48,771 bases of DNA, from IMG/VR virus record IMGVR_UViG_3300017773_000015, positions 1 to 48,771 of that record; one strand, written 5' to 3'. Under the pieces are notes generated by a model, which made no database searches, was not told where the DNA came from, and saw only the letters and a list, made by a program, of their open reading frames with translations. The DNA comes from a virus. Below are positions 1 to 48,771 of this stretch, piece by piece (position 1 is the stretch's first letter; every line of letters begins with the position of its first letter). Position numbers and translations under genes: made by a program.

Positions 1-123
1 ACCTATTTCAGGCAAAGCAGGTTCTGAAGGTTCTAAAAGACTAGTGTCATCTACAACAGTTTCGCCAGTATCTACTGGGTCTACTGGAACTTCTGGGTCT
101 ACTGGGTCTACTGGGTCTACTGG
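1..123. repeat. Left copy of the 123-bp terminal overlap
   Basis: These 123 bases are identical to 48649-48771. The minus reading frame runs through the join without a break, because codon tops are multiples of 3 on both sides, and the repeat lies inside one gene. It is therefore best read as the overlap of a circular contig rather than a physical terminal repeat. Positions 70-123 already lie in a 9-bp tandem repeat. Confidence 0.93.
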
Positions 124-3100
124 AACTTCTGGGTCTACTGGGTTTACTGGGTCTACTGGGTCTAAAATATTCTCAGGAGTTTCAGGCTCTATTGTCGTAG
201 GGTATGGAGCAAATTGACCTTCAAAGGCAGTTGGATAGTCAATTGGTAATCCTCTTGTTTCTTCTGGAAGTTTCCTAAAAGATTGAGACATAAACTGAGC
301 AAAAGGATTTTGAGTAAGAGTTTCAGCATCGTATAATCTGTTATCAGGTTTGGGCATTCCGGGCACAAACGCCATTAAGTTATACAATGGACTTTTAGTA
401 TAATCCCCGTCAGAAAAATCCATACTTCTATGAATCGCTATCATTTGATTTGCAATAGGTGCTCTTGCAATATCTCTTTCTGCTATAACTCCTATTGATA
501 TAAGCCCTTCGTATTCTGCTCTTAACGCTGCACCTTCGTTTATTTTTTGCGTTTCGTCCATTTCTACATAAGGATTTAATTCTTCTTGCTCATAAATTTC
601 AGAAGTTATAGCAGGCTCAACAGGAACTTCTGGTTCTACAGGGTCTAAAATATTATCAGGAACTTCTGGTTCGGGTTCTGGAGGAAGTTCAAATACAGTA
701 TTATCTAAATTGTTTACATCAATTTCTAAATTAGGGTTTTGTTGGTCAATAGCTTGCAATATCAACCATTCAGCAGACATTTGTTTGGTGTTGTTTGGGT
801 CGTTATATGCAATTCTAGGGTCGCCACCGGCATTAATCCAATTATTAACATACTCAAAATGTTGTTGTAGATTTAAACCTTTAGCTTGACTTTCTTCCCA
901 AGTTACAAGAGTCGTATTATATAAAGGGTCATCACAATATTTTTCTTCTAAAATTCTTTCAATAAACTTTCTTTGCTGTAAAGGAGTTGAGTTATCAGCC
1001 GTTAAAATTGGAACATCCGGCACTCTTTCTAATTCGTCTTGATTATCACCTATGCCGTTTCCATCAGCATCTTCCCACTCATCAGGGTTCTTAGGAAAAG
1101 CATCAAGAGAATTTTGAATACCGTCTGCATCATCATCTGCACTATCTAATTCTTCTTGTTGTCTAATAGCCTCTAGTCTGCCTTCTTCTGCTACAATGTT
1201 TTCAAGTCTGTCTTCATACACAGGCTGCCAAGCTTTTACAGCTTGTATATACTCGTCAGGATTCGTATACCCTGAAGCGGATGGCTTGCTTGGTAGCGTA
1301 AGTTCGGGGGTATCGTCCCAATTAAATCTTCTGGTACCGAAAGTTGGCTGCCAATCAAACTGGTCTAATGTAGGCAAAGGATTTTCTTCTGTTCCTAAAG
1401 TATCTGGATTTAAAGCAGCTAATTCTTCGATTGTTGTTGTTGTTCCTCCATACACCCTATTCGGATACATTTCAGCTTCGTCTTGTACTAAATTCCATCT
1501 TGTTGCAGCTTGTAGCCATGCTATAGGAGAGTCGTAATTTTTTGGTTCAGGATAAGGGTCATTAACATCAAAAGTTCTTTTAATGTTTTCAGATGGAATA
1601 GTGTCGTTATAGCTTTCGTCTTGATATAAAACATTAGTTTGCTTTATTTCACCCAAATTAATACGACCAGTGCTTTCATCAAAATACATGTCAGTCGTAA
1701 GCGGACTAACAAAATATTTATTATATTCTCCCGGAAAAAGGCTGTCTCCTGCTTCCCCTGTTTGAGCTGCGTTATATCGTTCTAGCGCATATTGATAACT
1801 TCTAGCGCCAAACTGTTGATAGTCGGAAGGTTCAGGAGGCGCATCGCCTTGTTGAAAATCTTGTTTTCCTTCAGGAATTACAAATTCTCCAGTATTTCTA
1901 TCATACTCTTGAGTATCAGATGTGTCTGTTTTGTTGCCTTTATAGTTCGATTTAAATATATATTCAGATGCAGCGGGACCATTGAATTGAGACATCAAAT
2001 AATCAACACCAACTACTTGTCCTACAGGTAAAGGAAATATTCCCCTGCCAACTATATTAAATCGTTCAGCTTCTTCTGGAGTAAGATAAGCTAGTTGAGC
2101 TTTTTTATGCGCTTCAAGGGCTTCTGAATAATCTTGCATATTTGAATATTCAAAAGGCGCAGGCATTGCGTCGCCTTTTTCAAATGTGTCTCTACCTACA
2201 GCATCAGGATTAAAAAACGTGCCGCTAGTTATTAGTTGTATAAATTCTTCGCTTACTTGGTCTCCATCCATATAGTTCATTGAATTTACAGGCAAGTTAT
2301 TCATTACTGAGTCAAAATCTAATCCTTTAGGATTCGGAATGTTTGCATAAAAACTTTCTTCAACTACTGGTTCTTGAGCAGGAGCTTCTGAAAATGTTGC
2401 ATTATATACATCAGGATACTTATCACGCATTTCATTATGAAAACGAATATAAGCTTCTGATTCCGGACCTGCTACACTTAATATAAAATTTTCTCTTGCT
2501 TGAAACATTTCTACAGTAGGTTCAGATATTCTTTGACCCAACATGTGACTGTTTATATTTATAGAACCGTCATACCCTGTAACTGGTTGAGGTGTTTCAG
2601 GTTCTGGACGTTTTTCAGGAAAAGCTTCGTAATAAACATCAGGATAAGCTGCTTCCATATCCCTATTAAAATAATACGTACCTTGACCAGTTCGGTCTGT
2701 TTCTGAAAGATATTCTGCTCTAGTTAAAAGTTGTTCAACAGTAGGTCGAGTAGCTCCTGTTTCTGACATTATGTTTGCTATTCTTGTACTTCCATCGTAA
2801 CCAGTTCCTACTTGCTCTGGTTCTTCTTCAGGGAATGTAGCATAGTATAATTCAGGATTTGATTCTTTTATGGTATTCATAAAAGCATTAGAAGCTGATG
2901 CGCCTCCCGGACCTGCGTGTAAATATTCTATACGCTTTTCAAAATCACTGACTGTAGCTCTTTCTGGCATAGTAGTTGAGCCGTCATATACTGCAGGAGC
3001 TTCAGGAACTACAGGAGCTTCAGGAACTTCAGGAACTACAGGAGCTTCTTCTTGTACTGGTTGAGGAAGTTCATAATCTCCTTTAGCTAGAAGTATAGTA

Positions 3101-3717
3101 TCCGCAGAAGTTACTTTACCGCTACCGTTTAAATCATAACGAGCTATAAATTCTTCTTCACTAATTCCGTGCTTTTGCCACGTACCGGAGTCAAATTCTA
3201 CTACAGCTCGTGCATGCAGTGATGCAGCTTCCTGATTAGTTAAACCGTTTCTTCCCATGTACTGAAGAAAAGGCTCGGAGTTATTTTCAAAAACAGGGTA
3301 TTCGTTTCCATCACCATCTAGAGGAACATAAGACGCAGGTTGCTGCGGTGGTACTGCTGAGTGGGGCGCCACTGGAGTGTCTGATTGGTCTGGTGCAGGT
3401 ACACCAAATAAATCTTCGTAAGAAGGGGCAGGTGGGGTGTAGTCACTGCCCTCGCCTTCGTATCCTTCTGGTCTAGTAGCTGAACCTGCAGATAAATCTA
3501 CCTGTCCTGTAGATTGCATGGGCATTGTTTTTTGTGCAGCACCTGAAAAACTTTCAGAAGTTTCTTGTGGCGCAAAACTTTGAGAAGCCTGTGGTTGCAG
3601 TAAACTTTCGTCTTCTTCTACAGGAGGTTTTACAACTGTAGGAACAACTGGAGCTACAATACCACCAGTATTATATTTTCTTTTATTACGCTTTAAAGAT
3701 TTAATAGTTTTACTCAT
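1..3717 (-). CDS. Giant repeat-rich virion-associated protein, N-terminal part (residues 1-1239 of about 3085)
   Basis: The start is the ATG at 3717-3715, with GGAAG about 8 nt upstream and a TAA of the preceding gene 3 nt before it. I checked every triplet down to base 1 and found no stop. The frame continues at 48648 and ends at 43108, giving 9258 nt. Residues 1-130 are Pro/Gln-rich. Loop-like DGDGN lies at about 134 and a dockerin/EF-hand-like loop DLNGSGKVTSAD at 195-206. Three related units beginning near Y244, Y307 and Y382 share YDGS and YPDVY-type motifs. A thrombospondin type-3-like Asp-rich stretch lies at about 860-896, and PVD/PEV repeats near 1183-1216. Function is unknown. Its place between the fibre/holin genes and the candidate ejection proteins suggests a virion or ejected protein, which is inference. 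Confidence 0.88.
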   Translation of the reverse strand, partial: MSKTIKSLKRNKRKYNTGGIVAPVVPTVVKPPVEEDESLLQPQASQSFAPQETSESFSGAAQKTMPMQSTGQVDLSAGSATRPEGYEGEGSDYTPPAPSYEDLFGVPAPDQSDTPVAPHSAVPPQQPASYVPLDGDGNEYPVFENNSEPFLQYMGRNGLTNQEAASLHARAVVEFDSGTWQKHGISEEEFIARYDLNGSGKVTSADTILLAKGDYELPQPVQEEAPVVPEVPEAPVVPEAPAVYDGSTTMPERATVSDFEKRIEYLHAGPGGASASNAFMNTIKESNPELYYATFPEEEPEQVGTGYDGSTRIANIMSETGATRPTVEQLLTRAEYLSETDRTGQGTYYFNRDMEAAYPDVYYEAFPEKRPEPETPQPVTGYDGSININSHMLGQRISEPTVEMFQARENFILSVAGPESEAYIRFHNEMRDKYPDVYNATFSEAPAQEPVVEESFYANIPNPKGLDFDSVMNNLPVNSMNYMDGDQVSEEFIQLITSGTFFNPDAVGRDTFEKGDAMPAPFEYSNMQDYSEALEAHKKAQLAYLTPEEAERFNIVGRGIFPLPVGQVVGVDYLMSQFNGPAASEYIFKSNYKGNKTDTSDTQEYDRNTGEFVIPEGKQDFQQGDAPPEPSDYQQFGARSYQYALERYNAAQTGEAGDSLFPGEYNKYFVSPLTTDMYFDESTGRINLGEIKQTNVLYQDESYNDTIPSENIKRTFDVNDPYPEPKNYDSPIAWLQAATRWNLVQDEAEMYPNRVYGGTTTTIEELAALNPDTLGTEENPLPTLDQFDWQPTFGTRRFNWDDTPELTLPSKPSASGYTNPDEYIQAVKAWQPVYEDRLENIVAEEGRLEAIRQQEELDSADDDADGIQNSLDAFPKNPDEWEDADGNGIGDNQDELERVPDVPILTADNSTPLQQRKFIERILEEKYCDDPLYNTTLVTWEESQAKGLNLQQHFEYVNNWINAGGDPRIAYNDPNNTKQMSAEWLILQAIDQQNPNLEIDVNNLDNTVFELPPEPEPEVPDNILDPVEPEVPVEPAITSEIYEQEELNPYVEMDETQKINEGAALRAEYEGLISIGVIAERDIARAPIANQMIAIHRSMDFSDGDYTKSPLYNLMAFVPGMPKPDNRLYDAETLTQNPFAQFMSQSFRKLPEETRGLPIDYPTAFEGQFAPYPTTIEPETPENILDPVDPVNPVDPEVPVDPVDPVDPEVPVDPVDTGETVVDDTSLLEPSEPALPEIG
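70..159 (-). repeat. 9-bp tandem repeat coding PVD/PEV
   Basis: Ten consecutive 9-bp units, mostly gtctactgg with two aacttctgg variants, code Pro-Val-Asp and Pro-Glu-Val on the minus strand. Weaker copies of the same motif occur near 610-690. The window ends were cut inside this array, so the true unit number may be under-assembled. Confidence 0.85.
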
Positions 3718-3720
3718 TAA

Positions 3721-3894
3721 TTAGTCTTCCTTTTTGTGCACTAATTCTTGGATTGTTTTAGACTCGTAGATTCTAATGCCTAACCATACAATGGTAAACA
3801 ATGAAGCAGTTGGCGGCAACCAAGCTGCTAATGCTAGAATGCCTGTTGATGCCGCTGCTATGTCTACTACTTCTTTACCTTCTTGTACAGTCAT
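3721..3894 (-). CDS. Small one-TM protein, putative T7 gp17.5-like holin
   Basis: A 57-residue ORF starts at the ATG at 3894-3892. A strong AAAGGAGA lies 6 nt upstream, and the TAA at 3721-3723 is 3 nt before the giant gene start, so the two are probably translationally coupled. After a polar start (MTVQEGKEVVDI) there is one hydrophobic stretch, about residues 13-41, and then a charged tail (RIYESKTIQELVHKKED). The T7 class II holin gp17.5 is also a short one-TM protein lying just after the tail fibre gene, as here. A second holin candidate lies at 31446-31850, so this could instead be an accessory membrane protein. The membrane topology is prediction only. Confidence 0.6.
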   Translation of the reverse strand: MTVQEGKEVVDIAAASTGILALAAWLPPTASLFTIVWLGIRIYESKTIQELVHKKED

Positions 3895-3905
3895 ATCAGT
3901 CTCCT

Positions 3906-5327
3906 TTATAGTGCTGCAATTATAAATGCTAATAGTTCTGGATAACGAACACCCAGTCTAGTTTTTGCTGTAGCGCCTTCGGGAGCATCTTGCGTATATA
4001 TTTCACCTTCGTGTTCCCACCAAGTAGTGCTGATAAACATAGCATAGTCACCTGCATTTAATCCTTCAGCAGTAAATGCAGCTTGTAAGTCTTGTGCTAT
4101 AATACCGAAGTGTGTACGAGCGTTGTCGCCTTTTTCTGTAACTGCGCTTTGCCATTTAAACTTACGCAGTAAACCTTTAGCTGCTACAGCTACTCTGCGT
4201 TCTGCATCGGATAGCTCTGCAATGTCTTGTTTTTCATTACGGTCAGAAGTTTGAATAGTTCCGTTAGTTGCGTATACGTCATCAAAACGAGTTGCAGTGC
4301 TGCCTAAATCTACGGAGTCGTCTTTATAATCTCCAATACTATCACAAGGTTGAACAATGTGACTTGTAAATTGAGTAGTTGCTAAAAGTCCACATCCCGG
4401 ACCTGCAAAGAAACTACCGCTTCCATAAGCTACTTCTGTAACCCCTACACTTCCTCTAAAGTTAGAACCAGTTATAAATTCAATTATGCGACCATCTTGA
4501 GTAGTGCCAGTATTGCTATTTGTAATTGTTACAATTGCATCTTCTTCAGAAGTTTTTCCGTCACTTATTTCAAGCGGCATTGCTAATTTACTACCTGCAA
4601 TGCTTCCTGCAAGTTGTGCGTTTGTTATAGTTCCACTAAGATTAGAAGTTAAATAACCTGTAGCATCAGCTAAATTAAATGCAGGAGTTGCATCTGATGC
4701 GCCAAGTGCCACTGAAATACCACCAAAAGAGACAGAGGAATTAGATAGTTTTGCATTTGCTATGCTCCCTGCTAGCTGTGCGTTAGTAATAGTACCGCTA
4801 AGGCTTGATGTAGGATAGCTTGTTGCGTCACTTAGGTCAAAAGCCGGTGTAGCGTCTGAAGCTCCTAAAGCTAAAGAAACGCCACCATAGGATACTGTAG
4901 AATTAGCTAGCTTATCGTTAGCAATACTTCCTGCTAACTGAGCATTAGTGATAGTAGTGCTTACATCTAAAGTAGTAGCATAAATTGTTTTGAATCTTTT
5001 GCTGCTAGTTCCTAAGTCAATATCGTTATTAGTTTCAGGAGCTAATACACCATCTGCAAGATTAAGCTGCTCAACAGCTGCACCGCCTACTTCAATAAAG
5101 AATTTAATTTCATTAGATTCAATAACAAGTTTGTTTAAAAAATCTTGGTCGCCAATTTTACTAATGTGACCGCCGCCACCGGCTGTGCCATCATGTGTAT
5201 GACCTGTAGTTCCAGTTGAAGCGTATGCAAACGCATTTAAAATTGCATTGTATTCATTATTAAAAAGTGCGGCAGTAATAATGTTGCCGTCATGTAAAGT
5301 GCTTTGTCGTGATGCGTATGTTGACAT
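3906..5327 (-). CDS. Tail fibre with C-terminal S74 chaperone domain
   Basis: This 473-residue protein follows the tail-tube gene by 4 nt. The N-terminal part (1-100) has a THDGTAGGGGHIS segment common in marine phage fibres and probably attaches to the tail. Two near-identical 54-residue units (about 126-178 and 180-231) plus a partial third (233-248) carry TITNAQLAGSIA and GASDATPAF. A LG(S/T)...RF..(I/V)YAT motif occurs twice (105-117, 341-353). The C-terminus from S361 carries SDRNEKQDI and HFGIIAQDL, the peptidase S74 intramolecular chaperone signature, with S361 and K366 as the expected catalytic dyad for self-cleavage after trimerisation. It should form the receptor-binding fibre. The receptor is unknown. 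Confidence 0.9.
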   Translation of the reverse strand: MSTYASRQSTLHDGNIITAALFNNEYNAILNAFAYASTGTTGHTHDGTAGGGGHISKIGDQDFLNKLVIESNEIKFFIEVGGAAVEQLNLADGVLAPETNNDIDLGTSSKRFKTIYATTLDVSTTITNAQLAGSIANDKLANSTVSYGGVSLALGASDATPAFDLSDATSYPTSSLSGTITNAQLAGSIANAKLSNSSVSFGGISVALGASDATPAFNLADATGYLTSNLSGTITNAQLAGSIAGSKLAMPLEISDGKTSEEDAIVTITNSNTGTTQDGRIIEFITGSNFRGSVGVTEVAYGSGSFFAGPGCGLLATTQFTSHIVQPCDSIGDYKDDSVDLGSTATRFDDVYATNGTIQTSDRNEKQDIAELSDAERRVAVAAKGLLRKFKWQSAVTEKGDNARTHFGIIAQDLQAAFTAEGLNAGDYAMFISTTWWEHEGEIYTQDAPEGATAKTRLGVRYPELLAFIIAAL

Positions 5328-5331
5328 TTAA

Positions 5332-6951
5332 TTATCTCCTGCCTGTTGGCACATAATTTATGTATATACCGTTAATTGTGTAAGGTGTAAGTGCATCTCG
5401 ACTTTCTAGTCTAAATGCTGCTGAATAACAGCTTCCTTGCAGAGGTATTCGTACTAATGGATTATCTGCAGCTCCAAATATGTTAGCATTAAATTCAGCC
5501 TGCTCAAATAACGAAGCTGCATGAATTTCTGGTAAATTTTCTTCTGGTGGTTGTTGTACGTCTGTATCTTCAAAATCAAATAAAGTAGTTAGCGTAGGCT
5601 TTGAATTGCCTGTACCTTTTTTATCTGGAGTAGCTGATATTTTAACATAGTATAAAGTTTTTCTAGTTCCCATATCTCCAAAATCTAAATACGGTGTTTG
5701 GTACTTAGCTTCTACATTAAATGCTGAACCGTTTTCTGAAAATGAATTTCCGGTATCGTGTGTGTATATATAACCTTTAGAATCACCGTGTACTAATTTT
5801 TCTACTCCGTCATATCCAAAACCACTTGCAGTTGCTGTAGCTTCAATACCTTTTGTTTCAGACCACTCATAACCTTGACCTGTAAATGTTCCAATAATTC
5901 CTCGTGCTTTAGGAACTCCTAGCGGTGGACTACCATAAAACAATCTATATTGTGATTTAGAGCGTAGCACTAAACTTGAAATATTATAGTTGTTTACAAA
6001 CTTAACTATATCATCAGATACAATTTTTTGAATGTTTCGACTTACAGACGACAACTCTACGTCTCCTAGTCTTGCTGTACCTGCAACAGTACGCACACCA
6101 TCAGGACTTAAAAATACTAAGTCGCCACCAATTTCTTGAATTGTAAATTGATTTAAACAACCTACATTTTTAGTTACTGGCACTACAGCAATACTATTAG
6201 TATCATTTATATTTACTAGTTTATGTATGCTGTTTTGACAGAATATAATGCAGTCATTACGAAAGCTACGTAAGCCTACAATTCTATCAGGAACTGCAAT
6301 AGCGCCTGACCCTGCTCCTGTAAATGATGAGGGGTCGTTTACTGCGCTGTAGTATAATGTATTTGGAGACTCAGCTGTGCCGCCAACTACTAAATGATTT
6401 TCGTGTACTGCACAAGCTGTAGGACACTCAGCACCGTTTACAGTTATTTCTTGTGCAAAAAATGTACGAGTATCAAAAGCTCCTGTACCTGTCATTTTAA
6501 ATAAAAACGGCTTGTTGCTTTTTTCGCACATGATTAACTGACCGTAATCGTCAGCGCCTTCATAAATTACAGAAGCTACAGTTCCTTGAGATGTCCGTGC
6601 ATCTTCAGAACGACCAGTAAATGTTGAGTGGTTATCTCCGCTTCCAGATACGCTAGCTCTGTTAATTTTAGTCCAGTCTTGGTCGGCTGAGCCAAAGAAA
6701 ATACTTGTGCTTTTAGCTGCTACAATTCCGTCTGCGTATACAGCTAGTCCAAGAATAGCACTAGTGCCTGATTCAGGTTTAGTTGCTCTAAAGTTTTCGT
6801 AGCCGTTTACACGCCTATATCCACCGTCAGGGTCAACTTCAAAGTTTATTAACTCTGTAGCAATTCCCGGAACTTTAAGCATTTCTATTTCACTTATATT
6901 GGTGTTTAGTCCACCCTTACAAGAAAAACCAAAAGGTTGAGAAGCAGGCAT
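5332..6951 (-). CDS. Tail tube nozzle protein (tail tubular protein B-like)
   Basis: This 539-residue protein is encoded directly after the tail tubular A-like gene, sharing one base with its stop. The start MPASQPFGFSCKGGLNTN and the following VNGYENF segment match the short nozzle proteins of marine podoviruses. The body is rich in beta-type sequence, as expected for a propeller-like nozzle. T7 gp12 is much longer (about 794 aa), so this belongs to a shorter branch. It should cap the tail tube below the tail tubular A ring. The assignment rests mainly on gene order and N-terminal similarity, not on a definite motif. Confidence 0.7.
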   Translation of the reverse strand: MPASQPFGFSCKGGLNTNISEIEMLKVPGIATELINFEVDPDGGYRRVNGYENFRATKPESGTSAILGLAVYADGIVAAKSTSIFFGSADQDWTKINRASVSGSGDNHSTFTGRSEDARTSQGTVASVIYEGADDYGQLIMCEKSNKPFLFKMTGTGAFDTRTFFAQEITVNGAECPTACAVHENHLVVGGTAESPNTLYYSAVNDPSSFTGAGSGAIAVPDRIVGLRSFRNDCIIFCQNSIHKLVNINDTNSIAVVPVTKNVGCLNQFTIQEIGGDLVFLSPDGVRTVAGTARLGDVELSSVSRNIQKIVSDDIVKFVNNYNISSLVLRSKSQYRLFYGSPPLGVPKARGIIGTFTGQGYEWSETKGIEATATASGFGYDGVEKLVHGDSKGYIYTHDTGNSFSENGSAFNVEAKYQTPYLDFGDMGTRKTLYYVKISATPDKKGTGNSKPTLTTLFDFEDTDVQQPPEENLPEIHAASLFEQAEFNANIFGAADNPLVRIPLQGSCYSAAFRLESRDALTPYTINGIYINYVPTGRR

Positions 6952-7721
6952 TAAACAAATCTCACTCTGTCATCGCTAATAAAAAATGGTGTAGGTTCAA
7001 GAAGGTTAGAGCGCATACTACGCAATCCTTTCTTGTAGTCGTCTAGTGCAAACGCTGCAGCTTGTGGATTATCTTTAAACTGCCAAATGTAGTATCTAGC
7101 TCTTGCAAGCAGTACAGGTGAGTACATATCTGGAAATACTATTGTATCTCCATGAGCACTTAGTTTTGTTGGTAAATCATAGGCGTAAAACCAAACTTTA
7201 TAAACCTTGTCGGGTATGGGGCTAAGTCCAAACTTGCGAGAGTCAGGACTTCTAATTATAATGTTAGGTACGCCATGATTTTGTGTGTCTGCATCGTCTA
7301 AGTTTTCACCAACTCTTCGGAATCGTTTCCATTGCTCTAACGTGCAGTATTCTAAATTCTTGCCTGTATAAGGCGCAGACTCGCCATCAACACCTACTGT
7401 AGTTAAGTAGAAGTTGTCCCAGTCTACCGACCCATAATCTGTTGTTATGGAATCACTAGCTGCTTTTAATTCATAAAATCGTTGACCGGCTACTGTATCT
7501 ACAACTACGTTGCCATACATTGGGTCAGTTGTTCCGCTTTCTCCTGCGGATAGAAATGACCATTGTGGTTCATAATTCACAATGTCAAAGTATGCTTTGT
7601 TTACTGAATCTTTTACATGCTGTTGAACACCAACGGCTGTAGCAAAAGTAGAGGTAGTTAACGGAAGTTCGTTAAGCTCTCTAAGAAGTTCGTTGGTTAA
7701 ATCTAAATAGGTTGATGCCAT
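6951..7721 (-). CDS. Tail tubular protein A-like (head-tail adaptor)
   Basis: This 256-residue protein is encoded after the capsid gene and before the nozzle gene, the T7 gp11 position. The start ASTYLDLTNELLRELNELPL and the motif YFDIVNYEPQWSFL are typical of phage tail tubular protein A families. The tail segment VLLARARYYIWQFKDNPQAA is the usual C-terminal helix region. It should form the ring between portal and nozzle. The spacing of 70 bp to the capsid gene holds a terminator-like hairpin, so its expression may be set lower than that of capsid. Family assignment is by motif and synteny. Confidence 0.82.
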   Translation of the reverse strand: MASTYLDLTNELLRELNELPLTTSTFATAVGVQQHVKDSVNKAYFDIVNYEPQWSFLSAGESGTTDPMYGNVVVDTVAGQRFYELKAASDSITTDYGSVDWDNFYLTTVGVDGESAPYTGKNLEYCTLEQWKRFRRVGENLDDADTQNHGVPNIIIRSPDSRKFGLSPIPDKVYKVWFYAYDLPTKLSAHGDTIVFPDMYSPVLLARARYYIWQFKDNPQAAAFALDDYKKGLRSMRSNLLEPTPFFISDDRVRFV

Positions 7722-7753
7722 GTTTATTCAGTCCTTTATTATGTTAAAAGGTT

Positions 7754-7773
7754 GGGGGCTTTTTACAGCCCCC
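7754..7773 (-). terminator. Intrinsic terminator-like hairpin after the capsid gene
   Basis: On the minus strand a 7-bp GC-rich stem (AGCCCCC / GGGGGCT, 6-nt loop) begins about 18 nt after the capsid stop. It is followed by AACC and then TTTT. The U-run is short and offset, so termination is probably partial, allowing read-through into the tail genes. Confidence 0.7.
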
Positions 7774-7791
7774 TCGCTTTGTTTCAAACTA

Positions 7792-8787
7792 CTAGGCGTT
7801 TACAATTTTGTAGAATGCTTTCAAAATTGATTCAGGTCGTAAAACCTTAACACCATATACATGCAAACCACGACAAATATCACCGAAGCTATCTGGGTCA
7901 CGGATGACCTCAGTGCTTGTGATAGTTTGTGCTGTAGCAGTCGAAGAAATATGACCTGCCATGCACTGTGCTTGTGCATTAGTTGGAGCAGGGATATTGT
8001 TTGACTTGTACATGCTAAAGCCACGCAACTTACCAGAAGTTACTAGACCGTTACGGATAGAGCCTTGACCTGCGTTGAAGTCTACAGACAATAGCTTAGA
8101 GCTAGACTGAGATAGAGCTTCGTAGAAGTCAGGACCTGCTACAAACCAACGACCTTCTTCAGGTACGTTTTGGTCATCAAGCTTACGAGACATGTGAGCC
8201 AATAGGTCTAATGGGTCGTCAGAGTCAGCGTGAGTACCAAGTTGTAGCTGCTTAGTTGAGTTGTTATAATCACCACCACCGATAGCTAGTGCAGCATCTG
8301 TACCTAGAACGTGGTCTGGGTTAGATGCAGTTACACCTGCTAGCATTGCAGTAATTACACCCAAATCGAATGCATCACGTAGAGCATAAGCTGCTGATGA
8401 AGCTGCAACTTCTTTGAAGTTTACGTGAGACATTTGAGTTTCGATGTCGTCTACAACAAACTTAAATGCGTTTGCTGTATCAACTACTAGGCTGATTTCA
8501 GTGTCGGTTAGTTTAGTTTCAGTAACATCTGCACCACGCTCGTATTGATAAATAGAGATGGTTGGTTCTTTGATGATTTTTACTGAATCACCGTATGCAG
8601 AAATTTCACCTGCGTAATCGGTGTTTGTGATTGCTTCGGCAACTGACGCTTTACGGAAGAAGTTAAGAACTTTCTTCGAGTAAATCGCAGGCATAAAGTT
8701 AGTGCTGTTGCCAAAGTTTTGTGGCGATACTGCAGGGTCACCTACAGCGGCTTGTTTAAAATATTGGTCTGATACGTTGTTAGCCAT
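7792..8787 (-). CDS. Major capsid protein
   Basis: This 331-residue protein lies directly after the scaffold gene, with an AAGGAAAC ribosome site. The sequence is typical of the podovirus HK97-fold capsid families. It has an N-terminal arm (to about 30), a segment FNFFRKASVAEAI-like near 43-55, a long central region, and a C-terminal stretch DICRGLHVYGVKVLRPESI that closes many marine podovirus capsid proteins. Codon choice here is richer in C/G third positions than in the neighbouring giant proteins, fitting high expression. It should build the icosahedral shell together with the scaffold encoded upstream. Confidence 0.9.
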   Translation of the reverse strand: MANNVSDQYFKQAAVGDPAVSPQNFGNSTNFMPAIYSKKVLNFFRKASVAEAITNTDYAGEISAYGDSVKIIKEPTISIYQYERGADVTETKLTDTEISLVVDTANAFKFVVDDIETQMSHVNFKEVAASSAAYALRDAFDLGVITAMLAGVTASNPDHVLGTDAALAIGGGDYNNSTKQLQLGTHADSDDPLDLLAHMSRKLDDQNVPEEGRWFVAGPDFYEALSQSSSKLLSVDFNAGQGSIRNGLVTSGKLRGFSMYKSNNIPAPTNAQAQCMAGHISSTATAQTITSTEVIRDPDSFGDICRGLHVYGVKVLRPESILKAFYKIVNA

Positions 8788-8819
8788 GATTATGTTTCCT
8801 TTTTATAAAGACATTTGTG

Positions 8820-9605
8820 TTAACCGACTACTCTGCCTTCAGACATTGCCAAGTCGATTTCTTCTTCGTACTTGTCATATTGGTCCATTGACAGTGCAGC
8901 GATTTCCCGTTGTGACCATACTTTAGGTTCGCCTGCATTTACAGTTTTTGTTTTGGTTGAAACCATATCAGCTGCAGAACCAGATGGTCGAGATTGCGAC
9001 CCTCCTGTTGTACGTGAAGAAGTATTGCCAGTTTCTGATTTATAAATGTCGATAGCTTTGATTGCTAAGCTTACGTTATTAGGATTATTGTACACCCAAT
9101 CTTGAATAGCTTGGGGTTGGGATTTAGCCCAACTATGAAACTCTGTGCTTTCTCTAACTTGTGCAAAGTCTGGGTGAGCTTTATGTAAAGACATTTCTGC
9201 TTCTTTACGAGCTACTTTGGCTTCACGTTGTTGTAAAGTTGGCGTAGGTTTCCTAGTTACTTGAGTTCGTTTAGCAGGCTGAGACGCTGCTTCTTGTCTT
9301 TCCTCGTGCCTCACCGTTTGTTCTACACGCTGTTGCATACGAGATTGTGCTTGAATCTCTTTCTCTTTTTGCTTAAACTCATTAATCTTATTGTCGTAAT
9401 GCTTTTTCAAGTCATCATATCGTTTTTTATAATTTTCATCCGAAGGGGTCGCTTTGCGAGTAGCCTTCTTCTTTGGTTTGCCGTAGTAAAGTCCATCAGC
9501 ACTTTCAAAGTTTTTTTCATCTTCGATGTCATAATTTTTGTTCATGTTGTATGGGTTTGCTACTTCTTCTTCTACTGTTTCTTGTGTTTCTTGTACTTCA
9601 GTCAT
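8820..9605 (-). CDS. Capsid scaffolding protein
   Basis: This 261-residue, highly charged, low-hydrophobicity protein is encoded immediately upstream of the major capsid protein. The first 50 residues are acidic. Residues 45-150 are Lys/Arg/Glu/Gln-rich and likely coiled coil (KKRYDDLKKHYDNKINEF). A conserved-looking HPDFAQVRES...FHSWAKSQP segment follows, and the C-terminus is helical (MDQYDKYEEEIDLAMSEGR). This profile and position are those of podovirus scaffolds (T7 gp9), which guide shell assembly and leave before DNA packaging is complete. No catalytic motif is seen. Confidence 0.85.
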   Translation of the reverse strand: MTEVQETQETVEEEVANPYNMNKNYDIEDEKNFESADGLYYGKPKKKATRKATPSDENYKKRYDDLKKHYDNKINEFKQKEKEIQAQSRMQQRVEQTVRHEERQEAASQPAKRTQVTRKPTPTLQQREAKVARKEAEMSLHKAHPDFAQVRESTEFHSWAKSQPQAIQDWVYNNPNNVSLAIKAIDIYKSETGNTSSRTTGGSQSRPSGSAADMVSTKTKTVNAGEPKVWSQREIAALSMDQYDKYEEEIDLAMSEGRVVG

Positions 9606-9731
9606 GTCACTCTCCTTTTGGGGCTTGAGTCTCTACAAGGTAGCCTCATTGTTAGCTAGACAATGTGGGGCTTGTTACTACAAGGTCGCCTCTAGGTTAA
9701 ACTTATAATAGGGGGTTCTTTCGAAGTAGCC
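9606..9731 (-). repeat. Non-coding gap with two imperfect direct repeats
   Basis: The 126-bp gap between the 547-aa structural gene and the scaffold gene has no convincing ORF. It holds two copies of a tggggcttg...ctacaaggt(a/c)gcctc motif at 9619-9647 and 9666-9692. The copies differ by a 2-bp insertion. The role is unknown; a processing or translation-control element before the scaffold-capsid pair is possible. Confidence 0.6.
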
Positions 9732-11375
9732 CTATCGCTTTACGCTTGGCATTGCATTTGCTGATAGCATTTGGTCGTGGACTTCTTCATCATAGTCTTT
9801 TCCACCGTTATCAAGTAAACTATCCATCATGCCGCCACCGTATTTCATTTCACGGTCTTCGTCATAGTCACGCTCAGCGTCATCCATTATTTTTTGGAGT
9901 TCGTCAGCGCCTATAACGTCTACCGATTTTTTGGTGAAAACAAATTCACCATCCGATAACCTTGCAGGTATCGAATCTGATGTGCCGTCTCCCGGACCTT
10001 CTACAGCCCCGTCTCCGGCAAATTCTCCTGCAGTACCCATAACTTTGTCAAAGATACCGCTTAATTTTTTGTCTTGTTCTAGAGCTTGCATTAAGTAATC
10101 TTGGTCTTCAGAACTTAATGCTTGGTCTAAAACGTACTCTAAGTATTCATTTTCCATTTCGCTGTCAGATAGCTGAGAAGCTAATACTTCATCCATTTCA
10201 TCTTCTGAAATGTTAGGGTACGTATCTTCAGGCATGTCATCTTCGTCAACATCACCGCCTTCTGCATACCCAATAGATGCAGTATTATTTGAAGGCTCAA
10301 TAGGGTCAGGACCTTCTAAATTACTAATAGATGCTTCTTTATCTTGCATAGCACTTTTAATTTTACCCATTAGTCCTGTATCGTCAGTTTTAGTTGAATC
10401 TATTACTTTAGCCATCATTCCGCTACTAAGTGCTCCTAGTAGTCCACCAAACATTTTTCCTTCACGCTCGTCAGCAGAATCTAAACTTTCTAAAGCTGCT
10501 CGAACTGTGCTAGGTTCAAAGGTATCTTGATGCTGTTTAAAGCGTTTATAAATTCTTTTTTCATCTTCAGGAGTTTTAGCTTTATCCATGCTTTCTTCAA
10601 ACCCTTCGTAAAGAGTTAGGTATCTTTGTACATCTTCAAGTAAGTCAGCATCCATTTTACCGCCTTCGGCTTTATCTTCTCGTGGCTCGTCACCCACAAA
10701 GGCATTTAATTTTTTAAAGTCGTCTGTACCTAAAAGAGGTGTACCTTCTTCATCCATTTGTGTGCGATGCAGGTCAGTAATAAACTCAGCGATGCCTTGC
10801 TTAGTTTCAACTATTGAAGAATCTTGCACTTCGCTTAAAGACTCCATAATAAACTGCTTGTCCATCTTTTTATTACCGCCAGAAAAATCAAAAGAATTTA
10901 CAAGCTTAGTAGTGTCTTTCATAACAGTTTCTGTATTTTCTGTAGCTGCTTCTTCTGCGCTTCCTTTTACTTTAGATACTGCTTCTGCCATTTCTTCAGT
11001 GCTTTCGTCTACTGCAGGTTCGGGATTACGGGCTGCGACAACATCTTTACGAGCTTCAGACAGTAATGAATCAGCCCCTTCTGCTGCTTTTTGAGCTACT
11101 GAGCCTACTGCTTTTTTTTCACGGGAATCGTTTTCGTCATATCTTTCTAGTTGGTCTTTGACTTTTCTATATTTATCAATCATCATAATTCCAAAATCAA
11201 CTAAACCTTCTGGAGGACCATCAGCTAAAGGAATATGTTGCATCACGGCTCGTGCGCTTTTATCGTGATTTCTTTCAATAATCTGCATCATTTCTGCAGA
11301 AGTTAGTTTTTCTTTTTCAACTTCTGAGCCTTCCGATTTTTTCATTCTTTTTTTGCCTTTGTCATCACAATGCAT
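9732..11375 (-). CDS. Acidic virion structural protein with SDGEFV motif
   Basis: This 547-residue, very acidic protein lies between the portal-overlapping small gene and the scaffold. The start ATG at 11375 has GAGG 8 nt upstream. The body is mostly helical and charged. Near residues 460-490 it carries EGPGDGTSDSIPARLSDGEF followed by V and FTKK, a motif that recurs in structural proteins of many marine podoviruses. GYAEGGDVDED lies near residue 370. No enzymatic residues are seen. By position it may be a head-associated or internal head protein made with portal and scaffold. The exact role is unknown. Confidence 0.7.
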   Translation of the reverse strand: MHCDDKGKKRMKKSEGSEVEKEKLTSAEMMQIIERNHDKSARAVMQHIPLADGPPEGLVDFGIMMIDKYRKVKDQLERYDENDSREKKAVGSVAQKAAEGADSLLSEARKDVVAARNPEPAVDESTEEMAEAVSKVKGSAEEAATENTETVMKDTTKLVNSFDFSGGNKKMDKQFIMESLSEVQDSSIVETKQGIAEFITDLHRTQMDEEGTPLLGTDDFKKLNAFVGDEPREDKAEGGKMDADLLEDVQRYLTLYEGFEESMDKAKTPEDEKRIYKRFKQHQDTFEPSTVRAALESLDSADEREGKMFGGLLGALSSGMMAKVIDSTKTDDTGLMGKIKSAMQDKEASISNLEGPDPIEPSNNTASIGYAEGGDVDEDDMPEDTYPNISEDEMDEVLASQLSDSEMENEYLEYVLDQALSSEDQDYLMQALEQDKKLSGIFDKVMGTAGEFAGDGAVEGPGDGTSDSIPARLSDGEFVFTKKSVDVIGADELQKIMDDAERDYDEDREMKYGGGMMDSLLDNGGKDYDEEVHDQMLSANAMPSVKR

Positions 11376-11377
11376 GA

Positions 11378-11608
11378 TTAATCCTCTTTACGTTTTTTGG
11401 CTTCAACAGCCTGTTCTTTTAAATTCATTAAATTAGCCAGTGAACTCGCTTTCCCCTGCTTGCGGTACAGTTCCAGTTCCGATGTTGCCACCGCCAGTCC
11501 CTGTAGCTCCAAGTTCCGGAGGTTGTTCAGGTGCTCCTTGAGGGCTTCCCATAGCTCCGGGTTGTTCACCAACGGACCCAAGCGCATCGCCATTTCCTTG
11601 TCCAACAT
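11378..11608 (-). CDS. Small helical protein overprinted on the portal 3' end
   Basis: This 76-residue ORF overlaps the last 176 nt of the portal gene in another frame. A canonical AGGAG lies 6 nt before the ATG at 11608, and the ORF stops 2 nt before the next gene. The sequence has the pattern LVNNPELWEALKEHLNNL...LELYRKQGKASSLANLMNLK, seen in small proteins next to portal genes in marine podoviruses. It is helical and charged, while the portal tail it overlaps is low-complexity Gly/Pro/Gln. This suggests the small protein is the constrained partner. Possible roles include a head-assembly or internal head factor; function is unknown. Confidence 0.75.
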   Translation of the reverse strand: MLDKEMAMRLGPLVNNPELWEALKEHLNNLRNLELQGLAVATSELELYRKQGKASSLANLMNLKEQAVEAKKRKED

Positions 11609-13610
11609 TTTGTGCTCCTATTATTTGTGCCATGATTGCAGCTTCTTCTGGGTCATTAAGAATCTCATTAGGGTCAAGGTCGAGGCTGTAAGCCAACTCG
11701 CTAACAATCTTAGAGATTTTAACAAACGGTGCAATTGCAGGGTTTTGTGCAGTCTGCAAAAACATTGTTAGACGCTGACTGCGTACTTCTTTTTGCATTA
11801 AGCTATTTGTGCCCATTGCATGTACTTCTAAATCTCCGTGTACATCTAACTTACCTTCGAAGAATTGCATGTTCCATTGATAGTATGCTTGACCTAAAGG
11901 CTTTAACAAGAAGTCATCAATGTTTTTAATTACTGTTTTAATGTTAAGTGACGCAGCACCTAGTAGCATAGACATACCAGAAGCGGTACGTGTCATGCTT
12001 TGTACGCCTGTTTGACCGTGCGAGTAGCTAGGAATACCTGTTTGTTCGTCAGCTAACTGCCGGAACTTGTCAAACATCATCATATTTTCATTAGATGTGT
12101 TTGGGAACTTAACACCGTGTATAGCCTGTCCGGGCATTCCTGCTTGTCTGCGGAATACTTTTCCGGGATATATGTCCATTGACTGCCCACCTACAAGAGC
12201 TGACTCATCTACGTCAAATACTAACGAACCTGCTAGTGCTAGGTTATCAATAGCCATACGTGCATGACCATTCATTATTTGCTGAGAGTCGTCCATATTC
12301 TCCGCAACCCCAATACCAAAGAAGCTGTAAGGGTTGCGTTCGTATGGAAAGGCGTTGTATGGAAGTCTGTAAGGAGTAAAAGGATTGACCACCCCACGAA
12401 GAAGCTTGCCGTTGCTAACCCAAGCATTAACTTGAACTTCATCTAAATCATCAACCTCATCTGGTAATTCCATTCCTACTTCTCTTGCATATTCAGCATC
12501 CATGATGCCCCAATATTCTAATACTTCAAACTGACCAGTTGAGTAATCATCTAAGTTTTGGTCATCGCTTAATTCGTTTTCATAATCTTTTTCAACGTAA
12601 TCTGCACCCATTTGTATACATTCACGTATTGCATCTTTATTAAAGAAAGGCATACGTGTAAGTGCTCTAAGCTGCGACTTGTTCATTTTGTGACGGTGCA
12701 CTATGTACTCACAGTCATCAATAGATGTAGCTGAGGGGTCAGGAAAGAAATCCCAAATACTTACAAACTCGATGCGTGGTACACGGACTTCAACGGGGTC
12801 ATAGTTTCTTGAGCCGTCTTCGTCTTTTGTCCAACGTCCTAATACTTTGTTGTAGTTAAATGGACCTTTAACAATACCTGTACCGAATAGCGTACACTCT
12901 AATAAAGCATTACGTAGTTCGCTTGAGCCGCCAGACTCTTCAATCTGGTCATGTATAAGTGTTTGCATGTTTCGTGCCGCCTGCTTCGCAGGAGAACGCT
13001 CCAATGCTTGTGGGTCTGCAGAAGGACCATCTGCAAACTCTAAACCTTTTTCTTCAATTGCTGCAGTTAGATTATCTTTTACGCCTGTTAGCGTTGAGCC
13101 TGCCGGAAGCACATCACGACCATCACCTGCATAACCTACATCATCAAGTGTAGGTGCGTTTATTTCTTCTTCTTCTTCGTACTGAGGTGGTGCGCTAGTT
13201 TCTATTCCTGTTCCACCTGCTTCCAAGTGGCTATACATTGCAACGCCTTCAGGTAGTTTAGTTTCACGTACACCGATAGGAAACTCACCAGTACCAAAGA
13301 TAACGTCTACAAGCTGACCAAACGCTGCTAATACTTTAGTTTTGGTTACTTTTACAAATACTTTAGATTTTTCTGACTCTCGGAATCGTACATTTTTGTT
13401 GTAGATTCCTCGATAGTTGTGATAAGCTGTTAGCCAACGCTGCTCGTCAAAGTCTCTTGCGTCTGACGCTTCAGCAAATCTATCTTGTATTAAACCTACA
13501 AAACGATTACGAACATCTTCTTCGAGGTTCATCTCCATGCCACCTGCTGTTTCTTCAGGCTCGAAGTATAGCTCGTTAGCTGTGTCCATCATTTCTTCTT
13601 CTTCGTTCAT
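11433..13610 (-). CDS. Portal protein
   Basis: This 725-residue protein is encoded 3 nt after TerL, the classic terminase-portal pair. Early residues include DFDEQRWLTAYHNYRGIY and KSKVFVKVTKTKVLAAFGQL, typical of podovirus portals. The middle holds an acidic insertion (about 130-160, EYEEEEEINAPTLDD type). A segment SMTRTASGMSMLLGAASLNI near 570 and YYQWNMQFF near 610 fit the portal wing/crown region. The C-terminal 45 residues are Gly/Pro/Gln-rich and encoded over the 76-aa gene in another frame. It is longer than T7 gp8 (536 aa). It should form the dodecameric ring through which DNA is packaged and ejected. Confidence 0.88.
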   Translation of the reverse strand: MNEEEEMMDTANELYFEPEETAGGMEMNLEEDVRNRFVGLIQDRFAEASDARDFDEQRWLTAYHNYRGIYNKNVRFRESEKSKVFVKVTKTKVLAAFGQLVDVIFGTGEFPIGVRETKLPEGVAMYSHLEAGGTGIETSAPPQYEEEEEINAPTLDDVGYAGDGRDVLPAGSTLTGVKDNLTAAIEEKGLEFADGPSADPQALERSPAKQAARNMQTLIHDQIEESGGSSELRNALLECTLFGTGIVKGPFNYNKVLGRWTKDEDGSRNYDPVEVRVPRIEFVSIWDFFPDPSATSIDDCEYIVHRHKMNKSQLRALTRMPFFNKDAIRECIQMGADYVEKDYENELSDDQNLDDYSTGQFEVLEYWGIMDAEYAREVGMELPDEVDDLDEVQVNAWVSNGKLLRGVVNPFTPYRLPYNAFPYERNPYSFFGIGVAENMDDSQQIMNGHARMAIDNLALAGSLVFDVDESALVGGQSMDIYPGKVFRRQAGMPGQAIHGVKFPNTSNENMMMFDKFRQLADEQTGIPSYSHGQTGVQSMTRTASGMSMLLGAASLNIKTVIKNIDDFLLKPLGQAYYQWNMQFFEGKLDVHGDLEVHAMGTNSLMQKEVRSQRLTMFLQTAQNPAIAPFVKISKIVSELAYSLDLDPNEILNDPEEAAIMAQIIGAQNVGQGNGDALGSVGEQPGAMGSPQGAPEQPPELGATGTGGGNIGTGTVPQAGESEFTG

Positions 13611-13613
13611 GTA

Positions 13614-15299
13614 TTAGTATCCAAAAGTTGAGTCAGACGGATTAAATGTAGAGTCCTGTCTAAACTGTCTAAGTTGTTGTATCGTATCGTTGATTCTCGG
13701 TCTTGACATTATTAAGTAACGTAGTGCATCGTATGCGTGGTCAGATGCGTGTGTATCAACGTCTTCGGGTTTGCTTTTATCTACAGGAATACTTTGAAGC
13801 TCACGTATCAGGTTAGGACATGTATTAAAAATCTGTAATCGTGGTCTACCGCTTTGTTGAAGCTTCAAGTATTCGTGAATTTGTATTTTACCCTGTATTC
13901 TATTCTTATCTGCTCTTCTGAGCTTATGTCCTGCTCTTAGAAGCGTTTCGCCAACAGTTGGACCTGTAGTACCAGTCCTGTTCCAACACGCTGTATCGAG
14001 CACTCCGGGTACTGAGAAGGGGTCTTCGTATTCCATCTCGGTCAACATAGAAGCAAGGTCTGTACCTAATAAGCCTTTGCGGTACAATTCTCTGTATATA
14101 ATTAATGTACCGTCACTAGGGTCAACTGCTCCCCATACACATGCACTCTCTGATGCATAACCGTAGTCAATGCCCTTAATGCGTTCCCAATGTAGTGGAA
14201 TCTCAAAGGGTGTAACTACGTGGTCAAACGGACTAAACTCTACAAACGCTGCGCCTTCTGCTACATCCCAGTTACCGTCAAGTAATTGTTGACGTTGTGT
14301 AGGCGGTAGTGCCTCTAGCATTTGTTCGTATCTACCGTCTTGTGCTAGGTAAGGATTATCCTGTAGCCTAGCAGGTATAAACTTTCTTGTTAGCCCGTCA
14401 GCGCCTCTAAAGCTGTCTCTAGGGACTGAAGGGTCAATGTAACGCTTCTTAACCCAGTTAGCTCCTGCACCACCGGGGTTTGCTGTACAACGCATGTACG
14501 GCTCAATCTCAGGGTCTGTAGTACGTAGTCGTGAACCTAGATAGTTCCAAGCAAACTCTGTGGGTAGGTGTGTAATCTCATCAAAGCCTATCCAACTGTA
14601 TGCTTGACCTTGATAGCGATATACATCTGCGTCACGCTCCAAGAATCCAAACTCTACTTTAGCTCCGCTTGGGAAGTTCCAAAGCTTTTCTACTTCTTTG
14701 TACTTACAGCCGGGAAATGCTTTTGGGTACAGCTCCCGACTTTTGTCAATTAGTTCTCGCAGTTCTGGCATAGAGCGTCTGAGTATTAGTGCTCTGTGTG
14801 CACCTCTGTGTGCAAAACGAAGGGGGTCAATCAACATTGCGTATGATTTACCACCCCCTGCAGCACCACCGTATAATACATCTACTTCACCGGCTGCCAA
14901 GAAATCCTCTTGAGGACCTGCGTTAGCCTTGAAAATGACATCCGCTTGTGCTTCAGACTGCAAGTCTTGTGGGATGTCATCCAACTCGTTGGCGCTTATG
15001 AGTTTATCTGCGTTTTCATTTTCGAGTTTGCTGAGAGTCTTTTTTGTTGCGTTTATAGACTTCTTGTAATTGTCAACTTTCTTTTGTGCTGCTGTTAGTT
15101 TCTTTTGTTTTTCTTTTACTTTCTTTTTAGCAGCTAGCTTTGCTTTAGTTTCTGAGTGGTAGTTATAACCCCTGCCCTTTGAACCTTTAGCTCTGCCCCC
15201 TTTCTTGCGAGGTGTACCATCACGCTTTAGTTTAAAGTTACCGTCCTCGTCTTTGAGGTACTTGTCGGGGTTAATGTCCCAATCATTTTCTTTCTGCAA
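13614..15299 (-). CDS. terL: Terminase large subunit (ATPase and nuclease)
   Basis: This 561-residue protein packages DNA into the head. The ATPase has Walker A GGAAGGGKS (144-152), Walker B IGFDE (237-241) and the C-motif CTANPGG (271-277). The RNase H-like nuclease has GIDYG (D378), VLDTA (D435) and SDHAYDAL (D520). All key residues are present. The first 110 residues are an unusual Lys-rich extension with an AT-hook-like KKGGRAKGSKGRG (about 32-43) and a coiled-coil stretch. The only nearby start in frame is TTG at 15299, because a TAA lies three codons upstream. That start overlaps the previous gene by 17 nt. It pairs with TerS and the portal. Confidence 0.95.
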   Translation of the reverse strand: MQKENDWDINPDKYLKDEDGNFKLKRDGTPRKKGGRAKGSKGRGYNYHSETKAKLAAKKKVKEKQKKLTAAQKKVDNYKKSINATKKTLSKLENENADKLISANELDDIPQDLQSEAQADVIFKANAGPQEDFLAAGEVDVLYGGAAGGGKSYAMLIDPLRFAHRGAHRALILRRSMPELRELIDKSRELYPKAFPGCKYKEVEKLWNFPSGAKVEFGFLERDADVYRYQGQAYSWIGFDEITHLPTEFAWNYLGSRLRTTDPEIEPYMRCTANPGGAGANWVKKRYIDPSVPRDSFRGADGLTRKFIPARLQDNPYLAQDGRYEQMLEALPPTQRQQLLDGNWDVAEGAAFVEFSPFDHVVTPFEIPLHWERIKGIDYGYASESACVWGAVDPSDGTLIIYRELYRKGLLGTDLASMLTEMEYEDPFSVPGVLDTACWNRTGTTGPTVGETLLRAGHKLRRADKNRIQGKIQIHEYLKLQQSGRPRLQIFNTCPNLIRELQSIPVDKSKPEDVDTHASDHAYDALRYLIMSRPRINDTIQQLRQFRQDSTFNPSDSTFGY

Positions 15300-15513
15300 T
15301 TTTCTTTAGCCCCATGTGCGATATTGAACGTCCTGTTTTGTGTGTCAACCACAGGCTGCCTTCTCGTAGGCTCAATGTCTTGTCTTTTATTAGTGGTAGT
15401 ATTTTGTCTAGAGCTTGTAGCTCTTCGGGTATTTTGTCTAGTAGCTCTGGGTTGTCTTCGTTTAGTTTGTAACCAAACGGTATAGTGCTACTCGTCCTCC
15501 TCATATTCTCCAT
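15283..15513 (-). CDS. Small HTH-like protein between the terminase genes
   Basis: This 76-residue protein overlaps TerS by 26 nt and TerL by 17 nt. The core IPFGYKLNEDNPELLDKIPE then a helical segment SLREGSLWLTHKTGRSISHM resembles recombinase/resolvase-type DNA-recognition helices. In related marine phages the same module, as I recall it, is fused to the N-terminus of TerL. Here it is a separate ORF in the +1-related frame. It may help DNA recognition during packaging, which is inference. A fusion with TerL by ribosomal frameshifting is possible but no classic slippery site is seen. Confidence 0.7.
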   Translation of the reverse strand: MENMRRTSSTIPFGYKLNEDNPELLDKIPEELQALDKILPLIKDKTLSLREGSLWLTHKTGRSISHMGLKKIAERK

Positions 15514-15886
15514 CTATAATCACCTCTTGTTTTGCAGGGATTATAAATAGACCACCACCTGTATTTACATTGACATCAACTCGTTCTGTCTTACCTAAGC
15601 CTACACGGTCTAGAAGCTGCTGTGCTGCTTGTATACGCATGTTAGCTTGTGGTATTGGTTCAGGGCTATCCATAATCTGAACAAGCTTAGAAGCTGCTTT
15701 AGGTGCATTCTGTGCCATTATGTTAGAAGCCATGTCTAGTATTTCAGACTTGAGGCTTTTAACTACAGCATAGTGTGTACCATCTGCATATCCTGCAAGT
15801 TCGGCAGCTGTCTTTACATCACCACCACAGCTAGTAAGATTATCTAAAAATGATTGCTGCTTTGTAGTGAGTTGTTTCTCTGCCAT
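15488..15886 (-). CDS. terS: Terminase small subunit
   Basis: This 132-residue protein heads the late structural genes and lies two genes before TerL. The N-terminal LTTKQQSFLDNL...GGDVKTAAELAGYAD is the typical TerS helix-turn-helix that recognises phage DNA. The middle AASKLVQIMDSPEPIPQANM-type helices should form the oligomerisation region. The acidic tail IDGEYEEDE probably contacts TerL. The start ATG at 15886 is only 4 nt after the stop of a 20-codon ORF and has a weak ribosome site of its own, so translation may be coupled. Confidence 0.85.
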   Translation of the reverse strand: MAEKQLTTKQQSFLDNLTSCGGDVKTAAELAGYADGTHYAVVKSLKSEILDMASNIMAQNAPKAASKLVQIMDSPEPIPQANMRIQAAQQLLDRVGLGKTERVDVNVNTGGGLFIIPAKQEVIIDGEYEEDE

Positions 15887-15890
15887 CCAT

Positions 15891-15953
15891 TTATGCCTGT
15901 ATTGTTTTGACGTATTTTACGCCTCTATAAATATATACTAGTTCTTTAGTCAT
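15891..15953 (-). CDS. 20-residue leader peptide of the late unit (YRGVKY)
   Basis: This short ORF starts at the ATG at 15953 with GGAG about 7 nt upstream, better placed than the site of the next gene. It codes MTKELVYIYRGVKYVKTIQA and stops 4 nt before terS. YRG-x-x-Y is the core of small DUF4278-type peptides known from phages and cyanobacteria. It is the first ORF of the late transcript and may serve mainly to start ribosomes for TerS. Its function as a protein is unknown. Confidence 0.5.
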   Translation of the reverse strand: MTKELVYIYRGVKYVKTIQA

Positions 15954-16033
15954 CGTATATCTCCTATGCGGATTTCTACGATTCTTTTCACGCATGAACC
16001 TATGCGAACTATAAAAGTATAGTTATACTCTAT
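15954..16033 (-). promoter_or_regulatory. Leader of the late minus-strand transcript
   Basis: This short untranslated stretch lies between the minus promoter and the first late ORF. It contains CCTATGCG twice, 36 bp apart (15963-15970, 15999-16006, plus-strand reading). One copy also pairs with CGCAT at 15991-15995. A short AGTATA/TATACT palindrome lies just below the -10. These could be operators, but nothing here identifies a binding protein. Confidence 0.4.
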
Positions 16034-16062
16034 AGTATACCCGTAATATAGAGGTTTGTCAA
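16034..16062 (-). promoter_or_regulatory. Sigma70-type promoter for the late unit
   Basis: On the minus strand, TTGACA (16062-16057) and TATACT (16039-16034) are separated by exactly 17 bp. It points to the 20-codon ORF and terS. With no phage RNA polymerase or phage sigma factor recognised, the host holoenzyme should read it. It lies back to back with the early promoter; the two -35 boxes are 37 bp apart. Confidence 0.85.
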
Positions 16063-16099
16063 GCACTTTCTAAGGGAAGAGCAAAAAAGAAGAAATTTC

Positions 16100-16128
16100 T
16101 TGACAGATTGCGAATACAGCACTATAAT
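16100..16128 (+). promoter_or_regulatory. Consensus sigma70 promoter for the early unit
   Basis: TTGACA (16100-16105), a 17-bp spacer and TATAAT (16123-16128) are a perfect match to the sigma70 consensus. Transcription should begin near 16135. The first well-supported gene starts only at 16714, so the transcript has a leader of about 580 nt. Confidence 0.9.
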
Positions 16129-16132
16129 ATAC

Positions 16133-16601
16133 ATATAGCCCACCGGGTTATATATAGATGTTGGAGCATGGCTTATCGTACTTATCTACGTACCCGCTTT
16201 TTAGCTCCTGCCTTTAAAGCCCTATGAAGCTGCGGACCTGTCTGGTTTACATGCTACACCCTCCAAAAATGTATAAGATTGTATATATATCCCAGTACCC
16301 CCCTATGGCGACTTGCCCACCCCCTTGAAGTCTCTCAAGACTTCAAAAATTTTGAAGATTCTAAAGAATCTATCGAGCGCACACCTTGAAAATCTTAAAA
16401 GATTTTACAGACTCTCTAGTTTACAAAACTAGGGCAAAGATTTTCGAGTCTTTAAAGCTACGCTTTATTCCACAATCTCCAAAGTTTTCAACGACTTATA
16501 AGCATTTGTAATAAATGCTTAAATCATCGTCTGAGACTTTGAAAGTCTCCAATAAATCTATGGCGCACAGGTAATTTATTTCATAAATTCTGTACAACTT
16601 T
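16133..16601 (+). other. Early-transcript leader with a dense hairpin array
   Basis: Apart from a doubtful 19-codon ORF, no gene is seen here. Short-loop inverted repeats follow one another: 16133-16153 (9 bp with one G-U, right at the RNA 5' end), 16325-16346 (9 bp), 16341-16357 (8), 16356-16371 (6), 16389-16406 (8), 16416-16432 (7), 16453-16467 (6), 16500-16520 (8), 16533-16549 (8 nominal, centre base unpaired) and 16573-16589 (7). The arms differ in sequence from hairpin to hairpin, so these are not copies of one repeat. That points to selection for RNA structure rather than sequence. None has a U-run as a normal terminator would. Confidence 0.75.
16168..16227 (+). CDS. Possible 19-residue leader peptide
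   Basis: The ORF MAYRTYLRTRFLAPAFKAL begins 33 nt after the predicted start of the early transcript. A GGAG lies only 1 nt before the ATG, which is very close. It is basic and contains no other hallmark. It could be a leader peptide coupling ribosomes to the downstream hairpins, or chance. An overlapping frame from 16159 also gives only 19 codons. Confidence 0.25.
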   Translation: MAYRTYLRTRFLAPAFKAL

Positions 16602-16639
16602 TAGCCATTTAAAGTCTTTAAACAGACTTTAAATGGCTA
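16602..16639 (+). promoter_or_regulatory. 16-bp perfect stem hairpin
   Basis: Arms 16602-16617 and 16624-16639 pair perfectly around a 6-nt loop (ttaaac). It lies 3 nt upstream of the 27-bp hairpin. The arms are AT-rich with no following U-run, so it does not look like a terminator. Confidence 0.85.
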
Positions 16640-16642
16640 TGG

Positions 16643-16710
16643 AGTTCTCCAATTATTAAATTTAAAAAGAAGTTCAGAATGAACTTTTTAAATTTAATAA
16701 TTGGAGAACT
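16643..16710 (+). promoter_or_regulatory. 27-bp perfect hairpin sequestering the SD of the first early gene
   Basis: Arms 16643-16669 and 16684-16710 pair without mismatch. A 14-nt loop contains a further TTCA/TGAA mini-stem. The right arm holds GGAG (16703-16706), the Shine-Dalgarno for the ATG at 16714, and the left arm holds the complementary CTCC (16647-16650). Folded, the ribosome site is buried. A stem of this length is also a plausible RNase III substrate, as in T7 early mRNA. Whether cleavage or melting controls translation is inference. Confidence 0.85.
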
Positions 16711-16713
16711 ACT

Positions 16714-17142
16714 ATGAAAACTTCGAACTTCAGCAAAATCGACAACAACCAAATCGCAACTCAAAGACAAGTCTACGGAGTAGCTTGTCACTTTGCCAAC
16801 ATTCACTCCAAATCTCCTTCGGAGAGATATGGGCTGACTAAAGTCTTTAACGCTATCCTGAACAAATCCTATAAGGATTCTGATAGCTATATGACTCATG
16901 GCGAAGCCACTGAGTTTTTTGAGTGGGATTGTGTTCCACCACAATTTCTTCATCAGATAAAATCTGTGAAGAAGCCTGTCAAGAAGTCTACGACTTCTAA
17001 GAAAGTTAAAGCTTCAAAGAAAGCTTCTGCCCCGAAGGGGAAGGCGAAGTCATCTGGTCTTGAGAGACTCAACGTAGTTGAGAAACGAGTTGATGAAATG
17101 GATTCTAAGCTTAATCAGATTCTTGAAATTCTGAAGAAATAA
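16714..17142 (+). CDS. First early protein, unknown, basic with C-terminal coiled coil
   Basis: This 142-residue protein is not assigned to a function. Residues 12-75 have the layout ATQRQVYGVACHFA...YMTHGEATEFFEW, loosely like small domains in which an A-x-x-RQ helix is followed by a THGEA/SKAEA helix (DUF3072-like shape). Residues 83-115 are Lys/Ser-rich (KKPVKKSTTSKKVKASKKA). The last 27 residues (LERLNVVEKRVDEMDSKLNQ...) form a likely coiled coil. It may be a nucleic-acid-binding early protein. Its coding sequence also contains many short-loop inverted repeats, and its SD lies in a long stem. The minus-strand ORF across 16618-16953 is an image of the inverted repeats and is not called. 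Confidence 0.8.
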   Translation: MKTSNFSKIDNNQIATQRQVYGVACHFANIHSKSPSERYGLTKVFNAILNKSYKDSDSYMTHGEATEFFEWDCVPPQFLHQIKSVKKPVKKSTTSKKVKASKKASAPKGKAKSSGLERLNVVEKRVDEMDSKLNQILEILKK

Positions 17143-17216
17143 TTCAAATTAAATCTATCGCACGACACGGAAGTCGTGTATAATATAAATCTATTCAACG
17201 AGTGAGGCATAGAGTT
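17143..17216 (+). promoter_or_regulatory. Short gap with a hairpin and an AATCTAT motif
   Basis: This 74-bp gap has a CACGAC/GTCGTG stem at 17161-17178. Just before it lies a third copy of a motif also seen in the leader (aaatctat(c/g)g...gcac, 17151-17163). A TATAAT occurs at 17179-17184 but has no matching -35, so it is not called a promoter. Confidence 0.4.
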
Positions 17217-17396
17217 ATGAAAAAGTATAGAGTTTATTATTCAATAGCCCATCATGGTGCAATAGAAATTGAAGCAGATAGTAGTATGGAAGCCGAAGAT
17301 ATAGTTTGGGATATGTTGCATGACGATGAGCTTTCAGATGAGAGAATTATAGATTCAGATTATCAAGTAGATTTTAGTAACGAGGTGAAAAAATGA
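17217..17396 (+). CDS. Small unknown early protein
   Basis: This 59-residue acidic protein starts at the ATG at 17217, with GAGG 9 nt upstream. A GTG at 17202 would add 5 residues (MRHRV) but would place the GAGG inside the coding sequence. The sequence MKKYRVYYSIAHHGAIEIEA followed by an acidic helix (DSSMEAEDIVWDMLHDDE) resembles small phage proteins that fold as one beta hairpin plus helix. No function can be assigned. It overlaps the next gene by 4 nt (ATGA), so the two are co-translated. Confidence 0.65.
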   Translation: MKKYRVYYSIAHHGAIEIEADSSMEAEDIVWDMLHDDELSDERIIDSDYQVDFSNEVKK

Positions 17397-17629
17397 ACAG
17401 ACTTATGCAAGTTTCAAACCATTTAGATATAGCTATTGATGCTGATGTTGTTAGATATTGTGATAAGAAGCAGGTAGTTATATCTATGATACGAAGCCCT
17501 AGACTTAAAGATAACTGCTATGCAGTCCATGATGTTAGCTTTGAAGATGGCTGTAGTATATTCTGGGGTCACTATGATTTAACCTTCGAAGAAGCAGTAG
17601 ATAGTTTTAATACTAAATCAATTAGATAA
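17393..17629 (+). CDS. Small unknown early protein
   Basis: This 78-residue protein follows by an ATGA overlap. It reads as mixed alpha/beta (LDIAIDADVVRYCDKKQVVI, then GCSIFWGHYDLTFEEAVDSF). I do not recognise a family. Its position among first-transcribed genes suggests a host-takeover or accessory role, but nothing in the sequence shows which. Confidence 0.65.
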   Translation: MNRLMQVSNHLDIAIDADVVRYCDKKQVVISMIRSPRLKDNCYAVHDVSFEDGCSIFWGHYDLTFEEAVDSFNTKSIR

Positions 17630-17636
17630 TTAAAAT

Positions 17637-17693
17637 GAAGATAAATAATTAGTAAGTAAGTTTCTTACGAACTTACTAATTATTTATTCTTCA
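17637..17693 (+). promoter_or_regulatory. Long AT-rich hairpin before the gene at 17709
   Basis: Arms 17641-17657 and 17671-17687 pair perfectly over 17 bp. With one bulged base (17688), five further pairs extend it to 17636-17693. The loop contains a second mini-stem (AAG/CTT), giving the same two-part shape as the hairpin at 16643-16710. It ends 4 nt before AGGAGA of the next gene, so the SD is next to, not inside, the stem. It could be an RNase III site, an mRNA stabiliser or a pause site. Confidence 0.75.
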
Positions 17694-17708
17694 CAAAAGG
17701 AGACGGCG

Positions 17709-18323
17709 ATGTTCAACACTCACTGTAAAGCGGTTCAAGAATATTCTCAGCGTAATGCTAACAACATGGCAGACACGGTTCTTATGGTAGTTTTATCTAT
17801 TCAGCAGAACTGGCTCGGTGTCGGTGACCAAATGGCTGATGTTAGAGCTAACAAGTTAGACTCCAAGTTTCTTTGGGGTAACAAGATAAAGACTTATGAG
17901 TATCTCATGTCGAATAAACATAAGATGTTTGCTCAGGTTCAAGCAGTCCTTAACTCTGGTAAGAGCTATGACGAAAAGGCTTTCAGCCTGATGACAATCT
18001 TCCTTAGAGTTGACGGCTTAGGTTTACCTAAAGCAGGGTTCTGCTGTCAGCTAATAGCAGGAATGGTTGGTTGTATGGACGTTCATAACATTAAGATGTA
18101 CAACGTAGACCCTAAGATTCTGAAGCTGAATCCAAAGCCTAAGACTTTGAAAGCTATGGAAGCTAACGACCAACGAACCAGAACCTATATAGATTTGTGT
18201 CATGCTTATGGTTGTGATAATCTATGGAACTCATGGTGTGAGAACCTAGCTACAAAATCTAAGCGGTGGCAAGATGCTAACCATGTTAGCGAAGTACATT
18301 ATACTTATTTGATTGGAGAATAG
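17709..18323 (+). CDS. Early protein with HhH/glycosylase-like core
   Basis: This 204-residue protein has a strong AGGAGA ribosome site. Residues 95-131 (MTIFLRVDGLGLPKAGFCCQ..., then GCMDVHNIKMY) have the layout of helix-hairpin-helix DNA-glycosylase folds: a G-x-G-x-x-K-A turn (K108) and a downstream invariant-looking D in CMDVHN (D124). Proteins with the GLG-x-x-KA...C(L/M)D(T/V)HN pattern are widespread in phages and mostly unnamed. A DNA-binding or base-processing role is possible, but this is inference. Ordinary members of the glycosylase family are longer. Confidence 0.6.
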   Translation: MFNTHCKAVQEYSQRNANNMADTVLMVVLSIQQNWLGVGDQMADVRANKLDSKFLWGNKIKTYEYLMSNKHKMFAQVQAVLNSGKSYDEKAFSLMTIFLRVDGLGLPKAGFCCQLIAGMVGCMDVHNIKMYNVDPKILKLNPKPKTLKAMEANDQRTRTYIDLCHAYGCDNLWNSWCENLATKSKRWQDANHVSEVHYTYLIGE

Positions 18324-18325
18324 TT

Positions 18326-18631
18326 ATGAACCTACAAGATATGCTTGATGAATATATAAACTTTAAAATACAGGATGCCCTTGAGGTAGCTTTATCTGAC
18401 AAGAAAAAGACGATAACCAAAGAGTTAGAATCTATTCGAGAATGGTTCTCAGACTATGAGAATCAGTTAGATGAGATTAGAGCATTGGCTGATGAGAATG
18501 AATATAACTTAGAACGTCAGGAAGAAACGCTCAACGAGTTAGTAGAAGACGGTGTGCGATTCAATAGCGGAGTCATCGACAATAGAATTAAAGAATCTTT
18601 AAGCAAAATTAAACTGACTGTGGAGAAATAG
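18326..18631 (+). CDS. Acidic coiled-coil protein
   Basis: This 101-residue protein lies 2 nt after the preceding gene. It is almost entirely charged helix. From about residue 20 to 75 (KKKTITKELESIREWFSDYE... LERQEETLNELVEDG) it should form a coiled coil, probably an oligomerisation module. No family is recognised. Confidence 0.65.
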   Translation: MNLQDMLDEYINFKIQDALEVALSDKKKTITKELESIREWFSDYENQLDEIRALADENEYNLERQEETLNELVEDGVRFNSGVIDNRIKESLSKIKLTVEK

Positions 18632-18633
18632 CT

Positions 18634-18798
18634 ATGGAAGATTTAGTGTTAGATGTTATCAACCAGATTGAAAAGGATATAGAAAACAAAGACTTAGCAC
18701 CGATATATGAACTGCTTAGTCTCTTACCCAAAGAAGCACTTGAAGGATATAAATCGGAGGCAGAAGAATATGACTATCTACAACTCGACAACCGATAA
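18634..18798 (+). CDS. Small conserved-type phage protein (54 aa)
   Basis: The ORF starts at the ATG at 18634, 2 nt after the previous stop. It codes MEDLVLDVINQIEKDIENKD then LAPIYELLSLLPKEALEGYK and an acidic tail. The pattern of an I-x-x-DI-x-x-x-D helix followed by IYELL...P-x-E-x-L-x-x-Y(L) is common in short phage proteins of unknown role. It overlaps the next gene by 29 nt. Confidence 0.6.
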   Translation: MEDLVLDVINQIEKDIENKDLAPIYELLSLLPKEALEGYKSEAEEYDYLQLDNR

Positions 18799-18970
18799 GC
18801 TACCATCATGGTCGGTAGAGTTATTGTACGAAGGCAAGCCGTCTAAACATATCTATTGTCATAGCTATGATGAAGCTAGCACAGAGGGTGTACTTCATGG
18901 CGGTGCTTACATTATTGCTAGACTAGTAGTCGAAGAAGGTTATAGAGAATATGTCAAAGGAGAAAACTAA
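18770..18970 (+). CDS. Small unknown protein (66 aa)
   Basis: The start is the ATG at 18770, with GGAGG about 9 nt upstream. An in-frame upstream ATG at 18707 lacks such a site and would overlap the 54-aa gene further. The product is mixed alpha/beta (WSVELLYEGKPSKHIYCHSY, then an Ala/Glu helix). I do not recognise it. Confidence 0.6.
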   Translation: MTIYNSTTDKLPSWSVELLYEGKPSKHIYCHSYDEASTEGVLHGGAYIIARLVVEEGYREYVKGEN

Positions 18971-18971
18971 G

Positions 18972-19121
18972 ATGAGCGAATATGAAAGAGGCGTTAGAGA
19001 TTGTATAGAAGGTAAACCCTGTGATTATGATGGCGACCCAAACTATATAGATGGCTATGCCGACCAGTATGCAATCGAGCAACAAGAATACGAACACTTA
19101 ACTTTAACCCATGAGGTATAA
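18972..19121 (+). CDS. Small acidic protein (49 aa)
   Basis: The ATG at 18972 follows the previous stop at once, with AGGAG about 10 nt upstream. The sequence YERGVRDCIEGKPCDYDGDP then NYIDGYADQYAIEQQEYEH has the Y-x-x-G-x-x-D/GY-x-x-QY spacing seen in small phage proteins. The function is unknown. Confidence 0.6.
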   Translation: MSEYERGVRDCIEGKPCDYDGDPNYIDGYADQYAIEQQEYEHLTLTHEV

Positions 19122-19125
19122 TACT

Positions 19126-19380
19126 ATGGAAACTTTGTTTAACTTTGTAGCATCAGCAGTACATTCACTCGTTTTTAGCGGTAAGAAAAACGGCAAACTA
19201 TTCGGTAAGTCTTTTATTGTAAGACGCAGAAGCTCTAAGAACCGCTTCGAAATCAGTAAGGGTAAGTGCTTTAATATCTTACACTGCTACAAGTGGGGCT
19301 TTTATCTACAGCACAGAGGCTCTAGAGCTATCAGCTTCAGCAACATCAAAGACATCAACGGCATCGAAGGAGTCAGCTAA
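19126..19380 (+). CDS. Small basic protein (84 aa)
   Basis: I choose the ATG at 19126 because GAGG sits 9 nt upstream. An in-frame ATG at 19111 would add five residues but overlaps the previous gene and has no site. The N-terminus is weakly hydrophobic (TLFNFVASAVHSLVFSG) and the rest basic, with the aromatic segment CYKWGFYLQHRGSRAISFSN. The gene ends in TAATG with the DUF932 gene, so they are coupled. No family is recognised. Confidence 0.6.
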   Translation: METLFNFVASAVHSLVFSGKKNGKLFGKSFIVRRRSSKNRFEISKGKCFNILHCYKWGFYLQHRGSRAISFSNIKDINGIEGVS

Positions 19381-20309
19381 TGACTAGCATTATACCTATG
19401 TTTCAAAACTATGGTGCTACCCAGTCCCTTAGAGATAAGGGATATGGGTCAGCAGATTTTGATATAAATACCGCACCATTATACTATCCGATTGACGATG
19501 ACGGAACAGAGTTATGTAGCTCCAAGTCTGTTATCTATCGCACCGATACAGGTCAAGAGCTAGGCGTTCATGGTCATGGCTATCAGGCTGTAGCACCTAG
19601 AAAGATGATAGACTCTACACGTTCTATCATTGAGCGTTCAGACCTCAACACCAGAGACATCGAAGAAACCATTAGAACTTCGCATGACGGTGCTAGATGC
19701 TTTGTCCAATATACTCTACCTGCTCATACCTATGAGACTCCAGACGGAGATACAGCGTCTCTCAGCCTGCTTGCTACTAGTTCTATTGATGGTACATTCC
19801 CGTTTATGATTAGTGCCGCAGCTATACAGGCTGCTTGTACAAATCTACAGGTGTTCATTGGTGGTGAGGTAGCTGTATATAAAGCTAAGCACACCAAGAG
19901 CCTCAACGTAGAGCATGGTGCTAACCTAATCGTCAAAGCTCTAGATGTATTCAGCAATGAAAGAGACTTGTGGAGTTATATGCAGGGCGAGTACGTTAGT
20001 TCTGACCAAGCTTTCAAAGAGATATGCCACGCCGTAGGCTCACCAAAGCTTATCGAAGAGTCTCAGCACCACTCACCATCAGCAGTTGTTGACAGGAACA
20101 GAGGCACTGGTAAGAACGTAGCTTATATCTGGGATGCTTTCCATAGATATAAAGTACGTCTAGGTCAGAATCGTTGGGCTTTGTACAATGCCTTTACAGA
20201 TTGGTCTACTCACTCAGGTGCGTACACCAAAGCATCTAACCTCAACATTGCATCGGTTAGAGCCAACCGCCAAGAGATGGTTCGTAAAGCTTTTGCGAGG
20301 GCAGCATAA
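19380..20309 (+). CDS. DUF932 phage/plasmid-like protein
   Basis: This 309-residue protein has the features of the DUF932 family, found in phages and plasmids: GVHGHGYQAVAP near 60, a Gly/Asp-rich segment ETPDGDTASLSLLATSSIDG in the centre, and a C-terminal RNRGTGKNVAYIWDAFHRYK region followed by a tryptophan-rich tail (LYNAFTDWSTH). Its function is unknown. In many phages it is an early gene near replication genes, as here. It joins both neighbours by TAATG overlaps. Confidence 0.85.
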   Translation: MTSIIPMFQNYGATQSLRDKGYGSADFDINTAPLYYPIDDDGTELCSSKSVIYRTDTGQELGVHGHGYQAVAPRKMIDSTRSIIERSDLNTRDIEETIRTSHDGARCFVQYTLPAHTYETPDGDTASLSLLATSSIDGTFPFMISAAAIQAACTNLQVFIGGEVAVYKAKHTKSLNVEHGANLIVKALDVFSNERDLWSYMQGEYVSSDQAFKEICHAVGSPKLIEESQHHSPSAVVDRNRGTGKNVAYIWDAFHRYKVRLGQNRWALYNAFTDWSTHSGAYTKASNLNIASVRANRQEMVRKAFARAA

Positions 20310-20596
20310 TGCTTAGCGATAAACTCACACCACAAGAGCGTGAGCTTCTAGTAATAACTATGGAAGAATGCTCGGAGTTAAGCATGGCTTGCAGTAAAAT
20401 TATCAGGTTCGGCAATGAGATTAAGCACCTAGATAATATACTTCAAGAGGCAGGTGATGTTCTATGCATGGTGTCCCTGCTTCTTGAGTATGGCTTCTTA
20501 GATGAGGAGCAACTGCAAGAAGCTACACAAAACAAACTAAATAAACTTAAAGAATGGAGTAGTCTAGTTGATAACAACAGCGGCAGTGTGCATTAG
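20309..20596 (+). CDS. MazG-like nucleotide pyrophosphohydrolase
   Basis: This 95-residue protein has the all-alpha NTP-pyrophosphohydrolase signature: EECSE (E19, E20, E23) on one helix and EAGDV (E47, D50) on another, the Mg2+-binding E-x-x-E...E-x-x-D set. Such enzymes remove non-canonical or excess (d)NTPs. In phages they are proposed to tune host (p)ppGpp or nucleotide pools. It sits between DUF932 and the SSB gene, next to the replication block. Residue spacing is intact; the substrate is not predictable. Confidence 0.8.
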   Translation: MLSDKLTPQERELLVITMEECSELSMACSKIIRFGNEIKHLDNILQEAGDVLCMVSLLLEYGFLDEEQLQEATQNKLNKLKEWSSLVDNNSGSVH

Positions 20597-20687
20597 TTTA
20601 TATGCTCTTGGAGGTTCATTGGAGGTAATTGTGGGTGGTACAGCTCTGTCGGCATTGATAGAGCTTACACACAAATATCCGAAATAA
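20568..20687 (+). CDS. Possible 39-residue membrane peptide
   Basis: A TTG at 20568 inside the end of the MazG-like gene has GGAG 8 nt upstream and opens a 39-codon ORF. It ends just before the SSB promoter. The product is one hydrophobic segment (TTAAVCISLYALGG... VIVGGTALSALIE) and a short polar tail. It accounts for most of the 160-bp gap, but the rare start and small size keep confidence low. Confidence 0.35.
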   Translation: MITTAAVCISLYALGGSLEVIVGGTALSALIELTHKYPK

Positions 20688-20690
20688 TAC

Positions 20691-20719
20691 TTGACAAGTG
20701 CAGTAAAATCGAGTACAAT
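20691..20719 (+). promoter_or_regulatory. Sigma70-type promoter before the SSB gene
   Basis: TTGACA (20691-20696), a 17-bp spacer and TACAAT (20714-20719) lie just upstream of the SSB start, with a predicted RNA start near 20726. It would give a second transcript for SSB, primase and polymerase. The upstream in-frame TTG of the SSB ORF is part of this -35 box, so it is not the start codon. Confidence 0.85.
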
Positions 20720-20756
20720 AACTTTTCAATTTTCAACAACCAAAAGGAAAAACATT

Positions 20757-21182
20757 ATGGCAATAGTAACAGGTACAGCTTATTGGGCAAGTGTAACAAC
20801 ACCGAATACAACTTATGAACCCGTATACACGGTTAATCTAGTTGTTGATGATGATACTGCTAGTGACTTTGAGAATCGTGGCTTCCCTACAAAAGATATG
20901 GACGAGGGTAAAGCTATCGTAATCAAGCGTAAAGTCAATGGACCTAACGGTATGGTTCGCTCTGCACCAAAGCTAGTAGACGGACGGAAGAACCCACTTG
21001 ATGAGCGTGTAGGCAATGGCTCTAAGGTTAAGGTTCAGTACAAGGAGTGGGAGTCAGTGTGGAAAGGCAAAACCTTTAAAGGCTTAGACTTCCAAGCAAT
21101 GCAAGTGTTAGACTTAGTGTCTGTCGGCTCAGTCGATGGTGGTGAGTTTGACGTAGAGGATGAAGTAGGGGATGAACTATAA
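20757..21182 (+). CDS. Single-stranded DNA-binding protein
   Basis: This 141-residue protein starts at the ATG at 20757 with AAAGGAAA upstream and lies right after a strong promoter. The N-terminal GTAYWASVTTPNTTYEPVYT and the following strand-rich region fit the OB-fold SSB of T7-like marine phages. The C-terminal 20 residues are strongly acidic (GGEFDVEDEVGDEL), the hallmark tail by which phage SSBs such as T7 gp2.5 contact polymerase and primase-helicase. It should coat the lagging-strand template. The next genes encode its likely partners. Confidence 0.82.
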   Translation: MAIVTGTAYWASVTTPNTTYEPVYTVNLVVDDDTASDFENRGFPTKDMDEGKAIVIKRKVNGPNGMVRSAPKLVDGRKNPLDERVGNGSKVKVQYKEWESVWKGKTFKGLDFQAMQVLDLVSVGSVDGGEFDVEDEVGDEL

Positions 21183-21415
21183 TGCAATATACTTATAAGA
21201 CTGATGACGGCACATCCTATGATGTGTCGTTGTTGGGTGAGCAGGGACAGGGATTGTTCCAACTCATTCAGCATAGCGTAATTAAAATTAAAGAGCTAAA
21301 CAAACAGATACAAGTTATGCAAGCAGGAGCTACGCATATCAAAGCTCTGTTTGAAGCTGAACTCACGGATGAAGCAATCGTAGAAGACTCAGGAGAAGAA
21401 CTAGAAACCAACTAA
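21182..21415 (+). CDS. Small DUF6447-like protein
   Basis: This 77-residue protein overlaps SSB by one base. It starts with a short beta hairpin, YKTDDGTSYDVSLLGEQG, and continues as a helix to ALFEAEL. The layout DG-x-x-Y...L-x-x-x-(A/G)...L-x-x-L-x-x-Q-x-x-V-x-x-A matches small proteins of the DUF6447 type from marine phages, as I recall that family. The tail is acidic. Its role is unknown; its position suggests the replication complex. Confidence 0.6.
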   Translation: MQYTYKTDDGTSYDVSLLGEQGQGLFQLIQHSVIKIKELNKQIQVMQAGATHIKALFEAELTDEAIVEDSGEELETN

Positions 21416-21424
21416 GAGGTGCTT

Positions 21425-23080
21425 ATGCCATTTGTTAAACACAACCTGCCGTGCCCAGAGTGCGGAGGTAGCGACCCAGTATCACAGAACGATGACGGGT
21501 CTGCGTATTGCTTTAGTTGCAATACTTATTTTAAACAATATGGCACATCGGAAGTGCAACAAGATACCATAACGGACTTTACAAGGTATCAACCGAAGCA
21601 GGATGGTGCTAGCTTTAACGCACTAACAGACCGTAGTATTAGCTTAGAGACTGCCAAGAAGTATGGCGTTAAATCTACTACTACAGTCGGTGGTCAAGTT
21701 ACAAGTCATCACTATCCTTTCTTCAGTAACGGAGAACAAGTAGCCACAAAGATACGCAAACAAGATAAACAGTTTGTGTGGCAGGGTAACTCCAAAGAAT
21801 CAGGGTTGTTCGGAGAACAGCTCTTCAAATCAGGTGGTAAGTTTATTACTCTAGTCGAGGGTGAGTGTGATGCTATGGCAGCATACGAACTGCTAGGTAG
21901 TAAATGGTCTGTAGTATCTATCAAGTCAGGAGCACAAGGAGGTGCTCGTGATGTTAAGAATAGTCTAGAGTTCTTGGAATCGTTTGACACTGTAGTTATA
22001 TGCTTTGACTCAGACGATGCCGGTAAGAAAGGCGCTAAGGAAATAGCTAAGCTTCTTACTCCAAACAAGGCTAAGATTATGACATTGCCAGAGGGTTACA
22101 AAGACCCTAACGATATGCTCAAAGCTAGAAAACACACAGCATTCGTTAGTGCTTTCTGGGATGCCAAGACGTATACACCGTCAGGCATATTGAATCTATC
22201 TACTCAGCTCGATGCTTATCGCAAGCTACAGACAGAGAAGAAAGACTCTATACCATATCCGTGGAACGGCTTGAACAGAAAGCTTGAGGGTATGCGACAG
22301 GGTGAGTTAGTTACCCTGACAGGCGGTACAGGTCTAGGTAAGTCTAGTGTTACTAGAGAGATTGAACACTGGCTTATCAACCACACCGAAGACAATGTAG
22401 GTATTGTCGCACTAGAGGAGAACTGGAGTCGTACAGCCGAGGGTATTATGTCTATCGAGGCTAACGCTAAGTTGCACCTCAACAGTGTCAAAGAAGAGAT
22501 AGGCGAAGAGAAACTTCTCGAAACCTACAAGAAAGTATTCATGGATGAGAACGATGGTCGTGTTTGGATTCATGCACACCTCGGTGTAAATCATCTTGAA
22601 GATATCTTCAGCAAACTACGCTACTTGATTGTTGGCTTAGATTGTAAATGGGTGGTCGTTGACCATCTACACATGCTTGTACTCCAAGCACTAGATGGTG
22701 ATGAGCGTAAAGCTATTGACGGCATCATGCACCGACTGCGTTCTCTTGTAGAGGAGACAGGTGTTGGTATGATATTGGTGTCTCACTTGAGGCGTGTCGA
22801 TGGCAATCGTGGACATGAGAATGGTATTGAGACAGGTCTATCGCATCTTCGTGGTAGTCAGTCGATTGCTCAGCTATCTGATGCAGTTATATCTCTTGAG
22901 CGCAATCAGCAATCAGAAGATATTATCGAGGCATCTACCACCAAAGTACGTGTACTAAAGTCTAGATACACAGGTGACGTTGGTGTGGCTTGCGGTCTAC
23001 TGTACGACACAGAGACAGGCAGACTATCTGAGATACCTAACGATGACCACTATGCAGAAATTGATGGAGATGAGCTATGA
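21425..23080 (+). CDS. Primase-helicase (T7 gp4-like)
   Basis: This 551-residue protein both primes and unwinds at the fork. The start is the ATG at 21425 with GAGG 5 nt upstream; the GTG two codons earlier overlaps that site. The zinc-binding domain has C10, C13, C29 and C32. TOPRIM motifs are VEGECDA (E145) and CFDSDD (D195, D197). The RecA-like helicase has Walker A GGTGLGKSS (300-308), Walker B VVVDHLHML (D413) and ILVSHLRR (450-457), then HLRGSQSIAQLSDAVISL. All motifs look intact and the length is close to T7 gp4A (566). It overlaps the polymerase gene by ATGA. Confidence 0.95.
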   Translation: MPFVKHNLPCPECGGSDPVSQNDDGSAYCFSCNTYFKQYGTSEVQQDTITDFTRYQPKQDGASFNALTDRSISLETAKKYGVKSTTTVGGQVTSHHYPFFSNGEQVATKIRKQDKQFVWQGNSKESGLFGEQLFKSGGKFITLVEGECDAMAAYELLGSKWSVVSIKSGAQGGARDVKNSLEFLESFDTVVICFDSDDAGKKGAKEIAKLLTPNKAKIMTLPEGYKDPNDMLKARKHTAFVSAFWDAKTYTPSGILNLSTQLDAYRKLQTEKKDSIPYPWNGLNRKLEGMRQGELVTLTGGTGLGKSSVTREIEHWLINHTEDNVGIVALEENWSRTAEGIMSIEANAKLHLNSVKEEIGEEKLLETYKKVFMDENDGRVWIHAHLGVNHLEDIFSKLRYLIVGLDCKWVVVDHLHMLVLQALDGDERKAIDGIMHRLRSLVEETGVGMILVSHLRRVDGNRGHENGIETGLSHLRGSQSIAQLSDAVISLERNQQSEDIIEASTTKVRVLKSRYTGDVGVACGLLYDTETGRLSEIPNDDHYAEIDGDEL

Positions 23081-24837
23081 ATATAGTATTTGATATAGAG
23101 GCTGATGGACTAGAACCCACAAAGATATATTGTATTGTTGCTCAGGACGTAGACACAGACGATGTGTTTACGTTCGATAACACACAGCTTCAAGAGGGTT
23201 ATGAGTTCCTGATGTCTGCAACAAAACTTATAGGTCATAACCTTATTGGCTATGACTTACCTGCCCTTAGAAAAGTAGAGGGCATAGATTTATCTGACAA
23301 GAAGATTGTGGATACGCTTGTACTGTCTAGATTGTTTAAGCCTACTCGTGAGGGTGGTCACGGTCTAGAGTCATGGGGCTATCGCTTAGGCTACAACAAG
23401 GGTAGCTATGGTCAGTCAGATGGTGCGTGGGATGCTTACTGCCCAGAGATGCTAGAGTATTGTAAGCGTGATGTTATACTCAATACTAAAGTGTACAAAG
23501 AACTACGCAAAGAAAGTCGTGGCTTCACTGGTCAGTCTATTAGACTTGAGCACGATGTAGCTAAGATTGTAGAACAACAGAGAGACAACGGCTTTCAGTT
23601 TGATATGCGTAAAGCTATGTTGCTTGTAGCTTTGTTTTCAGAGAAGCTAGCTACAGTAGAGGCTGAGGTGCATGAGACATTCAAGCCTCGTGTAAACGTA
23701 CAGATTCTTAGTCCGCAATATACTAAGACTAATAGGCTAGCTAAGACTGCTAAAGACCAAGAAGATAAGGGTGTTCGCCTTACCGATGACGAGTGGGTGG
23801 AGATGGAGTTAAATGGTAAACCCATCAGGCGTGAGACAGAGATACCTTTTAATCTAGGCTCACGTAAACAGATAGGTGAGTATCTAGTCGAGGCAGGTTG
23901 GAAGCCTAAGAACTATACACCAACAGGTCAGCCGATAGTTGACGAGGGTACACTGTCTAAGGTTAAAGACATACCCGAAGCACAGATGATAGCTAAGTAC
24001 CTGATGCTACAGAAACGATTAGCACAGGTCAACAGTTGGATTAAGGCAGTAGAACCTGACGGCAGGGTACGAGGGTACGTCAATCCTAACGGTGCAGTAA
24101 CAGGACGTATGACACACAGCCACCCTAACACGGCACAAGTACCTAGCACTAACTCACCCTATGGTGCAGAGTGTAGAGCTTGTTGGACTGTTAAGTCTGG
24201 TAACAAACTGGTTGGCATTGATGCTTCTGGATTAGAGCTAAGAATGCTAGCACATTACATGAACGATGAGGACTATACAAATGAAATACTCAACGGAGAC
24301 ATTCACACAACTAACCAAAAGCTTGCAGGACTTGAATCAAGAAATCAGGCAAAGACATTCATCTATGCACTCTTATACGGAGCAGGAGATGCAAAGCTTG
24401 GGTCAGTGGCTAAGCGAGGTAAAGCAGTTGGCAAACAGTTGCGAAGACAGTTTCTTGATAGTCTACCATCATTTAAACAACTTATCCAACGAGTTCAAAG
24501 AGAAAGCAAGAAAGGATTTCTAAAAGGTCTTGATGGGCGTAAGCTCTTTGTTCGGAGTGAACACGCTGCCCTCAACACATTGTTGCAAGGTGCAGGCGCT
24601 ATCGTTATGAAAGAAGCATTGGTTCTACTTGAGCACAGCTTATGGCTCAAGCGTATTGATGCTAGGATAGTAGCTAATGTACACGATGAGTGGCAGATAG
24701 AATGTCGTCCATCAGTAGCAGAAAAGGTTGGAGAGCTAGGTGTACAAGCTATAACACAGGCAGGTAAGAACTTAAACTTAAACTGTCCTCTTGATGGGGA
24801 CTACAACATCGGAGATGGTTGGCATGAAACCCACTAA
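23077..24837 (+). CDS. DNA polymerase (family A, T7-like) with 3'-5' exonuclease
   Basis: This 586-residue protein copies the phage genome. The exonuclease is intact: FDIEADGL (D6, E8), GHNLIGYD (D60) and EYCKRDV (D132). Polymerase motif A is IDASGLELRM (D382), motif B QAKTFIYALLYGAG (K426, Y430) and motif C NVHDEWQIEC (H536, D537, E538). Tyr430 aligns with T7 Tyr526 and E. coli Phe762, the residue governing dideoxynucleotide choice. It is shorter than T7 gp5 (704), so the thioredoxin-binding loop is probably reduced or absent. It follows the primase-helicase with a 4-nt overlap. Confidence 0.95.
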   Translation: MNIVFDIEADGLEPTKIYCIVAQDVDTDDVFTFDNTQLQEGYEFLMSATKLIGHNLIGYDLPALRKVEGIDLSDKKIVDTLVLSRLFKPTREGGHGLESWGYRLGYNKGSYGQSDGAWDAYCPEMLEYCKRDVILNTKVYKELRKESRGFTGQSIRLEHDVAKIVEQQRDNGFQFDMRKAMLLVALFSEKLATVEAEVHETFKPRVNVQILSPQYTKTNRLAKTAKDQEDKGVRLTDDEWVEMELNGKPIRRETEIPFNLGSRKQIGEYLVEAGWKPKNYTPTGQPIVDEGTLSKVKDIPEAQMIAKYLMLQKRLAQVNSWIKAVEPDGRVRGYVNPNGAVTGRMTHSHPNTAQVPSTNSPYGAECRACWTVKSGNKLVGIDASGLELRMLAHYMNDEDYTNEILNGDIHTTNQKLAGLESRNQAKTFIYALLYGAGDAKLGSVAKRGKAVGKQLRRQFLDSLPSFKQLIQRVQRESKKGFLKGLDGRKLFVRSEHAALNTLLQGAGAIVMKEALVLLEHSLWLKRIDARIVANVHDEWQIECRPSVAEKVGELGVQAITQAGKNLNLNCPLDGDYNIGDGWHETH

Positions 24838-25249
24838 AGAAGACAGAAAGAAGTTTGATATTGATTTGCAGTATGGAGTTGTTCGTGAAGATAAGATTGC
24901 GGATATGCTTACTAACAAGAAGATAGAAGTAAAGTCCGAGCGTGACTTATGGCAGAAGACAGGTAACATCTGCATTGAGTATAAGTCTTACGGTAAGCCA
25001 TCAGGTATTGATGCAACCGAGTCGGATTACTGGTTTCATAATCTGTGTATTGGTGATGACGAATACTGTACACTTGTGTTTAACACTAAGACACTCAAGA
25101 AGATTGTAAAAAAACTAGATAGCTTTAAGACTGTATCAGGCGGTGACAACCGTGCAAGCCAGATGTATCTGCTAAACTTGCAGAAGCTGTTTTCATCTGA
25201 TGTAATCAAAGCATTCAAGGAGATAGAAGATGAGCCAGAAGCCGCTTAA
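24824..25249 (+). CDS. Putative PD-(D/E)XK nuclease-like protein
   Basis: This 141-residue protein starts at the ATG at 24824, with GGAG about 9 nt upstream, and overlaps the polymerase by 14 nt. The core reads REDKIADMLTNKKIEVKSER, then GNICIEYKSYGKPSGID and SDYW. An E-x-K step (E35, K37) after an acidic helix, then IE (E52), a G-x-PSGI turn and SDYW, is the layout of small restriction-endonuclease-fold proteins seen near phage polymerases. Catalysis is not proven, as the first acidic position is uncertain. It may act in host DNA degradation or recombination. Confidence 0.65.
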   Translation: MKPTKEDRKKFDIDLQYGVVREDKIADMLTNKKIEVKSERDLWQKTGNICIEYKSYGKPSGIDATESDYWFHNLCIGDDEYCTLVFNTKTLKKIVKKLDSFKTVSGGDNRASQMYLLNLQKLFSSDVIKAFKEIEDEPEAA

Positions 25250-26093
25250 TACTGTAGTACCTGACATATATAAGATGCTAGAAAGTGTATCACAAGGCGA
25301 GCCTCTTCCAATAACGGAGGAGGCTCTTGATGAAACTATGGCATCTATGAAAGAAGCTATTATGCATTGGGCTACACCACGCAAACGTGACACCGACTTC
25401 ACGCTTCGTATGTCTAACGTAGGTAAACCTCAGCGACAGTTGTGGTTTGAGAAGCGTGATACAGATATAAACAGCGAAGTCGATGGTCCTACTCAGATTA
25501 AGTTCTTGTATGGTCATGTCTTAGAAGAGCTTGTACTTATGCTTGTACGTATGGCAGGGCATGAAGTGACTGATGAGCAGAAAGAAGTAACAGTCAACGG
25601 CATCGTAGGTCACATGGACTGTAAGATTAATGGTCAGGTAGTAGATGTTAAGTCTGCATCTAGATTTGCGTTCCAGAAGTTTAAGAACGGCACGTTAAAT
25701 TCGGATGACCCTTTCGGTTATCTCGGACAGCTTGCAGGTTACGAGAAAGCAGAGGGTACAGATGGGGGTGGGTTCTTGGTTATCAACAAGGAGAACGGTG
25801 AGCTGTGTCTGTTTGAGCCTGATGACTTAGATAAACCTAATATAGAAACTACAATAAATACGCTGCGTGATAATTTAGAGCTTGACAAACCTCCAGAGCT
25901 GTGTTATACTCCTTTGCCTGACGGTAAAAAAGGTAACATGAAATTACCAAAAGGTTGTTCGTGGTGTAAGTATAAGCACGAATGCCACAAAGATGCTAAC
26001 GATGGTGTAGGTCTAAGAACTTTTAAATACTCTACAGGGTATGCGTACCTCACAAAAGTCGTAGCAGAACCCAAAGTAGAAGAGGTATTATGA
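25230..26093 (+). CDS. PD-(D/E)XK exonuclease with Cys cluster
   Basis: This 287-residue protein has the lambda-exo/RecB-type nuclease core: LYGHVLEEL (H96, E99), GHMD (D130), VDVKSAS (D139, K141) and FGYLGQLAGY (Q167, Y171). The C-terminal part has GCSWCKYKHEC (C243, C246, C252), a C-x2-C-x5-C pattern like that in Fe-S nucleases of the Cas4/AddB type. Their N-terminal Cys, expected near QRQLWFEKR (67-75), is not present. C225 could be a substitute ligand. In T7 the corresponding gene is gp6 exonuclease, which degrades host DNA and primers. A promoter-like sequence lies inside the gene at 25882-25910. Confidence 0.8.
   Translation: MSQKPLNTVVPDIYKMLESVSQGEPLPITEEALDETMASMKEAIMHWATPRKRDTDFTLRMSNVGKPQRQLWFEKRDTDINSEVDGPTQIKFLYGHVLEELVLMLVRMAGHEVTDEQKEVTVNGIVGHMDCKINGQVVDVKSASRFAFQKFKNGTLNSDDPFGYLGQLAGYEKAEGTDGGGFLVINKENGELCLFEPDDLDKPNIETTINTLRDNLELDKPPELCYTPLPDGKKGNMKLPKGCSWCKYKHECHKDANDGVGLRTFKYSTGYAYLTKVVAEPKVEEVL
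25882..25910 (+). promoter_or_regulatory. Candidate sigma70 promoter inside the exonuclease gene
   Basis: TTGACA (25882-25887) and TATACT (25905-25910) are 17 bp apart. The first 12 bases (TTGACAAACCTC) are identical to the late minus-strand promoter. It would drive endonuclease I, DUF3310 and the reductase genes. Because it lies in coding sequence it could be a coincidence, but the shared extension argues against that. Confidence 0.5.
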
Positions 26094-26383
26094 ATAGAAG
26101 ACTAAGTAAGCGTATACGGAAACACGCTGAAGACATACAACTTGCGTGGGTTAAGTCTCTGTTGTCGGATGACGAAGCTAATAAAGTAGATAAAACTAAT
26201 TTGGCTCAGATGCTTCCGACACAGACCCACGTTTGGGGTATGGGAACTAAATACTGTAGCGTGTTTGGAATGCGTCACGTTATTAAAAAACTAAAACAAT
26301 TAATGCGTATCTTTCCCGACAAACAGGTAGAAGACTTTACACTAGCTGATGTCAACTGGAAGATACAGCAACGTAAAGGATAG
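26090..26383 (+). CDS. Small unknown basic protein
   Basis: This 97-residue protein joins the exonuclease gene by ATGA overlap. It is helical and basic (NRRLSKRIRKHAEDIQLAWV... HVIKKLKQLMRIFPDK). Homologous small proteins between exonuclease and endonuclease I are usual in marine podoviruses, as I recall, but no function is known. It could bind DNA. Confidence 0.65.
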   Translation: MNRRLSKRIRKHAEDIQLAWVKSLLSDDEANKVDKTNLAQMLPTQTHVWGMGTKYCSVFGMRHVIKKLKQLMRIFPDKQVEDFTLADVNWKIQQRKG

Positions 26384-26388
26384 CACGG

Positions 26389-26856
26389 ATGGCTAAAATA
26401 AGGAAAGGCTACAGGAAAGCAAGAGTTAAACGCCCTGTTGAAAAGGACTTGGTTAAGGGCTACGACTCTAATTGGGAGTATCAGCTTCACTCAGGCATTT
26501 TAGACGGATGGGAGCATCACGTTGATAAGGTAGAGTATACTGTGAAGCATAAGTACGAACCCGATTTTGTAAGAGTTATCAACGGTAAGAAGATATTACT
26601 AGAAGCCAAAGGAAGGTTCTGGGATAGTGCTGAGTACAGTAAGTACGTATGGATAGCCAAAGCACTGCCAGATGACATCGAACTGGTTTTCCTGTTTGCT
26701 AATCCTAATGCCCCGATGCCACAGGCTAAGGTCAGAAAGGACGGAACTAAACGCTCCCACGCTGAGTGGGCTGAGGCAAATAGCTTTAGATGGTTTAGTG
26801 AAGATAGCATACCTGATGATTGGATTAACAAAAAGAAAAGAGAGACATTTGAATGA
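26389..26856 (+). CDS. Endonuclease I (T7 gp3-like Holliday junction resolvase)
   Basis: This 155-residue protein resolves branched DNA and helps to break down host DNA. The catalytic set is visible: E30 in YDSNWEYQL, D59 in YEPDF, and E72 and K74 in LLEAKGRF, matching the E20-D55-E65-K67 arrangement of T7 endonuclease I. The N-terminus is basic. It is close to T7 gp3 in length (149). The C-terminal EDSIPDDWI is typical of the marine versions. It lies 5 nt after the preceding gene and overlaps DUF3310 by 4 nt. Confidence 0.92.
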   Translation: MAKIRKGYRKARVKRPVEKDLVKGYDSNWEYQLHSGILDGWEHHVDKVEYTVKHKYEPDFVRVINGKKILLEAKGRFWDSAEYSKYVWIAKALPDDIELVFLFANPNAPMPQAKVRKDGTKRSHAEWAEANSFRWFSEDSIPDDWINKKKRETFE

Positions 26857-27194
26857 AACAAGAACCTACATTTGAAGAGTACATGCGTGACTTAAACTCG
26901 CATTGGGTTTACGATAGCACTAGAGGTACAGACCCAGAGGTGACTGCTGACTCAGAAGACTTTGCTGATTGTTGGAGCGATGACCCTGTAAATAATCCTG
27001 CACATTACAACACTGGAGCTGTTGAATGCATTCAGGCTATTGAAGAGTCTATGAGTCTCGAACAGTTTCAAGGCTACCTAAAAGGCAACTGCCAGAAATA
27101 TATATGGCGTATGTCTTACAAGGGCAAAGCTTTAGAAGACTTAAAGAAAGCACGATGGTATTTAGATAAACTAATTAAATTGTATGAAGTATAG
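26853..27194 (+). CDS. DUF3310 protein (nucleotide kinase-related)
   Basis: This 113-residue protein has an N-terminal acidic region (about 1-48) and the DUF3310 domain: NNPAHYNTGAVECIQAIEES, then FQGYLKGNCQKYIWRMSYKG and LKKARWYLDKLI. In T7 this domain occurs in gp1.7, a nucleotide kinase with unusual specificity. The domain itself is what is visible here; kinase activity is not shown. It starts by ATGA overlap with endonuclease I. Confidence 0.88.
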   Translation: MKQEPTFEEYMRDLNSHWVYDSTRGTDPEVTADSEDFADCWSDDPVNNPAHYNTGAVECIQAIEESMSLEQFQGYLKGNCQKYIWRMSYKGKALEDLKKARWYLDKLIKLYEV

Positions 27195-27357
27195 AAAGTG
27201 GTGGCGTATATGGGCAAAGTCTCTAGGAGAAAAAGTCGGAGAGACAAACAGCCAAGCAGATACTGTTGCGGTTATACGAACATTCTGGTGGGTTGTGCAC
27301 ATAGCCACATGCTTTATGATTATATTAAATAACTCTAAAAACTTAGGTTGGTGGTAA
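27184..27357 (+). CDS. Small Trp-rich membrane protein (57 aa)
   Basis: The ORF begins at the ATG at 27184, overlapping DUF3310 by 11 nt, and ends in TAATG with the next gene. It reads MKYRKWWRIWAKSLGEKVGE, then DTVAVIRTFWWVVHIATCFM as a transmembrane segment, and a GWW tail. The pattern (Trp-rich amphipathic start, IRT-x-WW-x-VH-x-x-TC) recurs in marine podoviruses. The function is unknown, perhaps in the inner membrane. Confidence 0.7.
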   Translation: MKYRKWWRIWAKSLGEKVGETNSQADTVAVIRTFWWVVHIATCFMIILNNSKNLGWW

Positions 27358-27506
27358 TGGACAGGAAAGAAGAGCGCAGGAATCAGTTTGCTCGAAAGAA
27401 AAAGTTTAAGAAGTACACGAGGTCTAGCAAAGCTAAGACTGCAAGAAAAAAACAAACGAGGAAAGAATATGACGCACCATTTTTTGAACAGGCTATGGAC
27501 GATTGA
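27357..27506 (+). CDS. Small Lys/Arg-rich protein (49 aa)
   Basis: The ORF starts by TAATG coupling and codes a very basic peptide, MDRKEERRNQFARKKKFKKY and on to KKQTRKEYDAPFFEQAMDD. With about half its residues charged, it may bind nucleic acid. No family is recognised. It overlaps the next gene by 38 nt. Confidence 0.6.
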   Translation: MDRKEERRNQFARKKKFKKYTRSSKAKTARKKQTRKEYDAPFFEQAMDD

Positions 27507-27672
27507 GCCTAGAAACGGAGTAGGTTTTGATATTGAGTTTGCGGACAGCCGCCCTGTGTGGACAGTTAGAGATGGCGAACACGATGTAATGCCTTTTCAA
27601 GGGACGGTAATACTACTGCCCTTTATTACTATAACGATTGGAAATGTCTGGGAGGAAATAGACGATGAGTAA
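27469..27672 (+). CDS. Small protein (67 aa)
   Basis: The start at the ATG at 27469 has GAGGAAAG upstream. An in-frame start at 27388 would lie inside the preceding gene with no site. The product is beta-rich (RNGVGFDIEFADSRPVWTVR), with a hydrophobic stretch (GTVILLPFITITIGNVW) and an acidic end. It might be membrane-associated. It overlaps the next gene by 8 nt; its role is unknown. Confidence 0.6.
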   Translation: MTHHFLNRLWTIEPRNGVGFDIEFADSRPVWTVRDGEHDVMPFQGTVILLPFITITIGNVWEEIDDE

Positions 27673-27847
27673 AGATTGGAGTTTTAAATTTACAGAAAAA
27701 CAAAAGCTATTTATAAAAGCAGTAGTATTATTTGCAGTATCGCCAGTGTATGTACCTGCGGTTATACTGTGGGATAACCGCAAAGAGTTCTTAAACTTCT
27801 ACAAAGAAGTATGGACAGCAGTAACCTTTGGAGACTTAAATGGATAA
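27665..27847 (+). CDS. Small one-TM protein (60 aa)
   Basis: This 60-residue protein has a polar start, one hydrophobic segment (LFIKAVVLFAVSPVYVPAVI) and a basic/aromatic tail (WDNRKEFLNFYKEVW). It overlaps both neighbours by 8 nt and lies immediately before the reductase. It is unknown; probably an inner-membrane peptide. Confidence 0.65.
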   Translation: MSKDWSFKFTEKQKLFIKAVVLFAVSPVYVPAVILWDNRKEFLNFYKEVWTAVTFGDLNG

Positions 27848-29723
27848 ATACCAACAGTTCATACACAAGTCACGGTACGCTCGTTGGCTCTCTAATGAGG
27901 GCAGACGAGAGACTTGGGAGGAGACTGTACAAAGGTACGTAGACTTTTGGGTTAATCGAAAGCAGATAGATAAGAAAACAGCTAAGCGTTTATATGATGG
28001 CATACATAGTCAAAAGGTTATGCCGTCTATGCGCTGTATGATGACGGCAGGTGAAGCACTAGACAAAGATAACGTAGCAGGATTTAACTGCAGTTACTTA
28101 GCTATTGATTCACCTAGAGCATTTGATGAGCTAATGTATGTACTCATGTGTGGTACTGGTGTGGGCTTTAGTGTTGAGCGTAACTTTATCAACAAGCTAC
28201 CGATAGTTGCAGAAACTTTTCACGATACAGACACAACGATTGTAGTAGCCGACAGTAAAATCGGTTGGGCTAGTGCATTCCGTGAGTTGATTGCTATGTT
28301 GTATGCAGGTAAAGTACCTAAGTGGGATATGCACAAAGTAAGACCTGCAGGTGCTAGACTTAAAACATTCGGTGGTCGTGCATCAGGCTCAGCACCTCTT
28401 GAAGATTTATTCCGCTTCTGTGTAGAAGTATTCCACAAAGCAGCAGGTCGTAAGCTAACTAGTATTGAGTGTCACGATGTTGTATGCAAGGTTGCAGACA
28501 TTGTGGTTGTAGGTGGTGTTAGACGTTCAGCACTTATAAGTCTATCAAACTTATCAGACATTCGTATGGCTAAGGCTAAGACAGGTGCATGGTGGGAAGC
28601 AGACGGTCACAGACGTTTAGCAAACAACAGCGTAGCATATACTGAGAAGCCAGACTTTGAAGCATTCATCAACGAGATGAAGACTCTATACGAAAGCAGA
28701 GCAGGTGAACGAGGATTGTTTAGTCGTGTAGCTGCACAGAATATTGCAGCTCGTAATGGACGTAGAGACTCTGAGCAGGACTTTGGTACTAACCCATGCT
28801 CTGAGATTATACTACGGTCTAATCAGTTCTGTAACTTGTCTGAGGTTGTAGTTCGTGAAGACGATACAGAAGAAACTCTAAAAGAAAAGGTAGAGCTAGC
28901 TGCTATCATTGGCTCATTGCAAGCTACACTTACAGACTTTAGATATTTACGTAATGTGTGGCATAAGAACACAGCTGAAGAAGCACTACTTGGTTTAAGT
29001 ATGACAGGCATTATGGATAATAAATTATTATCTGGTCAGGAAGACCAAGAAAAACTAGAAAAGACTTTGGAGAACTTGAGAGATGTGGCTATTAAAACTA
29101 ATGAAAAATGGGCTAAGAAGCTTGGCATTGAACAGTCTGCGGCTATTACTTGTGTTAAGCCTAGTGGCACTGTGTCTCAACTTGTCGATTCTGCTTCTGG
29201 CATTCACCCCCGTTTTTCTAAACACTATATTCGCAGAGTACGTTCAGACAAGAAAGACCCGCTTGCAGTCTTTATGGAAGCAGCAGGATTCCCAGTAGAA
29301 CAAGACGTAATGTCAGAGTCTTCTGTGGTGTATAGCTTTCCAGTCAAAGCTCCTGACTCTAGTGTAGTAGTAAAAGAAGTAGGAGCTATGGAGCAGTTAA
29401 AACTGTGGAAGACGTACCAAAATTTCTGGTGCGAGCATAAGCCCAGTATTACTGTGTATTATACGGACGATGAATATCTGCAAGTTGCACAGTGGATATG
29501 GGATAACTTTGATATTTGTTCGGGTATTAGTTTGTTGCCAGTTAGTGACCATGTTTATCAGCAAGCTCCTTATGAGGACATAACTGCTGAGAAGTATGAT
29601 GGAGTCTTAGCAGCTATGCCGAGTAATGTAAACTGGAATGACTTAGTTTACTTTGAACAAGAAGACAATACTACAGGCTCTCAAGAACTAGCTTGTGTAG
29701 GAGGAGCTTGTGAAATCACCTAA
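27840..29723 (+). CDS. Adenosylcobalamin-dependent (class II) ribonucleotide reductase
   Basis: This 627-residue enzyme makes deoxynucleotides for phage replication, using B12 rather than a radical-storing small subunit. It matches monomeric class II reductases such as the Lactobacillus leichmannii enzyme. GFNCSYL (C84) and QFCNLSE (C331) give the redox pair, NPCSEI (C320, E322) the thiyl radical site, and the 11-residue gap between C320 and C331 is conserved. The C-terminal ACVGGAC (C619, C624) is the shuttle pair for rereduction by thioredoxin. All are present, so it should be active if the host supplies cobalamin. Class II reductases are frequent in marine podoviruses. Confidence 0.93.
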   Translation: MDKYQQFIHKSRYARWLSNEGRRETWEETVQRYVDFWVNRKQIDKKTAKRLYDGIHSQKVMPSMRCMMTAGEALDKDNVAGFNCSYLAIDSPRAFDELMYVLMCGTGVGFSVERNFINKLPIVAETFHDTDTTIVVADSKIGWASAFRELIAMLYAGKVPKWDMHKVRPAGARLKTFGGRASGSAPLEDLFRFCVEVFHKAAGRKLTSIECHDVVCKVADIVVVGGVRRSALISLSNLSDIRMAKAKTGAWWEADGHRRLANNSVAYTEKPDFEAFINEMKTLYESRAGERGLFSRVAAQNIAARNGRRDSEQDFGTNPCSEIILRSNQFCNLSEVVVREDDTEETLKEKVELAAIIGSLQATLTDFRYLRNVWHKNTAEEALLGLSMTGIMDNKLLSGQEDQEKLEKTLENLRDVAIKTNEKWAKKLGIEQSAAITCVKPSGTVSQLVDSASGIHPRFSKHYIRRVRSDKKDPLAVFMEAAGFPVEQDVMSESSVVYSFPVKAPDSSVVVKEVGAMEQLKLWKTYQNFWCEHKPSITVYYTDDEYLQVAQWIWDNFDICSGISLLPVSDHVYQQAPYEDITAEKYDGVLAAMPSNVNWNDLVYFEQEDNTTGSQELACVGGACEIT

Positions 29724-29946
29724 AGAACAAGAAGCGAATCTTCTGTCCTTTAGAATTATAGTTAATTCTTCGGGAATAATCCTAACAGAAATTGGAGGAC
29801 TTCCCGAAGAAAAACTTCACACGATATTCAAGGGAGATGACTTGATACTAATTCGCAAGATTATAAGGGATGCGAAACCTAAATTAGAAAACATGCATAA
29901 GTTCTTAGAAGCTGAACTAGATGTTTTCAAGAACCCTACCACTTAA
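29710..29946 (+). CDS. Last early-strand gene, small unknown protein
   Basis: This 78-residue protein starts at a GTG (29710) with GGAGGA 4 nt upstream, overlapping the reductase by 14 nt. It has a beta segment (NLLSFRIIVNSSGIILTEIG) and helices (DDLILIRKIIRDAKPKLENM). No family is recognised. Its end overlaps the convergent late gene by 11 nt. Confidence 0.6.
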   Translation: MKSPKEQEANLLSFRIIVNSSGIILTEIGGLPEEKLHTIFKGDDLILIRKIIRDAKPKLENMHKFLEAELDVFKNPTT

Positions 29947-30247
29947 CTTTATCAGCCCAGTATGCGGCAGACATCTTACCTTTCTTGATGTTCTTGCCGT
30001 GTCTGGCTTTAAAGCTTTTACGTTTGGCTTTCATCTTAGCTGACTCACCTGCTTTAGGTTTGCCTGCTGTCTTAGCTCCTTTCTGCCCAAAGCGAATTGT
30101 TTTAATCTTATCGCCTTCTTTCGCTACAACTATGTGAGACTTCTTAGGATGGCTAGGTGTGCGCTTAGGTTTATTATAACCTGACACACCTGCTCTTTTT
30201 AGTCTTGAGTCTTTGGCTTTACCGCCTTTTTTATAATCTTCTCTCAT
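29936..30247 (-). CDS. Lys-rich DUF6321-like protein, last late gene
   Basis: This 103-residue, very basic protein carries GYNKPKRTPSHPKKSHIVVA, then IRFGQKGAKTAGKPKAGESA and KARHGKNIKKGKMSAAYWAD. I recognise the arrangement from cyanophage and pelagiphage proteins (DUF6321, from memory). It probably binds DNA or RNA, perhaps as a virion or packaging component, because it is at the end of the late unit. It overlaps the preceding gene by ATGA. Confidence 0.75.
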   Translation of the reverse strand: MREDYKKGGKAKDSRLKRAGVSGYNKPKRTPSHPKKSHIVVAKEGDKIKTIRFGQKGAKTAGKPKAGESAKMKAKRKSFKARHGKNIKKGKMSAAYWADKVKW

Positions 30248-30486
30248 CGTTTTTTACCTTTATGTAGCCCATGCTTTGCGTGTTGCTTTCCCTTTGCAGT
30301 CGCTTCTCTTTTCTTCTTGTTAGCTGCCGCTAGTTTCTTTTTACCTGCCGCAGTTGATTTAAGCTTCTTAATAGTCTTAGATGGCGCATAGACCTCACCA
30401 GTCTCTGAAGATTTCTTACCACTAGGTGTTCTCCATTTCTGCTTAGTCCATTTCTTTAAAGACTTCTGTGGTTTTTTTAGTCCCAT
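30244..30486 (-). CDS. Lys-rich DUF5872-like protein
   Basis: This 80-residue basic protein reads LKKWTKQKWRTPSGKKSSET, then GEVYAPSKTIKKLKS and a Lys/Ala tail, a pattern I associate with DUF5872 proteins of marine phages (from memory). It may bind nucleic acid. It begins by TAATG coupling with the 47-aa gene and ends in ATGA with the 103-aa gene. Confidence 0.7.
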   Translation of the reverse strand: MGLKKPQKSLKKWTKQKWRTPSGKKSSETGEVYAPSKTIKKLKSTAAGKKKLAAANKKKREATAKGKQHAKHGLHKGKKR

Positions 30487-30629
30487 TATTTATGTACCTT
30501 TTGTATTGGAAAGTCTGCAGATAGACTTGCTCCCTTATGTTTAACAAACTTTCCTTTGTGCTTCATAAGTTTGAATGAGCCATTCTTTTGTTTCATCCAA
30601 TGATAACCATCTGGTGCTTTAACTTTCAT
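30486..30629 (-). CDS. Small Lys-rich protein (47 aa)
   Basis: The ATG at 30629-30627 overlaps the previous stop as ATGA, and the TAA at 30488-30486 shares a base with the next start. It codes MKVKAPDGYHWMKQKNGSFK, then LMKHKGKFVKHKGASL and a short tail. The K-A-P-x-GYHWM start is typical of a small conserved phage protein. Function unknown. Confidence 0.7.
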   Translation of the reverse strand: MKVKAPDGYHWMKQKNGSFKLMKHKGKFVKHKGASLSADFPIQKVHK

Positions 30630-30808
30630 TTATAACCTCCACCTTTTGCTTTATATTGTTTGGCAAGCATCTGTGCTTTCCTTGCTGACCACTGACCTGC
30701 TTTACCGCCTTTAGAACCTGCCTTAATCTTATTGAACAGGTTCTTCCTCATAGTAGGTTTAGTGTAGTTCCCTGCTTTATTTACTGTCGATTTTTTTTTA
30801 GCTGCCAT
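30626..30808 (-). CDS. Small Lys-rich conserved phage protein (60 aa)
   Basis: The product is MAAKKKSTVNKAGNYTKPTM, then RKNLFNKIKAGSKGGKAGQW and SARKAQMLAKQYKAKGGGYK. The GxxGQWSARKAQMLAK-x-YKAKGGGY block is one I recognise from several marine phages. It is small, basic and probably binds nucleic acid. It heads a chain of four overlapping small basic genes. Confidence 0.72.
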   Translation of the reverse strand: MAAKKKSTVNKAGNYTKPTMRKNLFNKIKAGSKGGKAGQWSARKAQMLAKQYKAKGGGYK

Positions 30809-30809
30809 A

Positions 30810-31430
30810 CTAGCCTCCTAGTTGTCGTAGCCTTGCTTGGAGTTGAGCTATCTGTTGTTGGATTCTTTGACGCTCTGAAGCATTTCCCTGATTCCGTACT
30901 TGATTTGTCATGCTTGGTCTGTTTGGATTTGCTCGTAATCGTGCTAGTTCTTGAGGCGTTGGAGTTCGCATCTGTGGTCTTGGCTGTTGTCTTGGTGTTA
31001 CAGGAACAGCATTAGAACGGCTTCGGTTTATGTTTGATACCATTCTTTGATACTCAGCTCGTTGCTGTGCAGTAGGAACTCTTGGTCTTGCAGGAGTGCT
31101 TCCACGTTGTTGTCTAGCTCTCATAGCTGCTTCATAGTCTGCTCGATTTCTAGCTGCTTGAGCACGACTAGGACCTTGAACAGGGCGTTGCGTTGTAGCT
31201 GTAGCTTGGTTATAAGCTCTTTTTCTAGCTGCGTCCATAGCTGCAGCACGTTGACGATTACCTACTTCCATCATAGCTCTATCTCTTCTAATCATTTCTT
31301 GACGTTTTCTTTCGGCTTCTTGTGACCCAGTTTGAATAGGAGTAGTCGCCATTCTTTGCATTGATGCAGGAGGCATAGGTTTTGCAGCACCGCCAGTTTG
31401 ATATGTACTTCTTTTTTTGTAGTTGGGCAT
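30810..31430 (-). CDS. Arg/Gln-rich disordered protein
   Basis: This 206-residue protein is rich in Arg, Gln, Pro and Ala, with short repeated-looking segments (RAQAARNRADYEAAMRARQQ; QQRAEYQRMV). The C-terminus (ERQRIQQQIAQLQARLRQLG) is a coiled coil. It should be largely unfolded and basic, perhaps a DNA-associated virion component. No family is recognised. Confidence 0.65.
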   Translation of the reverse strand: MPNYKKRSTYQTGGAAKPMPPASMQRMATTPIQTGSQEAERKRQEMIRRDRAMMEVGNRQRAAAMDAARKRAYNQATATTQRPVQGPSRAQAARNRADYEAAMRARQQRGSTPARPRVPTAQQRAEYQRMVSNINRSRSNAVPVTPRQQPRPQMRTPTPQELARLRANPNRPSMTNQVRNQGNASERQRIQQQIAQLQARLRQLGG

Positions 31431-31445
31431 AGTAGTTTCCTTTGT

Positions 31446-31850
31446 TTATTTGTTACGGCTAACGCCTTTAGTTTTTTCTACAGTTCTCATTGCACCTAAA
31501 CCTAGCATACCCATCAGTACAGGCATCATAGTTGATATATCTAGAACAGGGATTTCAATGGGAGTATCGGTAATAGCAAGCGCAAAATTTGCCATCGGGA
31601 TAAGAATGTACTGACTCGCAAGTCCAATGCAACAAGTCCAACCAACAGCCGGTCTCCAACCTGACACAAATAAGCTCTTATGTGCCGCTTCTGTCTTATT
31701 AACTTCAAGTTGCGCTTTCGCAAGCTCCTGTGCGTGTCTTTCAGCCATCGTTGATAGTTCAAACGCAATCGCATTCTTTTTGTCTTTATCCTCTATAAAT
31801 TTATCTAACAGTCCTGAAACTGGACCAACCAAAGAATTTAAGTTTATCAT
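31446..31850 (-). CDS. 3-TM-type holin
   Basis: This 134-residue protein has an N-terminal charged helix (EDKDKKNAIAFELSTMAERH, then AQELAKAQLEVN), followed by SLFVSGWRPAVGWTCCIGLA, typical of the GTA-type 3-TM holin family. Hydrophobic segments cover about 64-90 and 103-122. It should permeabilise the inner membrane to release the M15 endolysin encoded in the same block. It lies 3 nt after the TM/coiled-coil gene. Confidence 0.82.
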   Translation of the reverse strand: MINLNSLVGPVSGLLDKFIEDKDKKNAIAFELSTMAERHAQELAKAQLEVNKTEAAHKSLFVSGWRPAVGWTCCIGLASQYILIPMANFALAITDTPIEIPVLDISTMMPVLMGMLGLGAMRTVEKTKGVSRNK

Positions 31851-31853
31851 ATT

Positions 31854-32330
31854 TTATTTTAACGGATTGCTGACATAATCTAAACCCTGCCAAAGCTCCG
31901 AGACCTCCCTGTTTAATGTCTTAAATTTAGACTCAATGTCTTTCATGTTATCTGCTATGAGCTCAGCTTTAGTTACTGTAGCTTTCATAGCTTCTATTTC
32001 TTTTTCTAAGCCTGCTAGTTTATCTGAAACTTGTAGCAGCTTCTCTTGTTGTTCAGCAATAGTCTTCAAGTTAACTCCTAGCTCTGCTAATTTACCTTGT
32101 AGTTTAGATACATCGTTAGCTTCAAGGCTCTGTTCAATCAATGTAACTCGTTCTTCTAAAGGCGTTACATTAGGAATAAATACACTTTCAACACCTTCTA
32201 GTCTTGAGTATAGACTAGAGGCTGTCCACACACCACCGCCAATTGTTGTAGCTAAAGAAAACACAACAGCTATGTAGATTCCTTTTAGCTTTACTCCGCC
32301 TATTGTTAGTTCTGCATCAGCTAAACTCAT
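31854..32330 (-). CDS. N-terminal TM plus coiled-coil protein, possible inner spanin
   Basis: This 158-residue protein has one hydrophobic segment (GIYIAVVFSLATTIGGGVWT, about 17-36) and then a long coiled coil (about 60-150, LKTIAEQQEKLLQVSDKLAG). That is the layout of inner-membrane spanins, but no matching lipoprotein partner is clear, and its Pro-poor tail is unlike typical Rz proteins. It lies in the lysis block between secreted proteins and holin, joined to the upstream gene by ATGA. Confidence 0.6.
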   Translation of the reverse strand: MSLADAELTIGGVKLKGIYIAVVFSLATTIGGGVWTASSLYSRLEGVESVFIPNVTPLEERVTLIEQSLEANDVSKLQGKLAELGVNLKTIAEQQEKLLQVSDKLAGLEKEIEAMKATVTKAELIADNMKDIESKFKTLNREVSELWQGLDYVSNPLK

Positions 32331-33166
32331 TCACATTCACCGTACATATAGCAGTTATGATTTTGCACGGCTAATGGAGAGCTTAAATAAAACTCAGACT
32401 CACTACCTGCCGTAAGTATATCAGCCTCAGAAAAGTACATATCTAAACCATAGCTTTGACCGTTAAGGTATACGGCAGAAGCGTTGTTAGTATTAGCCCA
32501 AGCCATCTTAACCCATTGATTACCTGCACTGTACGATACAGTAGCTTGCTCTGCAGTTGTGTTGTTATTCTCAGCGCCTTGCTCTAAGAATGTTACGGCT
32601 TCTTTGTTACTTGCTACCGCTAGGAATGCACTAGCGTTGTTAGCATGGGTTTCAATGTCATCAATAGACTGATTGTATGTGTCTACATCGTCTTGAGATA
32701 TTGTTAGCACTTCTTGGTTCTGCGCTACAAACTCTTGCACTTCAGCTTCTTCTTGAGGTGACTCAGCTTCTACAACTTTGGTGGCTACTTCTTGTACAGA
32801 AATCATATCAACTACAACTTCTGTAAATGTGTCAATAGCGTTATCCATCAAATCAAGTTCTGTATTAGCCTTTAGTTCTAGTACAGTCTGTACGTCACCA
32901 TAAGGCATATAGTTTACAGCAAAGCTAGATAGTGCATTGTTATATGCATCTAATTGTTCTGTACTAATATGTGCAGTAGACGATAGTGTACCATTACTTA
33001 ATCCACTACCTGCATAAGAGTATTCAGTAGCAGCACCAACTAACTTAACGCCTCTATCAATTTGATTAACAATATCAGTAGAAGTGTTTATTAAATTATC
33101 TAACTCATTTGATTGAGCTACGGAACATAGTGCTAACAGAGGGAGCATCTTCAGCGTGTTCTTCAT
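32327..33166 (-). CDS. Secreted protein, unknown (279 aa)
   Basis: The start I choose is the ATG at 33166, because GGAG lies 9 nt upstream and it opens directly into a signal peptide, MKNTLKMLPLLALCSVAQSN, with an A-x-S cleavage pattern. A TTG at 33199 would add 11 residues and bury the signal. The mature part is acidic and helical (LDAYNNALSSFAVNYM; VVDMISVQEVATKVVEAESP) and ends in NCYMYGECE. The signal peptide region is encoded over the end of the upstream gene in another frame (62 nt). No family is recognised; a role in host envelope exit or superinfection exclusion is possible. Confidence 0.7.
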   Translation of the reverse strand: MKNTLKMLPLLALCSVAQSNELDNLINTSTDIVNQIDRGVKLVGAATEYSYAGSGLSNGTLSSTAHISTEQLDAYNNALSSFAVNYMPYGDVQTVLELKANTELDLMDNAIDTFTEVVVDMISVQEVATKVVEAESPQEEAEVQEFVAQNQEVLTISQDDVDTYNQSIDDIETHANNASAFLAVASNKEAVTFLEQGAENNNTTAEQATVSYSAGNQWVKMAWANTNNASAVYLNGQSYGLDMYFSEADILTAGSESEFYLSSPLAVQNHNCYMYGECE

Positions 33167-33731
33167 TAATTGTTTCTCCAATGTTGAGAATAGAGTCATA
33201 CCATTCTTTAGTTTTTTTGTTGTAGTCTGGGATATAAATCTCAGGATTCATTTTCATTGCAAGGTAAGCTCGTTTACCTGCAACAAGTCTAGAGTTTTGT
33301 AGTATTGGACAGGGTGTACCTGACACAAACATTGACTTCCAAATCTCTAGAGAGTCGCACATCCTTGATACTGCTGCTACTTTCATGCCCAAGTCTGACA
33401 GTAGCTTAGCGTCCCTACGTCTATCACAGTTCGGGTCAACTTCATAAGAGCCGCTAGATATACCAACACCTACTGTTTGAAGAGAGCCACCCGTACCTTT
33501 AAGACAAGTGTCCATACCATTAGACATATAGCTTGGTGTAATTGCAGAGCCTACTGGCATTTCAGAACTAGACCCTGCACCGTTATATGTATTAGATATG
33601 CTTTTGTCTTCGGTATTATTGTTACTATTTGTAGTGCTACCATCTCCATGAAAGGTATTTAAAGAACCTTCTTGGGAGTTGTCCGCACTTACAGCTGCCG
33701 AAAACAGCAAAAGAAACAACAAGCGTTTCAT
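33105..33731 (-). CDS. Secreted Cys-containing protein (208 aa)
   Basis: The start is the ATG at 33731, sharing a base with the endolysin TAA (TAATG). A GTG at 33743 would add four residues. The signal peptide is MKRLLFLLLFSAAVSADNS with cleavage after AVSA. The N-terminal mature part is Ser/Asn/Thr-rich. The C-terminal domain has DPNCDRRRDAKLLSDLGMKV, then AAVSRMCDSLEIWKSM and SGTPCP, a Cys pattern I recall from other marine phage proteins. It is periplasmic or exported; its role is unknown. Confidence 0.7.
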   Translation of the reverse strand: MKRLLFLLLFSAAVSADNSQEGSLNTFHGDGSTTNSNNNTEDKSISNTYNGAGSSSEMPVGSAITPSYMSNGMDTCLKGTGGSLQTVGVGISSGSYEVDPNCDRRRDAKLLSDLGMKVAAVSRMCDSLEIWKSMFVSGTPCPILQNSRLVAGKRAYLAMKMNPEIYIPDYNKKTKEWYDSILNIGETINEEHAEDAPSVSTMFRSSIK

Positions 33732-34081
33732 TAATACTTCCACATCACAGGAGTAGTATCACGGACATCAACGTGAATAAATCCTCGTGCAACCCCTACA
33801 CCTGTAAATCCCATAGCTAAAGCATTCTTAACAATAGCCATGCGTTGAGCACCACCATTGACAGCTATATCAGCTGCAATACCTTTGGCGTGAGTGCCGG
33901 GCTTTGCTTTCTTTGATTCTATGCTGTGCTTTTCAGAACGATAACCGCTAGTAATATGGAATGGAAACCCACAAGCAGCTCGAAGCTCGTCTAGTTTGTG
34001 TATAAACTCTACGTCCATGTTGTTCTCGCCAGTTTCTTGGCAATCAAAATCAGATAGTTTAAAATATTTAAATTCGCTCAC
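33731..34081 (-). CDS. M15-type peptidase, endolysin
   Basis: This 116-residue protein is a compact zinc D-Ala-D-Ala/endopeptidase of the Peptidase_M15 type. The motif FHITSGYRSEKH (about 41-52), then H64-AKGIAAD71, then FIHVDVR (H103, D105) supplies the two His, one Asp and the second His expected for zinc binding and catalysis. It has no signal peptide, so a holin must release it. It sits between the large polyvalent protein and the two secreted proteins. It should cleave peptidoglycan cross-bridges at lysis. Confidence 0.88.
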   Translation of the reverse strand: MSEFKYFKLSDFDCQETGENNMDVEFIHKLDELRAACGFPFHITSGYRSEKHSIESKKAKPGTHAKGIAADIAVNGGAQRMAIVKNALAMGFTGVGVARGFIHVDVRDTTPVMWKY

Positions 34082-34090
34082 ATTGTTTCC

Positions 34091-37000
34091 TTATTTTGAG
34101 TTAGTTACTAGACCGCCTTCTGCAAACATAGGTAGTCCTTTAAGTATATCTCTACGCATTTTTTCTGTTATTTCCATTACTGGAAGAGTTACAGTTTCAT
34201 CATTGCGATAGATTTTTTTAAGTTTAATTTTAACTTTATATTTATCAGCAAACTGTTTATTCATAAGACTTATTAATGTTTTATCATAAAACTCAAGCTG
34301 CTTATTACCACCTAGTGTTGTTTTATTTCCGTAGCCATTTTGATAAAAAGAATATTTATCTGTGACATTAACAGGTTTACTATCTGTTATTAAGTCGTAT
34401 CTTTCTTTACCTACATAGTTTTGAGCTTCTTTTTTACTGTTGAATTTTTTATTTACTTCAGTACGCTCAATAGCATTTTCATTTTTACCTTGAACTCTTA
34501 CATTTCCATTTTTATATTCTGTAATAAAAATGTTATCTACTTCGTGCATTTGATTATTTCGTAAGCCTTGAATCTTACCAGTAGTTAAAGCAACTTGATT
34601 ATAGTTTCCTTTGGCAGCTTCTATCATTGCTTGTTTTAAACCTACCAATGCCCACTGTTTTTCGTTTTTAAAAGGAAGATTTGGAATGTAGCCAACATTT
34701 GAATATTCTTCAAGTTCTTTTTTTACTTTTGCAAGTGAGGATAAAGCCGCTTCTTGGTTTGTTTTAAATTGCTTTTTACTAATTCTATTATATTCATAAT
34801 CCATTTCTAAGTCTTCTAGCACATCTTCTATTTGAAATCTTTCTTCTTCTAATTTTGTCATAGCTTGATATGTAGTGTCATACTCTTTTTGGTTAGTAAT
34901 ATATAGACCTTTAGCTTTTTGATGAACATCGCTTTGTATTTCATCTATCAATAAAGTTTTAGCTTTACTATCAACAGGTCTAACATCTGCTAATCTAACA
35001 TGAGATACAAAATTTTTCAATGATGGAAAGTGGTCATGTTCAAAATCTAATTTTAGTTTTCTAAACTTATCAGGTAAGCTAACAACTAATTCTCTATAGT
35101 TTTTAGTTTTTTCTCCTTCAAAAGCATATCTTAAATGCATTTGCTGTGCTCTAAAATCAAAACCTTTAGGAACTGCATCACCGTCTACTTTAGGTAGATT
35201 TGCTTCTGCTCTAGCAAAAACAGATTCTGCTAATTCTTCATAAGCTTCGGCACTTAAATCGGCTATACCTTCAAGTTCTTCAGGAGAGTTATCTCTTAAC
35301 CAATAGTGAACAAAATCTTCAGGGTCGTCTAATTCCATGTGAAGCTCAGTCCCATCATAATCATAGTCTGGTTCACGAAAGTCACGACTAGTAGTCCCTT
35401 GATTAATTTCTAAATCAAATTTAGTATCTTCAAAGTATTCAACTACTTGCTCTTTTGTTACAGGTTTTTGATTACCAAATACTTTTTCAGCGCCTGTCCA
35501 ATCAAGCTCATCTTTAGTAACTCCTTTAGCTTTTTTAAGTTGGTTTAACCAGTATTGCCCTGCTTTAGGTTTAGAACCTTCTAACGCTAACGCTGCTTTA
35601 TGCAGAGGACTATAGAATCCCGATTGTTGTTTATCTACAAAAATCTTAACTTCAGGTTTAAGGTGCTCTTGATATTTGTTTCGTGTGTTACGAACTATAT
35701 TTGAAACAGCATAGCTAAGCTTACCTTCTGGGTCTAACTCCATTTGACGTTGCCCAATAGTTTTTAAAGCATATTTGTGAGCTTCAGAAAAACCTGCAGA
35801 ATCTTGGAACTCTGTCCAGTTAGCTTCCATTTCATCTGGGTCTTTACTATCTACAGCTTTTTTCCACTTAGGATTTTTTTCTAACTGAGTTAGCGGTAAA
35901 TCTCTTTTACGTATTTCATTTACAATTAAAGAGTTTACAAAGTCTAAAGTATCGTTGTTAGATAAATCTATAGCACCTTCGTTTTGCAAATCTGTTAAGC
36001 CTTGTTTAATTTCAGCTGCAGATTTTTTCCTAGCTTTAGAATTTAAAACACCATCTGTTGCATCTGTAACAACTTTTTTAACAACGCTATTTATATCTAA
36101 CAAATCTGTTACTTTTCTGCCTATTTTACCTCCTACAATACCACCAATAGCATATCCTACAGGAGCAGGCTCTTCCTCAAATTTAGGAATAAACCTATCA
36201 AAAGTATCTTTTTGAAGTTGAGTTGCGCTTCTCTTATAGTGTTGAACTTCTTCGTCTCCCAAAAGTTGTTTACCAAAATAGCTTCCAGAATATACAGGTA
36301 CTTTATTAGCTAGTGTAGGTATAATGCCCCTGTTGTAAACACTCATTACATCTGAAGCCATTGGTCCAAACGGCAGTGTAACATACGGAGCATTACTGTC
36401 AGAGTATTTAGCATTGTCTCGTGCTCTTTTAAGCATGTCAAAGAATACACCGTTACCACCCCAACGTGCTAATGAATTTCCTAAAATCTCAGGAAGTTCT
36501 TTGTTGCGCTCGCTTTCTCCATCAGTACGCAGATGGTTTGTCCAACGTGCCATGCCTGTCATTAAAAAAGCAGCAGGTAAAGTTTTGTATAAGTTTCTTA
36601 CTGGGTTTTTTGCAATTCGCTTACCTGCTTGTTTCATAACAGTATTTGTAAATGCCATTGGATAGCCTAGCAGTTGAAACAAAATAGCTGTTTTAGGATT
36701 AGAATGCAGCAAAGGTTTTAAGCCTGACATAGCTGTAGGTTGTAGAATTACGGAGTCTGTATATCTAGCAGCGCCTCGTAGTAAGCCTTCATTATAAAAC
36801 TTACTGTTTAATTTACCACCTGCATTTAACCAAGCTACACCTTCTTTGTAATTAATATCTAGTTCTTTTAATTCGTCTACTAAACTTTTACCTACTTTAT
36901 CTAATGGTCCGTTTTTATAAGCTGCCAAAGCTTCTAAGTTTTCTCGAATCATTTTTTTGCCTGTACTAAACGAAACAGTCTGAACAAAACGAGTCCATTG

Positions 37001-39409
37001 GTCTAGCATGTTAGCACGGAAAAACTTATTACTTACATTTTGCATACCTTCATTTACTAAGTCATCGCCTGCTAAACGATTGCCTAGTTGAGCCATATTT
37101 TGATTTATGTTAATACTAAACTTACGCATTTCAGACAAAGCTTCTGCAGCAGTAAGTCCATACTCATCTGTAAGTTTTGCTTGTAAATCGTCAGTTACAT
37201 ACTTATGACTAATATTCATAGCGTCTTTTAAACCTTTAACGCTATTTGTTAATCCACCACGAGACAAGTTTAACATTACTTCTGTTAAGCTAGATACTGT
37301 AGCTAATCCTAGATAAGCTATACGAGTAGTCAAACCATACGCATCTGTTAAGTTTTGACCAGTTTTTCCGTACCTGTCAAGACCTTCACCAGTTGCATGT
37401 TTGTAAAGAGACTCAATTTGTTTTGCGTGTGCAGCTGTAAATTTACCACCGCCTTTTGTAATCTCTTCTCGTATTCTATTTACCCAAAATTTATTAAAGT
37501 CATCTACATTATTTACACCTAAAACACGGTGTTTAGCTATAGCTTTACTTGCTTGAAAAGTATACGCATGTAATGAACCTAAAACATCATCATTCAAATA
37601 TTTTTGGAAAGCCGCATCTTCACCAATATCTACTAGCTTACGTTGCGAAGAAAAGAAATATCCTGTACCACCTCCAGTGTCTATTTGGTTTTGCACATCA
37701 AGCATATTATCTACAGTTTTTTTAGCTTCTGTAGGACTTAATCCTGCTTTTTGCACTAGTAGGTTCATAAACTCAGTTTGATTATCTTCAATAGCTTTTC
37801 TATCCCACATACGAGGAATATAATTATCAACAAGCTTATCAATCGCACCAACTTGTTTAAGGCTTACACCCATTTCATTGTACAATTCTTTTGTAGCTTG
37901 AGCAGCTTTGTTGACTGCTCTGTTTGTAGCTGAGTCTAAACCTTCGTGTTGAACAGCTTTATTGCTTCGCAAAGTAATCATTAGTGCATCATTAATAGCT
38001 TGAGACAAACTGCCGTCTTTGTTAGCCAAGCCTACCTCATCTACAATTACTCGAAACTTTTCGTTAAAATGTCCGTTCATTTCACGTTGAACTTCAGATA
38101 AATCTTGACCTATTCTTTGCTGCGCTTCAACACTTGTTTTAATTCCAAACTCATAAGACAATCTTTCTTGTAGTTGTCGTGCAGTACCAGATAGTCTAAG
38201 GTGTGGCGACAATACCCCTGCGGCTTTACCAAACATATTGCCTGTTAAATCTGCAGCTGTTTCATATATAGTTTGTTTTAGTTGATTTCTAGCACTTTCT
38301 ACAGTCTCTTCTCCGTTAGCTAGCGCTCTAATTCTAGAAAGAATTTCTTTCTTAGTTTTTTCTCCACCACCCAAGTCGCCTACTAGTTTATTGACTGCTT
38401 GCTCTACAGGCTCACCAAAATCAAGTTCACCTTGTTTAGGAAGAGGTTTCCAAACTCCTGCTAAGCCTTTAGGAGTTTTAGGTTTTTTAGGTTTAGTAGC
38501 AACATCGTCTGCTAGTTTTAGTTCTAGCTGCTCTAATAACTGATTAGCTGATGGAGGCAATAATTCACCTTCAGCTGCTTCGTCATACAACTGAGCTGCT
38601 TTTTCTGTAGGTACTTTAGCATCTCCATCAGTAGCTTTTTGGAAATATTTGTTTCCTATTGCACTTCCTGCACGGTACAAACCGTAACCAAAAGCTGCAC
38701 CGGCTGTTGTAGAAATACTTGCACGAAGAGGATTAATAGCGTCTACTTCATCTAAAGCAACTTCTTGGCTTTGCATTGCTAAATCACCTGCACCGCCATA
38801 ATATGCACCCATAGAAATAGCAAATTTCTTAGGATTGTTTCTAATAGCTGCACCGCTAGCTGCAATAGCATGTTTAAGTTTGTTACGGGCTGCAGTACCT
38901 GCTGTTTTTTTAGCTGCTTGAGAAGCTACAAAGCTTCCACCAAGAGTTTTAGGAGCTGCTAAAACACTTCCTAGTGTCATAACCATTTCAGGATTAAATA
39001 TCATATCAGAGCCAATATCTTTTATTGCTCCTAATACTTCTCCTGTACCTGTAACACTAGCAGCTTCAAACTTATCTCTAAATATTCTATACGCTTCTTT
39101 TACATTTTCTGGAGCATCTTTAAAAACTAATGCTTTAGCTGCAGGTGCACCTATTCTATATAAGTCATCACGAGCAAACTCAACAGGGTCATCTTGTTCT
39201 CCCATTGTTGCTCCGGCATCTAGTAATCTAGAAGCTGCTGTTTTATTTTCTGCTAAATAATCAGTAATTATATCAAACTGTCTTTTAACTAAAGGGTCGT
39301 TTGAAAAATCTGTTACTGAGTAATTTGAAGATGTAGAAGTAGGCTTATAGTTTGCATCGTCATCAAACTTAACACCTTCTTTTTGTTCAATATAATCTAT
39401 CAAAGACAT
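34091..39409 (-). CDS. Large polyvalent virion/ejection protein (1772 aa)
   Basis: This protein has several recognisable parts. The N-terminus (1-250) is Ala/Gly-rich with membrane-like stretches. Around 700-950 lies a helical domain containing FQLLGYPMAFTNTVMKQAGK (near 915), typical of the LPD38-type region of podovirus ejection proteins. Near 1085 is GYAIGGIVGGKIG. The C-terminal third has LLIDEIQSDVHQKAKG (about 1485), a motif found in large polyvalent proteins. It ends with DILKGLPMFAEGGLVTNSK, another motif of that group. No lytic transglycosylase domain is seen, unlike T7 gp16. It is probably ejected into the host with DNA. The late position and size fit; details are inference. Confidence 0.78.
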   Translation of the reverse strand: MSLIDYIEQKEGVKFDDDANYKPTSTSSNYSVTDFSNDPLVKRQFDIITDYLAENKTAASRLLDAGATMGEQDDPVEFARDDLYRIGAPAAKALVFKDAPENVKEAYRIFRDKFEAASVTGTGEVLGAIKDIGSDMIFNPEMVMTLGSVLAAPKTLGGSFVASQAAKKTAGTAARNKLKHAIAASGAAIRNNPKKFAISMGAYYGGAGDLAMQSQEVALDEVDAINPLRASISTTAGAAFGYGLYRAGSAIGNKYFQKATDGDAKVPTEKAAQLYDEAAEGELLPPSANQLLEQLELKLADDVATKPKKPKTPKGLAGVWKPLPKQGELDFGEPVEQAVNKLVGDLGGGEKTKKEILSRIRALANGEETVESARNQLKQTIYETAADLTGNMFGKAAGVLSPHLRLSGTARQLQERLSYEFGIKTSVEAQQRIGQDLSEVQREMNGHFNEKFRVIVDEVGLANKDGSLSQAINDALMITLRSNKAVQHEGLDSATNRAVNKAAQATKELYNEMGVSLKQVGAIDKLVDNYIPRMWDRKAIEDNQTEFMNLLVQKAGLSPTEAKKTVDNMLDVQNQIDTGGGTGYFFSSQRKLVDIGEDAAFQKYLNDDVLGSLHAYTFQASKAIAKHRVLGVNNVDDFNKFWVNRIREEITKGGGKFTAAHAKQIESLYKHATGEGLDRYGKTGQNLTDAYGLTTRIAYLGLATVSSLTEVMLNLSRGGLTNSVKGLKDAMNISHKYVTDDLQAKLTDEYGLTAAEALSEMRKFSININQNMAQLGNRLAGDDLVNEGMQNVSNKFFRANMLDQWTRFVQTVSFSTGKKMIRENLEALAAYKNGPLDKVGKSLVDELKELDINYKEGVAWLNAGGKLNSKFYNEGLLRGAARYTDSVILQPTAMSGLKPLLHSNPKTAILFQLLGYPMAFTNTVMKQAGKRIAKNPVRNLYKTLPAAFLMTGMARWTNHLRTDGESERNKELPEILGNSLARWGGNGVFFDMLKRARDNAKYSDSNAPYVTLPFGPMASDVMSVYNRGIIPTLANKVPVYSGSYFGKQLLGDEEVQHYKRSATQLQKDTFDRFIPKFEEEPAPVGYAIGGIVGGKIGRKVTDLLDINSVVKKVVTDATDGVLNSKARKKSAAEIKQGLTDLQNEGAIDLSNNDTLDFVNSLIVNEIRKRDLPLTQLEKNPKWKKAVDSKDPDEMEANWTEFQDSAGFSEAHKYALKTIGQRQMELDPEGKLSYAVSNIVRNTRNKYQEHLKPEVKIFVDKQQSGFYSPLHKAALALEGSKPKAGQYWLNQLKKAKGVTKDELDWTGAEKVFGNQKPVTKEQVVEYFEDTKFDLEINQGTTSRDFREPDYDYDGTELHMELDDPEDFVHYWLRDNSPEELEGIADLSAEAYEELAESVFARAEANLPKVDGDAVPKGFDFRAQQMHLRYAFEGEKTKNYRELVVSLPDKFRKLKLDFEHDHFPSLKNFVSHVRLADVRPVDSKAKTLLIDEIQSDVHQKAKGLYITNQKEYDTTYQAMTKLEEERFQIEDVLEDLEMDYEYNRISKKQFKTNQEAALSSLAKVKKELEEYSNVGYIPNLPFKNEKQWALVGLKQAMIEAAKGNYNQVALTTGKIQGLRNNQMHEVDNIFITEYKNGNVRVQGKNENAIERTEVNKKFNSKKEAQNYVGKERYDLITDSKPVNVTDKYSFYQNGYGNKTTLGGNKQLEFYDKTLISLMNKQFADKYKVKIKLKKIYRNDETVTLPVMEITEKMRRDILKGLPMFAEGGLVTNSK

Positions 39410-39425
39410 ATATTATTTCCTTTCC

Positions 39426-41318
39426 TTAGTATTCTTCAGGGAACTTGCCAGTTTTATTGTAATACGCACGTTGAGCATACGTCATTGACTCAATCTTTCT
39501 TCTTCGTTCAGCATCATCTACAAAGAATTTTTTAATTGCTGCAGAGTTTTTCTGTTGTCTTGTAACTAGATTTGAATACTGTCTAATCTCTCTACCATAC
39601 GCTTCATCAATCATGCTATTGTTTAAACCTTCAGCTCTGTTAGCATTTGTTGGGTTTCTATTTATCCACAAATCAATTTGTTCTTGAGTTACAGGTTCAG
39701 CTTTCTTATCGCCTTTTGGCTGACCTTCTTCAACTGCGGCTTTAACTTCTTCAGCATACATATCATACGCTTTTCTTAAAGCTTCTTCATCTTTCATGCC
39801 TGAAAATACATTTCCGGGATTTTCAACAACTAATTTAACAGCCTGATGCACTTTATTTAAAGAGTCGTCAACGCCAATCATTCCAAAGTTTCCAGTTTCT
39901 TTTAGAATATCGTCAATTCTGCCTCTTCCTTCTACTGATTCGCTTTTATAAGCGTACAAAAAGTTTAAATCGTTTCCTCTTAAAAATCTATCAACAAGCT
40001 GTACAGGTTTTTGCATTCTATCGCCCATAACACCATTATGAATAGCGTGTAAAGTATGATAAGGGTTAGTGCTCCCAACGCTATCTAGCACTTTAGTTCC
40101 TGTATTTGCAGGGTCTATGCTGTTCATAATTAATTCACTAGCTATTACTTCTGAAGAAGGGGCAGTAAAACCTTGACTTTGTAGAGTTTGACTAGCTACG
40201 CCTGCATTAGAATAAAACATTTTATTTTTTTCTTCGCTAAAATTATTATACGCTTCTGTATTGGTTGTTTTTCCTTTATAATCGTTTTCGAAAACAGTCT
40301 TAACGTGTTCAGTTAGTTCATTTATTTGTTCAGGTTTTAAACTTTGAATAATGTGCTGACCTGAAGTTCTAATAGGATTTCTAGCGTCACTAGAAACTTT
40401 TGAAACTCTCATAGAATGTATTTTTTCTTGAGCCTGAACTTCGGGAGCACTAAATCGCATGTTTCCTGAACTGTCTGCTTTAACTGTACTAAAACTTTTA
40501 TTTCCATTTTCGTCATAGCTTGTAACAACAATCTGAAGTTCTTTTCCGTAAGGACCTTCTACTTGAACCGGCTCGCTGTATTCAGACATTTTTGTTCCTA
40601 AACCTTCTTGGGAAACTGCAAGATTGTTTTTTGTAACAAACTCAGCTAACGAAGAACTTCCAAGCTTGCTATAGGCTTCGTGAAAAGCATCTAGTTTATT
40701 AGCTTCGTTTTCAAATTGTTTTGATGTTAAAACAGCGTCATCATTTTCTAATATACCCGTAGCTTTACCTATAAAATTACCTACAAAACCTGAAATACTA
40801 GTAGGTTTTTGTCTTTTCATAGTTGATGTGTAGTTTTCAAGACCGCCTGTTTCTGTTAAAAATCCTTTAGTAGCTTCAAAAGTTTTTGCGTGATTCTTTT
40901 TTAACTCTTGCCCATAAGTAGAAGCTAGTATATTTTTATACCTGTCGTATGTAGCTGCATTAGATGTACTTTCACTATAATTAGCGCTCATCCATTCGTC
41001 AACCATTGGCTTAGCTTTTGCTGTCCAGTATGCGTCAGCGCCTCCTGCAAACTCAGTAGCTGCGGCATCTTCGCCACTAATTTTAGAAGCAAAATCATTA
41101 GCAGTTTTCATTTCTAACTTAGTTTTTAAATTATCTTCGTTAGTTAAAAATTCTTGCTGTCTTCTTTCAAGCAAATCATTAGTAGCCCCAATTAAAACTT
41201 TAGCTCCCAAAGCTTTCCAAGCTTCTTTTTTAGCTCGGCTTTTACCTTCTTTAGCTAATCTATCGTTTCTTTCACGAGTCTGCTGTAAAAGACTTGCACC
41301 TAGTTCTGATGACCTCAT
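39426..41318 (-). CDS. Virion protein, candidate ejection component (630 aa)
   Basis: This 630-residue, mostly helical protein starts with RERNDRLAKEGKSRAKKEAW, a basic amphipathic segment, then GAKVLIGATNDLLERRQQEF. The middle contains mixed beta segments (about 240-290, ELQIVVTSYDENGNKSFSTV). The C-terminus is basic (AERRRKIESMTYAQRAYYNK). It lies immediately before the 1772-aa gene, the place of T7 gp15. No enzyme motif is seen. The start overlaps the previous gene by ATGA. Confidence 0.65.
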   Translation of the reverse strand: MRSSELGASLLQQTRERNDRLAKEGKSRAKKEAWKALGAKVLIGATNDLLERRQQEFLTNEDNLKTKLEMKTANDFASKISGEDAAATEFAGGADAYWTAKAKPMVDEWMSANYSESTSNAATYDRYKNILASTYGQELKKNHAKTFEATKGFLTETGGLENYTSTMKRQKPTSISGFVGNFIGKATGILENDDAVLTSKQFENEANKLDAFHEAYSKLGSSSLAEFVTKNNLAVSQEGLGTKMSEYSEPVQVEGPYGKELQIVVTSYDENGNKSFSTVKADSSGNMRFSAPEVQAQEKIHSMRVSKVSSDARNPIRTSGQHIIQSLKPEQINELTEHVKTVFENDYKGKTTNTEAYNNFSEEKNKMFYSNAGVASQTLQSQGFTAPSSEVIASELIMNSIDPANTGTKVLDSVGSTNPYHTLHAIHNGVMGDRMQKPVQLVDRFLRGNDLNFLYAYKSESVEGRGRIDDILKETGNFGMIGVDDSLNKVHQAVKLVVENPGNVFSGMKDEEALRKAYDMYAEEVKAAVEEGQPKGDKKAEPVTQEQIDLWINRNPTNANRAEGLNNSMIDEAYGREIRQYSNLVTRQQKNSAAIKKFFVDDAERRRKIESMTYAQRAYYNKTGKFPEEY

Positions 41319-41932
41319 TGTATTTGTACCCCTTCTTCTTGTACAGGTGGTAAGGAAGGCTCTTCCATTGAAGGAGCGTCTACTTCTCCCTCAACAGGTC
41401 CTACTTCTTGACTTTCTAACAAACTTGGAAGACTTGGTAGACTACCCATGTCTTCTTTCATATCGTCACTTATAAAACCTGCAGGGATTCTATTTGCTTT
41501 TGCAGATTCTTTAAGTTTATTTAGTTTTTCTTCTTCGACTTGAACTCCAAACAACTCTTCATTCTCATCTTCATCGTCTTCGTTTGTAACTTTTATATCT
41601 AAATCAAGACGCTCAGCCAAAGCAATAATCATAAATGCAAGAGGCTCAGCCATCATCATCATTAAGTCTGGATTAAAAGCACCTTCTGAAAACTCTTTAA
41701 ACAAAATAACTTTAACGTAATCCATTACTGGAATACCTTCACTGACACCCTGCATTATTGTAGAATAGCGTCTATCTTCAGTAACATAATCCCACAAATA
41801 TTTTGAAGCTTCTTCTACAGTAGTGTATCTTGGAGCTTGTTCATACGGAGCAGGATTATTCGGGTCAGACGTTAAAGATTGTCCCGGAATTGGTCTTCCA
41901 AAGTTTGATTGTATTTGGTCTACTGTGTCCAT
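41315..41932 (-). CDS. Acidic virion-block protein (205 aa)
   Basis: This 205-residue protein is very acidic. The first half has a helical domain (EEASKYLWDYVTEDRRYSTI, then GVSEGIPVMDYVKVILFKEF, then EPLAFMIIALAERLDLDIKV). The second half is Glu/Pro-rich and probably disordered. I do not recognise a family. It is located between two candidate ejection genes, so it may be a chaperone or linker of those proteins. Confidence 0.62.
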   Translation of the reverse strand: MDTVDQIQSNFGRPIPGQSLTSDPNNPAPYEQAPRYTTVEEASKYLWDYVTEDRRYSTIMQGVSEGIPVMDYVKVILFKEFSEGAFNPDLMMMMAEPLAFMIIALAERLDLDIKVTNEDDEDENEELFGVQVEEEKLNKLKESAKANRIPAGFISDDMKEDMGSLPSLPSLLESQEVGPVEGEVDAPSMEEPSLPPVQEEGVQIQ

Positions 41933-41942
41933 TATTTATTCC

Positions 41943-43097
41943 CTATTGTGGTCTTGAAAATTGTAACATTTGTTGTTTATAAAAATCTTGTGCAGGATAA
42001 CCAAACGGATTTTGCATTCCATATCCTACAGGGTCTAACGCCATTTGATATGCTCTATCGTTAATAGCTTGAGATTGGTATTCGCCAACTGTTACTGGTT
42101 CGTAAGTTGCAGTATATCCTGTAGATAGTTGTTCTTCTTGCTCTGGAGTTAAGCCTAAAGCATCTTCTACTTTTTCAACAGTTTTTAATTTTAAAGTATC
42201 TTCTACTTCGTCTCCTATATACTCTGGAATTTTTTCTGGGGCTTTTGTAATAATTTCTTTTAGCTCTTTTCCAGTATTTGAAATGCCTTCACTAATAAAA
42301 TCACCTGCTTTTTCTAGTAGACTTTTTTCTGGAGCTTTAACTACTGCTTTAGGCAGTGTACCATCAGGTGTAGGATAAAACGGTTCATCAGTAACAGGAA
42401 ACCCAGTTTCTGCCGAAAACATCTTATCACTAATAGGCTTACCATCTGGACCTATAGTATCTATAATTGACGGAGTTTCTGTAGGTTTAAATTCATCAAA
42501 ACCTTTTATTTCCGCTGTTCCACTTATACCTTCTCCAGTTACTGCTGAGCCTTTGTCTAATATTGAAGCAGTAACAGCGTCTTTAGGTACAGCTGTTTTT
42601 CCAATTAGATTATCAAAATTTTCCATTACCTTTTTAGTATTTGCTTGAAACTCATCTTGAACATTATTCCAAGCAGTTTTAAATTTTTTATCTGTAATAT
42701 TAGGAAATATTTTTTTAATTCCCGGAATTTTGCTAAGAGTGGCTTGCCCCATTTCTGTTACAAAACTACTAACGCCATCAGTTACAGTTTTAAATGCCGA
42801 GTGTCCCATCTTGGCAAAGTTTACTCCGGCTTCAAGCATTTTACCTGCACCTTGAGCTATTTTGCCGCCTTTAGCTAAAGCACCTGTAATTCTAGTAAAC
42901 ATGCCCCCTGCCGTTTTAGACAAGGCTGCTCCAATTCCCGGCAATATAAAGGACATTGCAAGCTGACCCACAATACCTATCTTACCCATGAATTTGCCGA
43001 TACCTCTAAAGATTTTACTAATGCCCTTTCCAATTTTTTTGAAAACGCCTTTAAAACCTTTTTTTACTTTTTTCCAAACTTTACTAAAAAATCCCAT
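41943..43097 (-). CDS. Membrane-active candidate ejection protein (384 aa)
   Basis: This 384-residue protein begins with a striking Lys/Phe/Gly-rich amphipathic stretch, MGFFSKVWKKVKKGFKGVFK, then KIGKGISKIFRGIGKFMGKI and a hydrophobic Gly/Ala region (GQLAMSFILPGIGAALS, about 43-60). The rest is mixed, with a Pro/Glu-rich middle (about 210-320) and a Gln-rich end. A strongly basic amphipathic N-terminus is suited to membrane insertion, as for T7 gp14, which forms the outer-membrane channel. That match is by position and character, not by sequence identity. Confidence 0.68.
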   Translation of the reverse strand: MGFFSKVWKKVKKGFKGVFKKIGKGISKIFRGIGKFMGKIGIVGQLAMSFILPGIGAALSKTAGGMFTRITGALAKGGKIAQGAGKMLEAGVNFAKMGHSAFKTVTDGVSSFVTEMGQATLSKIPGIKKIFPNITDKKFKTAWNNVQDEFQANTKKVMENFDNLIGKTAVPKDAVTASILDKGSAVTGEGISGTAEIKGFDEFKPTETPSIIDTIGPDGKPISDKMFSAETGFPVTDEPFYPTPDGTLPKAVVKAPEKSLLEKAGDFISEGISNTGKELKEIITKAPEKIPEYIGDEVEDTLKLKTVEKVEDALGLTPEQEEQLSTGYTATYEPVTVGEYQSQAINDRAYQMALDPVGYGMQNPFGYPAQDFYKQQMLQFSRPQ

Positions 43098-43107
43098 TAT
43101 TAATCAC

Positions 43108-46100
43108 CTAGTCGTCAAAATTTAAAATTGATAATAAACTGTCTTTAAACGTGCTATCTTTTATAGCTTGTTCATTACTTAATGCAGTTGCATATAGTTG
43201 AGCATTGCGTTGTTCTTGGTTTTCATACGCTTGTCTAATATATGCAGCTTCATCACGTAACTGTTGCCATAGCTGTGTTTGTTCCTGTGCTGTTAAGTTA
43301 AACGCAATCTGAGCATTTTGCTGATTAGCAGCATTCTGAGCTGCAGTGTTAGCAGTATTTGATTGCCGTCTCCACTGAATGTTAGATTGTTCTACAGCTT
43401 GTGCATTTGCAGCATTCCATTGGTCACGAGCTAAATCTTGTTGCTCGTTAAACTTTTGCATATCTGCATCTAGCTGTGCTGTCAACGAAGCAGCTTGAAT
43501 ATAGTTACCTGATTCAATAGCTGCTCTACGATTCTTTTCAGTAGCGTTAAACTGATTTCTAGCTGCCGTAGCGCTTACATTATACTGTTCAATCTGAACA
43601 CCTAAGCTAGCCATAAACTGGTCAGCTTGTTGCTGATTAGCAGCGCCAAACTGAGCTGCTGCATTTTCTGAAGCTAAATTACTTAACAGTGTTTGTTGTT
43701 CCATTTGAGCATTAATTACAGCCATTTGTTGCCGATTAGCTAAGTTGCTCATGTCCATTTTTAAGAAGTTCTGAGCGTTAGTAATTGCAACTTTAGTCGC
43801 TTGGTCTGCAGTTGCTATCTCTATATTAGCCATAATCGTAGCATTTTGAATAGCTGCCTGTTGGTCTGCATCAAACTCTTTAAGTGTCATTGTCTGCATA
43901 AACTGACTGTTAGCCAACGAAGCTTGTTGGTTAAAGTCAAACTGCTTCATATCTAAGTTTGCATTTATCTGTGCATTAAACATTGCAGCTTGTTGAGAGT
44001 TAGATAGCTCTTGCAGTCCCATTTGTTGTGCAAGCTGTGCATTACCTTGAGCTACGGCTATTTCTTTTTCATAGCGTTGAAGCTCTGCAGTATTTTCTGC
44101 AGTCATCTTAGCTGAATCAAACTGATTAGTGTATGTTAAGTTAGCTAAAGCTACACGCTCTTCTGTGCTAAGTCTAGCCATGTCCGCATTTAGTTTTAGC
44201 TGCTCATTGCTTGAAAGAAGCTGTGAAGCTATAGTTAATTTTTGCAACTCAAAACGATTAGCTTCTGTAAAGTTTGCAGCATCTGCCGCAGCCTTTTCAG
44301 TTAAGTTAGCAACAGTGATTTGTTGTTCGTTGCTAAGATTAGCCATTTCCATTTGTTGTGCAAACGTAACATTAGTTTTCTTAAAGTCAATCAAAGCATT
44401 TAGATTTGCTAATCGTACTCTGTTTTCTTCTGACATGTTTGCACGGTTAGTTGCATTTAACTCGGTCAACTCAGTCAGCTCTAACTTTAATTCTGCGTCT
44501 AAATTAATTTCTGCAATGCGTTGGTCTAGCTCTGCTTGTCTAATGTTTCGAGCTACTTTGTTTTTCAGCTCATCTAATCTAAACTGATTATCAGCTGTAA
44601 AATTAGCAGAATCTGTAGCAGCTTTATCTTGCAACATTGCTAGTTCAACTTGTTGCTCATTAGTTAGATTAGCCATGTCCATCTGCTGTGCTAGCGTAGC
44701 ATTTGTTTTACGCAAGTCTACAAGAGTTTGTAAGTTTACTAAACGCTCTTGGTTTTCTACAGTCATTGTATCTTTAGCTGCATCGTTTTGCTGAGACAAG
44801 TTCTGTAGCTCTAATGAAAGACTAGCATTAAGATTTGCTTTTTCAATATCTTGGTCTAGCTCGGCTTGACGCACTAACGTAGTTATCTGAGCATCGTAAG
44901 TTTTAAGTCTTGCAGCTTGTTCGGAATTTAGATTGTTTACTGAAGCATCATTCAAAGCTTTTAAGTTTTCATAATCTCTACGAGAGTTTTCACTAAACTG
45001 AGCTAAAGCTGCTTGTTGAGCTAGTTGTGCATCAGCAGCTGCTTTAGATTGAGCATTTTGCGTGTTTTGCATTGCTGTTTGCTGTTGCTGCTCTGAAGTA
45101 ACTATAGCTGCTTGTTGGTCGAACGTAGATTGTTTCACAGCAATTTCTTGAGCCATACGTGCAGTTTCAGAAGCTGCAAGCTGTCTATTTGCTAAGTTAC
45201 CTAATCTAACTTGCATTACATTATTAGCTTGAGCTATTTCAGCATTTTGCTCGTTTGTTAAATTTAAGTTTGCTCTATTTTGTAGCGCTGTAGCGTTGCC
45301 TTGTGCAATCGGTAAAGCACTCTGAATAATAGCATTAAACATAGCATCTCTACCTACAGTAGAAGCTGACAAACCTCTTCGTGCCATTACACCGTCTAAA
45401 GCTGCAATAGTTGGTCTAGCCCACGCAGGAATATTATCAGTTTCAATACCTGCAAGAAGCAGTTCCATTTGCGCTGATACTAGTGCCTCTGTTGGAAGCG
45501 CTGCAATTTTAGCAGCTACTGTTGGGTCAGGGTCAGTATCTAACTGAGCTTCAACACTTGCAGGGTCTTGAGCAATTGCAGCTGCCGTAGTTTCTGGCAT
45601 ATCTGCTACAACTTCTAGCATTTCAGAAGCGTTTACTTCCCTATCTTCTGAAGTTACCGCTTGCATTTGTGCAGCTTCAAATGTAGGCACACCGCCAATT
45701 TCAGCTGCAGAGCCTTGAGGAGCAGTACCTGTAATAGCTTCACGACCTTCTAAATCTGTAGCAATATCAGCATCTGAAATTACTGTAGCTTCTCCTGTAG
45801 CTGCTTCAGCTGTTTGAGCTGTACGAGTAGCTGCCTTTTCAAATGAAGGAACGTCTTCAATATTTGTAGTCAGCGCAGAAACACTTGTAGCAGTTCCAGT
45901 TTCTGCCGTAGCTGCTGTAGCTATAGGAGCTTCTCCACTTAACTGAGCTGCTGTGCCTGTAGCTGCCGTAGCTGACTGAGCTGTTCGTTGTTTAGTTGCG
46001 TTAAACTCAGGCAAGTTTTCAATGTTTACACCTCTTTCTTGTGCAATCATTGTTAGCTGAGTAATATCATCTGTACTTAAAGTAGTAGCAGAATAAGCAG

Positions 46101-48771
46101 CAGATACTTCAGGTCCTTCAACTTCAGCAATTTTTTGAGCGCCTGCGTTTTCTAAAAATTCAACTCTTTTATCTACAGCCTCTCGATATGCCTTAAATGA
46201 TGGTACAGCCTCTAAATTTTTAAGAGCTTCTGCTTTAGCTTCGTCAGTTTCTGCATCCACATAAGCTTGAGAAGCATTTTTATATGCATCATCTTCTTTC
46301 ATTTTAGCATCAGCAGCTTGAGTTGCAGCATCTAAGTCTTTAAACTCATCACTGTTTTTAGCTCGTCTGTATGCTGTAGCTGCTATAGCTAAAGAGTTTT
46401 CAGATAAAGTCCCAGTTGCAGCAGTAGCTTGAGCAGAATCAACAGTAGCTTGGTCACGAGTTGCAGCAGTTATTTCAGGTGCAGTTATATCCGTAGTCCC
46501 TGCCGCTTGCACAGTTCCGTCAAATGTAGCGGCTGTCCCTGTAGTTGCTTCTTCAGCTGTTTTAGCTGTAAACGAAGAACCTGTTACAGGAGTTTCAGGA
46601 CCACCAACATCTGTAGGTGCGTCTTGCTGTGCAGTAGTTCCCATGTCTCCTGCCCCTACAGTTTGAGCCGAGCGTCCTGTTGCACCGCCTAACTCTTGAA
46701 CTTGACCAGAGCTTGTTATAGTTTGCGAAGCTGCGTCTGTTTGTATTTGAGACGGAGTTGCTACTTTAACGTCAGGTGCATCGGGAGTTCCTATGTTTAT
46801 TTTAAGCGGTTGACCAGAAGAATTTCTTTCAATCACTGTTGCATTTGTTGGGTCTGCCATATTATTATCTGAGCCTCCTGAGCCTACTGAAAGTAAATAC
46901 AAGCTTTCAGCATTTTCGTGTAATTTATCTTCTATTAAAAAGATTTCATATTTACCTTTTTCTATATTATAATTTTTTAATTCTTCTGCAGTAGCATTAT
47001 CGGGAAGAACTGGTTCAAAAACTTCAACTGGTGGTGTAGGATAGTCTGAGTAATTAAAATTCTCATACTTATCATACACTGCGTCTAATCTATTAACTAA
47101 AGAGTTCCAAGCATCTACGTCATCATTATATCTTTGAATTTTAGCTTTGTTTTGTTTTGACTGAGCACTTGGACCTAAAGTTATAATATTGTAAGTATCT
47201 CTATCTGGCTCTGAACCTAAGAATGAATAATCTCTATTGTCTTTTAGTGGGACACTTTCTGTAAAGTTAGCTAAAGCTTGTTGTAGTTCTTCCTCAGTCA
47301 TTGCAATATCGTCTGCAGGAATTTCATCTTCATCTCTTTCTGGAGTATCTGTTACAGGCGTATCGTCTACAACAGTCGTGTCATCTACTACAGGCGTATC
47401 GTCTACAACAGTCGTGTCATCTACTACAGGCGTATCGTCTACAACAGTCGTGTCATCTACTACAGGCGTATCGTCCACTACAGTCGTGTCATCTACTACA
47501 GGCGTATCGTCCACTACAGTCGTGTCATCTACTACAGGCGTATCGTCCACTACAGGCGTGTCATCTACTACAGGGTCAGTGTTTCCTGCGTCATACCAAG
47601 CATTTAAAAGAGCAGCGTATTGATTGCTTAATAAATTACCTTTAACAGGTTTGTCACTTCCTAACGAAACTTGAGCGCTTGCCCAACTTGCTACATCGCT
47701 ATTATACTTTTCATTAGAAACACCTTGATAGTCATAACCACTAGGTGGATTCTGACCTTGTGTAAATGTTAAATTACCATAATCAGGTCCAGTATTTACA
47801 ACCTCATCTGCATCGTCTTCTTGAGAATCTAAAAGACTAGAATCATCTGCAGGCTCTTCTACAACTACTGGCGCTGTAATAGCTGCTTGATAAGCTGCAG
47901 CAACCTCTCCTCTTTTTTCTTCTGGATATAGAGAATAATCAGGAACAGGGCTATCTTTTGTAAATGTAGGCATTACAAAATCTTCTAAGCTAGGACCTTC
48001 CTGAACCGGCATAGTTTTTCTTAAATATTCTTCCTGAGCAATATTGTATATGTCCATAAGCTGACCATACACAGCTATTTCAGCTTGTCGTTTTTCTTTT
48101 GCAAAACGAGTAGCGTAAAAATCATCGTTAATCCAATCTTCTTCATTCATAAATGCAGGGTCTAAAAGCGGAGGACCGGGGTCTGCAGGCATTAAAGGAG
48201 CATCAGGACTATCATTATTAAATACACTATTTTTTTGATTATAAGCAGCTGTTAAATCTTCTTTTAAATCCGCAGCTAAATTAATATATTTATCATTGCC
48301 AGTGCTGCCTCCTCCCAAAGGTTCAGGAGTAATTCCATCAATATAGCTATAATCTGGTGCGCTGTCAACAGTCACTTCGGGCACAGGAGTATTCCATTGC
48401 GGATGATACATTGCAACATAAGGAGCACTAGAACCTAAGTTCATGCTTCCAAAACTCCAATTACTCAGGTCGGGCATTATTTCATTTCCTGCACCTACCC
48501 AATTTTCTAAAACTATTTGAGTATCATATCCTGCTTCTTGATAAGCAGGAAAATCTACTTCGTTTAAAAGCATTCCTGTTGGAAAACTAATAGGAAGAGA
48601 ACCGTCTCCACCTGCATTTTTAATAACATAACCATTTTCATAGCTTTCACCTATTTCAGGCAAAGCAGGTTCTGAAGGTTCTAAAAGACTAGTGTCATCT
48701 ACAACAGTTTCGCCAGTATCTACTGGGTCTACTGGAACTTCTGGGTCTACTGGGTCTACTGGGTCTACTGG
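43108..48771 (-). CDS. Giant virion-associated protein, C-terminal part (residues about 1240-3085)
   Basis: This is the continuation of the gene starting at 3717, reached across the circular join (48648 is followed by base 1 upstream). A TTG at 48663 is not the true start. The part from 1240 to about 1600 is acidic and Pro-rich. Residues about 1600-1671 are PVVDDT-type repeats. About 1830-2270 is an Ala/Thr/Gly-rich section with repeated TA-x-x-ATG-x-A motifs. From about 2400 to the end it is a long Gln/Asn/Ala-rich coiled coil with a 110-residue tandem duplication. The last residues are KDSTFKDSLLSILNFDD. The long coiled coil suggests a fibrous or internal virion protein; the role is unknown. 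Confidence 0.88.
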   Translation of the reverse strand, partial: PVDPVDPVDPEVPVDPVDTGETVVDDTSLLEPSEPALPEIGESYENGYVIKNAGGDGSLPISFPTGMLLNEVDFPAYQEAGYDTQIVLENWVGAGNEIMPDLSNWSFGSMNLGSSAPYVAMYHPQWNTPVPEVTVDSAPDYSYIDGITPEPLGGGSTGNDKYINLAADLKEDLTAAYNQKNSVFNNDSPDAPLMPADPGPPLLDPAFMNEEDWINDDFYATRFAKEKRQAEIAVYGQLMDIYNIAQEEYLRKTMPVQEGPSLEDFVMPTFTKDSPVPDYSLYPEEKRGEVAAAYQAAITAPVVVEEPADDSSLLDSQEDDADEVVNTGPDYGNLTFTQGQNPPSGYDYQGVSNEKYNSDVASWASAQVSLGSDKPVKGNLLSNQYAALLNAWYDAGNTDPVVDDTPVVDDTPVVDDTTVVDDTPVVDDTTVVDDTPVVDDTTVVDDTPVVDDTTVVDDTPVVDDTTVVDDTPVTDTPERDEDEIPADDIAMTEEELQQALANFTESVPLKDNRDYSFLGSEPDRDTYNIITLGPSAQSKQNKAKIQRYNDDVDAWNSLVNRLDAVYDKYENFNYSDYPTPPVEVFEPVLPDNATAEELKNYNIEKGKYEIFLIEDKLHENAESLYLLSVGSGGSDNNMADPTNATVIERNSSGQPLKINIGTPDAPDVKVATPSQIQTDAASQTITSSGQVQELGGATGRSAQTVGAGDMGTTAQQDAPTDVGGPETPVTGSSFTAKTAEEATTGTAATFDGTVQAAGTTDITAPEITAATRDQATVDSAQATAATGTLSENSLAIAATAYRRAKNSDEFKDLDAATQAADAKMKEDDAYKNASQAYVDAETDEAKAEALKNLEAVPSFKAYREAVDKRVEFLENAGAQKIAEVEGPEVSAAYSATTLSTDDITQLTMIAQERGVNIENLPEFNATKQRTAQSATAATGTAAQLSGEAPIATAATAETGTATSVSALTTNIEDVPSFEKAATRTAQTAEAATGEATVISDADIATDLEGREAITGTAPQGSAAEIGGVPTFEAAQMQAVTSEDREVNASEMLEVVADMPETTAAAIAQDPASVEAQLDTDPDPTVAAKIAALPTEALVSAQMELLLAGIETDNIPAWARPTIAALDGVMARRGLSASTVGRDAMFNAIIQSALPIAQGNATALQNRANLNLTNEQNAEIAQANNVMQVRLGNLANRQLAASETARMAQEIAVKQSTFDQQAAIVTSEQQQQTAMQNTQNAQSKAAADAQLAQQAALAQFSENSRRDYENLKALNDASVNNLNSEQAARLKTYDAQITTLVRQAELDQDIEKANLNASLSLELQNLSQQNDAAKDTMTVENQERLVNLQTLVDLRKTNATLAQQMDMANLTNEQQVELAMLQDKAATDSANFTADNQFRLDELKNKVARNIRQAELDQRIAEINLDAELKLELTELTELNATNRANMSEENRVRLANLNALIDFKKTNVTFAQQMEMANLSNEQQITVANLTEKAAADAANFTEANRFELQKLTIASQLLSSNEQLKLNADMARLSTEERVALANLTYTNQFDSAKMTAENTAELQRYEKEIAVAQGNAQLAQQMGLQELSNSQQAAMFNAQINANLDMKQFDFNQQASLANSQFMQTMTLKEFDADQQAAIQNATIMANIEIATADQATKVAITNAQNFLKMDMSNLANRQQMAVINAQMEQQTLLSNLASENAAAQFGAANQQQADQFMASLGVQIEQYNVSATAARNQFNATEKNRRAAIESGNYIQAASLTAQLDADMQKFNEQQDLARDQWNAANAQAVEQSNIQWRRQSNTANTAAQNAANQQNAQIAFNLTAQEQTQLWQQLRDEAAYIRQAYENQEQRNAQLYATALSNEQAIKDSTFKDSLLSILNFDD
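44221..44880 (-). repeat. 110-residue tandem duplication in the coiled coil
   Basis: Two adjacent 330-bp segments (44551-44880 and 44221-44550) code related sequence. Each starts with RQAELDQ and contains a TL/TF-AQQM(D/E)MANL(T/S)NEQQ block. DNA identity is only partial, so the duplication is old and kept at protein level. Confidence 0.75.
47354..47569 (-). repeat. Six 36-bp tandem repeats coding PVVDDTTVVDDT
   Basis: Six exact-length units follow one another at 36-bp spacing. The upstream three (plus-strand order) use cgtctacaac and the next ones cgtccactac at the same place. Each codes 12 residues of alternating hydrophobic pair and Asp-Asp-Thr. There are no spacers and the frame stays open, so this is not a CRISPR array. 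Confidence 0.9.
48649..48771. repeat. Right copy of the 123-bp terminal overlap
   Basis: This is identical to bases 1-123 and should be removed once when the genome is circularised, leaving 48,648 bp. The join is in frame within the giant gene. Confidence 0.93.

Follow-up and report, generated by a model that had tools for sequence, protein, structure and literature searches.

The early transcript of an HMO-2011-type marine phage carries a long untranslated leader in which a conserved core precedes a predicted series of small hairpins and a final pair of long stems. The phage is represented by a viral contig of 48,771 bp from IMG/VR, analysed here over its full length (the window). In the reading to which we give roughly an even chance, the hairpins shield the early RNA, the last stem gates the first early gene (g1), and template switching keeps the arms paired. 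Judging from sequence, the leader would be expected to fold in the cell, and shielding and gating are its presumed functions.

The phage type follows from the terminase, portal, coat protein, family-A polymerase, primase-helicase and ribonucleotide reductase found in the window with PHROGs and Pfam. Phages of the HMO-2011 type have been described as a dominant group that is widespread in the ocean (PMC9038755). Profile matches also identify a Cas4-like exonuclease and place a B12-dependent-type insertion domain in the ribonucleotide reductase. Among cultured phages, TerL is closest to that of the Pelagibacter phage HTVC115P (68 percent), then to those of Roseobacter CRP phages and HMO-2011. 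Many relatives of the window are present in IMG/VR; the deposited phage collection holds no near DNA match to it, and the distant DNA matches there are at chance level only. The window further encodes an 1851-aa protein (43108-48663) with almost no family match except one short PHROG match, and a 1772-aa protein matching a PHROG annotated as endolysin; no tRNA was found in it.

The TerS/terminase operon runs leftward and the early operon rightward, diverging from an intergenic region between the two gene blocks. With a sigma-70-like promoter on the minus strand facing the terminase operon (Table 1), both operons would start from this one region, and the -35 boxes of the two divergent promoters form an inverted repeat (16057-16105). 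The early promoter is a sigma-70 consensus from whose position transcription would begin near 16135. The early operon is probably dependent on the host polymerase, because the search of genes in the window revealed no RNA polymerase of the phage's own. The location of the hairpins on an early transcript behind a consensus promoter, as originally predicted, recurs among the relatives: TTGACA-(16 to 18)-TATA[AC]T lies upstream of the leader in 28 of 28 representatives.

The hairpin excess is stronger than had been claimed. Between 16133 and 17200, 19 perfect stems have arms of at least 6 bp, counted with loops of 1-10 nt and with overlapping stems included, against 3.2 +/- 1.8 (maximum 11) in 200 dinucleotide shuffles; the chance expectation is therefore about three stems, where about two had been estimated. 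At arms of at least 7 bp the counts are 12 versus 0.9, and at 8 bp or more 6 versus 0.24. Among 1068-bp segments of the whole 48.8 kb, the highest-ranking begins at 16001 and the next at 16201, and the only two genome-wide outliers among 500-bp bins span 16001-17000. Folded with a pairing span of up to 60, the transcript from the promoter start to the first ATG (16135-16716) reaches -148 kcal/mol, well below the range of its dinucleotide shuffles (-79; z = -11.0). A low-complexity or simple-repeat artefact is excluded by the dinucleotide and synonymous-codon shuffles.

The anatomy of the array departs from the original prediction in several details. The array had been thought to run from the RNA 5' end; its short hairpins begin at 16325, and 16135-16324 is occupied by the conserved core and, at the very 5' end, a hairpin that includes one GU pair. 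For the ten hairpins counted before the long stems, eight separate ones have arms of at least 6 bp, and thirteen in all are found with arms of at least 5 bp. The two long stems are exactly as described (16602-16639, 16 bp; 16643-16710, 27 bp, 100 percent). Within g1 the excess is real, even though the arms of three listed hairpins (16813-16825, 16954-16966 and 17030-17040) do not reach 6 bp. This excess exceeds codon constraint: the g1 CDS of near relatives holds 76 stems versus 16.8 in synonymous-codon shuffles (4.5 times, z = 15.9). From one array hairpin to the next the centres lie about 39 nt apart, and the median linker is 19 nt. In most leaders the longest linker is about 31-41 nt (arms of at least 5 bp), and the spacing is often more regular than chance would give.

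Table 1. Features of the divergent promoter region, the early leader and the first early gene in the window.
Feature	Position	Strand	Basis
Divergent sigma-70-like promoter, TTGACA-17-TATACT, towards terminase operon	16034..16062	-	Read from sequence
Sigma-70 early promoter, consensus TTGACA-17-TATAAT	16100..16128	+	Read from sequence
Structured untranslated leader of early transcript, ~580 nt	16135..16713	+	z = -11.0
5'-terminal hairpin AUAGCCC-ACC-GGGUUAU	16135..16151	+	Fold; most near relatives retain GCCC/GGG(G)
Conserved leader core (CTGGTTTACA ... AAAATGTATA ... GTATATATA ... ATGGC..TTGCCC)	16218..16333	+	27-locus alignment
CTRGTTNMCA, first copy	16242..16251	+	Motif search
Array hairpin 1, 9 bp, 4-nt loop	16325..16346	+	Stem count; covarying arms across relatives
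Array hairpin 2, 7 bp	16356..16371	+	Stem count
Array hairpin 3, 8 bp; other relatives have GAAGACTTTTAAAGTCTT	16389..16406	+	Stem count; covariation helix 1
Array hairpin 4, invariant CTAGTTTACAAAACTAG, with second CTRGTTNMCA copy (16416-16425)	16416..16432	+	Covariation helix 2
Array hairpin 5	16453..16467	+	Covariation helix 3
Array hairpin 6	16499..16521	+	Covariation helix 4
Array hairpin 7, 8 bp	16533..16549	+	Covariation helix 5
Array hairpin 8, 7 bp	16573..16589	+	Stem count
First long stem, 16 bp	16602..16639	+	Inverted-repeat search; covariation helix 7
Second long stem, 27-29 bp	16641..16712	+	Inverted-repeat search; covariation helices 8-10
First early gene g1, 142 aa	16714..17142	+	ATG 16714
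In-g1 hairpins	16865-16879, 16928-16945, 16982-16998, 17009-17026, 17068-17082	+	Stem count
Hairpin directly 3' of g1	17161..17178	+	Stem count
Further long stem before 204-aa gene (17709-18323)	17641..17687	+	Inverted-repeat search

The same layout recurs among relatives, with an array that varies. The comparison set comprises 39 sequences, namely the window and 38 IMG/VR loci, from which 28 representatives were folded. The order TerS (leftward), promoter, hairpin leader and g1 is kept across the 39, with 759-1014 bp from TerS to g1 and a leader identity to the window of 49-88 percent. All 28 representative leaders fold better than their own shuffles (z -2.5 to -15.3), 20 of them at about -8 to -15 and eight more distant loci more weakly, at -2.5 to -7.3. 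Hairpins differ in number between relatives and stand at matching positions with arms that are different yet complementary, these positions and the linkers between them being recognisable even where identity is as low as about 60 percent. When each region is counted separately over 20 near relatives, stems amount to 0.5 times expectation in the TerS CDS (6 vs 11.5), 3.4 times in the interval from TerS to the promoter (68 vs 20), 1.6 times in the 5' part of the leader, 6.0 times in the array region (z 28) and 1.4-1.6 times in the genes downstream of g1.

Further afield, the isolates HMO-2011 (leader and first CDS) and CRP-1 carry analogous arrays of unrelated sequence at the matching place, and the array of CRP-13 is weak. 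The first gene of HMO-2011 has no relative in IMG/VR beyond its own record. In the HMO-2011 genome (NC_021864) the hairpin AGTCCGACAGCGGACT occurs twice, at about 53880 and 54810, with one copy on either side of the first early gene. The portions of CRP-3, CRP-603, CRP-738, HTVC104P and HTVC115P that were read show no array. HTVC104P, HTVC115P, CRP-603 and the loci L054-L057 have a similar core yet are poor in array hairpins or lack them, so not every member of the group needs the array. A strict link between the array and g1 is likewise rejected: by eye, several hairpin-poor loci carry an apparently diverged relative of g1, so that the gene can be present without need of the array.

Compensatory change supports the original proposal that it is the structure of these stems, and not a repeated sequence, that is kept. 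RNAalifold on 20 aligned arrays gives 54 pairs, 29 of them with two-sided changes. A somewhat fuller 69-pair structure was drawn up on the same alignment, and the control with slid partners therefore favours it: 91.6 percent of its cells are paired, versus 81.0 in shuffled alignments and 34-60 with slid partners. Two-sided changes occupy 153 cells versus 53 (0 of 500 shuffles as high), and the covariation score is 0.342 versus 0.152 when shuffled (0 of 500) and at most 0.154 when slid. At one pair of array hairpin 5, GC, UA and CG occur in 8, 6 and 6 sequences with none broken. The arms of array hairpin 6 read TTAGTC/GACTAA, TAAGC/GCTTA, TAGGC/GCCTA and TTGAGC/GCTCAA in different relatives, and 11 of 12 counted pairs covary in the first long stem. 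A repeated protein-binding palindrome is rejected, as the arms change from hairpin to hairpin and, at any one position, from relative to relative; several array hairpins have in common an AGTCT/AGACT theme.

A test on ten disjoint pairs of closest sequences, in which the second sequence is free of the same-alignment bias, points the same way. Linkers diverge by 15.7 percent per site in these sister pairs. In the stems, two-sided Watson-Crick changes are in excess (28 seen vs 6.3 expected) and one-sided changes scarce, with 18 seen vs about 203 expected under independent change; the 18 consist of 1 GU, 7 AC and 10 other. Of 100 hairpins, 7 were lost and 3 gapped. The two refuting outcomes originally named, a folding energy like that of shuffled sequence and stems broken in relatives without compensation, were both tested for, and neither refuted the array.

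How perfect pairing is maintained is a separate matter. The usual view is that compensatory changes in stems go by way of GU pairs (PMC8794818), and a constraint acting on RNA only should favour GU over AC. It is hardly or not favoured here, the one-sided GU:AC counts being 24:18, 27:41, 24:14, 1:7 and 2:7 over separate comparisons. Some changes are concerted, as between L004 and L007, which differ at four pairs of one stem. A few clear multi-base cases of exact loop inversion are also seen: AATA/TATT (L012 vs L014), TTTG/CAAA and TTT/AAA. Template switching between inverted repeats has been reported to cause arm homogenisation and spacer inversion (PMC8604942, PMC8794818). The concerted arm changes, scarce GU intermediates and occasional loop inversions point to template switching as the mutational supply. 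It is likely that the stems are kept by the polymerase switching DNA templates between arms, with selection holding the structure. The template-switched RNA hairpins of Monttinen and Loytynoja (2022, PMC8794818) are similar in that multibase two-sided events keep stems perfect without GU intermediates; those hairpins lie in RNA genes such as rRNA, whereas here an array of 10-20 hairpins fills a phage leader and first gene. With dozens of stems, many relatives and almost no one-sided changes, the array is an unusually clean natural case for asking whether stems evolve via GU intermediates or by single template-switch events.

Template switching could also act without any function being served. 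A replication feature at the divergent promoters might make it frequent, so that inverted repeats arise and become perfect in any sequence able to change, which here would be the leader and the tolerant Lys-rich part of g1. This functionless hotspot we consider quite unlikely. The near symmetry of GU and AC, the exact loop inversions, a change from C6 to G6 in the core of one relative, the hairpins upstream of the promoter and, in HMO-2011, a hairpin density that tapers with distance all speak for such a hotspot. It does not sit well with hairpin positions and linkers held to about 60 percent identity, with the ribosome-site stem kept in the near clade, or with loops and excess energy that are asymmetric towards the plus strand.

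This asymmetry bears on whether the hairpins belong to RNA. Raw folding energy is lower for the minus strand in 28 of 28 leaders, apparently an effect of base composition; the composition-controlled excess is larger on the plus strand in 25 of 28, and a minus-strand RNA is rejected on that ground. Plus-strand loops are A-rich (A 0.50, T 0.29, G 0.07). The excess energy, these loops, the steep surplus of stems on the 3' side of the promoter and the stem holding the Shine-Dalgarno sequence together favour a plus-strand RNA, for which the stem excess between TerS and the promoter, in part expected on the leftward transcript, is a caution. That some hairpins precede the promoter is one of the points in favour of a DNA-level element, a replication origin or single-strand initiation zone whose hairpins would form on ssDNA of either strand. 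Such an element would lie at the divergent point of the two gene blocks, and its stems would be Watson-Crick perfect on both strands with no clear preference for GU, as observed. We nonetheless regard it as decidedly improbable, because the loops are strand-biased and the excess peaks downstream of the promoter and enters the g1 CDS, the TerS CDS showing none. Two further candidates were discarded: a terminator array, because the aligned leaders lack a T-run after the stems, and N4-type hairpin promoters, because no virion RNA polymerase was found in the window.

In the favoured reading of a shielding and gating leader, host RNA polymerase would start at the consensus promoter and produce an untranslated leader of ~600-800 nt, laid out as a 5' hairpin, the conserved core, the short-hairpin chain and the two long stems. 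Close hairpin spacing would limit single-stranded stretches, so that Rho, RNase E or other endonucleases, and mispairing gain little purchase. The last long stem would cover the g1 ribosome-binding site and delay translation up to the point where something, RNase III for instance, opens or cleaves it. As the hairpins need only be hairpins, their arm sequences could drift freely, and DNA template switching, by copying one arm from the other, would keep the pairing perfect.

In phage lambda, the N leader consists of a nut site, an RNase III stem and the ribosome site of N. Both systems have an early promoter, an RNA element and a long stem adjoining the ribosome site of the first gene, which in lambda is a regulator. 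The sequences are unrelated, and lambda is not known to have a hairpin array. The corresponding feature here is the long stem 16643-16710, whose 3' arm contains the Shine-Dalgarno GGAG of g1 (16702-16705) and whose helix 8 covaries. A stem that may sequester the ribosome site gives a concrete part to the translation-timing idea among the functions first proposed for the array. The g1 protein is Lys-rich and conserved among relatives, and its model shows a helical domain of high confidence (residues about 10-84) that a basic, disordered linker joins to a C-terminal helix. It has no convincing relative in Pfam, PHROGs, PDB or BFVD and none in the deposited phage collection. With respect to an antiterminator of the lambda N type, it is thus a basic, Lys-rich protein for which family and fold searches return no match.

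Long stems recur downstream. Before several early genes there are perfect or near-perfect stems of about 17-28 bp, several of which have an AGTTC-TTAC-GAACT apex in common; they are candidate RNase III or translation-control sites. The stem before the gene for the 204-aa early protein has counterparts in L027, L017, L011, L023 and L009. This protein is conserved across the group, with its best deposited-phage matches (~30 percent) in ParKuw1 (Paracoccus), Mwe-JY26 (Microcystis) and CRP-9 (Roseobacter). Other long stems lie at 4303-4348, 4940-4985 and 6488-6553 in L027 and at 3292-3339 and 4938-4983 in L017.

A functional leader would be a large RNA, as yet undescribed, at the very start of infection. 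It looks like an apparently undescribed RNA of HMO-2011-type phages: a full-text search of the open-access literature found no paper in which HMO-2011 and hairpin appear together, and by term search the main text of PMC9038755 mentions neither promoters, hairpins nor non-coding sequence. A bolder and rather unlikely proposal is that the array represents a new modular class of RNA, an expandable, sequence-free hairpin chain that covers the beginning of the early transcript and runs into the CDS, is kept perfect by template switching, recurs with unrelated sequences in different lineages of marine phages and gives the first viral RNA a general armour or timing device.

A trans-acting role has also to be weighed, in which the RNA would be a large structured scaffold or sponge for a host or phage protein, comparable to GOLLD or ROOL. 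These RNAs likewise have hundreds of nucleotides of conserved structure and some occur in phages (PMC12286853), and the leader is long, strongly structured and conserved. In most of the eight more distant loci a second sigma-70-like promoter just upstream of g1 separates the leader from the gene, so g1 need not depend on the array there and the leader may serve beyond g1. The sequence of this extra promoter is TTGACA-17-TGTAGC/CGTAAC in most of the distant clade (L042, L045, L059, L060, L061, L063, L067 and L069). We find the trans-acting role very doubtful: GOLLD and ROOL have one defined global fold, whereas the array has no single fold and consists of modular local hairpins of changing number with unrelated arms. 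No terminator was seen between leader and g1 in the aligned leaders, and Rfam gave 0 matches at gathering score in the window, its sub-threshold matches falling mainly on the long stem.

The core of the leader is conserved in sequence, with a mean column identity of 70 percent over 27 aligned loci, one of which (L019) is misplaced in the alignment. A core-like element is seen by eye in HTVC104P and CRP phages. The core of L017 (2002-2117) has GGGGGG in place of CCCCCC within otherwise conserved sequence, and G-runs at this site are frequent in more distant loci. The motif CTRGTTNMCA stands in two leader copies ~160-290 nt apart in most loci, several hairpin-poor ones included, and is hardly found outside the leader in up to 10 kb of sequence. 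It is not enriched in the window as a whole (3 vs 2.07 expected), and its significance therefore rests on its conserved positions. Within the near clade, array hairpin 4 is the sole hairpin of unchanging sequence, all 7 of its core pairs being identical in 20 of 20 aligned sequences, and its 5' arm and loop are made up by the second copy. The motif would explain why that hairpin alone is invariant and suggests that it is a separate, putative sequence-specific site.

The core and motif could belong to a processive antitermination element of the HK022 put RNA or lambda nut type, the core binding polymerase and the array arising as a by-product. In loci that have it, the core lies just 3' of an early promoter, as put RNA immediately follows an early phage promoter (PMC9378689); the early operon is probably host-polymerase dependent, and the motif recurs in most leaders and hardly elsewhere. 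This is nevertheless the least probable of the readings considered. The array is several times longer than put RNA and variable in its arms, no put- or nut-like sequence was recognised, and in place of the conserved two-stem feature of put the core has 9 consensus pairs of which none (0/9) covaries. CTRGTTNMCA is possibly an operator or an RNA signal, and a DNA operator would serve equally well. Between the 5'-terminal hairpin and the array, a possible 19-residue peptide (MAYRTYLRTRFLAPAFKAL) is encoded at 16168-16227; it is probably not a gene, and its reading frame is apparently not kept in more distant relatives. TRGTTNACA, similar to CTRGTTNMCA, occurs in HTVC115P and HTVC104P, with three copies in the leader region.
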